Shown: one piece after another, positions 1-38,713 of the stretch
Layout of the letters: each line of letters starts with the position of its first letter
How positions within the stretch are numbered: position 1 is the first letter of the stretch
Assembly (NCBI GenBank): GCA_016199125.1
Contig: JACQHH010000096.1
Location: 1 to 38,713 of the forward strand
DNA: 38,713 nucleotides
From: Candidatus Lambdaproteobacteria bacterium
GTDB lineage: Bacteria > SAR324 > JACQKK01
Direction: 5' to 3'
The notes under the pieces: generated by a model
Told to the model about the DNA's origin: nothing
The model's database searches: none
Seen by the model: only the letters and a program-made list of their open reading frames with translations
Program-made: the position numbers and the translations under genes

Positions 1-386
1 ACGTCGCTGGCCGGCAGCGCGTCATTGAGCACGATGCGGATCGCAATGCGGTCGATGCGGAACCTGTCCTGTTGCGCGGCCACCGCCTCGCGCGTCGCCG
101 CGCGAAAGCCCGGCAGCTCGGACGCGGGGGGCAGGGCCCCGGGCGGGGCCACCTTCACCGGCGTGGCCTCCACGTCCGCCCGCAGCACGTATCGGCCGCT
201 GGGCACCAGCGCCGCCAGGCGCTCGTCGATCAGGCCCTCGATCTTGGCCCGGTGGCGCTCCACGGAATCCACCAGGCGTCCGCCGCCCTGCTGGCCCCAG
301 GCCGGGAGCAGCGGGAGCAGCAGCAGCGCCGCGGCCAGCAGCGCCGTCGGCGCGAAGCGCAGCGACTTGCGATCGTGTGTGTTCAT
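1..386 (-). CDS. Exported FliF C-terminal-domain-like protein (third paralogue, truncated by window edge)
   Basis: Minus-strand reading from ATG at 384-386: MNTHDRKSLRFAPTALLAAALLLLPLLPAWGQQGGGRLVDSVERHRAKIEGLIDERLAALVPSGRYVLRADVEATPVKVAPPGALPPASELPGFRAATREAVAAQQDRFRIDRIAIRIVLNDALPASD. Signal peptide, then the same 'LPGF ... hydrophobic-beta-strand V/I-L-x-D' pattern seen in the two neighbouring paralogues. Confidence 0.7.
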   Translation of the reverse strand, partial: MNTHDRKSLRFAPTALLAAALLLLPLLPAWGQQGGGRLVDSVERHRAKIEGLIDERLAALVPSGRYVLRADVEATPVKVAPPGALPPASELPGFRAATREAVAAQQDRFRIDRIAIRIVLNDALPASD

Positions 387-430
387 GGGTCTTCTTTGGC
401 TAACCCGTCCCGTGACCACCTCCCGGGTGG

Positions 431-1297
431 CTACTGGACGGCACGGATCTGCGTGATCAGCTCCGATATCTCGGCGTTCTCCGGATCCAGCGAGAGAGCG
501 ATTTCCCAGTACTTCAAGGCCAGGGATTTCCAGTTCATGGTGTAGTAGATCGAGCCCAGCATGATGTAGGCCTGCGCGTTGTCCGGCTTGATGCGAATCG
601 CTTGCAGTATCTGGTCCAAAGCCTTGTGGTAGTCGCCGGCGAAGTAATGCGTGCGGGCGCGCAGCAGGTAGGCCGTGCTCTGGGGCTCCTTGAGCGGTTC
701 GCGCGGCAGCCGGGGACCCAGCTCCGGTTCGGCCACGGCGTCGGGCTTGGGGGCGGCAGCGGCGGCCTCGGGCTGCTCGGACGGCGCAGCCGCGGCGGGC
801 GGCTGGCGCACCAGCACCACCTCCAGCCAGTCCCCCTCGGCGGTGTTGAAGTTGGCCTGGCGCTTCAGGTCGCCCTCCAGCGCGGCGCGGTTCACGCTGG
901 GGTCTTCCTCCACGATGACGAAGATCTGCCGCACGCGGGCAAATTCGGGCACCACCTTGTCGCCCTGGCCGGAGGCATCGATGAAGCTGTTGAAGCCCGG
1001 CAGTTTGACGCGGTCGTCGGCGCCCTTGCTGGCGCGCACGTCGGTGCGCACATAGCCCACGTGGGCGATCACGTCGACCAGCTTGTCGCCCACCAGGTCG
1101 CGCGCCAGCGAGGAGATGCGGTTTTTCAGCAGCTCCTCCTGCGCGCCCGGATTTTGCCCCGGCGGAACCGCGAACTCCGCCCCCCGCGCCCGCGGCACGG
1201 CGAGCAGCGTGGCCAGCGTCAGCAGCAGCGCCGCGCCCAGGGCCGGCAGGCGGCTGCGCGCGAACGGCGCGGCGGCAATCCCTTGCGTGTGGTTCAT
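431..1297 (-). CDS. Exported FliF C-terminal (RBM3)-like domain plus C-terminal TPR protein
   Basis: ATG at 1297 (MNHTQG...) with ATGA overlap to the upstream gene. Signal peptide; FliF-like 'KLPGF...RQIFVIVEED...NFNTAEGDWLEVVLV'; C-terminal TPR 'AYIMLGSIYYTMNWKSLALKYWEIALSLDPENAEI'. Confidence 0.75.
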   Translation of the reverse strand: MNHTQGIAAAPFARSRLPALGAALLLTLATLLAVPRARGAEFAVPPGQNPGAQEELLKNRISSLARDLVGDKLVDVIAHVGYVRTDVRASKGADDRVKLPGFNSFIDASGQGDKVVPEFARVRQIFVIVEEDPSVNRAALEGDLKRQANFNTAEGDWLEVVLVRQPPAAAAPSEQPEAAAAAPKPDAVAEPELGPRLPREPLKEPQSTAYLLRARTHYFAGDYHKALDQILQAIRIKPDNAQAYIMLGSIYYTMNWKSLALKYWEIALSLDPENAEISELITQIRAVQ

Positions 1298-2256
1298 CGT
1301 TCCGTCCTGGTCGCTTGGCGTTCGAGATGGTTGAGCACGCGGTGCAGTTCCTCGTTGCTGGGATCGAACACCACGGCCCGCTTCCACGAGGCCAGCGCGG
1401 CCTCCTGGTTGTTCAGCGTGTAGTAGATGGAGCCCTCCATGCCCAGGAACTGCGCGCGCTCGCGATTGGTGGTGGCGCGCTGGAACCCGTTCTGCACGAT
1501 GCGCAGCGCGTCGGTGTAGCGCCCTTCCTGGAAGGCCACGCGCGCTTCCTCGTCAAAGGACATGCCGCGCTCGGGGGCGCCGGCGGGGGCCTGCACGGCC
1601 ACCTGGGGCTGCATGCCGGGCTGCACCATGGGCGCCTGGGGCTGGGCGGGGCGCAGGGCCTCGGGGAAGCGCTCGCCCAACTGCTCCATCAGCTCCTTCT
1701 CCGGCAGGGTCGAGGGCTGGGTGCCCTTGGGCAGCGCGGGAAAGGTCTCCTTGAGCACGATCACCTGGTCGCCGCGGTTGTTGTCGAAGCGGGCCACGAT
1801 GGGCACGATCTTGCGCGTGAAGCGCTCGTAGTATTCGGGCAGCGTCTCGTCCAGCAGCACCTGCACCACCATGCGCACGAAGGGCGGGGTGGATTCGTCC
1901 ACGTTGGGCGCATCGGGCGAACGCACGAAGATCGGGAAGCCCGGCAGCTTCTGTTTGTTGGCCGCCAGCGCCGGATTTTCCGCCGCGGGCAGGATGTTCT
2001 GGTTCCAGATCACCTTCACCGAGAGCACGTACTGGCTCTGCGAGACGTACTGGGACAGCGCCGCGTTGATGTTGCGCGTGAGGCGCTCCTCGAAGGCCTG
2101 CATGCGCTCGTTGGTGATGCGGTCCAGCAGGTTTTCCGACTGAGCCTGCGCCACCGGACGCCACGGGAGGGACAGCGCGGCCAGCGCGGCCAGCAGCGCC
2201 GCCACGCGCAGCCAGCCCGTGCGGCCCGCGCAAGGATGTGCGGAGTGCCGGGTCAT
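1294..2256 (-). CDS. Exported FliF C-terminal (RBM3)-like domain plus C-terminal TPR protein
   Basis: ATG at 2256 (MTRHSAHP...) overlapping the stop of the upstream gene (ATGA). 'KLPGFPIFVRSPDAPNVDESTPPFVRMVVQVLLDETLPEYYERFTRKIVPIVARFDNNRGDQVIVLKETFP' matches the FliF RBM3 pattern; C-terminal 'GMEGSIYYTLNNQEAALASWKRAVVFDPSNEEL'. Confidence 0.75.
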   Translation of the reverse strand: MTRHSAHPCAGRTGWLRVAALLAALAALSLPWRPVAQAQSENLLDRITNERMQAFEERLTRNINAALSQYVSQSQYVLSVKVIWNQNILPAAENPALAANKQKLPGFPIFVRSPDAPNVDESTPPFVRMVVQVLLDETLPEYYERFTRKIVPIVARFDNNRGDQVIVLKETFPALPKGTQPSTLPEKELMEQLGERFPEALRPAQPQAPMVQPGMQPQVAVQAPAGAPERGMSFDEEARVAFQEGRYTDALRIVQNGFQRATTNRERAQFLGMEGSIYYTLNNQEAALASWKRAVVFDPSNEELHRVLNHLERQATRTER

Positions 2257-2918
2257 TTGCTGGCTCCTGCATTGGGCGCGGTGCCGGCCGCCGGCGGCGT
2301 CGGCGCACCGGGCAGCGGCGGGGGCTTGGCGCTGCCGCGGCTCTTCATGAACTCCTGGAACTGGCGCACCTCTTCGTTCGAGGGATCGGCCGCGAGCACC
2401 TGTTCCCACTCCTCGTTGGCCAGGGAGTAGTTGCCCATGGCGTAGTAGATGGAGCCCTTCATCTCGTGGGCCTTCACGTTGTCCGGCTGCACGAGCAGGA
2501 TCAGGTTCACCTGCCGCAGGGCGCCGTTGTAGTCGCCGTTGAGCATGGCTTCCTGGCCCTTCTCCATGTACTGCGCGATCAGCAGATCCTGGAAGTTGCC
2601 CTGGGCACCGCCCGGAGCGCCCGGCGCCGCGCCCGCGGCGGTCTGGGGCAGCACCTGCTGCACCGAGAGCGGAATCTCGATCTCGTAGTTCTGCTGGTCG
2701 ATGTTCAGCACCACGTTGGCTTCCTCGCCGCGGTAGGTGGTTTTCACGCGCACGACCTGATTGCCCTTGCGGTCCGATTCGGTGACCTGGATCGCCGTCT
2801 CCCCGGCGCGGCTGGAGAGCACCGTGTTCTCCTGGGGCGGCTCTTCCTTGTTCAGCAGCGCACAGGACGCGGCCGCCAGGCTCCAGGCCGCCAGCGCCGG
2901 GACGAGCAGCGCACGCAT
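2253..2918 (-). CDS. TPR-containing lipoprotein
   Basis: ATG at 2918: MRALLVPALAAWSLAAASCALLNKEEPPQ (lipobox AAASC); C-terminal TPR 'KGSIYYAMGNYSLANEEWEQVLAADPSNEEV'. Confidence 0.75.
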   Translation of the reverse strand: MRALLVPALAAWSLAAASCALLNKEEPPQENTVLSSRAGETAIQVTESDRKGNQVVRVKTTYRGEEANVVLNIDQQNYEIEIPLSVQQVLPQTAAGAAPGAPGGAQGNFQDLLIAQYMEKGQEAMLNGDYNGALRQVNLILLVQPDNVKAHEMKGSIYYAMGNYSLANEEWEQVLAADPSNEEVRQFQEFMKSRGSAKPPPLPGAPTPPAAGTAPNAGASK

Positions 2919-2919
2919 G

Positions 2920-3993
2920 CTAGAACCTGTAGCCAAAGCGGATCTCATTGCCTGTTCCTTTCAGAAGGGCCGTGCTGCCTACCACTCCTGTGTCGATATT
3001 GGTTTCCACGAAGTTTAGCACACCGAGCGTGACCACCAACCGGTCGCCCACCACGAATTCCAGTCCCGCCCGGAACAGGTTGCCGTAGTTCAGTTGCGGC
3101 GAGAGCAGCTTGCCCAGTCCCACGTACAGCAGCAGCCGCGAGGTGCTGGAGGGAATCTGCACCACGTCGAAGGCCAGCGTGGGCGAAAGCATGAGCCCGG
3201 TGTCCAGGGTCAGGTGCGGATCGGGGTTGGTCTCGTTGTTGTCCAGGTACACCGCCAGGTCCACCGAGAACGAGAAGCGCCCGGTGAGCTGCACGGATTC
3301 CGATACGCCGACCGCCAGGGCGTTGTGCGTCACGTTCAGCCCGGAGGCCTCGATGGGGAAGTTCAGCTCGCCGAAGGAGAAGGTCAGCGAATCGCGCCGC
3401 GGGGCGCGCCGCCCGGCCAGCTCGTCCACCAGGATGATCGCCCCGGTCTGGGCCTCGACCACCTTGATGTACATGGTCAACTGCCCGCCGTCCTGGAAGA
3501 TGCCGATGTCGATGAAGCCGTCGACGCCCAGCTGCTTGGCCAGCTCGATGCGCGCTTCCTGCGTGGGGATGCCCTTGCGCAGCTTCAGCACGCCGCGCAC
3601 GATCTTGGTTTCCAGCTTCTGGCATTCCTGGCACTGCACCAGCTTGACGGTGGGGTTCTTGTTCAGCAGCTCCGCCAGAATCACCACCTCCGCCTTGCGC
3701 CGGAAGTCGCGGTCGACCTCGGTGCCGAAATAGAGGGAGTTGATGGCCAGCGTGGTGACGCGGTCGGAGATCTTGCCCAGGGAGCGCGCGATCAGCGCCG
3801 CGATCTCCTCGAGCTGGAAGATGCGCTCGTCCTGGCGGATGGAGAGGAACTCCTCCTGATCCGCCGCCTTGCTGTCGGCGGTCTGGGCCTGGGCCGGCCT
3901 GCCGGGCACGGCCGCGAGCAGCACCAGCGCCGCCAGGGCGACCATGAGCGTCGCCGTGCGCCCGGGCGTCGAGCCCCGCGTAAATGCTGACAT
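2920..3993 (-). CDS. Exported FlgO/CsgG-like N-terminal domain with beta-barrel-like C-terminus
   Basis: ATG at 3993 (MSAFTRGSTPGRTATLMVALAALVLLAAVPGRPAQAQ signal peptide); 'DRVTTLAINSLYF...AEVVILAELLNKNPTVKLVQCQ...' CsgG/FlgO-like; alternating hydrophobic strands ending in aromatic 'FGYRF' typical of outer-membrane beta proteins. Confidence 0.6.
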   Translation of the reverse strand: MSAFTRGSTPGRTATLMVALAALVLLAAVPGRPAQAQTADSKAADQEEFLSIRQDERIFQLEEIAALIARSLGKISDRVTTLAINSLYFGTEVDRDFRRKAEVVILAELLNKNPTVKLVQCQECQKLETKIVRGVLKLRKGIPTQEARIELAKQLGVDGFIDIGIFQDGGQLTMYIKVVEAQTGAIILVDELAGRRAPRRDSLTFSFGELNFPIEASGLNVTHNALAVGVSESVQLTGRFSFSVDLAVYLDNNETNPDPHLTLDTGLMLSPTLAFDVVQIPSSTSRLLLYVGLGKLLSPQLNYGNLFRAGLEFVVGDRLVVTLGVLNFVETNIDTGVVGSTALLKGTGNEIRFGYRF

Positions 3994-4057
3994 TGACCCT
4001 CCCTGGTCAATTGCGTTCAAGTCCAAACGACGCCCCTCCTGGGGCATCGAAACAAAA

Positions 4058-4711
4058 CTATTTGAACAAGATGCCGTATTCCTCCAACTTCTTGGGCGGG
4101 TTCTGCAGGATGATCTCCACCCGGCGGTTGGCGCGCCGTGCGGCCTGCAGATCGGCGCCGCGGAGCTGTTCGCCAATGCGGTCCACGTAGTCCACGCGCG
4201 GCCGGTGCGAGGCGAAGGCCGTCACCGAAAGCCGCCCCTCCGGATAGCCCAGCGTGCGCAGGAACGCCGCCACATTCGTGGCGCGCGCGCTGGAGAGCTC
4301 CCAGTTGGAGGGAAAGCGCCTGGAGTGGATGGGAACATCGTCCGTGTGCCCTTCCACGATGATCAGATCGCGCTGGTGCTCCCGCAGATCCTTGATCTTG
4401 GCAAACAGCGGCCGCAGGCGCGAAAACGCGGCCTGCTGCAACTGGTCCTGCCCCGTCTGGAACAGAAAGTCCGAGGGCAGCGTGATCACGCATTCCAGCT
4501 TCGAGTTGCGCAATTCGAAATTCCTGTACGCCTCCCGGTTGGCCTCGAAATATTCCGCGATGCCGTTGCAGTTCTTGGGCGCCACCGACAGCGTCGTCAG
4601 CAGCACGAAGAAGCTGAACAGCAGCGCCATCAGGTCGGCGAAGGTGACCAGCCATTCCTCGCTGGGCTTTTCTTTCTGCTCCTGGTGCGATTGCTGGGCC
4701 GCCCCGATCAT
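4058..4711 (-). CDS. MotB/PomB-like stator protein with OmpA peptidoglycan-binding domain
   Basis: 'EEWLVTFADLMALLFSFFVLLTTLS' matches the MotB/PomB proton/sodium-binding Asp helix; 'VEGHTDDVPI...NWELSSARATNVAAFL...RRVEIIL' OmpA domain. Start overlaps the stop of the MotA-like gene. Confidence 0.92.
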   Translation of the reverse strand: MIGAAQQSHQEQKEKPSEEWLVTFADLMALLFSFFVLLTTLSVAPKNCNGIAEYFEANREAYRNFELRNSKLECVITLPSDFLFQTGQDQLQQAAFSRLRPLFAKIKDLREHQRDLIIVEGHTDDVPIHSRRFPSNWELSSARATNVAAFLRTLGYPEGRLSVTAFASHRPRVDYVDRIGEQLRGADLQAARRANRRVEIILQNPPKKLEEYGILFK

Positions 4712-5673
4712 AGCTTCAGCCCCCCGGCCATCTCGGCGCGGCGCTGGGCCTGGATTTGCAGGCGGCGGCGCTTGGAGAGGTAGATCTGCAGATCCTGCTC
4801 GATCACGTCCGGGCGTTCGCGGCGGTGCAGGTAGATCGTGCCTTCCCGGATCATGTCATACAGGCGGACGTAGCTTTCCTTGTTGCGCGTGAGCTTGGCG
4901 GCCACGGGCAGGAAGATCAACTGCGCCAGCAGCACCCCGTAGAGCGTGGTGATGAGGGCCACCGACATGCCGCCCATCACGTCCACGATGCTCGCGTTTT
5001 CGCCGGCGGCGCGGCCCATCATGAGGATCAGCCCCACCACCGTGCCCAACATGCCGAAGGCCGGGGCCACGCGCCCCATGTACTCCATGACGTTGATTTC
5101 CTGGTCCGCATTGTACGCGTACGACTCGATTTCCGAGTTGATGATCTCGGTGACCATCTCCTCGCTGACCCAGTCAACCTGGATGAAGTTCTCCAGCGCA
5201 TCGCGCAGGAAGTACAGCGGAATGGCCGCGATCTTCTCGTCGGGGATCATCTGCTTGCGGAAGCGCAGCTCCGCGAACTCCACCATGTGCTTGTAGACGG
5301 TCTCGAACTCCCACTCGCTTTTTTCGCGGGCGAACACCATGCCCATGTACACCAGGGTGGCGATGGCCCGCCGGAACGGAAAGGCGATCAGCGTGGCCGC
5401 GTACGAGCCTCCGAAGACGATCAGGAAGGACTTCAGGTCGACGAAGCGCGTGATGCCCGCCTCGAAGGAATTCTTGAAAGCCTCTTCTTCCTTGGCGACC
5501 GCCTCGATCTCGTTGCGTGTGGCGCCCTGCTCCTTGAGCGCCCCGATCGTGTTCTCGTACTGGTTGATCTGGTAGACGTAGTAGTTGGAGAGCTGGTCCG
5601 GCCAGGTGATGCCGAAGACGATCAGCGTGGCGCCGATCAGAAAACCGACCAAAGTTCCGAGACGGTCAATCAT
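4708..5673 (-). CDS. MotA/PomA-like stator protein (MotA/TolQ/ExbB proton-channel family)
   Basis: 'FVDLKSFLIVFGGSYAATLIAFP', 'GRVAPAFGMLGTVVGLILMM', 'GMSVALITTLYGVLLAQLIFLPVAAKL' are canonical MotA/PomA motifs. Confidence 0.92.
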   Translation of the reverse strand: MIDRLGTLVGFLIGATLIVFGITWPDQLSNYYVYQINQYENTIGALKEQGATRNEIEAVAKEEEAFKNSFEAGITRFVDLKSFLIVFGGSYAATLIAFPFRRAIATLVYMGMVFAREKSEWEFETVYKHMVEFAELRFRKQMIPDEKIAAIPLYFLRDALENFIQVDWVSEEMVTEIINSEIESYAYNADQEINVMEYMGRVAPAFGMLGTVVGLILMMGRAAGENASIVDVMGGMSVALITTLYGVLLAQLIFLPVAAKLTRNKESYVRLYDMIREGTIYLHRRERPDVIEQDLQIYLSKRRRLQIQAQRRAEMAGGLKL

Positions 5674-6055
5674 TGACGGATCAAGTCCTTATCCATGGTC
5701 TCAAGGTCCGTTGCCGCCGGTGGCAAATGGGCTTTATGAAACGCCAGGGTCCATGTAAAATAGCTGTGCTGCACGCGGTGGCGAAATCCACAATCGACTG
5801 TAAGCAATTCATATACCAAAGTTTTACCAGTTGAACTTGCTCGTGGCCTCAGAATTCCGCCTGCGTGGACAATTGTAAAACGGAAATTCACGCCTCGCCG
5901 CCCGTGCACCGCCGAGGCCGATGTCGTTGCAAGTCGTGCCGTACGAGGTCCGCAATAGACCGCTTCACATTGAAAAATGAGGACGTCGCTGCCGGATGCC
6001 CACGTCGGCCCATACACTGTGCGCAACTCAATCTGGTTTACATGCGAGATAACCG

Positions 6056-7234
6056 ATGAACGATCAACCGCTTAAAAATATCGGACTGCGCGGCATCAAG
6101 GTGGGGTATGCCTACACGAGCTTTGTGGATCCGGAGAAGGGAGTGTACTACCTCGGCAATCCCATCGAGACCCTCTACAACCTCGATGTGACGGCCGTGT
6201 ACTGGGGCATGATGAACCGCAAATGGCCCTCCGCGCAGGAATTCACCAAGTTTCGCGGCGAGCTGGCCGAGCGCCGCCAGAACTTCCCGCTGGACATCTG
6301 CAAGAAGATCAACAGCGACAAAGCCCACCCCATGGAAAAGCTGATCGAGGGGATGGTGCTGTTGGGCGCCAAGCGCGGCCGCTACACCACCGGCACGCCG
6401 CAGTATGAGGAGAGCGTGATCGACATGATCGCCTGGACCCCGCTGCTCTGCGCCGCGGCCATCTCGGGCAAGTCGCCCAAGATCCCCAAGGGCTACCGCA
6501 CCTACGGGCAGATCCTGGCCGACGAGATGAAGATGGACGACAAGAAGGCGCGCTTCCTGGATCAATTCGCCGTGATCCATGCCGACCACGGCGGGGGCAA
6601 CCTGTCCACGTTCATCGCCAAGGCCGCCGCCAGCGGCTACGTGGACCTGTGGATGGCGGTCGCCGCGGGCATGATCGGCCTGTATGGCGAGCGCCATGGC
6701 AAGGCCAACCAGGAATCGCTGGCCCAGTTGCTGGAGTTCCAGGAGCGCATCAACAAGGGCGCCAAGCTGGACGACCTGGTGCGCGAAACCTTCGAGTCCG
6801 GCAAGGCCATGTTCGGCTTCGGCCATGCCGTGCTGCGCCAGGAAGACCCGCGCGCCAAGATTTTCTACGCCCTGGCCGACCAGCTCATGCCCAATTCGCA
6901 GCTCTACGGCATCGCCCGCGATCTGCGTTCCAAGTGGCCCAGGTTCGTGCTGGAAGTGGCCAATCCCAAGCGGGAAAAAGAAGGCAAGTCGCTGATTCAG
7001 AATCCCTATCCCAACGTGGACCAGTTGTCGGGCGCCGTGCTGTGGGAGCTGGGCTTCCAGGATCCGCGCACCTTCACCGTGCTCTTCGCGCTGGGCCGCG
7101 CGCCCTGCATCGGGGCCCAGGTGCATCACGAGGCGCTGGAAAAGGTGCCCATCTACCGCCCGTCCTATCCTTACGGCGGTGCGAACCTGCCGCTGCCGAC
7201 CGGGGATGCGCTGACCGCGCTCATGCCCCACTAG
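6056..7234 (+). CDS. Citrate synthase, eukaryote/mitochondrial-like type
   Basis: 'HADHGGGNLSTF', 'HGKANQESLAQLL', 'FGFGHAVLRQEDPR', 'NPYPNVDQLSGAVL' catalytic-region motifs. Confidence 0.9.
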   Translation: MNDQPLKNIGLRGIKVGYAYTSFVDPEKGVYYLGNPIETLYNLDVTAVYWGMMNRKWPSAQEFTKFRGELAERRQNFPLDICKKINSDKAHPMEKLIEGMVLLGAKRGRYTTGTPQYEESVIDMIAWTPLLCAAAISGKSPKIPKGYRTYGQILADEMKMDDKKARFLDQFAVIHADHGGGNLSTFIAKAAASGYVDLWMAVAAGMIGLYGERHGKANQESLAQLLEFQERINKGAKLDDLVRETFESGKAMFGFGHAVLRQEDPRAKIFYALADQLMPNSQLYGIARDLRSKWPRFVLEVANPKREKEGKSLIQNPYPNVDQLSGAVLWELGFQDPRTFTVLFALGRAPCIGAQVHHEALEKVPIYRPSYPYGGANLPLPTGDALTALMPH

Positions 7235-7241
7235 GACCGCC

Positions 7242-7273
7242 GGGGCGCCGCAATGCAGCGTCGGCGGCGCCCC
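7242..7273 (+). terminator. GC-rich hairpin after citrate synthase
   Basis: Perfect 10-bp inverted repeat ggggcgccgc (7242-7251) / gcggcgcccc (7264-7273) 8 bp after the citrate synthase stop; no clear T-tract. Confidence 0.45.
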
Positions 7274-7430
7274 CTTCCCGGATCAGCTCGCCGGCCAGCG
7301 CAGCCGCGCGCGCCGTGCCCGGTCATCGCCCGGAGGAGCGCCGGAGTGCGTGCGAGAGGGCGATGCGCGCAGGCTGCCCGGACGTGACGCATACTATTTT
7401 TCGCTCAAGATGGCGCAAATTGTCCGCGCA

Positions 7431-7552
7431 CTTCGAGACGCTCGCTGCGCCCTTCGACTCCGCTCAGGGCGAGCTCACTCCTCGGTGACGCGGCCATTTT
7501 CCGTGTTCCCGAGGAGCGCCCGGCAGGGCGCGTCTCGAAGGACACGGAAAAT
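7431..7552. repeat. Nested intergenic inverted repeats (REP-like or mobile palindromic element remnant)
   Basis: attttccgtgt (7496-7506) / acacggaaaat (7542-7552) surrounding gcgccc-ggca-gggcgc; also cttcgagacg (7431-7440) / cgtctcgaag (7531-7540). Confidence 0.6.
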
Positions 7553-7580
7553 CGGGACTCATCCTGAAAGCGAATTGGTA

Positions 7581-8465
7581 TCAAGCGCGGGTCATGCCCA
7601 GCAGGCGCAGGAACTCGTCGTCGAAGGTTCCGCTGCCCACCGCCGCCACGGCCCCTTCCAGCGTGGCCTGAAACGCCTCGTCCAGGGCCACGCTGAGCGT
7701 GCCGCCGGGCATGTGCACCGTGACCGGCGAGCGGCACAGCCCCAGCCGGCAGGCCACCGCGGCCGCGGCGCAACTGCTGGAGCCCGACGCGCTGGTATAA
7801 CCCGCCCCGCGCTCCCAGATTTCGATGCGGATGTCGTGCGTGCCCAGGGTCTGCATGAACTGCACGTTGGTGCGCTCGGGAAACCACGCGTGGGATTCGA
7901 TGAGCGGCCCCGTTTCGCGGGCCAGCGCCTCGCTGGGATCGTCGGCCAGCACCACGCAATGGGGATTGCCGATGCCGGCGCCATTGACCTTGAGCGTGCG
8001 CCCGCCGACGCTCAACTCCAGGCCCAGGGTCTCGGTGGATGGGTCGTCCCCCTCCCGCGCGGCGGTCATGGGCACGGCCGCGCGGGTGAAGCGCACCTGG
8101 CCCATGTCCACCGAGACGCGCCGCCCGTGCTCGTCCAGGATGCGCGCAGTGACGCGCCCGCCGGGCGTGTCGATGCGCAGGCTGCGCCCGGGCGCCTGGC
8201 CGCTCTGCCACAGGTGCCGGGCAAAAATGCGCAGCCCATTGCCGCTCTTGCCCGCTTCGCTGCCGTCCGGATTGAAGATGCGCAGCGCGGCGTCGGCGCC
8301 TGGAGCGGGGGGCAGCGGACCCCACAGGATGCCGTCGCCCCCCACGCCGCGATGCCGGTCGCAGATCAGGCGGATGCGCTGCGGCGTCAGCCCCTCGCGG
8401 AATCCGCGCGGCTCCAGCACCAGGTAGTCGTTGCCCAGTCCGTGGTATTTGACGTAATCGGTCAT
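7581..8465 (-). CDS. Diaminopimelate epimerase family protein with Ser at both catalytic Cys positions
   Basis: ATG at 8465 (MTDYVKYHGLGNDYLVLEP); DapF motifs 'FNPDGSEAGKSGNGLRIFAR', 'GIGNPHCVVLADD', 'FPERTNVQFMQ', 'WERGAGYTSASGSSSCAAAAVA'. Confidence 0.88.
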   Translation of the reverse strand: MTDYVKYHGLGNDYLVLEPRGFREGLTPQRIRLICDRHRGVGGDGILWGPLPPAPGADAALRIFNPDGSEAGKSGNGLRIFARHLWQSGQAPGRSLRIDTPGGRVTARILDEHGRRVSVDMGQVRFTRAAVPMTAAREGDDPSTETLGLELSVGGRTLKVNGAGIGNPHCVVLADDPSEALARETGPLIESHAWFPERTNVQFMQTLGTHDIRIEIWERGAGYTSASGSSSCAAAAVACRLGLCRSPVTVHMPGGTLSVALDEAFQATLEGAVAAVGSGTFDDEFLRLLGMTRA

Positions 8466-8712
8466 GCAAGGGATCGGCAGCGCAACGCGGGCGCGCGGCG
8501 TTGCCCGTGCCGCGCCGCGCCGCCGCACGAGGACCCACTGTGGCATGGATGGGCCCTGCGCGTGAAGCCGCAATCCGGCGCGCCCGGCGCGCAGGCTGGC
8601 CTTGGCGGGCGGCCGCGGGCGCCTCCGGCCGCAATCCCATCCCAGGCGCGGGCTGCGCCCGCGACTGTCACCGCCTGCGCCTGTCACCGCCCGGCGCCCG
8701 CCAGGAGCTCCG

Positions 8713-10353
8713 ATGTCCGTCCCGCCCACCCATGCCGCCCTGCCGGGACGGCCCGAACTGTGGCTGGCGGCCACGCCGCTGGTGCTGGCGCCGGCTTATC
8801 CGCCCCTGGGCTGGTCGCCCCTGGCCTGGATCGCGCTGGTGCCCGTGGTCTGGCTGCTGCGCTCGGGCCCGGGCGGCCCCTGGCGCTGGCTGGGGCTGGG
8901 CTATGCCTTCGGGCTGGTGCAGGCCGCCTGGCAACTGCGCTGGCTGCCGCGGGCGGTGCTGGAGGTGGGCGGGCTTCCCGCGCCACTATTCGTGCCCTTC
9001 GCCCTGGCCACGGTGCTGTTCTTCGCCACGGGCCATGCCCTGGTATTGGCGGCGACGCGCTGGGCCTGGCTGCGCTGGGGCCTGCATCCGGGATGGAGCC
9101 TGGCGCTGCTGCTGACGGCGCACGATGTGCTGGCAGGCGTGGCGCCCTTCGGGGGCAATCCCTGGGGCTCCCTGGCCGCCACCCAGGCCCACACCATCGC
9201 CGCGCGGCTGCTGGTGCCCCTGGCGGGCGGCTCGGCTCTCGTGCTGGCCCTGGGGCTGGTCAATGGGCTGTGGGCGGCGGCCCTGTCGCGATGGCTCCGC
9301 TCCCCGGCAGTGTCCGCGTCGCCGGACGCGCCCCGCGCACGACCGCGCCGGTGGACGGGATGGGCGCACACCCTGCGCGGCCCTGGGCCGGCGCTGGTCG
9401 CCGCCGCCCTGCTCACCGCGCTGCTTGCGGCACCGTGGCCCGCCGCGCAGGTGCCCGCCGGGAGCGGCTCCGCGGCAGGGTGGCGGGCATTGCTGGTCTC
9501 GGGAGGCGTCGCGCCGGGTGCGCCGGCGACACGTCCGCCGGAGGGGGAGCGGCTGCGCCGGTATCTGGCGCGCACGCTGGACGCCTTGCGGGCGTTGCCC
9601 TCCACCGCCGACTCCGCGCCTGCGCCCGCGCTGATCGTCTGGCCCGAAAGCGCCGCGGCGCAACCGGTCGAGCGCGGCAAGACCCTGGTGGCCCTGGCGG
9701 ATGCCGCCGGGCTGTGGGGCGCCGATCTGTTGCTGGGCTCCGACGCGGTGGAGCGCGGACGCACCACCAACGCGGCGTATCTGGTGCAGGCCCGGCCCTT
9801 CGATTTCGTGCGCTACGACAAGCGCGTGCTGGTGCCCTTCGGCGAATACGTGCCGCGCGGGTTCCGCTGGCTGCTCCCCGGCAAGATCACCGCCGGCGAG
9901 GACGACTACGCGGCCGGCGCGGCGCTTCCCGTGCTGCCCTGGCGCGGACAGGTGCTGGGTCTGGCCATCTGCTTCGAGAGCATTCTGCCCGCGCACGTGC
10001 GCGCCGCGACGCTGGCCGGAGGGCAGGCGCTGGTGGTGCTGGCCAACGACGTGTGGCTCACTCCGGCGGCGGCCGCGCAGCACGTGCAGCTCACCGCGCT
10101 GCAAGGCCTGGCGGTGGGGCGCGACGTGCTATTCGTCGCGGAAGGCGGGTGGCTCGCGCACCTGGCCGATGGCCGCGTGCTGCGGGAGGCCCCGTCCGGG
10201 GGGCAGGCCCTGCTCGTGCTGCCCCGTTGGCGCGGCGGGCGCACGCCCTGGGTGCGCTGGGGCTATGCCCCCCTGGCCGTGCTGTGCGCGCTGGTGGCCG
10301 TGGCGGCGGGATGGCACCGCCGGAGCGGCGCTCGACCGGTCTCCGGGCGCTAG
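8713..10353 (+). CDS. lnt: Apolipoprotein N-acyltransferase
   Basis: Start 8713 with aggag upstream; N-terminal multi-TM region; nitrilase-like domain with 'LIVWPES', 'YDKRVLVPFGEYVP', 'LAICFES' (Glu-Lys-Cys triad). Confidence 0.93.
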   Translation: MSVPPTHAALPGRPELWLAATPLVLAPAYPPLGWSPLAWIALVPVVWLLRSGPGGPWRWLGLGYAFGLVQAAWQLRWLPRAVLEVGGLPAPLFVPFALATVLFFATGHALVLAATRWAWLRWGLHPGWSLALLLTAHDVLAGVAPFGGNPWGSLAATQAHTIAARLLVPLAGGSALVLALGLVNGLWAAALSRWLRSPAVSASPDAPRARPRRWTGWAHTLRGPGPALVAAALLTALLAAPWPAAQVPAGSGSAAGWRALLVSGGVAPGAPATRPPEGERLRRYLARTLDALRALPSTADSAPAPALIVWPESAAAQPVERGKTLVALADAAGLWGADLLLGSDAVERGRTTNAAYLVQARPFDFVRYDKRVLVPFGEYVPRGFRWLLPGKITAGEDDYAAGAALPVLPWRGQVLGLAICFESILPAHVRAATLAGGQALVVLANDVWLTPAAAAQHVQLTALQGLAVGRDVLFVAEGGWLAHLADGRVLREAPSGGQALLVLPRWRGGRTPWVRWGYAPLAVLCALVAVAAGWHRRSGARPVSGR

Positions 10354-10602
10354 CGTGGGCGGCCGCGCTGTGCGATCCCGCGCGCGGTGCCCCGCGGGTT
10401 TGCCTATTCCCTGCATTTTGCGACCATGCGCCTGCCGCCGGCCGATTCCGCGCGGACATGCATCGGCGTGTGCATTGCGCATGGGGATTGCATACACTTG
10501 AGGAAAGTCGGGATTTGCGCGCCGGAGCCGGGCAGCGCAATCCGTCCCAGCGTCCGCGCCGCCGCCCCCCGCGGCTGACACGTCAACACACGGAACCCGG
10601 TC

Positions 10603-11961
10603 ATGGAAAACCAGGCATCCCAACACACGCCCGAGGCCCACGCGCTGAGCGCGCAACTGCCGGAAGATTTCGCCAAGCGCCTGGCGACGAAAATCGTCGT
10701 CACCAACGAGCGCGAGCGCGACCCGGAGAAGGCGGTGCAGGACGTGGCGCGCCTGATCATGCGCAACGTCTCCCAGCCGGGACGCGAGCGCCTGTTCGCG
10801 GATACGGCGGAAATCCTGCTGGAGGGCGAAGAGACCCGCCGCTACGCCGCGATCGGCTGGGTCTCCGTCACGTTGGACCACCAGGGCGAGCCGCGCTACG
10901 AGCAGTTCGTGGGCCGCGTGGTCGATGCACTGATCTTCGACCACACGAATATCGTGCGCCCGCCCGTGGAACTGGATCGCCGCCGGCGCTTTTCCTTCTA
11001 CGCCGGGTATCTGGGCCGCGTGTTCATCGCCATGATGGACATCAACAGCGAGCTGTACGAGGTGGTGAACCTGATCTATTCGCGCATCATCCGCCGCGAA
11101 ATGGAGCTGGAGAACCAGCGCAGCGAAGAAGCCACCAGCAGCGCCCGCCGCATCATCATGACCCAGCAGCAGAAGGGCCCCACGGCGGCCAAGAAACTCT
11201 ACGACGAGATCGTGGACTACATCCACGCCCGCGGCGAGTTCAAGTCCGAGTCGCTGAACCAGCAGAACCCCAACGAGTTCATGGCCATCCTGGCCGACCG
11301 CATGCGCGCCACGCGCCGCTACGTGATCCAGGACATCATGAACCGCCAGGCCCTGTCCCGTAAGAAGGAAGCGGAGAAGGAGCTCAGCGAGCGCTTGGCC
11401 GCCGCCGAGGACATCATCCTGGCGCGCGACACGTTCAAGAAGGCGCTGAACCTGTTCTGGACGGAGAAGCGCTACAACTTCAAGTTCCTGGCCGTGGAGA
11501 AGGTGCGTGTGACCCTACAGGTCTCGGCCATCCTGGTGGGCATCGTACACTTCCTGGTGGGCTACCTGGGCCTCTACGGCATGCTGTGGTGGGAGGGGCT
11601 GGCCGTGGCGCTGATCATGTACGTCTTCGCCCGCATCTTCTGCTCGCGGCATGCCTTCCAGCGCTTCTTTCCCAGCGACGTGAGCAAGGAGCTGGAAGTG
11701 GTGGTGGGCTCGGTCACGCCCACGCTGCGCAAGATGTCCAAGGGGCAGATGGACGCGTTCCTGATCCGGCAGGTGAAGGACCCGGCCAATCTGAACCTGC
11801 TGTTCATCATGCCGGAATTCATGAAGTACGTGTTTGCCGTGATGCCCGAGCGGCACAACACCATCGTCACCACCGACGAGCTGTCCGACCTGATGGAGAC
11901 CATGGAGCTGGACATCGCGCGCACCCTGCGCGCCGCGGCGCCTCCCCCGCCGCCCATCTAG
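10603..11961 (+). CDS. Uncharacterised helical membrane protein
   Basis: 452-aa ORF, charged helical N-terminal 290 aa, one or two TM helices (VRVTLQVSAILVGIVHFLVGYLGLYGMLWWEGLAVALIMYVFARIFC), soluble C-terminus ending PPPPPI. No family recognised. Confidence 0.8.
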   Translation: MENQASQHTPEAHALSAQLPEDFAKRLATKIVVTNERERDPEKAVQDVARLIMRNVSQPGRERLFADTAEILLEGEETRRYAAIGWVSVTLDHQGEPRYEQFVGRVVDALIFDHTNIVRPPVELDRRRRFSFYAGYLGRVFIAMMDINSELYEVVNLIYSRIIRREMELENQRSEEATSSARRIIMTQQQKGPTAAKKLYDEIVDYIHARGEFKSESLNQQNPNEFMAILADRMRATRRYVIQDIMNRQALSRKKEAEKELSERLAAAEDIILARDTFKKALNLFWTEKRYNFKFLAVEKVRVTLQVSAILVGIVHFLVGYLGLYGMLWWEGLAVALIMYVFARIFCSRHAFQRFFPSDVSKELEVVVGSVTPTLRKMSKGQMDAFLIRQVKDPANLNLLFIMPEFMKYVFAVMPERHNTIVTTDELSDLMETMELDIARTLRAAAPPPPPI

Positions 11962-12120
11962 AACCGGTCCCAAGACTGGACTACTGGTGCTGACGAGGCC
12001 GGAGTGGCGCGGATCGTTTGCGAATTGTAGTGGCCAGTGGGTTCGTGATTGCGTCCTCGGCGAGGGTTCGATTCTCGACCAAGCTTGAAGCGATATGCAG
12101 CCTGCGAAAGAGCCACCGCC

Positions 12121-12669
12121 ATGGGACTATTGACCTTCGCGCTCAACGTGACGCTGGACGGGTGCTGTGACCACCGCGTAGGGGTGGCCGACGAGGAGAT
12201 GCTCCGCTACTGGACGCGCGTGATGGACGCCGCCGGAGCGATGCTCTTCGGGCGCCACACCTATGAGCTGATGGAGGACGCCTGGCCCCAGGTGGCGCGA
12301 AATCCGCAGGCGTCACGTGCGGACCGGCAATGGGCGAAGAAGCTCGAAGCCAAGCCCAAGTACGTGGTCTCCACGACGCGCCGCGACTTCCCGTGGAGCA
12401 ACACGCATCATGTCGAAGGGCACCTGACCCAGGCGGTGAAGGCGTTGAAGAAGGCCACGCCGCGCGGACTGCTGGTGGGTAGCCCCAAACTTTCGGCCGC
12501 GCTTCAGCGCCTGGAACTCGTGGACGAATATCGCTTCGTGGTCCATCCCGTGGTGGCCGGGCACGGTCCGTACCTGTTTTCCGGCCTGCAGCCGTCATTG
12601 CACCTGGAGTTCGTTGCCGCGAAACGGCTCAAATCAGGCATCGTGGCGTTGCACTATCGCCGGCGCTAG
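12121..12669 (+). CDS. Dihydrofolate reductase / RibD C-terminal-domain family protein
   Basis: 'MGLLTFALNVTLDGCCDH...GAMLFGRHTYELMEDAWP...KYVVSTT...LLVGSPKLSAALQRLELVDEYRFVVHPVVAGHG' typical RibD_C pattern. Confidence 0.85.
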   Translation: MGLLTFALNVTLDGCCDHRVGVADEEMLRYWTRVMDAAGAMLFGRHTYELMEDAWPQVARNPQASRADRQWAKKLEAKPKYVVSTTRRDFPWSNTHHVEGHLTQAVKALKKATPRGLLVGSPKLSAALQRLELVDEYRFVVHPVVAGHGPYLFSGLQPSLHLEFVAAKRLKSGIVALHYRRR

Positions 12670-12684
12670 CGGCTAGAGCTGGTC

Positions 12685-12909
12685 TCAAGAATGCCTGAGC
12701 AACATGAGCAGGCAGGCCAGGTGTACGAATCCGCGAAAGAGTTCCAGGCGGGTTTCCCAGCGCGTGACGACACGGCGGAACCGGAAGAGCCAAGCGAAGA
12801 GGCGCTCGACCTTCCAGCGGCGCCGGTAGCGGCGTAGCGGGCGACCGTTCTGTGAGGGCGGATTGCGGCGGTTCCGAACCATCCGCCCGCCGCATTCCCG
12901 CCCGGCCAC
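12685..12909 (-). pseudogene. IS5-family transposase C-terminal remnant
   Basis: 'NRRNPPSQNGRPLRRYRRRWKVERLFAWLFRFRRVVTRWETRLELFRGFVHLACLLMLLRHS' matches the C-terminal end of IS5-type DDE transposases; no N-terminal or DDE catalytic region found upstream in any frame. Confidence 0.8.
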
Positions 12910-12970
12910 GCGCAGCGAACCGGCCTGGGGCGAATTTCTTGGCCCTCGGGCAAGCGCGGCGGAACACGGC

Positions 12971-13312
12971 TCAGCGTCGCTCGATCCAGGACTGGACGGC
13001 CCGCTTGCTCCTCGCGCGGGTCTCCCACCAACGCAGCACGTCCAGGACGCGTAGCAGGAGCCACCCCAGCACCACGAGCAGGGTCGCGGCGACGGCGGCC
13101 AGGGCGACCAGGAAGTACAATGCGGCGAGCGCTGCCACTATCGGCAACTCCCTTTGCCTGCGGTTGCGCGTCCATGGCGGATTGCCGGCCGCGATGGTCT
13201 CGCAGCGGGCCGTAAGAGGGGCTCGGACTTCGGCCCGCCAGGGCGGCTGCGGCCGGTGCAGCACCGCCACCTCCACGCGGCCTCCGTGGGTCGCCCCGTG
13301 CCGGCCGCGCAA
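12971..13312 (-). CDS. Small putative membrane protein, uncertain
   Basis: Hydrophobic stretch 'LPIVAALAALYFLVALAAVAATLLVVLGWLLLRVLDVL'; lies between boxB and the IS remnant; start uncertain. Confidence 0.35.
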   Translation of the reverse strand: MRGRHGATHGGRVEVAVLHRPQPPWRAEVRAPLTARCETIAAGNPPWTRNRRQRELPIVAALAALYFLVALAAVAATLLVVLGWLLLRVLDVLRWWETRARSKRAVQSWIERR

Positions 13313-13314
13313 AA

Positions 13315-14718
13315 TCAGTGGAACCGGACGTATGCGAAGTCCGCCGGCTTACCGCCCACGCCCTTGTCCGGCGGCGCGATCCAGTTGGCCACCTTGCCCG
13401 GCGCGTAGACCGGCACCATGCAGCGTTCCACCAGCGCATAGTCGTCCGGGTTGGGCAGCAGGCGCTCGATCTCCGCGTCCAGCGCGGCCCGGGTGATGGG
13501 CTGGCCGTGGGCATCGTAGGGCTGGTCGCTGTAGATGCCCACCTTGCGGTTGAAGCGCAGGCTGGGCAGGGTCAGCGTCTCGCCGATGTCGTACCTCTCC
13601 AGGACCTTGTTCCACTTGCCCACCACGCGCCGGCACTCATCCTCGTAGGCGTCGAGCAGGTAGGCGTTCATGGCGCGGCGCTTGGGGATTTCCTTGCGCG
13701 TCCAGTGGCCGCCCTCGTACACTTCCGCCTCGTAGGCGCCTTCCAGGGCCACGTGGTCGGCGTAGCGCTTGTCGCTGCCTTCCTGGAAGCGCCCCTTGAG
13801 CCCCGCGGCGAAGAACGTGGCGGCGTTGCTGGAATCCTCCGCGCCGAACAGGTCGAAGGTCGCCGAGCTCCATTCGTTGATGTACTTCTGGATCACGCCC
13901 AGGGGGATGGCGCCCACGGCGGCCGGGTCGGTGCCCGCGCGCATGAGCTGCGCCGTGCGCTCGATCACGCGCCCCACGCCCTTTTCGCCCGTGGCCATGT
14001 GGAAGGCTTCTTCGGTGAGCATGAAGTTGGTCGTGCGGGCCAGCGGATCGAACGAGCTTTCCGCCAGGCTGGCGAGCTGGAACTTGCCGTCGCGGTCGGT
14101 GAAGGTGGTGAAGCAGAAGAAGGCCAGCCAGTCGCGGATGGGCTTGTTGAACGCCTGCAGGATGCGCGGATGGTCCGGGTGCCCGCTGCGGCGTTGCAGC
14201 AGCTCTTCCGCCTCGGCGCGTCCGTCGGAGCCGAAGTGGCTGTGCAGCAGGTAGACCATGGCCCACAGGTGCCGCGCCTCCTCGGCGTTGACCTGAAACA
14301 GCGCGCGCAGGTCGATCAGGCTGGGCGCCGTCTTGCCCAGTTGCCGCTGCTGCTCCACCGAGGCCGGCTCCGTGTCGCCCTGGGTCACGATCAGCCGCCG
14401 CAGCTCCTTGCGGAACTCCCCGGGCACCTGCGTCCAGAGCTTCCTGCCGATGTTGTCGCCGAAGTAGATCTCCTCCAGCTTGCGCGGGCCGGCCAGGAAG
14501 ATGCCGAACCGGTAGTCGGGCAACTTCACGGTGTCCCAGTGCGCCCAGCCGCCCGGCTCCACGCTCACCGCCGTGCGCAGATAGATCTCGTCCTTCTGGA
14601 AGCCGTCGGGGCCCATGTCCAGCCACCATTCCTTGAACTGCGGCTGCCAGCGCAGCAGCGCGCGCTGCAGCTTGGGGTCGTCCGACAGGTTGACGTTGTT
14701 GGGAATCGCTTCGAGCAT
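13315..14718 (-). CDS. boxB: Benzoyl-CoA 2,3-epoxidase (oxygenase) component B
   Basis: 467 aa; 'LRALFQVNAEEARHLWAMVYLLHSHFG' (di-iron ligands), 'NFMLTEEAFHMATGEKGVGRVIERT'; adjacent to boxC and a BoxR-type regulator. Confidence 0.9.
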   Translation of the reverse strand: MLEAIPNNVNLSDDPKLQRALLRWQPQFKEWWLDMGPDGFQKDEIYLRTAVSVEPGGWAHWDTVKLPDYRFGIFLAGPRKLEEIYFGDNIGRKLWTQVPGEFRKELRRLIVTQGDTEPASVEQQRQLGKTAPSLIDLRALFQVNAEEARHLWAMVYLLHSHFGSDGRAEAEELLQRRSGHPDHPRILQAFNKPIRDWLAFFCFTTFTDRDGKFQLASLAESSFDPLARTTNFMLTEEAFHMATGEKGVGRVIERTAQLMRAGTDPAAVGAIPLGVIQKYINEWSSATFDLFGAEDSSNAATFFAAGLKGRFQEGSDKRYADHVALEGAYEAEVYEGGHWTRKEIPKRRAMNAYLLDAYEDECRRVVGKWNKVLERYDIGETLTLPSLRFNRKVGIYSDQPYDAHGQPITRAALDAEIERLLPNPDDYALVERCMVPVYAPGKVANWIAPPDKGVGGKPADFAYVRFH

Positions 14719-14815
14719 GGGTCATCTCCGTAACGGTGCGGTGGCCCGCGGGGTGCGGTGTGGCAAGGGTGCCGCCGGGGCGGCGTGTCCGCCTGCGCGG
14801 GGCAGCGGCGCCGCT

Positions 14816-16486
14816 TCAGGTGCGGCGCGGGTCGAATTCGGGCGAGGCCGGCTCGCCGTACAGGCTCAGCGCGCCGCGCTCGCCGGTGGCGTTGGGCCGC
14901 TGAAAAATCCAGTTCTGCCAAGCCGAAAGCCGCCCGAAGATCTTGGTCTCCATGGTCTCCGGGCCGGCGAAGCGCAGGTTGGCTTCCATGCCCGTCAGCG
15001 CATCGGGCGACAGGCTGGCGCGCTCCTCCACGGCGATGCGCAGCTCGTCGTCCCAGTCCAGGCTGTCCGGCGCCGCCGTGACCAGCCCGGCCGCCAGGGC
15101 TTCCTGGGGGCTGAAGCGCGGGCGCGTATCCAGCTGCAACGCCGCCACGCGCGCCGGGTCGTCCAGGAAGCGCTGGGCCAGCCGCGCAAGGCCGTTGCCC
15201 ATGGGGAAGCTGCCGTTGTTCAGCGGGCTGAGGGCCAGGGCCGTCGGCTGGTGCGGGTCGTCGATCATGTAGATGCGGTCGGCGGCCAGCGCCGGCTCGC
15301 AGAGGAAGCCGCCGAAGCAGCTTCCGGGCTCCACCAGCGCGAACACCGAGCGGGCGGTGAGGTCCAAGCGCTTGAGGGTGCGCCGCATGAGCAGCAGCAC
15401 CTCGCGCACGAACCAGTCGTGGCGGTGCCGGGCCAGCAGCTCGTCCACGGCCAGCACCTTGTCCAGGTCGCCCTGGGCGTGCAGGGTCAGCACGCCGATG
15501 GTCTCGAAGTTCAGCCGCAGCTCCACCAGCGCATCGTCCAGCTCGCGGAACAGGGCCAGGGGATACCACCGGCTGCCGGCCTGGGCCGGCTCCGCGGGCA
15601 GGGGCGCCGCCGTGTGCGGCCCGCGCAGCTCCAGGCGCGCGGTGCGTGCCGCGCGGTCCACGCTCAGGGTGACATGGCTGTAGTCGATGCGGTCGGCCTC
15701 GCGGCGCTTGTCGAGCGGCTCCAGGGCGATGCCGCGCTGCGGCCGGCCGGGCTTGACCAGCTCCTGCGCGCGGCGGGCGATGGCCGCGCTCCACTGCGAC
15801 TTGGGATGCACTGCGTCCACCAGCTTCCATTCCTTGGCGCGCTGGCCCTTGACCCCCTCGGCCAGGGTGGCGAACACGTCGGCCAGGTCGCGCCGCACGT
15901 GCCGCTTGTCCACCACGCGGGTCAGGCCGCCCGTGCCCGGCAGCACGCCCAGGTAGGGCGCCTCGGGCAGGCTCACGGCCGACGAGCGGTCGTCGATGAG
16001 GTGGATTTCCTGGCAGGCCAGCGCCAGCTCGTAGCCGCCGCCGCTGCACACGCCGTTGAGCGCGGCCAGGTAATATTGTCCACTTTCGCGCGTGGCCTCT
16101 TCCATGGCCAGCCGCGTCTCGTTGGTGTACTTGCAGAAGTTCACCTTGAAGGGATGGCTGGCCTGACGCAGCATGAAGATGTTGGCTCCCGCGCAGAACA
16201 CGTTGTCCTTGCCGCTGGTCAGCACCACCACACTCACTTCGGGATGCTCGAAGCGCAGCCGGGTCACCGCATCGGCCAGCTCGATGTCCACGCCCAGATC
16301 GTAGCTGTTCAGGCGCAGCTCATAGCCCGGGTGCAACCCGGCGTCCTCGCGCACGTCCATGATCAGGTGGGCCACCGGCCCCTCGCAGCGCAGCTTCCAG
16401 TGGCGATACTGCCCGGGGTGGGTCTGGGTCTCGATCACGGCGCCGCTTTGCCCCGCGGCAGGCTGTGCAAGGATGGCCGAGGTCAA
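14816..16486 (-). CDS. boxC: 2,3-epoxybenzoyl-CoA dihydrolase (benzoyl-CoA-dihydrodiol lyase)
   Basis: Crotonase-type tandem architecture: 'VLTSGKDNVFCAGANIFML', 'ALNGVCSGGGYELALACQEIHLIDD', 'LPEAPYLGVLPGTGGLTRVVDKR'. TTG start at 16486 preceded by agggag; 556 aa. Confidence 0.88.
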   Translation of the reverse strand: MTSAILAQPAAGQSGAVIETQTHPGQYRHWKLRCEGPVAHLIMDVREDAGLHPGYELRLNSYDLGVDIELADAVTRLRFEHPEVSVVVLTSGKDNVFCAGANIFMLRQASHPFKVNFCKYTNETRLAMEEATRESGQYYLAALNGVCSGGGYELALACQEIHLIDDRSSAVSLPEAPYLGVLPGTGGLTRVVDKRHVRRDLADVFATLAEGVKGQRAKEWKLVDAVHPKSQWSAAIARRAQELVKPGRPQRGIALEPLDKRREADRIDYSHVTLSVDRAARTARLELRGPHTAAPLPAEPAQAGSRWYPLALFRELDDALVELRLNFETIGVLTLHAQGDLDKVLAVDELLARHRHDWFVREVLLLMRRTLKRLDLTARSVFALVEPGSCFGGFLCEPALAADRIYMIDDPHQPTALALSPLNNGSFPMGNGLARLAQRFLDDPARVAALQLDTRPRFSPQEALAAGLVTAAPDSLDWDDELRIAVEERASLSPDALTGMEANLRFAGPETMETKIFGRLSAWQNWIFQRPNATGERGALSLYGEPASPEFDPRRT

Positions 16487-16682
16487 GGTGCATCTCCCTG
16501 TTGAGCGCTCAATGCCGCGCGCTGTCCCGTGCGCCGTGAGGCACGGGAGCGCCGCCACGGATGCGCCACGACTCCGCCGCATGCCCGCGCATACGCTTTG
16601 GCGGCAGGTGCCGAGGGGCTCCGACTGGCTTGGTATTCGTCGATGGAAGCACATTTATCCGCAACTTCACGGGCGAAGTCAA

Positions 16683-16723
16683 GCATTATATTGCACGATA
16701 TTCCAACTATTGCATTATAGTGC
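16683..16723. promoter_or_regulatory. Candidate BoxR/BzdR-type operator, two sites
   Basis: gcattatattgc (16683-16694) and gcattatagtgc (16712-16723), each a near-palindrome of form (T)GCA-N6-TGC(A), 29 bp apart between divergent boxC and boxR; reverse strand reads TATAAT in each site. Confidence 0.55.
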
Positions 16724-16760
16724 CTGTAAGGTCATACTGCTTCACGTCCGTGACGGTGGC

Positions 16761-16820
16761 GCATGGACCAAGGCATGGACCAAGACATTGGCCGTGATAT
16801 TGACCGTGATATTGGACATG
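16761..16820 (+). repeat. Five degenerate 12-bp tandem repeats upstream of boxR
   Basis: gcatggaccaag gcatggaccaag acattggccgtg atattgaccgtg atattggacatg; first two units identical. Confidence 0.75.
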
Positions 16821-16843
16821 GGCGGGGCACTTGGAGTTTACGC

Positions 16844-17806
16844 ATGGCGATGACTGAACGCGGGGATGCGGCGACCACGGCCCTGACGCCGCCTGGCGTC
16901 GACAACCGCCAGCCCCCCGGTTCGCCGGTTCAACGTCAGGCCCTGCTGCTGGCGCTGGGGGCGCGGGTGCGCGGCCGGCGGGAGGCGCTGGGGCTCACGC
17001 GCAAGGCGCTTGCCGCGGCCACGGGCCTCAGCGAACGCTTCATTGCCCAGCTCGAGACGGGCAAGGGCAATATTTCCGTAGCCAACCTGAACGGTGTGGC
17101 GCGGGCGCTGGCGCTGCCCCTGGCCAGCCTGCTGGGTCCGGCCCCGGCCGAGACGGACGGCGCCGGCGAGGCGCTGCGGCGCGAGGTGGCGCGGCTGCTG
17201 GAGCAGGCCGATGTGGACCAGTTGCGCCGGGCCGCGCAGGTGCTGGGCCAGGTGCCGGGAGCGCGGCCCCCGTCGGAGGCGCGCCCGCTGATCGCCCTGA
17301 TCGGCCTGCGCGGAGCGGGCAAGTCCACGATCGGCCCGTTGCTGGCCCAGCGGCTGCGGCTGCCCTACGTGGAGCTGGACGATGTGATTCAGGAGGCCAC
17401 CGGGCTGGCCGTGCCGGAGATCTTCGAGCTGCACGGCGAGCACTACTATCGCCAGGCCGAACGGCAGGCCCTGGCACGGCTGGTGGCGGCGGATCGCCCG
17501 CAGCTCGTCTCGGTCTCGGGGGGGATCGTGGCCGACGCGGAGAGCTTTGCCCTGCTCAAGCGCGCCGCGCTGCTGGTGTGGCTCAAGGCCACGCCCGAGC
17601 AGCACATGCAGCGTGTGCGCTCCCAGGGCGACAGCCGGCCCATGCAGGACCGCCCCAACGCCATGGCCGAGTTGCGCCAGCTCCTGGCCGGGCGGACGGC
17701 GCTCTATGCCCAGGCGGACATCGCCCTGGACACCGGCGCCGGCGACGAGACGGAATGCGCCGAATCCCTGGCCGCCGAGCTGACCCGGCGCCTGCGCTTG
17801 GCCTGA
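16844..17806 (+). CDS. boxR: BoxR/BzdR-type regulator: XRE HTH fused to shikimate-kinase-like domain
   Basis: N-terminal HTH 'RRREALGLTRKALAAATGLSERFIAQLETGKGNISVANLNGVARAL'; C-terminal 'LIGLRGAGKSTIGPLLAQRLRLPYVELDDVI' shikimate-kinase Walker A. ATG at 16844 preceded by ggag; a longer in-frame ORF begins at 16763. Confidence 0.9.
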   Translation: MAMTERGDAATTALTPPGVDNRQPPGSPVQRQALLLALGARVRGRREALGLTRKALAAATGLSERFIAQLETGKGNISVANLNGVARALALPLASLLGPAPAETDGAGEALRREVARLLEQADVDQLRRAAQVLGQVPGARPPSEARPLIALIGLRGAGKSTIGPLLAQRLRLPYVELDDVIQEATGLAVPEIFELHGEHYYRQAERQALARLVAADRPQLVSVSGGIVADAESFALLKRAALLVWLKATPEQHMQRVRSQGDSRPMQDRPNAMAELRQLLAGRTALYAQADIALDTGAGDETECAESLAAELTRRLRLA

Positions 17807-17819
17807 GCCGGGGCCGGGT

Positions 17820-18755
17820 TCACAATCCGCCGACCGTGCCGCCGCGGCTGCGCTCCAGCAGGGTGCAGGCCGCCACGAGCGCCTCGCCGGTCGCCGCCGG
17901 CTGTTCCATGGGAAACGTGTGCGCCCCGCGCACCGTGAATACGCTGGCCAGCGCAAAGCTCGCGGCCAGCGCGCGGTAGTGGTGGTGCAGGGACACGTGG
18001 GACGTGGCGCCGCGCAAAATGGCCACCGGGGCGCGCACCTGCGGCACCCAGTCCCAACTGTGTTGCAGGCGCTCGTCGCTGAACAACTCCCGCTCCACCT
18101 CCAGCGGACAAGCCAGTTGCACCGCCCGCCCTTCGCCGCTGGGGAGCAGCCCTACCCGCAGATAAGCCTGCAGCGCGGCCTCGCACCACCCGGCGAACAC
18201 GCCGCGCCCGCGCAACGCTGTTTCGGCCTCTTCGGGGCTGGGCCAGCGGCTGCGCCGCGTGTGGGTCGTCTGCAACAGATATTGGGCGCGTTCCAGGGCG
18301 TGAGGCGGCCAGGGCTCGGCGGGCGTGCCGGGATAGAGGGGATCCAGCAACAGCAGTCCGTCGACCAACTCGGGACATTCGGCCGCCAGCCACAGGCTCA
18401 GCATGGAGCCGAAGGAATGGCCGCCCAGGATCACCGGGGGCTGCATGCGCTGGCGGATGAAGTCGTGGATGTCCTGCCGGTAGGGCGGCCAGCCGCGCAG
18501 CGCCTGGGGATTGTCGCTGTCGCCGTGCCCGCGGTGGTTCAGCCCGGCCACGACCGTGCGCGCGAACAGCGGCGTCAGCGCCGGCACGTAGCACTGCACC
18601 GGAAAGCCCACTCCCGGAAGAAACAGCACGCGCGGCGGGGCGCCGTCCGCACCGTGCGCGGACGTTCCGCCCCCGATCACGCCGCGCAGGGTCAGCCCGT
18701 CGCCGGTGACGAATGTCAGCGGACGCTGCTCGGCAGGCGCGGAACGCGTGGGCAT
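17820..18755 (-). CDS. Alpha/beta hydrolase
   Basis: 'GLNHRGHGDSDNP', 'VILGGHSFGSMLSLWLA' (GHSFG nucleophile elbow), C-terminal 'VRGAHTFPMEQP'. Confidence 0.88.
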   Translation of the reverse strand: MPTRSAPAEQRPLTFVTGDGLTLRGVIGGGTSAHGADGAPPRVLFLPGVGFPVQCYVPALTPLFARTVVAGLNHRGHGDSDNPQALRGWPPYRQDIHDFIRQRMQPPVILGGHSFGSMLSLWLAAECPELVDGLLLLDPLYPGTPAEPWPPHALERAQYLLQTTHTRRSRWPSPEEAETALRGRGVFAGWCEAALQAYLRVGLLPSGEGRAVQLACPLEVERELFSDERLQHSWDWVPQVRAPVAILRGATSHVSLHHHYRALAASFALASVFTVRGAHTFPMEQPAATGEALVAACTLLERSRGGTVGGL

Positions 18756-18829
18756 ACGGCGGAACTCGGGCGGGGGCCGGGGCCGCGCACGGTGCGGCAC
18801 CGGCGCAGGATCTCCCGGGCCTGGGGAGC

Positions 18830-19594
18830 CTACTGGAACTGCGAAACGCTCAGCGCGCCCTCGCGGCCGTCGGAGAGACGGTAGCGGATGCGGTTGGCGT
18901 CGATCCACTCCATGTCCAGCCGCGGCAGGGAATTGAGGATCGGATAGCCCAGGTGGCGCGCCTGCTCGCCGTCCGGCGGCACCAGGTGCACGCGCAGGTC
19001 GAACGTACTGACCGGCTTGCCGTCCTGCTCCTCGTGGTTCGCCGCCGCCACGTGGTAGAACAGCAGCCCGCCCGGCCCCAGGGTCAACCCGTCCGCGGTC
19101 TTGGAGCTGGGCAGCAGGTCGACGACCGTGTCCTCGGCCGTCACGAAGTACACTTTCTTGTAGACCACGCCGTCGACCACCATCACCGCGTGGAAGTAGC
19201 GCGCGCCCAGCCTGGTTACGCGGGGCTCGGGATCGCGTGCGCCCAGCACGACGCCCAGACGCGCCTGCCCCTGCTCGTTCTTGGCCAGGTACACCATGCG
19301 CCCCGGCTGCGGCAGCGGCTGCACATACACCACCGTCTCTTCGGGCAGATTGAAGATCAGCCGGTTGTTGGCATAGACGCCGTTGCCGCGGCGGTTCTGG
19401 GGGAAGATTTGGAAGTCGCCAAAGGCGATCAGCCCCTGATGCTGGGCATCGGTGGACAGCTCCTGCGCGGCCTGCGCCGCCCTGGGGGCGGCCGGCAGCA
19501 CCCAGGCCAGCAGCAACGCCAGCGCCAGTCCGGCCAAGGGCCGCGGGGAGCGCCCGCCGGGGCCGCAGGTCGTGTGATCCGGGTGTTGCGTCAT
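18830..19594 (-). CDS. Exported hypothetical protein
   Basis: ATG at 19594 (MTQHPDHTT...), hydrophobic signal region 'PLAGLALALLLAWVLPAAPRAAQAA', beta-rich mature part. Confidence 0.7.
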   Translation of the reverse strand: MTQHPDHTTCGPGGRSPRPLAGLALALLLAWVLPAAPRAAQAAQELSTDAQHQGLIAFGDFQIFPQNRRGNGVYANNRLIFNLPEETVVYVQPLPQPGRMVYLAKNEQGQARLGVVLGARDPEPRVTRLGARYFHAVMVVDGVVYKKVYFVTAEDTVVDLLPSSKTADGLTLGPGGLLFYHVAAANHEEQDGKPVSTFDLRVHLVPPDGEQARHLGYPILNSLPRLDMEWIDANRIRYRLSDGREGALSVSQFQ

Positions 19595-19710
19595 GCTGGG
19601 GCCTTGGTGGGAGCGCGTGCGGCGTCGTGCGCGCGGTGGAAGGTCATCTGCCACGAATAGACGATATTGCCGCCCAGGGCAACGCCGAGGTGCCGCGGCG
19701 CGGGCGGTCC

Positions 19711-20685
19711 TCATGGCGCTTTGGTGCCGTCCAGCACGTGGGCCACGTGAATCTGCAGCTCCGCCTGCCCGCGATACGGCCGCACGAAGCCCTCCAGCCG
19801 CACGCGGGTATCCGCGCGCCAGCGCGCCACGCCCACGCGGGCGCCCGCCGGCGGCAGGGCCACCGCGCGCAGCGGACGGTCGGCGCGCGCACCGGCCAGC
19901 AGCGCCTCCCACACCTCGTTGTTCAGCGCGCGCACGCGCAGCACGCGCCCTTCCACCAGCACGTAGCGCCCGTTGAAATCGTCCGGCCGCATGCGCTCGG
20001 CACGCTGCACCCCCGGGGCAAAGAGGGCGTTGTCGCGCGCGCGGGGCGTCTTGCCCTCGCGCCGCAGACGCGCCAGGTAGCGCGTGCGCGATTTTTTCGT
20101 GGACCAGATGCCCCGCCGGGCGCTGAACGCCGCGCCTTCCGCCTCCGCGTAGTCCTCGTAACGCGCCGGCAGGGCGTAGCGCGTGTCGAAATAGCTGTGT
20201 CCCTGGGCGATCAGGCGCAGGTTGATCTCCACCGCCCCGGCCCACACCAGCGCCAGTGAACGGCCGTAACGGTCGGGCTCGGGCGCCAGCTCCAACCGCA
20301 GCGCCGCGCCGGCCAGCAGTTGCTCCAATGCCGCCTTGGCGGGCTGCCCGTGGCGCAGATCCTGGCCTTTGGGCGAATCGTGCAGTTCGGGCGTATCCAC
20401 GTAGAGCAGCCGCACGCGCTCGCGACGCAGGTCGATGTGCCCGTTGCCGTCCAGGTCCACGTCGAAGGTGTCGCCGTCCAGCACGCTGACCGGCACCCGC
20501 TCCAGCTCGACCACGGGCCCACGCGGCGCGTCGCCCCGGGCGTCGCCCGACCCCAGCGCCAGCGCCGCCGCGGCCAGCGCCGGCAGCAGGGCCCGCAGCA
20601 GGGCCGGCAGGGCAGCCGGCGCCCTGCCCCGTGCAGGCGGATGCCCGCGCCGCGGCGCGACGTGGAGCGACGCGATGTGCCACAT
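19711..20685 (-). CDS. Staphylococcal-nuclease-like (thermonuclease) exported protein with C-terminal extension
   Basis: 'VPVSVLDGDTFDVDLDGNGHIDLRRERVRLLYVDTPEL', 'PDRYGRSLALVWAGAVEINLRLIAQGHSYFDTRY' SNase motifs. Confidence 0.88.
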   Translation of the reverse strand: MWHIASLHVAPRRGHPPARGRAPAALPALLRALLPALAAAALALGSGDARGDAPRGPVVELERVPVSVLDGDTFDVDLDGNGHIDLRRERVRLLYVDTPELHDSPKGQDLRHGQPAKAALEQLLAGAALRLELAPEPDRYGRSLALVWAGAVEINLRLIAQGHSYFDTRYALPARYEDYAEAEGAAFSARRGIWSTKKSRTRYLARLRREGKTPRARDNALFAPGVQRAERMRPDDFNGRYVLVEGRVLRVRALNNEVWEALLAGARADRPLRAVALPPAGARVGVARWRADTRVRLEGFVRPYRGQAELQIHVAHVLDGTKAP

Positions 20686-20909
20686 GGGTCGGACCTCCCG
20701 CTGGGGTGACGGCTTGCCTTGACCTACCGGCAAATGGTAAACAAATATACGCCTATCCGTCAACCCCGGAGTTGTGGGGCACAGATGGAGGCGGGCCTGA
20801 AATTGTGCGAATTATCTGCTAGACTGAACGATTGCCGCCGCGGCCCGCGGCCCGGATTCGCCACCACCACCCCAGCAGAAGAGGAAGCGCCTTGCAAAAA
20901 CATCCACCC

Positions 20910-21896
20910 ATGGCGGAAGCGTCGTTGTTTGAGCCCTACGTGATGGAGCACATGCAGATGCCCAACCGCATCGTGTTTGCGCCCTTCCACGAGAACATGG
21001 CCAACCGCGATGGCACGGTCTCGCCGCACCTCATGGACTACTACGTGAACATGGCGCGGGAAGGGGTGGGCGGGGTGCTGGTGGAATCGGCCTATGTGGC
21101 CACCCAGGGCCGCGCGCACATGACCCAGCTCGGCATTTCCGAGGAACGGCACATCGAGGGCCTGTATCGCCTGGTCAAGGCCATCCAGGCCGAGGGCGCC
21201 GTGGTGGGCCTGCGGCTGTCTCATGCCGGCGCGAAGACCTCCGAAGCCCTGGCCGGCGAACAGCCCATCGGCCCCTCGGTGATGAACTTCGGCAAGGACT
21301 ACGACACCTGCCGCGAGTTCGACGAGGGGGACGTGGAGGAGATCGTGCTGTTCTTCGTGCATGCGGCCGAACGGGCGGAGGAGGTGGAAGCCGACTTCAT
21401 CGAAATCAACGGCGCCCAGCAGTTCCTGCTGGACCAGTGCCTTTCCACGCGCTTCAACGCCCGCGACGACGGCTACGGCGGCAGCATCGCGGCGCGCATG
21501 CAGCTCAGCGTGGACATCGTCAAGGCCATCAAGGCGCGCACCACCTCCAACATTCCCATCTCCTATCTGTTCACCATCTACGACAAGCTGGAGGACGGGT
21601 TCACCGAGGAAGACCTGAAAGGCATGCTCAAGGCGCTCAACTCGGCCAAAGTGGACCTGCTGCACCCGGTGAACATCCACGTGCTGAACAAGTTCTTCGA
21701 CACGGAGGAAACCCTGGCCGAATGGGTGGCCAAGTCCTCCAAGATCCCCATCATGCTCGAAGGCAACATCAAGTCTCCCCAGATTCTCAAGGAATCCATC
21801 GGCCTGCGCCGGGCTCAGCTCTTCGCACTGGACAAGGCGCTGTTTTCACGGCCGAACTGGTATTCGTTCCTGCAGAAGAAGATCGTCCCGGGCTGA
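20910..21896 (+). CDS. Old-yellow-enzyme/NADH:flavin oxidoreductase family protein, divergent
   Basis: 'PNRIVFAPFHENMANRDGTVSPHLMDYYVNMAREGVGGVLVESAYV', 'VGLRLSHAGAKT', 'EINGAQQFLLDQCLSTRFNARDDGYGGSIAARMQL'. Alternative TTG start at 20892. Confidence 0.85.
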   Translation: MAEASLFEPYVMEHMQMPNRIVFAPFHENMANRDGTVSPHLMDYYVNMAREGVGGVLVESAYVATQGRAHMTQLGISEERHIEGLYRLVKAIQAEGAVVGLRLSHAGAKTSEALAGEQPIGPSVMNFGKDYDTCREFDEGDVEEIVLFFVHAAERAEEVEADFIEINGAQQFLLDQCLSTRFNARDDGYGGSIAARMQLSVDIVKAIKARTTSNIPISYLFTIYDKLEDGFTEEDLKGMLKALNSAKVDLLHPVNIHVLNKFFDTEETLAEWVAKSSKIPIMLEGNIKSPQILKESIGLRRAQLFALDKALFSRPNWYSFLQKKIVPG

Positions 21897-22183
21897 TCCG
21901 CGCGGGGCGCGGGAAGTTCTTTACATTCCCCCTTGCGTTGGCTAATTTCTGCTTCCATGCCTTGCGGGTCCGCCTTGGCGCACGCCGACGCCCGCCGGGT
22001 TCGGCCAGGGAAGGGCCGCAGCAGAATGGCCAGCCGACTCACGGACGTGAGCCCACCATCCGACCTGAGGCACAGCGCCCGCCCGGGCGTGACGCTGCAC
22101 GGCACCTACGTGGGTAGACCCCCTGGCCGGGGACGCTCCGGGACGCGGCCGGCGCGCGCCTCATCTTGCGGAGGATTGGTTCC

Positions 22184-24244
22184 ATGGGAATCTATTCGAT
22201 AGCCGTGGTGGGCCACAGCGGTGGAGGGAAGACGTCGCTCGGCGAAGCCATGCTGTTCCGCGCCGGCGCCATCGCCAAGATGGGCAGCGTGGACAGCGGC
22301 AGCTCCGTGCTGGACTGGGAAGCGGAGGAGAAGGAGCACCGCACCAGCACGCAGTCGGCGCTGGCCTTCCTCACCTGGAACGGCCACCAGCTCGATTTCG
22401 TAGACACCCCCGGGTCCATGAACTTCATCGGCGGCACGGTGGGCGCCATTCGCGTGGCCGACGGCGTGGTGATGGTGGCCAGCGCCGAGCCCGGCATCCA
22501 GAGCGAGATGGAGCTGCTGTGGACCCACCTGGAGCGGCAGCGTGCGCCGCGCCTGCTGGTGGTCAACAAGCTGGACCGCGAGCAGGCCAACTTCGCGGCC
22601 CGCCTGGAAAGTCTCAATGCCATGTTCGACGGCCGGCTCATCGCCACCCAGCTTCCCTGGGGCCAGGCCGACAAGTTTCAGGGCGTGATCGACCTGCTGG
22701 ACATGGCGGCCTACGACTACGGCATCCCGGACAAGCCCAAGCGGACCGAGATTCCGGCCGACCTGAAGGACGCCGCCCAGGAGCTGCGCTTCAAGCTGGT
22801 GGAATCGGCCGCCGAGTGCGACGACGAGCTGCTGGAGAAGTACCTGGAGACCGAGCAGCTCACCCCGGAGGAGATCCGCGCCGGGCTCACGGCCGGCACG
22901 CGCACCGGCAAGCTGGTGCCCGTGCTGTGCGTCTCGGCCACCAAGGCCATCGGCATCGACCGCCTGCTGGGCGCCCTGGTCGACCTGCTGCCCGATGCGG
23001 CGGCGCGCCACGCCCACAAGATCGGCCCGGCCGAGGTGGGCGAAGGCTTTGCCGCGGATCACGAGGAGCTGGCCGACTTTTCGGGCCTGGTCTTCAAGAC
23101 CAAGATCGACCACTACGCCGGCAAGCTGAGCATGATCCGCGTCATGTCCGGCACCCTCACGCCCGGCACGGACATTCTCAATGCATCCTCGGGGGAGATG
23201 GAGCGCCCCGCGCACCTCTTCAAGCTGCTGGGCCGCGAGCAGAAGGAGGTCGGCGAGCTGCAGATGGGCGAGCTGGGCGTGCTGCCCAAGCTGGCCCACA
23301 CCGCCACGGGCAACACCCTCTGCGCGCCCAAGGCCAAGGTGGAGTTCATGCCGGTGCCCTTCCCCGATCCCGTGCTGACCTATGCCTTGCAGCTCGGCGG
23401 CAAGGGCGAGGAGGACAAGCTCTCCTCGGCGCTGCACCGCATGATCGAGGAAGACCAGACCCTCAAGTTCACGCACAGCAAGGAGACCGGCGACTTCCTG
23501 GTCAGCGGCATGGGGCAGATCCACCTGGACCTGGTGCTGGAGCGGCTCAAGCGCGAGTTCAACATCACGGCCACCTTCGGCACACCCCGCGTGCCCTACC
23601 GCGAAACCATCCGCGCCAGGCAGAAGGCCCAGGGCAAGTACAAGAAGCAGACCGGGGGCCGCGGACAATACGGCGACTGCTGGCTGGAGCTGAAGCCCAA
23701 CGGCGCCGCGGAGCAGCTCGAGTTTCACAACGCCGTCGTGGGCGGGGCCATTCCGCGCACCTACATTCCGGCCATCGAGAAGGGCATCGTCGAGGCCATG
23801 GCCAAGGGCATCATCGCCGACTACCCGGTGATCGGCATCGACGCCACCGTCTACGACGGCAGCTTCCACGAGGTGGATTCCTCGGAGATGGCCTTCAAGA
23901 TCGCCGGGTCCATGGCCTTCAAGAAGTGCATGGAGGGCGCCCGGCCGGTGCTGCTGGAGCCCATCATGGAACTGGAGATCGTCGTGCACGCCGACTACAT
24001 GGGCGACGTGATGGGCGATATCAACAGCCGGCGCGGACGCGTGCTGGGCATGGACACGCGCGGCCGCAACCAGGTGGTGCGGGCCGAGGTGCCCATGGGC
24101 GAAATGCTCACCTATGCCATCGATCTGCGCGCCATGACCTCGGGCCAGGGCTTCTTCACGCAGAAATTCGTGCGCTACGACGAGGTGCCCGGCCCCATCG
24201 CCGAAAAGATCGTCAAGGCGCGGCAGGCCGCCGCCGGCGCATAG
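22184..24244 (+). CDS. Elongation factor G-like GTPase (EF-G2/EF-G-related)
   Basis: 'VVGHSGGGKTSLGEAML', 'DFVDTPGSMNF', 'VVNKLDRE', C-terminal EF-G domains IV/V 'GRGQYGDCWLELKP', 'GDVMGDINSRRGRVLGM'. ATG at 22184 preceded by gaggatt. Confidence 0.92.
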   Translation: MGIYSIAVVGHSGGGKTSLGEAMLFRAGAIAKMGSVDSGSSVLDWEAEEKEHRTSTQSALAFLTWNGHQLDFVDTPGSMNFIGGTVGAIRVADGVVMVASAEPGIQSEMELLWTHLERQRAPRLLVVNKLDREQANFAARLESLNAMFDGRLIATQLPWGQADKFQGVIDLLDMAAYDYGIPDKPKRTEIPADLKDAAQELRFKLVESAAECDDELLEKYLETEQLTPEEIRAGLTAGTRTGKLVPVLCVSATKAIGIDRLLGALVDLLPDAAARHAHKIGPAEVGEGFAADHEELADFSGLVFKTKIDHYAGKLSMIRVMSGTLTPGTDILNASSGEMERPAHLFKLLGREQKEVGELQMGELGVLPKLAHTATGNTLCAPKAKVEFMPVPFPDPVLTYALQLGGKGEEDKLSSALHRMIEEDQTLKFTHSKETGDFLVSGMGQIHLDLVLERLKREFNITATFGTPRVPYRETIRARQKAQGKYKKQTGGRGQYGDCWLELKPNGAAEQLEFHNAVVGGAIPRTYIPAIEKGIVEAMAKGIIADYPVIGIDATVYDGSFHEVDSSEMAFKIAGSMAFKKCMEGARPVLLEPIMELEIVVHADYMGDVMGDINSRRGRVLGMDTRGRNQVVRAEVPMGEMLTYAIDLRAMTSGQGFFTQKFVRYDEVPGPIAEKIVKARQAAAGA

Positions 24245-24309
24245 CCGGCCGCCGCGAGGGGTGTGCTCCATCCGGCGCGGGCGCCGTGGCGCCTGCCCGC
24301 CGGCCGGCT
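24243..24309. terminator. Nested palindromic region between convergent genes
   Basis: agccggccg (24243-24251) / cggccggct (24301-24309), with inner ggcgcc-gt-ggcgcc palindrome; lies between convergent EF-G-like and 24309..25589 genes. Confidence 0.35.
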
Positions 24310-25589
24310 CAGACCATCTCCTCGTCGGACTCGGCCACGGTCTTGCGGGCCTTGGTGTTCTGCTGCACCCGCTCCAGCTCCACGCGGAAATCGCGCTGCT
24401 CCTCCAGCGCGAGGTTCAGCGCGTCCCGCCGCTGCAGCTTCATGGCGACGGCAACCACCTGGTTGATGTATTCCAGGCGCCGCTCCCAGGCCGTCGCCGA
24501 TGCGCCGATCTTGGCCAGCAGCGCCTTGTGCTCCAGCAGCACGGCCAGGGCCTCCTTGGGCCGCCCCTCCTGATCCAGGTTCTGCCCCAGCTTCAGCGCG
24601 GCCTCGGTGAGCCGCGGCGCCCCCAGCCGCGTGACGGCCAGGGTCTGGCGGTAGAGCGCGTCGGCGGCGGGCAGCATGGAGGCCATGGACTTCTGGATGC
24701 GCGCCGGGTCGCTGTTGGGCAGGGGCAGCATGCCCTTGCCGCCGTGATCGCGGTTGTAGCGGTCGATGAAGTTGCGCAGCTTGCGCGCGTCCCCCAGCCG
24801 GTTGCGCGGCACGTGCGCCAGCTCCTGGACGATGTTGGCCATCTGCAGATACTTGGCGCCGCGGCGCGTGTCGCCGGCAATGGGCATCTTGGGGTAGATG
24901 CGCGAGAGGAAGCTGAACTGCACGAAGGCGTCGTAGAAGCTGGTCTGCTGGTAGTACAACTCGGCCAGGCGCTCCCGCGCCCGGTGGTCGGAAGGAAACA
25001 CGGCCAGCCGCCGCACCGCCTTGATGATGTCCTGCTCCGCCGCGAAATAGGGTTTGAACTGCGCGGGCCGCTGGCTCCCCAGGTCGGCGAAGATGGCGTA
25101 GACCAGCGTTTCGGCGTCGGCGCTGATGGCGAAGGGGCTGTACTGGCTCAGCATGCGCAGCATGTCCGCCGCCTTGAACAGCAGGAACAACTGCTTGGAA
25201 AACTTGTGCTCGCGGCGCGCCTGCTGCAGAAAATAAGCCGAATAAAAGCGCAGCACGCGCAACAGTTCGCGGTGGTCCACCTTGCTGCGATAGTAATCCA
25301 CCGTGTGCTTGAGCGCGTCCTCGTGCTCGTAGCTCAGGGCCGCCTTCTGATCCGAGCCGACCAGTTGGGCGATGGTGGTCTTGGGACCGAAATCCAGCCG
25401 GATGCTGTTCCACAGCATGCTCGTGAACTTGTCGCGTTCCTGGCGGGGAAGGGTGCGCGTGTTGTGGCGGAACTCCGATTCCACCTTCATCAGCCGCAGC
25501 TTGACGGGAGCCTCTCCGCGCAGGGCCTCCACATTGCCTGGGGCGCGTGCGACGTCCTCCTCGGGGGCGGCAGGGTCCTGTGCGGCCAT
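24309..25589 (-). CDS. Uncharacterised helical protein
   Basis: 426-aa ORF, helix-rich, possible degenerate TPR-like repeats; no family recognised. Confidence 0.75.
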   Translation of the reverse strand: MAAQDPAAPEEDVARAPGNVEALRGEAPVKLRLMKVESEFRHNTRTLPRQERDKFTSMLWNSIRLDFGPKTTIAQLVGSDQKAALSYEHEDALKHTVDYYRSKVDHRELLRVLRFYSAYFLQQARREHKFSKQLFLLFKAADMLRMLSQYSPFAISADAETLVYAIFADLGSQRPAQFKPYFAAEQDIIKAVRRLAVFPSDHRARERLAELYYQQTSFYDAFVQFSFLSRIYPKMPIAGDTRRGAKYLQMANIVQELAHVPRNRLGDARKLRNFIDRYNRDHGGKGMLPLPNSDPARIQKSMASMLPAADALYRQTLAVTRLGAPRLTEAALKLGQNLDQEGRPKEALAVLLEHKALLAKIGASATAWERRLEYINQVVAVAMKLQRRDALNLALEEQRDFRVELERVQQNTKARKTVAESDEEMV

Positions 25590-25842
25590 GATTCAATCCG
25601 GCGCAAAAGGGCGGGCGGGGCGTGGCTGGCGCGACGAGCTGCGCTCGCTCGCGCGTTGCGGAAATCCGCGTCAATCCTTGCGATTTTCCTGAAATTTAAG
25701 CATAGGATTGAAACCGTTGGCAATTATTGGGTACGCTAGGAATTCTGTTGATTTCGACGCGCACTCGGACGCCGCGCGGAGGCCCATGGGCTGTCGCAAT
25801 ATGCCAGCCGCGCACGGGCGGACGTCGTGTAACGGAACGGCA

Positions 25843-26766
25843 ATGGAATTCGACCTGACCCTGCCCATCCTTTCCATTCGCTCGCACTCGGAGCTGGAAG
25901 AGTTGATGGCGTCCATTTTCCAATGGGAAGGTTCCGCGCGCCGGGTCGGCGTGAAGCCCAAGGCGTTGCGCTCGTTCACCCATCGCGTCGCGCAGCAATA
26001 CCACGCCAATCCTTATCACAATCTCAACCACGCCGTGGACACCTGCAACACCATGGGCTGGCTCATCACGCGCCCGGTGTTCCACAAGAACCTTTCGGAT
26101 TGGGAGCGCTTCCTGCTGCTGGTGTCGGCCCTGGTGCACGACGTGGATCATCCGGGCCACGACAACCAGTGGGAGATCAAGACCCGCTCCCCGCTGGCGC
26201 GCAAGTTCAACAATGTCTCCGTGCTGGAGAACAACTCGGTCGAGGTGACCAACGCCTTCCTGGACGATCCGCAGCTCAACATTTTCGCCGCGCTGGGCGG
26301 CAAGGCGGAAAAGGATGCGCGGCACAAGATCGCCATGCTGGTGCTGGCCACGGATTTTTCGCGGCACCAGGACTTCCTGGACCGCCTGGATGCGGCCATC
26401 CTGGCCAGCCGCACGCGCTTCAACGACCGCCGGTTCCTGGAGCTGATCACCGGCAGCCTGATCAAGGCGGCCGACATTGCCAACACCACCAAGCCCTTTC
26501 ACCTGGCCCGCTTCTGGGGGGCGCGCGTCATGCAGGAGTTCTGGCGTCAGGGCGAGCGGGAAAAGGCGCAGCACCTGGAGGTGGGGCCGCTCAACGATCC
26601 CGATTCCATGGACGTCAACGCCGCCCAGGCCGGGTTCATCAAGTTCGCCTGCATGGGGCTCTTCGAGCTGCTGTGCAAGATCGACGGGGACATCGCCGAA
26701 ATGCTCGGCAACCTGCACCGCAACGTCCACGAATACGAGCAGCGCGTCGCGCCGAACCACAAGTAA
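25843..26766 (+). CDS. Class I 3',5'-cyclic nucleotide phosphodiesterase (HD superfamily)
   Basis: 'NPYHNLNHAVDTCNTMGWLI', 'LVHDVDHPGHDN' (PDEase signature), 'VLATDFSRHQDFL', 'ADIANTTKPFHLARFWGARVMQEFWRQGEREK'. Confidence 0.92.
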   Translation: MEFDLTLPILSIRSHSELEELMASIFQWEGSARRVGVKPKALRSFTHRVAQQYHANPYHNLNHAVDTCNTMGWLITRPVFHKNLSDWERFLLLVSALVHDVDHPGHDNQWEIKTRSPLARKFNNVSVLENNSVEVTNAFLDDPQLNIFAALGGKAEKDARHKIAMLVLATDFSRHQDFLDRLDAAILASRTRFNDRRFLELITGSLIKAADIANTTKPFHLARFWGARVMQEFWRQGEREKAQHLEVGPLNDPDSMDVNAAQAGFIKFACMGLFELLCKIDGDIAEMLGNLHRNVHEYEQRVAPNHK

Positions 26767-26811
26767 CCTTCCCGCCAACCGCACCCCATGCCGCCGCGCC
26801 GGGCCGAACGG

Positions 26812-28458
26812 CTAGGCGGCGTCCAGCACGTCCTTGAGCACGGCGGGCATGATCACGCGCAGGGCCAGGATTTCCTCCGTGCCCTCGAAAATGCTCAGCA
26901 CGCGCGCATCCAGGAACAGCCGTGAGACGGGAAACTCCTCCGCATAGCCCATGCCGCCGTGGAGCTGCTGGGCCTCGCGCGTGATCCACTCCGCCTGGCG
27001 GCAGGCCAGGAACTTGACCATGGACGCCTCCAGCTTGCCCCGTCCGTCGTCCAGCAGGCGCGCGGCGGCATAGGCCATCTGGCGGCAGCCCTGCACAGTC
27101 ACCGCCATGCGCGCCAGCTTCTCGCGGGTGAGGGGATAGTCGCCCAGGGCCTTGCCGAAGACCTTGCGGCTGGCGGCATAGTCGCGGGCCAGCTCGAAGG
27201 CGGCCTGCATCACGCCCAGCGCCCGCCCGGCGGTCTGCATGCGCCCCCCGGAGAAGCCCTCCATCTGCAGGTAGAATCCCTTGCCGCGGCCCTGGGCCTC
27301 GCCGATCAGGTTTTCGGCCGGCACAAAGTAGTCGTCGAAGTTGAGCTCGAAGGAGTGCATGCCCCGGTAGCCCAGGGTGGCGATGGCCCGCCCGCGCAGC
27401 ACGCCGCCCCGGGGGTTGACGTGCTCGAAGGCGTGGCCGTCGTAGGCCGGCTTTTCCACCACGAACAGGCTCAGGCCCCGGTGCCCCAGGGCCGGGTCGC
27501 TCTCGGTGCGCGCCAGCAGGGCCAGCAATTCGGCGCGGCCGGAAAAGGTGGACCAGGTCTTGGTGCCGTTGATCAGCCAGCCGCCCTCGACGGGGCCGGC
27601 GGTCACGCCCATGCTGGCCACGTCCGAACCGAAGTCCGGCTCGGTCACGGCCACGCCCACCATGTTCTCGCCCGAGGCCAGCTTGGGCAGCCAGCGCCGC
27701 TTCTGCGCCTCCGTGCCGCCCACCAGCAGGGCCTTGGAGAGAATCTCCGGGCGCGTGATGAGGCTGCCGAAGATCAGCGCCCCGCGCGACAGCTCCTCGG
27801 TGACCACCACCATGCCCAGGTTGTCCGGGCGTTCCTGGAAGCCGCCGTATTCCTGGGGGATGGACAGGCCGAAGCAGCCCAGCTCCGCCACACGCCGGAT
27901 GAGCTCGTCCGGAATGAGCAGGTCCTCGCGGTGGAACTTCTCGGCCATGGGCTTGACTTCGCGCTCGGCGAAGGTGCGGAACGAGCGCTTGAGCATGCGG
28001 TGATCCTCGCCCAGGCGGTCGCTGCCGTCGCTCTGGCGCTCGCGCATCATGGCCAGCAGGGCCGAATTGAACGCGTCGCCGGCCGTCTCGCGGATCAGCC
28101 CGTCCACGGCGTTGTCGCCGGCGAAGGCGCGCATCTCCGCCGCGGCGCGGTCCAGGCGCAGCCCCAGGTGCGGCAGTTGCTCGCGCAGCAGGTTCAGGGT
28201 CAGCCCGCCAAAGCCCGCGGCCAGCAGCGCCTCCAGCTCGCCCTGCTGCCCGTAGCTCATCATCTCGCGGGCGGCGCGGCATTGGGCGTGCACCTGGGCC
28301 ATGCGGAAGGCTTCGGGCTGCACGGCGTCCAGGCGCTGCATGTCCACGCGGCCTTGCGAGACCACCTGCCCCGCCAGGCCCCGCAGCACGGCCTGCATGG
28401 CGGCTTCGCCCCGCGTCAGCGCGGACTCCGCTTGGTGGAATAGTTCACTGATGTTCAT
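26812..28458 (-). CDS. Acyl-CoA dehydrogenase
   Basis: 'GVAVTEPDFGSDVASMGVTA', 'INGTKTWSTFSGRAELLALLART', 'QLHGGMGYAEEFPVSRLFLDARVLSIFEGTEEILALRVI'. Confidence 0.93.
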   Translation of the reverse strand: MNISELFHQAESALTRGEAAMQAVLRGLAGQVVSQGRVDMQRLDAVQPEAFRMAQVHAQCRAAREMMSYGQQGELEALLAAGFGGLTLNLLREQLPHLGLRLDRAAAEMRAFAGDNAVDGLIRETAGDAFNSALLAMMRERQSDGSDRLGEDHRMLKRSFRTFAEREVKPMAEKFHREDLLIPDELIRRVAELGCFGLSIPQEYGGFQERPDNLGMVVVTEELSRGALIFGSLITRPEILSKALLVGGTEAQKRRWLPKLASGENMVGVAVTEPDFGSDVASMGVTAGPVEGGWLINGTKTWSTFSGRAELLALLARTESDPALGHRGLSLFVVEKPAYDGHAFEHVNPRGGVLRGRAIATLGYRGMHSFELNFDDYFVPAENLIGEAQGRGKGFYLQMEGFSGGRMQTAGRALGVMQAAFELARDYAASRKVFGKALGDYPLTREKLARMAVTVQGCRQMAYAAARLLDDGRGKLEASMVKFLACRQAEWITREAQQLHGGMGYAEEFPVSRLFLDARVLSIFEGTEEILALRVIMPAVLKDVLDAA

Positions 28459-28751
28459 GGGTCGGTCTATGTAGAGTGTGGGAGTGGGCGGGCGCGGCCG
28501 GGCGGGTCGGGTGGCCCGGGGCGCGCGTGGAGCCGGCCTGCGGGCCGGTCCGCCGCTGGGCCGGGGAGCGGCCGGTGTGGCCGTTGCACGGCGGGTTCGC
28601 CGGCCGCGGAGCGGTGGCGAGGTCGCGGGCGGCGGTGCCGCGCGCGTAAGCGCCGCAACATTCTGCGGGAATTCACGCGCCCCCGCAAGCCGCCCGGGCC
28701 CCAGGCGCCGGGCGGGGAGAGCGGGCCGGACGACGAAGGCTGTGGGGGAAC

Positions 28752-29999
28752 ATGCAACGGGACGCGGACATTCTCATTGCCGGGGCCGGGGTGGCCGGTC
28801 TGGCGCTGGCCCTGCAACTGGGCCGCCTGGGCCACAGCGTGCTGCTGCTGGACAAGGTGCCCGCGCCGCGCGACAAGGTCTGCGGCGAAGGATTGATGCC
28901 CCTCGGCCTGAACGCGCTGCGCCGGCTGGACATCGATCCGGACGAGCTGCCCGGCGCCTATTTCCGCGGATTGTGCTACGACACCCGCCGGCAGCACGCC
29001 CTGCTGGACTTCGACGGCGGGGCGTTGGGCCGCGGACTGCGGCGCACGGTGCTCATCGACGCCCTGCAACAGGCCGCCCTGGCCACCGGCGCCGTGCGCA
29101 TCGCCCAGGAGCGGGTGCTGGGGCCCGTGGAACGCGGAGGGCGCATCGTGGGCCTGCGCACCGCGGGCGGCGTGCGCCTGGGGCGCGCCGTGGTGGCGGC
29201 CGACGGCGTCAACGGGCACTTGGCGCGCCAGGCCGGGGCCGCGCTGCATCCCACCGGCTACCGCATGGGCGTGCGCCTGCACCTGCGCGGTCCGCGGGCG
29301 GCAGGCATGGAGCGCGTGTGCGTGGGACTCTTCCCCCCCTGCGACATCTACCTCACGCCCGTGGGCGGCGACACGCTGCTGGCCACCACCATGACCACGC
29401 GCGCGGGCTATCGCGAGATCTTTCCGCGCTACGAGGCGTTCCTGCGCGCCTCGCCCTATGGGCACTGGTGCGCAGGCGCCGTGGCGGCCTCGCCCGTGCT
29501 GGGCTGGTATCATCCCCTGTTCGAGCCGCGCCGCTTTCACGTACGCGGCATGCTGCTGCTGGGCGATGCGGGCGGGGGCATCGACCCCTGCCTGGGCCTG
29601 GGCATCTCCCTGGCCCTGCGCAGCGCGGAGCTGGCCGTGCCGGTGCTGCGCGAGCTGCTGCGCGAGCCGGCCCGCGCCGACCGGCACGCCGAGCGCTTCG
29701 ACCGCGGCCGCCAGGCCCTGCTGACCCACTACCGCCTCTTCGACCGCGTCTTTCGCCGCCTCGCGGCGTCGCCGCTGGGCAGCGCGCTGCTGGTGTGGCA
29801 CATGAGGCATTGGCCCCTTGTCGCGAATAGGCTATTAAATGTAATCGCGCAGCAGCGCCGCTGGCGATCCCTGGCGCTGGGCGATTTTCTTCAGCCATTG
29901 GGCTGGGGCGTGCCGACGAGCGGATGGCGCAAGCCGTTGCACCGAGGCGTGTTCAGGGTCCCCGCGAGGGTGCTCAGGTTATGGAGTCGTCATGATTGA
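28752..29999 (+). CDS. FAD-dependent oxidoreductase (geranylgeranyl-reductase/monooxygenase-like)
   Basis: N-terminal 'ADILIAGAGVAGLALALQLGRLGHSVLLLDK', 'CGEGLMPLGLNALRRL', 'LLLGDAGGGIDPCLGLGISLALRSAELA'. Confidence 0.9.
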   Translation: MQRDADILIAGAGVAGLALALQLGRLGHSVLLLDKVPAPRDKVCGEGLMPLGLNALRRLDIDPDELPGAYFRGLCYDTRRQHALLDFDGGALGRGLRRTVLIDALQQAALATGAVRIAQERVLGPVERGGRIVGLRTAGGVRLGRAVVAADGVNGHLARQAGAALHPTGYRMGVRLHLRGPRAAGMERVCVGLFPPCDIYLTPVGGDTLLATTMTTRAGYREIFPRYEAFLRASPYGHWCAGAVAASPVLGWYHPLFEPRRFHVRGMLLLGDAGGGIDPCLGLGISLALRSAELAVPVLRELLREPARADRHAERFDRGRQALLTHYRLFDRVFRRLAASPLGSALLVWHMRHWPLVANRLLNVIAQQRRWRSLALGDFLQPLGWGVPTSGWRKPLHRGVFRVPARVLRLWSRHD

Positions 30000-30774
30000 T
30001 TTTACGGGCAAGCGGGGCGTGATCCTGGGCGTGGCGAATCAGCGCAGCATCGCGGCCGCGGTCGCCCTGCAACTGCACGCCCTGGGGGCCGAGCTGGCCC
30101 TGACGTACGGGCCCGATCCCAAGGGGCGCTTCGAGCAGAACGTGCGCGAGATGGGCGCCACGGTCAACGCCACGCAGATCCTGCCCATGGATGTGACCAG
30201 CGACGAGCAGGTCGCCGCGGCGTTCCAGGCCCTGGACAAGGCCTGGGGCGGCCTGGACTTCGTGGTGCACTCCGTGGCCTTCGCCGACCGCGCCGACCTG
30301 GAGCGGCCCTTCACCCAGACGGCGCGCGAAGGCTGGCACATGGCGCTGGACATCAGCGCCTACTCCATGGTGCCCGTGGCCCGCGGGGCCGTGCCGCTGA
30401 TGCTCAAGCACGGCGGCGGCAGCATGGTCACCATGACCTTCATCGGCGCCGTGCTGGCCGTGCCCAACTACAATGTCATGGGCCCGGCCAAGGCCGCCCT
30501 GGAAGCCAGCGTGCGCTACCTGGCCCGCGAGCTGGGCCCGCAGAACATCCGCTGCAACGCGCTCTCGGCCGGGGCCATCCGCACGCTCTCCTCCTCCGGC
30601 ATCAAGAAATTCGGCGAGATGCTCAAGGTGGCCGGGGAGCACGCGGCCCTGGAGCGCAACGTGACCCAGGACGAGGTGGCGCGGGCCACCGCCTTCCTGC
30701 TCAGCGACGCGGCCTCGGGCATCACGGGCCAGACCCTCTACGTCGACGGCGGCTTCAACATCATGGCCAACTGA
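29992..30774 (+). CDS. fabI: Enoyl-[acyl-carrier-protein] reductase
   Basis: 'GKRGVILGVANQRSIAAAVALQLHALGAELALTY', 'YNVMGPAKAALEASVRYLARELG', 'GITGQTLYVDGGFNIM'. Confidence 0.93.
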   Translation: MIDFTGKRGVILGVANQRSIAAAVALQLHALGAELALTYGPDPKGRFEQNVREMGATVNATQILPMDVTSDEQVAAAFQALDKAWGGLDFVVHSVAFADRADLERPFTQTAREGWHMALDISAYSMVPVARGAVPLMLKHGGGSMVTMTFIGAVLAVPNYNVMGPAKAALEASVRYLARELGPQNIRCNALSAGAIRTLSSSGIKKFGEMLKVAGEHAALERNVTQDEVARATAFLLSDAASGITGQTLYVDGGFNIMAN

Positions 30775-30775
30775 C

Positions 30776-31180
30776 ATGGACGTGACCGATCCTTCCTACG
30801 CGGAAGGCCGCATCCTGCAATTCGAGTCGGAGGAACACATCCGCAGCGACCTGCTGCAGACGTTTCCCTACCAGGGGCCGCGGCAGCGCATCGTCTACGA
30901 GACGCGGGAGTTTTCGGCGGTCTGCCCCTACTCCGGCCTGCCGGACTATGGCACCCTCTCCATCGAATACATTCCGGCCCGCACCATCGTGGAACTGAAG
31001 TCGCTCAAGTACTACATCGTCTCCTTCCGCAACGTGGGCATCTTTCAGGAACCCGCCACCGCACGGCTCTACAACGACCTGCACGCTTTATTGCAACCCG
31101 AATTTCTTTGTGTGAAAACCGTGTATAACGTGCGGGGCGGCATCGACGCGACCAGCGAAATCCGCTCGGACCGGCAGTAG
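30776..31180 (+). CDS. queF: 7-cyano-7-deazaguanine (preQ0) reductase family
   Basis: 'YETREFSAVCPYSGLPDYGTLSIEYIPARTIVELKSLKYYIVSFRNVGIFQEP...YNVRGGI' QueF motifs. Confidence 0.9.
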   Translation: MDVTDPSYAEGRILQFESEEHIRSDLLQTFPYQGPRQRIVYETREFSAVCPYSGLPDYGTLSIEYIPARTIVELKSLKYYIVSFRNVGIFQEPATARLYNDLHALLQPEFLCVKTVYNVRGGIDATSEIRSDRQ

Positions 31181-31294
31181 GCCGTCCGGGGCGGGACGCC
31201 GGGCCGGCGCTCGTGCCGCACGGTTCCGCGCGCGGCGCTGCGTCGCGTGGGGCGGCGGCACCTGCCGCGGCGCGCCTTCAACAGGATTCGGGCC

Positions 31295-32053
31295 ATGGCG
31301 ATTCGCGTAGTGGTGAATGGCGCCAAGGGCAACATGGGCCGCCAGGTGGTGGCGGCCGTGCAGGCCGATGCCGCGCTGAAGCTGGTGGGCCAGACCGACC
31401 TGGGCGACGACCTGGCCGCGACCCTCCGCTCCGCCCAGGCCCAGGTGGCGATCGACTTCACCGCGCCCGCCGCGGCCTTCGCCAATGCCTCGATCATCGT
31501 GGCCGCCGGGGTGCATCCGGTGGTCGGCACCACGGGCTTCACGCCCGAGGAGGTGGCCAGGCTGCAGGCGCAGTGCCGCGAGCGGAAGCTGGGCGGCGTG
31601 ATCGCCCCCAACTTTGCCCTGGGCGCCCTGCTCATGATGCGCTTCGCCGCCGAGGCGGCCAAGCTGCTGCCCCACGTGGAGATCATCGAGCTGCACCACG
31701 ACGGCAAAGCCGAGGCGCCCTCGGGCACGGCCATCGCCACCGCCGAGCGCATCGCCGCGGCCCGGCCCCAACGCCCGGCGCCGAAGGTGGAATCCAAGGA
31801 GCTGCAGCCCGGCGCCCGCGGGGCCCGGGGCTATGCCGTGCCCATCCACTCGGTGCGGCTGCCGGGCCACGTGGCGCACCAGGAAGTGATCCTGGGCGGG
31901 CTGGGCGAAACGCTGCGCATCCGCCACGACACCGTCAGCCGCGAGAGCTTCATGCCCGGCGTGCTGCTGGCCGTGAAAAAAGTGGTCTCCGCCACCGAAC
32001 TTTTCTACGGACTTGAGCCGCTGCTCTTCGACGGTTCCGACACGCCGGCCTGA
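31295..32053 (+). CDS. dapB: 4-hydroxy-tetrahydrodipicolinate reductase
   Basis: 'IRVVVNGAKGNMGRQVVAAV', 'VVGTTGFTPEEVARL', 'APNFALGALLMMRFA', 'IELHHDGKAEAPSGTA'. Confidence 0.94.
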   Translation: MAIRVVVNGAKGNMGRQVVAAVQADAALKLVGQTDLGDDLAATLRSAQAQVAIDFTAPAAAFANASIIVAAGVHPVVGTTGFTPEEVARLQAQCRERKLGGVIAPNFALGALLMMRFAAEAAKLLPHVEIIELHHDGKAEAPSGTAIATAERIAAARPQRPAPKVESKELQPGARGARGYAVPIHSVRLPGHVAHQEVILGGLGETLRIRHDTVSRESFMPGVLLAVKKVVSATELFYGLEPLLFDGSDTPA

Positions 32054-32059
32054 CCCCTC

Positions 32060-33097
32060 ATGAAACCGACCCAGGGCCGGCGCCGCACGGCGCCCCGCGC
32101 CCGTCCCCTCCAGACCGCCGCCGCCTCCTCCGCCACGCGGGACTACACGCCCGAGGTGCTGCATTTCCTGGCCGAGCACCACGGCAAGATCCGCGTCGAC
32201 GGCAAGGGCGACTATTTCTACGAGCAGGTCTCGGCCGTCTCGCTGCACTTCCTGCTCAAGTCCAACCTGCCGTCCCGGGAGGTGCTGTGGCAGTGGTACA
32301 CGCACTTCGACCGGGAGCACGCCACCTCGATCTACCAGACCATCGGACCGCAGCACGACGAGGTGCTGCTGCGCATTCTGGAACGCTGCGATTTCCGCTG
32401 GGACCCCCAGCGCGTGCGCGAATCGGGGCTGGTCTTCCTGCCGCAGCACCGGCAGGAGGTGTACCTGGCCCTGGAAGATTTCCTCATGCAGCGCATCGAG
32501 GCCTACGAGACCATGGACGAGGCCGAGCTGGCCCAGGTGCTGCGGCCCGACGACACGTGGTCCGAGGAGCACCTGCGGCGTCTGATCCGCCGCATTCAGA
32601 CCCGCCCCTTCACCGCCGCCCAGCGCCAGACGGTCTACGACCAGTTCGAATCCGACTACCTGCGCGCCACGGCCCGCGTGATGTTGCAGGAGCTCTCCAA
32701 GGACAGCTTCTGGAAGCAGCCGCCGCCGGAGATGGAGGAGATCGAATCGCGGCTGATCGCGTTCGCGCGCAACATGGCCGGCGCCGCGCGGCGGCTGGGC
32801 GTGTACACTTCCCGCAGCGAATTCGAGCAGGCCACCCAGGCCCCCGGCAAGGACGCCCGCCGGCCGCACCGCGCCGCCGGCAACGGCCAGGGCCGTCCCC
32901 CGCCCTATGGCCGCAACGCCGCGCAGCACCAGAGCCACTACGAAGTGCTGGGCCTGGCCCCCGGCGCCTCGCTGCTGGACGTGAAGAACGCCTATCGCCG
33001 CAAGGTCAAGGAGACCCATCCCGATCAGGGCGGGACGGTGCAGGGGTTCCTCAGGCTGCAGGAAGCCTACGAGGTGCTGCTCACCGAGGTGTATTAG
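32060..33097 (+). CDS. Protein with C-terminal DnaJ (J) domain
   Basis: C-terminal 'HYEVLGLAPGASLLDVKNAYRRKVKETHPDQGGTVQGFLRLQEAYEVLL' with HPD motif; roughly 270-aa N-terminal region unrecognised. Confidence 0.85.
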   Translation: MKPTQGRRRTAPRARPLQTAAASSATRDYTPEVLHFLAEHHGKIRVDGKGDYFYEQVSAVSLHFLLKSNLPSREVLWQWYTHFDREHATSIYQTIGPQHDEVLLRILERCDFRWDPQRVRESGLVFLPQHRQEVYLALEDFLMQRIEAYETMDEAELAQVLRPDDTWSEEHLRRLIRRIQTRPFTAAQRQTVYDQFESDYLRATARVMLQELSKDSFWKQPPPEMEEIESRLIAFARNMAGAARRLGVYTSRSEFEQATQAPGKDARRPHRAAGNGQGRPPPYGRNAAQHQSHYEVLGLAPGASLLDVKNAYRRKVKETHPDQGGTVQGFLRLQEAYEVLLTEVY

Positions 33098-33155
33098 CGA
33101 GGCCACTTGCGGAGTAGGGAAGTCCACCCGGCGCGGTTCACCGTGGCGCCGCGGC

Positions 33156-33207
33156 GGCCGCCTTGCGACACCGACGCCGACCGGCCGCCACACGGGGCCG
33201 CCTTGCG
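33156..33207. repeat. 12-bp direct repeat ggccgccttgcg x2 upstream of purF
   Basis: ggccgccttgcg at 33156-33167 and 33196-33207. Confidence 0.6.
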
Positions 33208-33271
33208 GCGGTACCCTTGCAGGGTGCATTATGATAGTTGATAGGCTTGGCTCCAAGCCAAATCACACCAT

Positions 33272-34894
33272 ATGCTCACGATCGACGAACGCCGGATCAC
33301 TTCGGGAGCGGCGCCTGCCATGGATCGTCTAAGGGAAGAGTGCGGGATTGTCGCCGCCTATCAGATGGGCCAGCCCGAGCCCGGCTGCAACGTGGCGCCG
33401 GTGGTGGTGCGGGGGCTGCTGGCCCTGCAGAACCGGGGCCAGCTTTCCGCCGGCCTGACCAGCTACAATCCGCAGCGCGACCGCATCATCCAGACCCACA
33501 AGGAGCTGGGCACCGTGCACGAGGTGTTCCGGCTGAACAACCCCGCCAAGGGCTCGCGCATCATGGAGGAGTACGGCGGCGTCGCGGCCATCGGCCACAC
33601 GCGCTACGCCACCAGCGGCGCCGAGGACGATTCGCTGGCCCAGCCCTTCGAGCGCGTGCACGGCCGCATGTCCAAGTGGTTCGCCATCGGCTTCAACGGC
33701 AACCTGGCCAACTACGCTCATCTCAAGGCCCAGCTCGAGGCCAGCGGCTACCACATCACCTACCACACGGACACGGAGGTGATGATGCACTACATCAACC
33801 GCGAGATGCGCGGGGACGAGCCGCCGAATTTCGTGACCATGTTCCGCAACCTGAGCAAGGTCTTCGACGGGGCCTACAACATCACGTTCCTCAACGCCGT
33901 GGGCGACCTGGTGGTGGTGCGCGATCCGGTGGGCATCAAGCCCCTGTGCTACGGCGTGCGCGACGGGCTGCTGGTCGCCGCCTCGGAAAGCGTGGTGATG
34001 ACCAACCTGGGCATCGAGGACTACCGCACGCTCGAGCCCGGCGAGGTGCTCATCGCCAACCGCGACGGCTACCGCGTGGAGCGCTACGCCCCCGAAGGGC
34101 GCCGGGCCTACTGCTACTTCGAATGGGTCTACTTCTCCAACCTGGCCTCCAACCTGGAGGGGCGCTCGGTGTACAAGGTGCGCCACGCCATCGGGCGCGA
34201 GCTGGCGGAGATGGAGGCCCTGCAGGACAAGGAGGACTGCCTGGTGGTCTCGGTGCCGGAAACGGCCAACGCCGTGGCCAGCTCCTTCGGCTATCACCTG
34301 GGGCTGCCCGTGATGGAAGGGCTGCTGCGCAATCGCTACGTGGGCCGCACGTTCATCAACGGAGGCAACCGGGCCGAATCGGTGCGGCTCAAGTTCACGC
34401 CCCTGCGCGAGATCATCGAAGGCAAGCGCATCTTCCTGGTGGACGATACGCTGGTGCGCGGCAATACGCTGCGCCGGGTGGTGCGGGACATGAAGGAGTT
34501 CGGGCGGGCGCGCGAGATTCACGTGCGCATCGGCAATCCGCCCATCATGGGCCCCTGCTTCTACGGCATCGACATGCCCACGGTGACCGAGCTGTTCGCC
34601 CCGCACTACCTGGACGCCCCGCGCACGGGCGAGCTGCCCAAGGCGCTGCTGGAGCGCATGGCGCGCGACATCGGCGCCGACAGCCTGTCCTACCTGCCCG
34701 TGGCGCGCCTGCTCAAGGCGGTCGGGGTGCCGGAAAGCAGCCTGTGCATGGCCTGCCTCAACAGGGACTACCCCACGGCCACCGGCCGCGCGCGCTTCAA
34801 GGCCATGGCCCAGGCCGTCGGCCGCGAGGAGCCGCCCCCCAAGGCGCCCGCGGAACAGCCCGCCCCCGTCCACCGTCTGGCCGGCAACGGCTGA
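33272..34894 (+). CDS. purF: Amidophosphoribosyltransferase
   Basis: 'EECGIVAAYQMG' N-terminal nucleophile, 'GHTRYATSGAEDD', 'FNGNLANYAHL', 'RIFLVDDTLVRGNTLRRVV' PRPP motif. Confidence 0.93.
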   Translation: MLTIDERRITSGAAPAMDRLREECGIVAAYQMGQPEPGCNVAPVVVRGLLALQNRGQLSAGLTSYNPQRDRIIQTHKELGTVHEVFRLNNPAKGSRIMEEYGGVAAIGHTRYATSGAEDDSLAQPFERVHGRMSKWFAIGFNGNLANYAHLKAQLEASGYHITYHTDTEVMMHYINREMRGDEPPNFVTMFRNLSKVFDGAYNITFLNAVGDLVVVRDPVGIKPLCYGVRDGLLVAASESVVMTNLGIEDYRTLEPGEVLIANRDGYRVERYAPEGRRAYCYFEWVYFSNLASNLEGRSVYKVRHAIGRELAEMEALQDKEDCLVVSVPETANAVASSFGYHLGLPVMEGLLRNRYVGRTFINGGNRAESVRLKFTPLREIIEGKRIFLVDDTLVRGNTLRRVVRDMKEFGRAREIHVRIGNPPIMGPCFYGIDMPTVTELFAPHYLDAPRTGELPKALLERMARDIGADSLSYLPVARLLKAVGVPESSLCMACLNRDYPTATGRARFKAMAQAVGREEPPPKAPAEQPAPVHRLAGNG

Positions 34895-35065
34895 TCCGTC
34901 CGCGTCGCTCCACGCGGCGCCCCCACGGCCGCGTTCCCTGCACACTCCCTGCAGACCCCCGGCAAACGTCGTGTTGGAAGCTCAGGCGGGAATCCGCCGC
35001 GGTGAGGTGTCGAGGCCCCACCGCGCGCGGCGGTGCAATGCGCGCCCTGTCGGCGGCGCGGGGCG

Positions 35066-37339
35066 CTACTTCTCCGTGGCCACGAACACGCCGTCCCAGT
35101 CGGGCGCCGGCGGTTTGGCCTTCATGTCGGAACAGCGCTTGAGATAGCGCGTGGCCGGCGGGTCGTCCGGAATGAACTTCAGCACGGCGTTGAAATACTT
35201 CTCCGCCTCGTCCCACTGCTGCTCGCGATAAAGCTGCAGGCCCTTGGCGAAGTAGGCAAAGCCCTTCTTCTGCTCCTCGGTCAGCTCGCCCTTGCGCGCC
35301 ACCAGCTCGTAGATGCGCACGGGGGTGTTGATCCCGATCACGCGGATCAGGTCCAGCTCCCGCACCTCCACGGCGTCCTTGGCCTGCTCGTAGGTGTATT
35401 CGCTCATGCAGGTGAAGGTGCCGTAGTTCTTGTTGGCGCCTTCCAGGCGGGCGGCCAGGTTCACCGAGTTGCCCATCATGGTGTAGTCGAAGCGCTTTTC
35501 CGACCCCATGTTGCCCACCACCATGGGCCCCGTGTTGAGGCCGATGCGGTTGAGAATCTTGGGCTTGCCCTCGTCCAGCCATTGCTGGCGCAGCACGGCC
35601 AGGCGCTTCTGCATGTCCAGGGACATCAGGCAGGCGCGCAGGGCATGGTCCTCGTAGGCCACCGGCGCTCCCACGAACGCGATGATGGCGTCGCCCTCGT
35701 ACTTGTCCACGGTGCCGCCGTAGTCCATCACGATGTTGCTCATTTCCGTGAGGTAGACGTTGAGCAGGGCCACCAGCTCCTCCGGCTCCAGCTTCTCGGA
35801 AATGGTGGAAAAGCCCTGCACGTCGGAGAAGAAGGCGGTCATCACGCGCCGCTCGCCCCCGAGCTTGAGGAAGTCGGGATTCTCCATGAGCTGGTTGATC
35901 ACGTCGGGCGACAGGTACTGCTTGAAGGCGCCGCTGATAAAGCGCTTGTCCTTGTCGGTCACCAGGAAGCGGTACAGGGTCACCGCGCCCCACACCACGA
36001 TCATCACCAGCACGACAAACACGGCCGAGGTCCAGCTCAGCCAGTTCATGACCATCCAGCGGTGCGCGAACACGTAGCCCACCAGCAGCGCCAGCGTCAG
36101 CAGCGAGCCGTAAATGCTCTTCAGGTTGGGCAGCGCCACCCCCAGCACGAGCCCGATGACCAGGATCAGCAGCGCCGTGAAGAAGTCGTTGGCGAAGCTG
36201 AGCTTGAAGTAGGAATCCGTGATGATGTTGTCCAGCAGCGTGGCGTGCACCTCGACCCCGGGGTAGGCCACTCCCACGGGCGTGGTGCGCAAGTCGAAAA
36301 TGCCCACCTCCGTGGCCCCCACCAGCACGATGCGCCCCTCCAGCTTCTCCTTGGGGATGTTGTGCTCGATGATGTCGTAGATGGAGTAGTGCGGAAACGT
36401 CTCCTGCGGCCCCTTGTAGTTGAGCAGGATGGAGCCGTCGAAGTTGGGGTAGATGGACTTGTTGCCGCCCAGGGCGATTTCCACGATGCCGGAGTTCTCG
36501 TCGGCCACGACGCTGATGCCGTCGGCGGCGAAGTAGTGCCGCAGGAGCTGCAAATCCAGCGAGGGATAGATGTTGTCCTTGTACTCGTAGAGCAGGTGCA
36601 CGCGCCGCACCGTGCCGTCCTCGGTGTCCGGCTGCATGTTGAAGAAGCCCGAGAGCGTGCCGCCCTTGTAGATCTTCTCGATGTTGGATTCCACCGCCTC
36701 GCCGATGGGGATGATCCCCTTGGCGATGGTGCCCTGCAGCAAGGAAATCTCCGACCCGGCAATGCGCGAGGCCGACGCGCGCAGATCCTCCTCCGCCTGG
36801 TGCGCCACCTGCTCCTTGCTGGTGAACAGGAAGTAGCCCAGGACGGAGTTGGGCTTCTTCTTCAGCATCTGCCCCAGTTGGGTGTCGCCGTCGAGCTGGG
36901 ATTTGTTCCGGTTCAGGTAGGTGATGAATTCCTGGGCGCGGCTGCCCGAAAAGCCCAGCTTGCGGAAATAGGACGCATAATCGTCGGTGACCTTGACGCC
37001 GGAGCCCTCTTCGGCCTCGGAAAACACGATGTCGAGCCCGATGGTGTTGACTTCGTAATAGTCGTTGAGGGCCTGCACCAGTTGCGCGATGCGCGCGCGT
37101 GGCCAGGGCCAGCGGCCGTAGCGGTCCACCGACTTGGTGTCGATGGTGGCGATGACCACCTCGGTGGTGTGGGGCTGCACTCCGCGCCCCTTCATGATGA
37201 AGTCCACCCACTTCTTGTCCAGCAGATTCAGGAAATTCCCGGTGGGATCCACCGTGCTGTAGAGAAACATCCCCAGAATCACGAAGGTGATCAGCAGGGA
37301 AAGCTTGAACCCTGACATCTTGAAGAAGGACTTCAGCAT
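35066..37339 (-). CDS. CHASE2-domain class III adenylate cyclase with C-terminal TPR-like segment
   Basis: ATG at 37339 (MLKSFFKMSGFKLSLLITFVILGMFLY). CHASE2 'VVIATIDTKSVDRYGRWPWPRARIAQLVQAL'; three C-terminal TMs; cyclase 'VMTAFFSDVQGFSTISEKLEPEELVALLNVYL', 'VDKYEGDAIIAFVGAP', 'RFDYTMMGNSVNLAARLEGANKNYG'. Confidence 0.93.
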   Translation of the reverse strand: MLKSFFKMSGFKLSLLITFVILGMFLYSTVDPTGNFLNLLDKKWVDFIMKGRGVQPHTTEVVIATIDTKSVDRYGRWPWPRARIAQLVQALNDYYEVNTIGLDIVFSEAEEGSGVKVTDDYASYFRKLGFSGSRAQEFITYLNRNKSQLDGDTQLGQMLKKKPNSVLGYFLFTSKEQVAHQAEEDLRASASRIAGSEISLLQGTIAKGIIPIGEAVESNIEKIYKGGTLSGFFNMQPDTEDGTVRRVHLLYEYKDNIYPSLDLQLLRHYFAADGISVVADENSGIVEIALGGNKSIYPNFDGSILLNYKGPQETFPHYSIYDIIEHNIPKEKLEGRIVLVGATEVGIFDLRTTPVGVAYPGVEVHATLLDNIITDSYFKLSFANDFFTALLILVIGLVLGVALPNLKSIYGSLLTLALLVGYVFAHRWMVMNWLSWTSAVFVVLVMIVVWGAVTLYRFLVTDKDKRFISGAFKQYLSPDVINQLMENPDFLKLGGERRVMTAFFSDVQGFSTISEKLEPEELVALLNVYLTEMSNIVMDYGGTVDKYEGDAIIAFVGAPVAYEDHALRACLMSLDMQKRLAVLRQQWLDEGKPKILNRIGLNTGPMVVGNMGSEKRFDYTMMGNSVNLAARLEGANKNYGTFTCMSEYTYEQAKDAVEVRELDLIRVIGINTPVRIYELVARKGELTEEQKKGFAYFAKGLQLYREQQWDEAEKYFNAVLKFIPDDPPATRYLKRCSDMKAKPPAPDWDGVFVATEK

Positions 37340-37500
37340 GCAATTCCTCGGCGTCCGTGATGGTTGTATTCCCCGGGAAGGCGGGCGATTGCACCTCGAA
37401 CTGATTGCATAGCGCAATCCGGCCGGCTTGGCCAATCCTTATCGGCTTTTGCGGGCTCTCCCCCGGGCAAGGCCGAGGCGCCCGCCGCATGGGCGGGATG

Positions 37501-38064
37501 TCAAAAGACGCCGGGAATCAGTCGTTTTTTGTGCTCGAAGGCCGCGCGGTATTCCGGCACGCCCAGCAGATAAGCCTCCTCGCGCCGGATGCGCCAGGCC
37601 AGCACCAGCCCATTGGCCAGCGAGCCCAGCGCCGCGGTGACATAGGCGCCCAGCAGCAGGGGCACCACGGCGATTTCCACGATCACGGCCACGTAGTTGG
37701 GATGACGCACCAGGCGGAACGGCCCCGCCGTGACCACGGGCTGCCGGGTGCGCTCGATCAGCCGCACGTTCCAGTGCTCCTGCATCACCGCCAGCACCCA
37801 GAAGCGCAGGGCCAGCGCCGCCATCCACAGCAGCAGCGCGGGCAGGAACAGGGCCCCGGGGAACGGATACGCGCGCAGCCAGGTTTCCAGCAGGCTGCCG
37901 CTCAGCCAGCCGGCGTGCACGGCCACCATCACGGGATAGATCGGTTCGGGAATGGGCACGGCCGTGCCCTCGGTCTGGGCCGCCCGCAACTGGCGCCAGG
38001 AATAGGCCAGCTCCCAGCCGCGCAGCAGGGCCACCGCCAGCAGGATCAGGTGATGGTAGGACAT
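37501..38064 (-). CDS. Isoprenylcysteine carboxyl methyltransferase (ICMT)-like membrane protein
   Basis: 'LRFWVLAVMQEHWNVRLIERTRQPVVTAGPFRLVRHPNYVAVIVEIAVVPLLLGAYVTA' ICMT-family signature. Confidence 0.88.
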   Translation of the reverse strand: MSYHHLILLAVALLRGWELAYSWRQLRAAQTEGTAVPIPEPIYPVMVAVHAGWLSGSLLETWLRAYPFPGALFLPALLLWMAALALRFWVLAVMQEHWNVRLIERTRQPVVTAGPFRLVRHPNYVAVIVEIAVVPLLLGAYVTAALGSLANGLVLAWRIRREEAYLLGVPEYRAAFEHKKRLIPGVF

Positions 38065-38182
38065 CGGCCATTTTCCCGCTGACGGCGTGGAATGCGGAGG
38101 GTGGGGCAGAGGCCGGCCGGCACGTGACCCGCGGGCGCGGATTCGTGCACGGCGCCGTGTCGTGGCCCGCCCGCATCCCGGC

Positions 38183-38713
38183 TCAGGCCGACGTGACCAG
38201 CTCGGGCACCAGCAATTCGACGTGGTAGGCGGACTTGAGCCGGTCCAGCTCGGTGTTCATGTAGTACTGCTGCAGCTCCTGCTCCACGGCCTGGGCCGCG
38301 GCCCGGCGCTGCTTGTCGGCCTCCGTGCCGGTGGGCATGGCGCGCTTGCGCAGGTGCAGCAGGTAGACCTTGCCCTCGGCCACGCTGATGCCGAAGGAGC
38401 GCTCCGGCGTCAGCCCCAGGGCCACGCGCTGAAAATCGCGGTTGGCGCCCAGCTCGCCCAGGTTGGCATCGGCCGCGGAGAATTCCGCCTGCTTGAGAAA
38501 CAGGGTGTGCCTGGCGGCGAACGCCTTGAAGTCTTCGCCGCTCTTCAGCGTGGGCAGCGCGGCCTGGCCCGTCTCCTGCGCGGCCTGAGCCCCCTTCTGC
38601 GCGCGCACCTGCTCGGCGGCCTGCTGGCGCACGGCTTCCAGGGGCTTGACGAAGGCGTCCTTGCGCTCGGCCACCTGGAAGAACACGTGTCCCTGCACGG
38701 GGTTGCGGCGCAG
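38183..38713 (-). CDS. PpiD/SurA-like periplasmic foldase C-terminal part (truncated by window edge)
   Basis: 'AEQVRAQKGAQAAQETGQAALPTLKSGEDFKAFAARHTL...EFSAADANLGELGANRDFQRVALGLTPERSFGISVAEGKVYLLHLRKR' resembles the PpiD C-terminal region; reading frame is open to the right edge. Confidence 0.6.
   Translation of the reverse strand: MRRNPVQGHVFFQVAERKDAFVKPLEAVRQQAAEQVRAQKGAQAAQETGQAALPTLKSGEDFKAFAARHTLFLKQAEFSAADANLGELGANRDFQRVALGLTPERSFGISVAEGKVYLLHLRKRAMPTGTEADKQRRAAAQAVEQELQQYYMNTELDRLKSAYHVELLVPELVTSA

Follow-up and report, generated by a model that had tools for sequence, protein, structure and literature searches.

A MotAB stator encoded with an RBM3–FliG protein in SAR324 bacteria: a candidate flagellum-independent motor of the cell envelope

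What would a flagellar-type stator drive when its genes share an operon with FliF-like exported proteins? To our knowledge, FliG and FliF are regarded almost solely as parts of the flagellum, the partial fusion in Chlamydia being an oddity. The question is raised by a marine SAR324 bacterium in which the window (the whole stretch of 38,713 nucleotides that was analyzed) carries a minus-strand run from 5673 to 1 of seven closely packed genes, six complete and the seventh represented by its 5' part, with MotA–MotB at the front. We consider it likely that this operon encodes an ion-driven motor of the cell envelope, derived from the flagellar torque core and independent of the flagellum. Its genes and their supporting matches are as follows.

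4708..5673, minus strand: motA-like gene, 321 aa, MotA/PomA-type stator subunit (Pfam MotA_ExbB, 8.6e-25)
4058..4711, minus strand: motB-like gene, 217 aa, ATGA overlap with motA (MotB_plug, 1.5e-12; OmpA, 1.4e-13)
2920..3993, minus strand: P3, 357 aa from its ATG, exported (low-confidence AF2 model with Foldseek; order kept in families f1, f2, and f3)
2253..2918, minus strand: P4, TPR lipoprotein with lipobox LAAASC (TPR_2, 1.5e-7)
1294..2256, minus strand: P5, 320 aa, exported RBM3-like domain with TPR tail (TPR_11, 7.1e-7; hhalign to FliF RBM3)
431..1297, minus strand: P6, 288 aa, exported RBM3-like domain with TPR tail, paralogue of P5 (TPR_2, 7.8e-11; hhalign)
3..386, minus strand: P7, 5' part, signal peptide and most of an RBM3-like domain (contig-end overlap, continuing frame)
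L048 2-1420 on contig C235: remainder of P7, TM, coil, FliG_M, and FliG_C (P7 profile matches L048 at positions 118-603)
L048 1389-2645 on contig C235, after P7: P8, PorV-like outer-membrane protein (homologue matches PorV_fam at 9.5e-6, below cut-off)

The gene count and tight packing agree with the original prediction, with ATGA overlaps at the junctions 4708-4711, 2253-2256, and 1294-1297 and with the P3 stop (2920-2922) and the P4 ATG at 2918 a few bases apart. The window ends inside the operon, within P7, whose remainder is on another contig of this genome, C235; the two contig ends share an exact 18-bp overlap through which the reading frame runs on. This leftward extension, which had been proposed at the outset, leads into the rest of P7 and P8 and then to GroEL and MutM, with no flagellar operon there. 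The operon was also tested as being simply the left end of a flagellar cluster, and that reading was rejected. The right flank holds citrate synthase, DapF, and Lnt, and no genes for a flagellar export apparatus or C ring were found near the operon on either flank. The earlier statement that no flagellar genes are visible thus holds for the neighborhood but not for the genome, which has FliP, FliF, a canonical FliG, and a FliP-adjacent MotA on other contigs. Defense (PADLOC) and phage (PHROGs) libraries gave cross-hits to the stator and TPR proteins only. Because gene order is kept across genera and families, the arrangement is not due to chance.

The assignment of the first two products as MotA/PomA-like and MotB/PomB-like was upheld by their Pfam matches. 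MotA also matched the NCBIfam MotP, PomA, and MotA models (1e-38 to 1e-30), every match falling under the equivalog cut-off. Aligned with flagellar MotAs from the same phylum, it carries, between TM1 and TM2, a conserved insertion of ~45 residues that is missing from the flagellar proteins, and it retains residues equivalent to R90 and E98, the torque residues of E. coli MotA. MotB has a TM/plug segment with the ion-binding Asp (TFADLM) followed by an OmpA-type peptidoglycan-binding domain (NWELSSARA).

FliF RBM3-like domains had been proposed for three of the exported proteins, and this could be sustained directly for P5 and P7. By hhalign, P5 matched the FliF RBM3 region at 80% (E 1.5e-5; controls, < 2%), and Pfam YscJ_FliF_C gave weak matches within the P5 gene of four f2 genomes. 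The RBM3-like domain of P7 also aligned to FliF. P6 matched P5 at 99.4% and the P7 N terminus at 96.6%, but its direct comparison with FliF failed (3.9% only), and its RBM assignment is indirect, by way of P5 and P7. Profiles of the distant homologues L113 and L114 matched FliF RBM3-TM2 at 96.6% (E 6.6e-10), and the single protein L113, which has MotAB adjacent, carries YscJ_FliF_C above the Pfam cut-off together with FliG_M and FliG_C. The top Foldseek matches of P7 were the FliF S-ring, SpoIIIAG (5wc3, prob 0.87), and FliG. The AF2 models, built on two-sequence alignments, were poor (mean pLDDT, 47 and 49), and therefore the fold matches are supportive only. The TPR calls for P4, P5, and P6 were borne out by Pfam (TPR_2 and TPR_11).

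The truncated seventh gene adds a component that the stator could act upon. In intact homologues, P7 consists of a signal peptide, an RBM3-like domain of the FliF type, one TM, FliG_M, and FliG_C. The homologue P0008 (L006) matched FliG_C at 2.8e-14, FliG_M at 2.2e-9, TIGR00207 (fliG) at 1.3e-18, and the FliG structure PDB 1lkv at 8.8e-14, and hhalign placed P7 with FliG at 99% (6e-18). Since P7 carries both FliG_M and FliG_C, the operon encodes a stator plus a rotor protein. When P7 was examined for a full FliF (TM1, RBM1, RBM2, RBM3, and TM2), only the signal peptide, the RBM3-like domain, and one TM were found. The FliM-binding motif EHPQ, present in all canonical FliGs aligned, is absent from P7, which has EP(V/A/S)KIKA or similar in its place. 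This loss suggests that P7 has no FliM partner and therefore no CheY-type switch.

In all 16 P7 sequences, the acidic pair of the FliG torque helix (E. coli D288/D289) is also gone (EDLE to SSLK/TALR), so that torque may not pass by way of the contacts used classically. Both RBM and FliG are known as modules that build rings. These two points would fit a static or sensing scaffold, in which FliG serves for oligomerization and the stator leaks ions or senses load with no rotation. We hold this to be quite improbable, given that MotA keeps R90 and E98, that the split FliGs L110 and L112 retain acidic residues at the torque helix, and that MotAB and P7 are kept together across genera.

In an unrooted FliG tree, a split with starred support set the P7 FliG apart from canonical FliG, and the SAR324 flagellar FliGs clustered with other flagellar FliGs; three deep, FliG-like rows of type II loci were omitted from the tree, and one did not qualify. 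A plasmid search returned flagellar FliGs or an unannotated FliG-like match only. The tree bears on whether the operon is what is left of a flagellar or type III system that has decayed, as the homology of its parts to flagellar parts might suggest and for which the reduced FliF-FliG fusion of Chlamydia, bacteria not thought to be flagellated, offers a precedent (PMC4768692). That origin is very improbable: the operons are intact and long conserved in three families, TPR and outer-membrane genes have been added, and the P7 FliG is no offshoot of the SAR324 flagellar FliG. As a lineage apart, P7 may have a bearing on the origin of the flagellar motor, although the unrooted tree leaves the order of descent undecided.

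The remaining genes point to the outer membrane. P3 had no Pfam match and did not match FliF in a direct profile comparison. Foldseek with its low-confidence AF2 model retrieved the LpoB C-domain (E 2.9e-6, prob 1.00), GNA1162 and PelC (both prob 1.00), and PagL/OmpA barrels. P3 may therefore combine an alpha/beta domain of the LpoB/CsgG/PelC kind with, after it, what is probably a small beta-barrel of the outer membrane ending in Phe, which makes the earlier description of a FlgO/CsgG-like protein with a barrel a reasonable one. P4 is a separate gene in the SAR324 families f1 and f3 and is probably fused with P5 in most f2 genomes, where the P4 profile matches the P5-type gene. At the level of sequence, one operon is shown to bring together a MotAB stator that has a peptidoglycan-binding domain, a single-TM RBM3–FliG protein, two further proteins of the RBM-TPR type, the TPR lipoprotein, and proteins of the outer membrane.

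Three SAR324 families share the set of MotA, MotB, the LpoB/CsgG-like protein, the TPR lipoprotein, two RBM–TPR proteins, and P7; f1 and f3 conserve the operon, as does f2, but there MotAB is relocated. MotA and P7 co-occur across SAR324 (25/4/2/21 genomes, p=1.9e-8 with kinship ignored; 13/1/0/12 genera), and the association persists within f2 (p=2.6e-4, kinship ignored), in which the two genes are for the most part unlinked. The genomes of these families also have genes for an ordinary flagellum at other loci. Because nearly all P7 genomes carry FliP (26 of 27) and FliF, a link to the flagellum is possible within SAR324. The P3-P7 cluster of genus g11 lies ~6 kb from fliP, several f2 genomes have a flagellin gene close to MotAB, and P3 is reminiscent of FlgO/FlgT. 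Flagella of Vibrio and Campylobacter have H/T rings or disks, and the operon could likewise be an accessory flagellar module that supplies an extra stator and scaffold rings, with P7 as an added FliG-bearing ring around the basal body. We judge this unlikely. Nineteen FliP-positive SAR324 genomes have no P7 orthologue, several of them >90% complete (G004, G014, and G042), the window genome already has canonical FliF and FliG and a second MotA, and P7 has lost EHPQ.

Homologues of the core also occur beyond the phylum, again at odds with an accessory role. Four genomes that are 86–96% complete contain MotAB with RBM–FliG, fused or as two genes: G259, G264, and G132 have them in one cluster, and G094 has the P7 homologue, with a MotB on a separate contig. 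FliP, FlhA, and FliM/N were not found in these four MAGs. Absence calls are MAG based. The neighborhood survey that had been proposed thus found the gene order kept across genera and families and the core both with and without detectable flagellar export genes, and the motor set is separable from flagella.

In the other phyla, the genes for outer-membrane proteins showed no homology to P3 or P8, and we do not claim that the whole operon is common to them. Since these parts differ, the output may differ as well. The same motor might instead serve to export or assemble proteins or polysaccharides at the outer membrane, as GldL/GldM power type IX secretion, an output that we regard as possible but doubtful. 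P3 resembles LpoB/PelC/CsgG-type outer-membrane proteins, P8 is weakly PorV-like, the partner gene of L113 encodes UPF0164/PorV with TPR, and the carriers G105 and G379 have SprA. However, SprA is absent from the five SAR324 genomes tested (G000, G005, G008, G012, and G046) and from G094, G132, and G239, there is no match between P8 of SAR324 and the remaining PorV-like proteins, and no cargo signal was identified.

Under the preferred reading, a flagellum-independent envelope motor, MotB would anchor a MotA5B2 unit to peptidoglycan, and ion flow would rotate MotA, whose cytoplasmic lobes would push against a ring formed by the FliG domains of P7. P7 would transmit this rotation through the inner membrane to its own RBM3 ring, from which P5/P6 RBM-TPR rings with P4 would hand the torque on to the outer-membrane proteins P3 and P8. 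The insertion between TM1 and TM2 of MotA may be where the stator attaches to the periplasmic rings. At the output end, something at the cell surface would be moved or energized; surface motility of the gliding kind seems most likely, and powered transport of surface proteins comes second. The original prediction of an energized envelope machine of stator and FliF-like rings is therefore supported, and the FliG in the truncated gene and the carriers in which FliP, FlhA, and FliM/N were not found add to the case.

We found no description of such a motor in the literature searched, which did not cover most subscription journals. The balance tips slightly toward a widespread, undescribed class of envelope motors in which MotAB drives a membrane-anchored RBM3-FliG ring, with several paralogous versions in SAR324 and others in further phyla, nonflagellates included. 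If so, it would be a new kind of ion-driven machine alongside the flagellum, Agl-Glt, GldLM, Tol/Exb, and Zorya, and it would open to testing how other bacteria move or energize the outer membrane and whether a rotor-stator core can exist, or once existed, without a secretion system.

Compared with the flagellar motor, the operon has the same MotA/MotB stator and an RBM3–TM–FliG_M–FliG_C order topologically equal to FliF RBM3-TM2-FliG. Unlike that motor, P7 lacks RBM1, RBM2, and TM1 of FliF, holds RBM and FliG in one chain, and has lost EHPQ and the torque-helix acids, and the operon has no export gate, FliM/N, rod, hook, or filament. The Agl-Glt machinery of Myxococcus includes TPR proteins, together with MotA, two MotB-like subunits, and Glt proteins, and is not known to contain FliG, whereas the operon has one MotB and a FliG protein. 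In Agl-Glt, too, a motor related to MotAB, the AglRQS stator, is coupled to proteins of the periplasm and outer membrane (PMC9120999). Its motor is described as moving, possibly along an MreB track, in a review that mentions no FliG (PMC9120999). Type IX/GldLM has an ion-driven motor of the 5:2 type, periplasmic rings, and a PorV-type outer-membrane protein (PMC8986121), which the operon's products would resemble, P8 being a candidate PorV-like protein, but it uses GldL/GldM in place of MotA/MotB and has no FliG, and the tested SAR324 genomes lack SprA. Zorya ZorAB is also a MotA/MotB-like pair, and the ZorB profile matches the window's MotB at 1.3e-18; however, the operon's MotA is short (321 aa), with no apparent ZorA tail, and its partners are envelope genes, among which annotation by Pfam and partly by PADLOC (ZorA/ZorB cross-hits to the stator only) recognized no ZorC- or ZorD-like genes. 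SpoIIIAG and secretin-type RBM rings share the RBM3-like fold, although SpoIIIAG has neither a FliG part nor a MotAB partner. Finally, P7, like the FliF-FliG protein of Chlamydia, joins FliF-type and FliG parts in a single chain.

The genome to which the window belongs (2.98 Mb in 238 contigs, 73.5% complete; its closest named relatives are SAR324 cluster MAGs) holds the rest of the operon on a second contig. The window ends within gene 7, which encodes P7, and contig C235 starts with an 18-bp exact overlap across which the frame continues, followed by the remainder of P7 and the gene for the outer-membrane protein P8. We confirmed the predicted positions of the seven minus-strand genes and saw ATGA overlaps at three junctions. 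The original prediction also held that no flagellar genes are visible beside the operon, and this was borne out by Pfam on the right and by the C235 sequence on the left, where GroEL and MutM lie beyond P8. To the right, the first gene is citrate synthase, on the opposite strand; the other Pfam-recognised genes in the remainder of the window (DapF, Lnt, enoyl-CoA hydratase, shikimate kinase, acyl-CoA dehydrogenase, DnaJ, and glutamine amidotransferase) are likewise metabolic or general, with none flagellar, and of the 20 ORFs scanned in this part, 10 stayed without a Pfam match at 1e-5.

The P7 homologue in the SAR324 locus L006 is a single protein of 592 aa. Its C-terminal part matched FliG_C (2.8e-14) and FliG_M (2.2e-9), and the protein matched the T. 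maritima FliG structure sequence (8.8e-14) and TIGR00207 fliG (1.3e-18, under the equivalog cut-off of 226.7 bits); the C-terminal part of P7 matched FliG at 99% in profile-profile comparison. Judged from these matches, this part is FliG, and the signal peptide and TM position predict that the N-terminal part is periplasmic. P7 carries E-P-x-K-I-K-A or a close variant of it in place of the FliM-binding EHPQ motif, and uncharged residues in place of the torque-helix acidic pair. In an unrooted tree of the FliG M/C region (58 rows), the P7 sequences and one long-branch relative were set apart with starred support, and SAR324 flagellar FliGs clustered with those from other phyla; therefore, P7 is not a recent copy of the SAR324 flagellar FliG. 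L109/L111 and the split FliGs of other phyla also fell outside the flagellar group, and L113, L114, and L115 were long branches of unsure placement.

The predicted FliF RBM3-like character of P5, P6, and P7 was upheld by profile comparison, with P6 giving no direct match to FliF. The FliF RBM3 region was matched by P5 at 80% (E 1.5e-5) and by the P7 N terminus at 61%, with the controls P4, P3, and FliG all at <2%; P5, P6, and P7 matched one another at 97-99%. Pfam YscJ_FliF_C gave weak matches to the P5-type gene of four f2 genomes (f2 being a SAR324 family) and scored 29.7 bits, against a cut-off of 23.8, in the distant homologue L113, which carries FliG_M, FliG_C, and TPRs in the same protein. 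The L113/L114 N termini matched FliF from RBM3 through TM2 (96.6%, E 6.6e-10), so in these homologues the relation is clear. A poor AF2 model of P7 has the N-terminal order helix-strand-(insert)-strand-helix-strand, as in the split RBM3 arrangement described previously (PMC4768692), and its top-ranked Foldseek matches were FliF S-ring chains, SpoIIIAG, and FliG, every E-value being >= 0.001.

Pfam likewise supported the MotA-like, MotB-like, and TPR assignments (MotA_ExbB; MotB_plug with OmpA; TPRs). Scores against the NCBIfam MotP/PomA/MotA and MotD/MotB models were well under the equivalog cut-offs, and the stator is therefore divergent. A MotA insertion of ~45 residues between TM1 and TM2 is present in all orthologues and missing in same-phylum flagellar MotAs. 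The R90 and E98 equivalents are retained in window-type MotA, as are the Asp and peptidoglycan-binding motif in the MotB sequence. The MotA and MotB TM motifs GTxxGL, TTLYG, and TFADLM look more like those of sodium-type stators. A model of the exported protein P3 has barrel-like strands and matched the LpoB C-domain (E 2.9e-6), GNA1162, and PelC; a P8 homologue had a PorV-like match under the cut-off.

Family f1 keeps the order MotA-MotB-P3-P4-P5-P6-P7(-P8), and f3 keeps it minus P8. Family f2 has an unbroken P3-P7 block with P4 and P5 apparently fused; its MotAB genes come after P7 (G012) or are located elsewhere. MotA and P7 co-occurred across 52 SAR324 genomes (25/4/2/21, p=1.9e-8), by genus (13/1/0/12), and in f2 alone (15/3/2/11), all uncorrected for kinship. 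Other SAR324 loci read were as follows.

L101 5169-9321, L103 9121-13266, L105 8200-12409, L108 6575-10729 (f2): paralogous operon in which a 543- to 573-aa membrane protein whose similarity to P7 is FliG_M-like is followed by a second MotA (~41% identical to window MotA) and a MotB of ~520 aa, and these by one uncharacterised and one possibly FecR-like gene
L047 2843-4489, L060 2066-5653, L061 8872-12019 (G000:C34; f1): third stator-FliG cluster, with a long ExbB/MotA-like protein (525-566 aa), a small MotB-like protein, and a FliG-like protein that falls within flagellar FliGs in the tree
L104 3151-17888 (G032:C11): divergent P3/P7-like/MotA/MotB set directly upstream of contractile-injection-system-looking genes (tail-sheath-like protein at 11684)
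L106 7360-9153 (G043), L107 8641-10461 (G041): deeply divergent P7-like genes adjoining phosphate-transport genes, with no MotAB seen within either stretch
L032 286-1914, L034 18215-19825, L053 2469-4154: flagellin-like gene, at a distance of a few kb from the orphan MotAB genes (f2) or, in G012, ~10 kb from the P3-P7 cluster
L050 16660-18905 (G000:C80): MotA adjoining fliP in the window genome, then two tandem MotB-like genes

FliP, FliF, and canonical FliG are present in most SAR324 genomes, in agreement with published work on this phylum (PMC9031357), and the operon is therefore additional to the flagellum. No P7 orthologue was found in 19 FliP+ SAR324 genomes, including G004 (97% complete), G014 (99%), and G042 (98%); the 19 include a few with divergent P7-like genes (G032, G041, and G043) or operon fragments (G003 and G006). 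P7-like genes were also read in eight of ~330 genomes from other phyla. Four of these carriers, G094, G259, and G264 (95-96% complete) and G132 (86%), had no match to FliP, FlhA, or FliM/N in searches that each matched the controls E. coli, B. subtilis, Caulobacter, and Thermotoga. MotB_plug genes are present in each of the four, and in G259, G264, and G132 the genes for MotA, MotB, and RBM-FliG lie side by side. In G132, G105, and G379, RBM-TM and FliG are encoded by two separate genes next to each other and thus represent the unfused form of P7.

This split form (L110, L112, and L116) runs MotA, MotB, RBM-TM protein, and separate FliG, with TPR/lipoprotein genes ahead of MotA in L110 and L112. 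G105 and G379 additionally encode the type IX secretion component SprA, which suggests that the split-form motor could serve a SprA translocon there.

MotA5B2 turns with ion flow and drives the FliG ring (PMC9389320). Here, the FliG ring would be borne by P7 itself, so that torque would cross the inner membrane via P7's own TM into a P7 RBM3 ring, from which the RBM-TPR proteins P5/P6 and P4 may relay it towards P3/P8. Our first guess at the output is gliding-type surface movement, and our second is powered export or assembly. Gliding was suggested in a 2016 paper on SAR324, which reported an abundance of flagellar motor proteins but did not describe this operon (PMC4782131). Beyond one FliG sentence, a 2025 stator phylogeny (PMC12505986) mentions neither SAR324, FliF, nor a FliG fusion; we found no description of the operon in the open-licence literature, and one may exist elsewhere. 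The best reading is that the operon works like the flagellar motor core, although defining features of the bacterial flagellum are missing from it, namely, a full FliF, EHPQ, and linked export or C-ring genes. The nearest precedent is the natural FliF-FliG fusion of Chlamydia (PMC4768692), which is built differently from P7.
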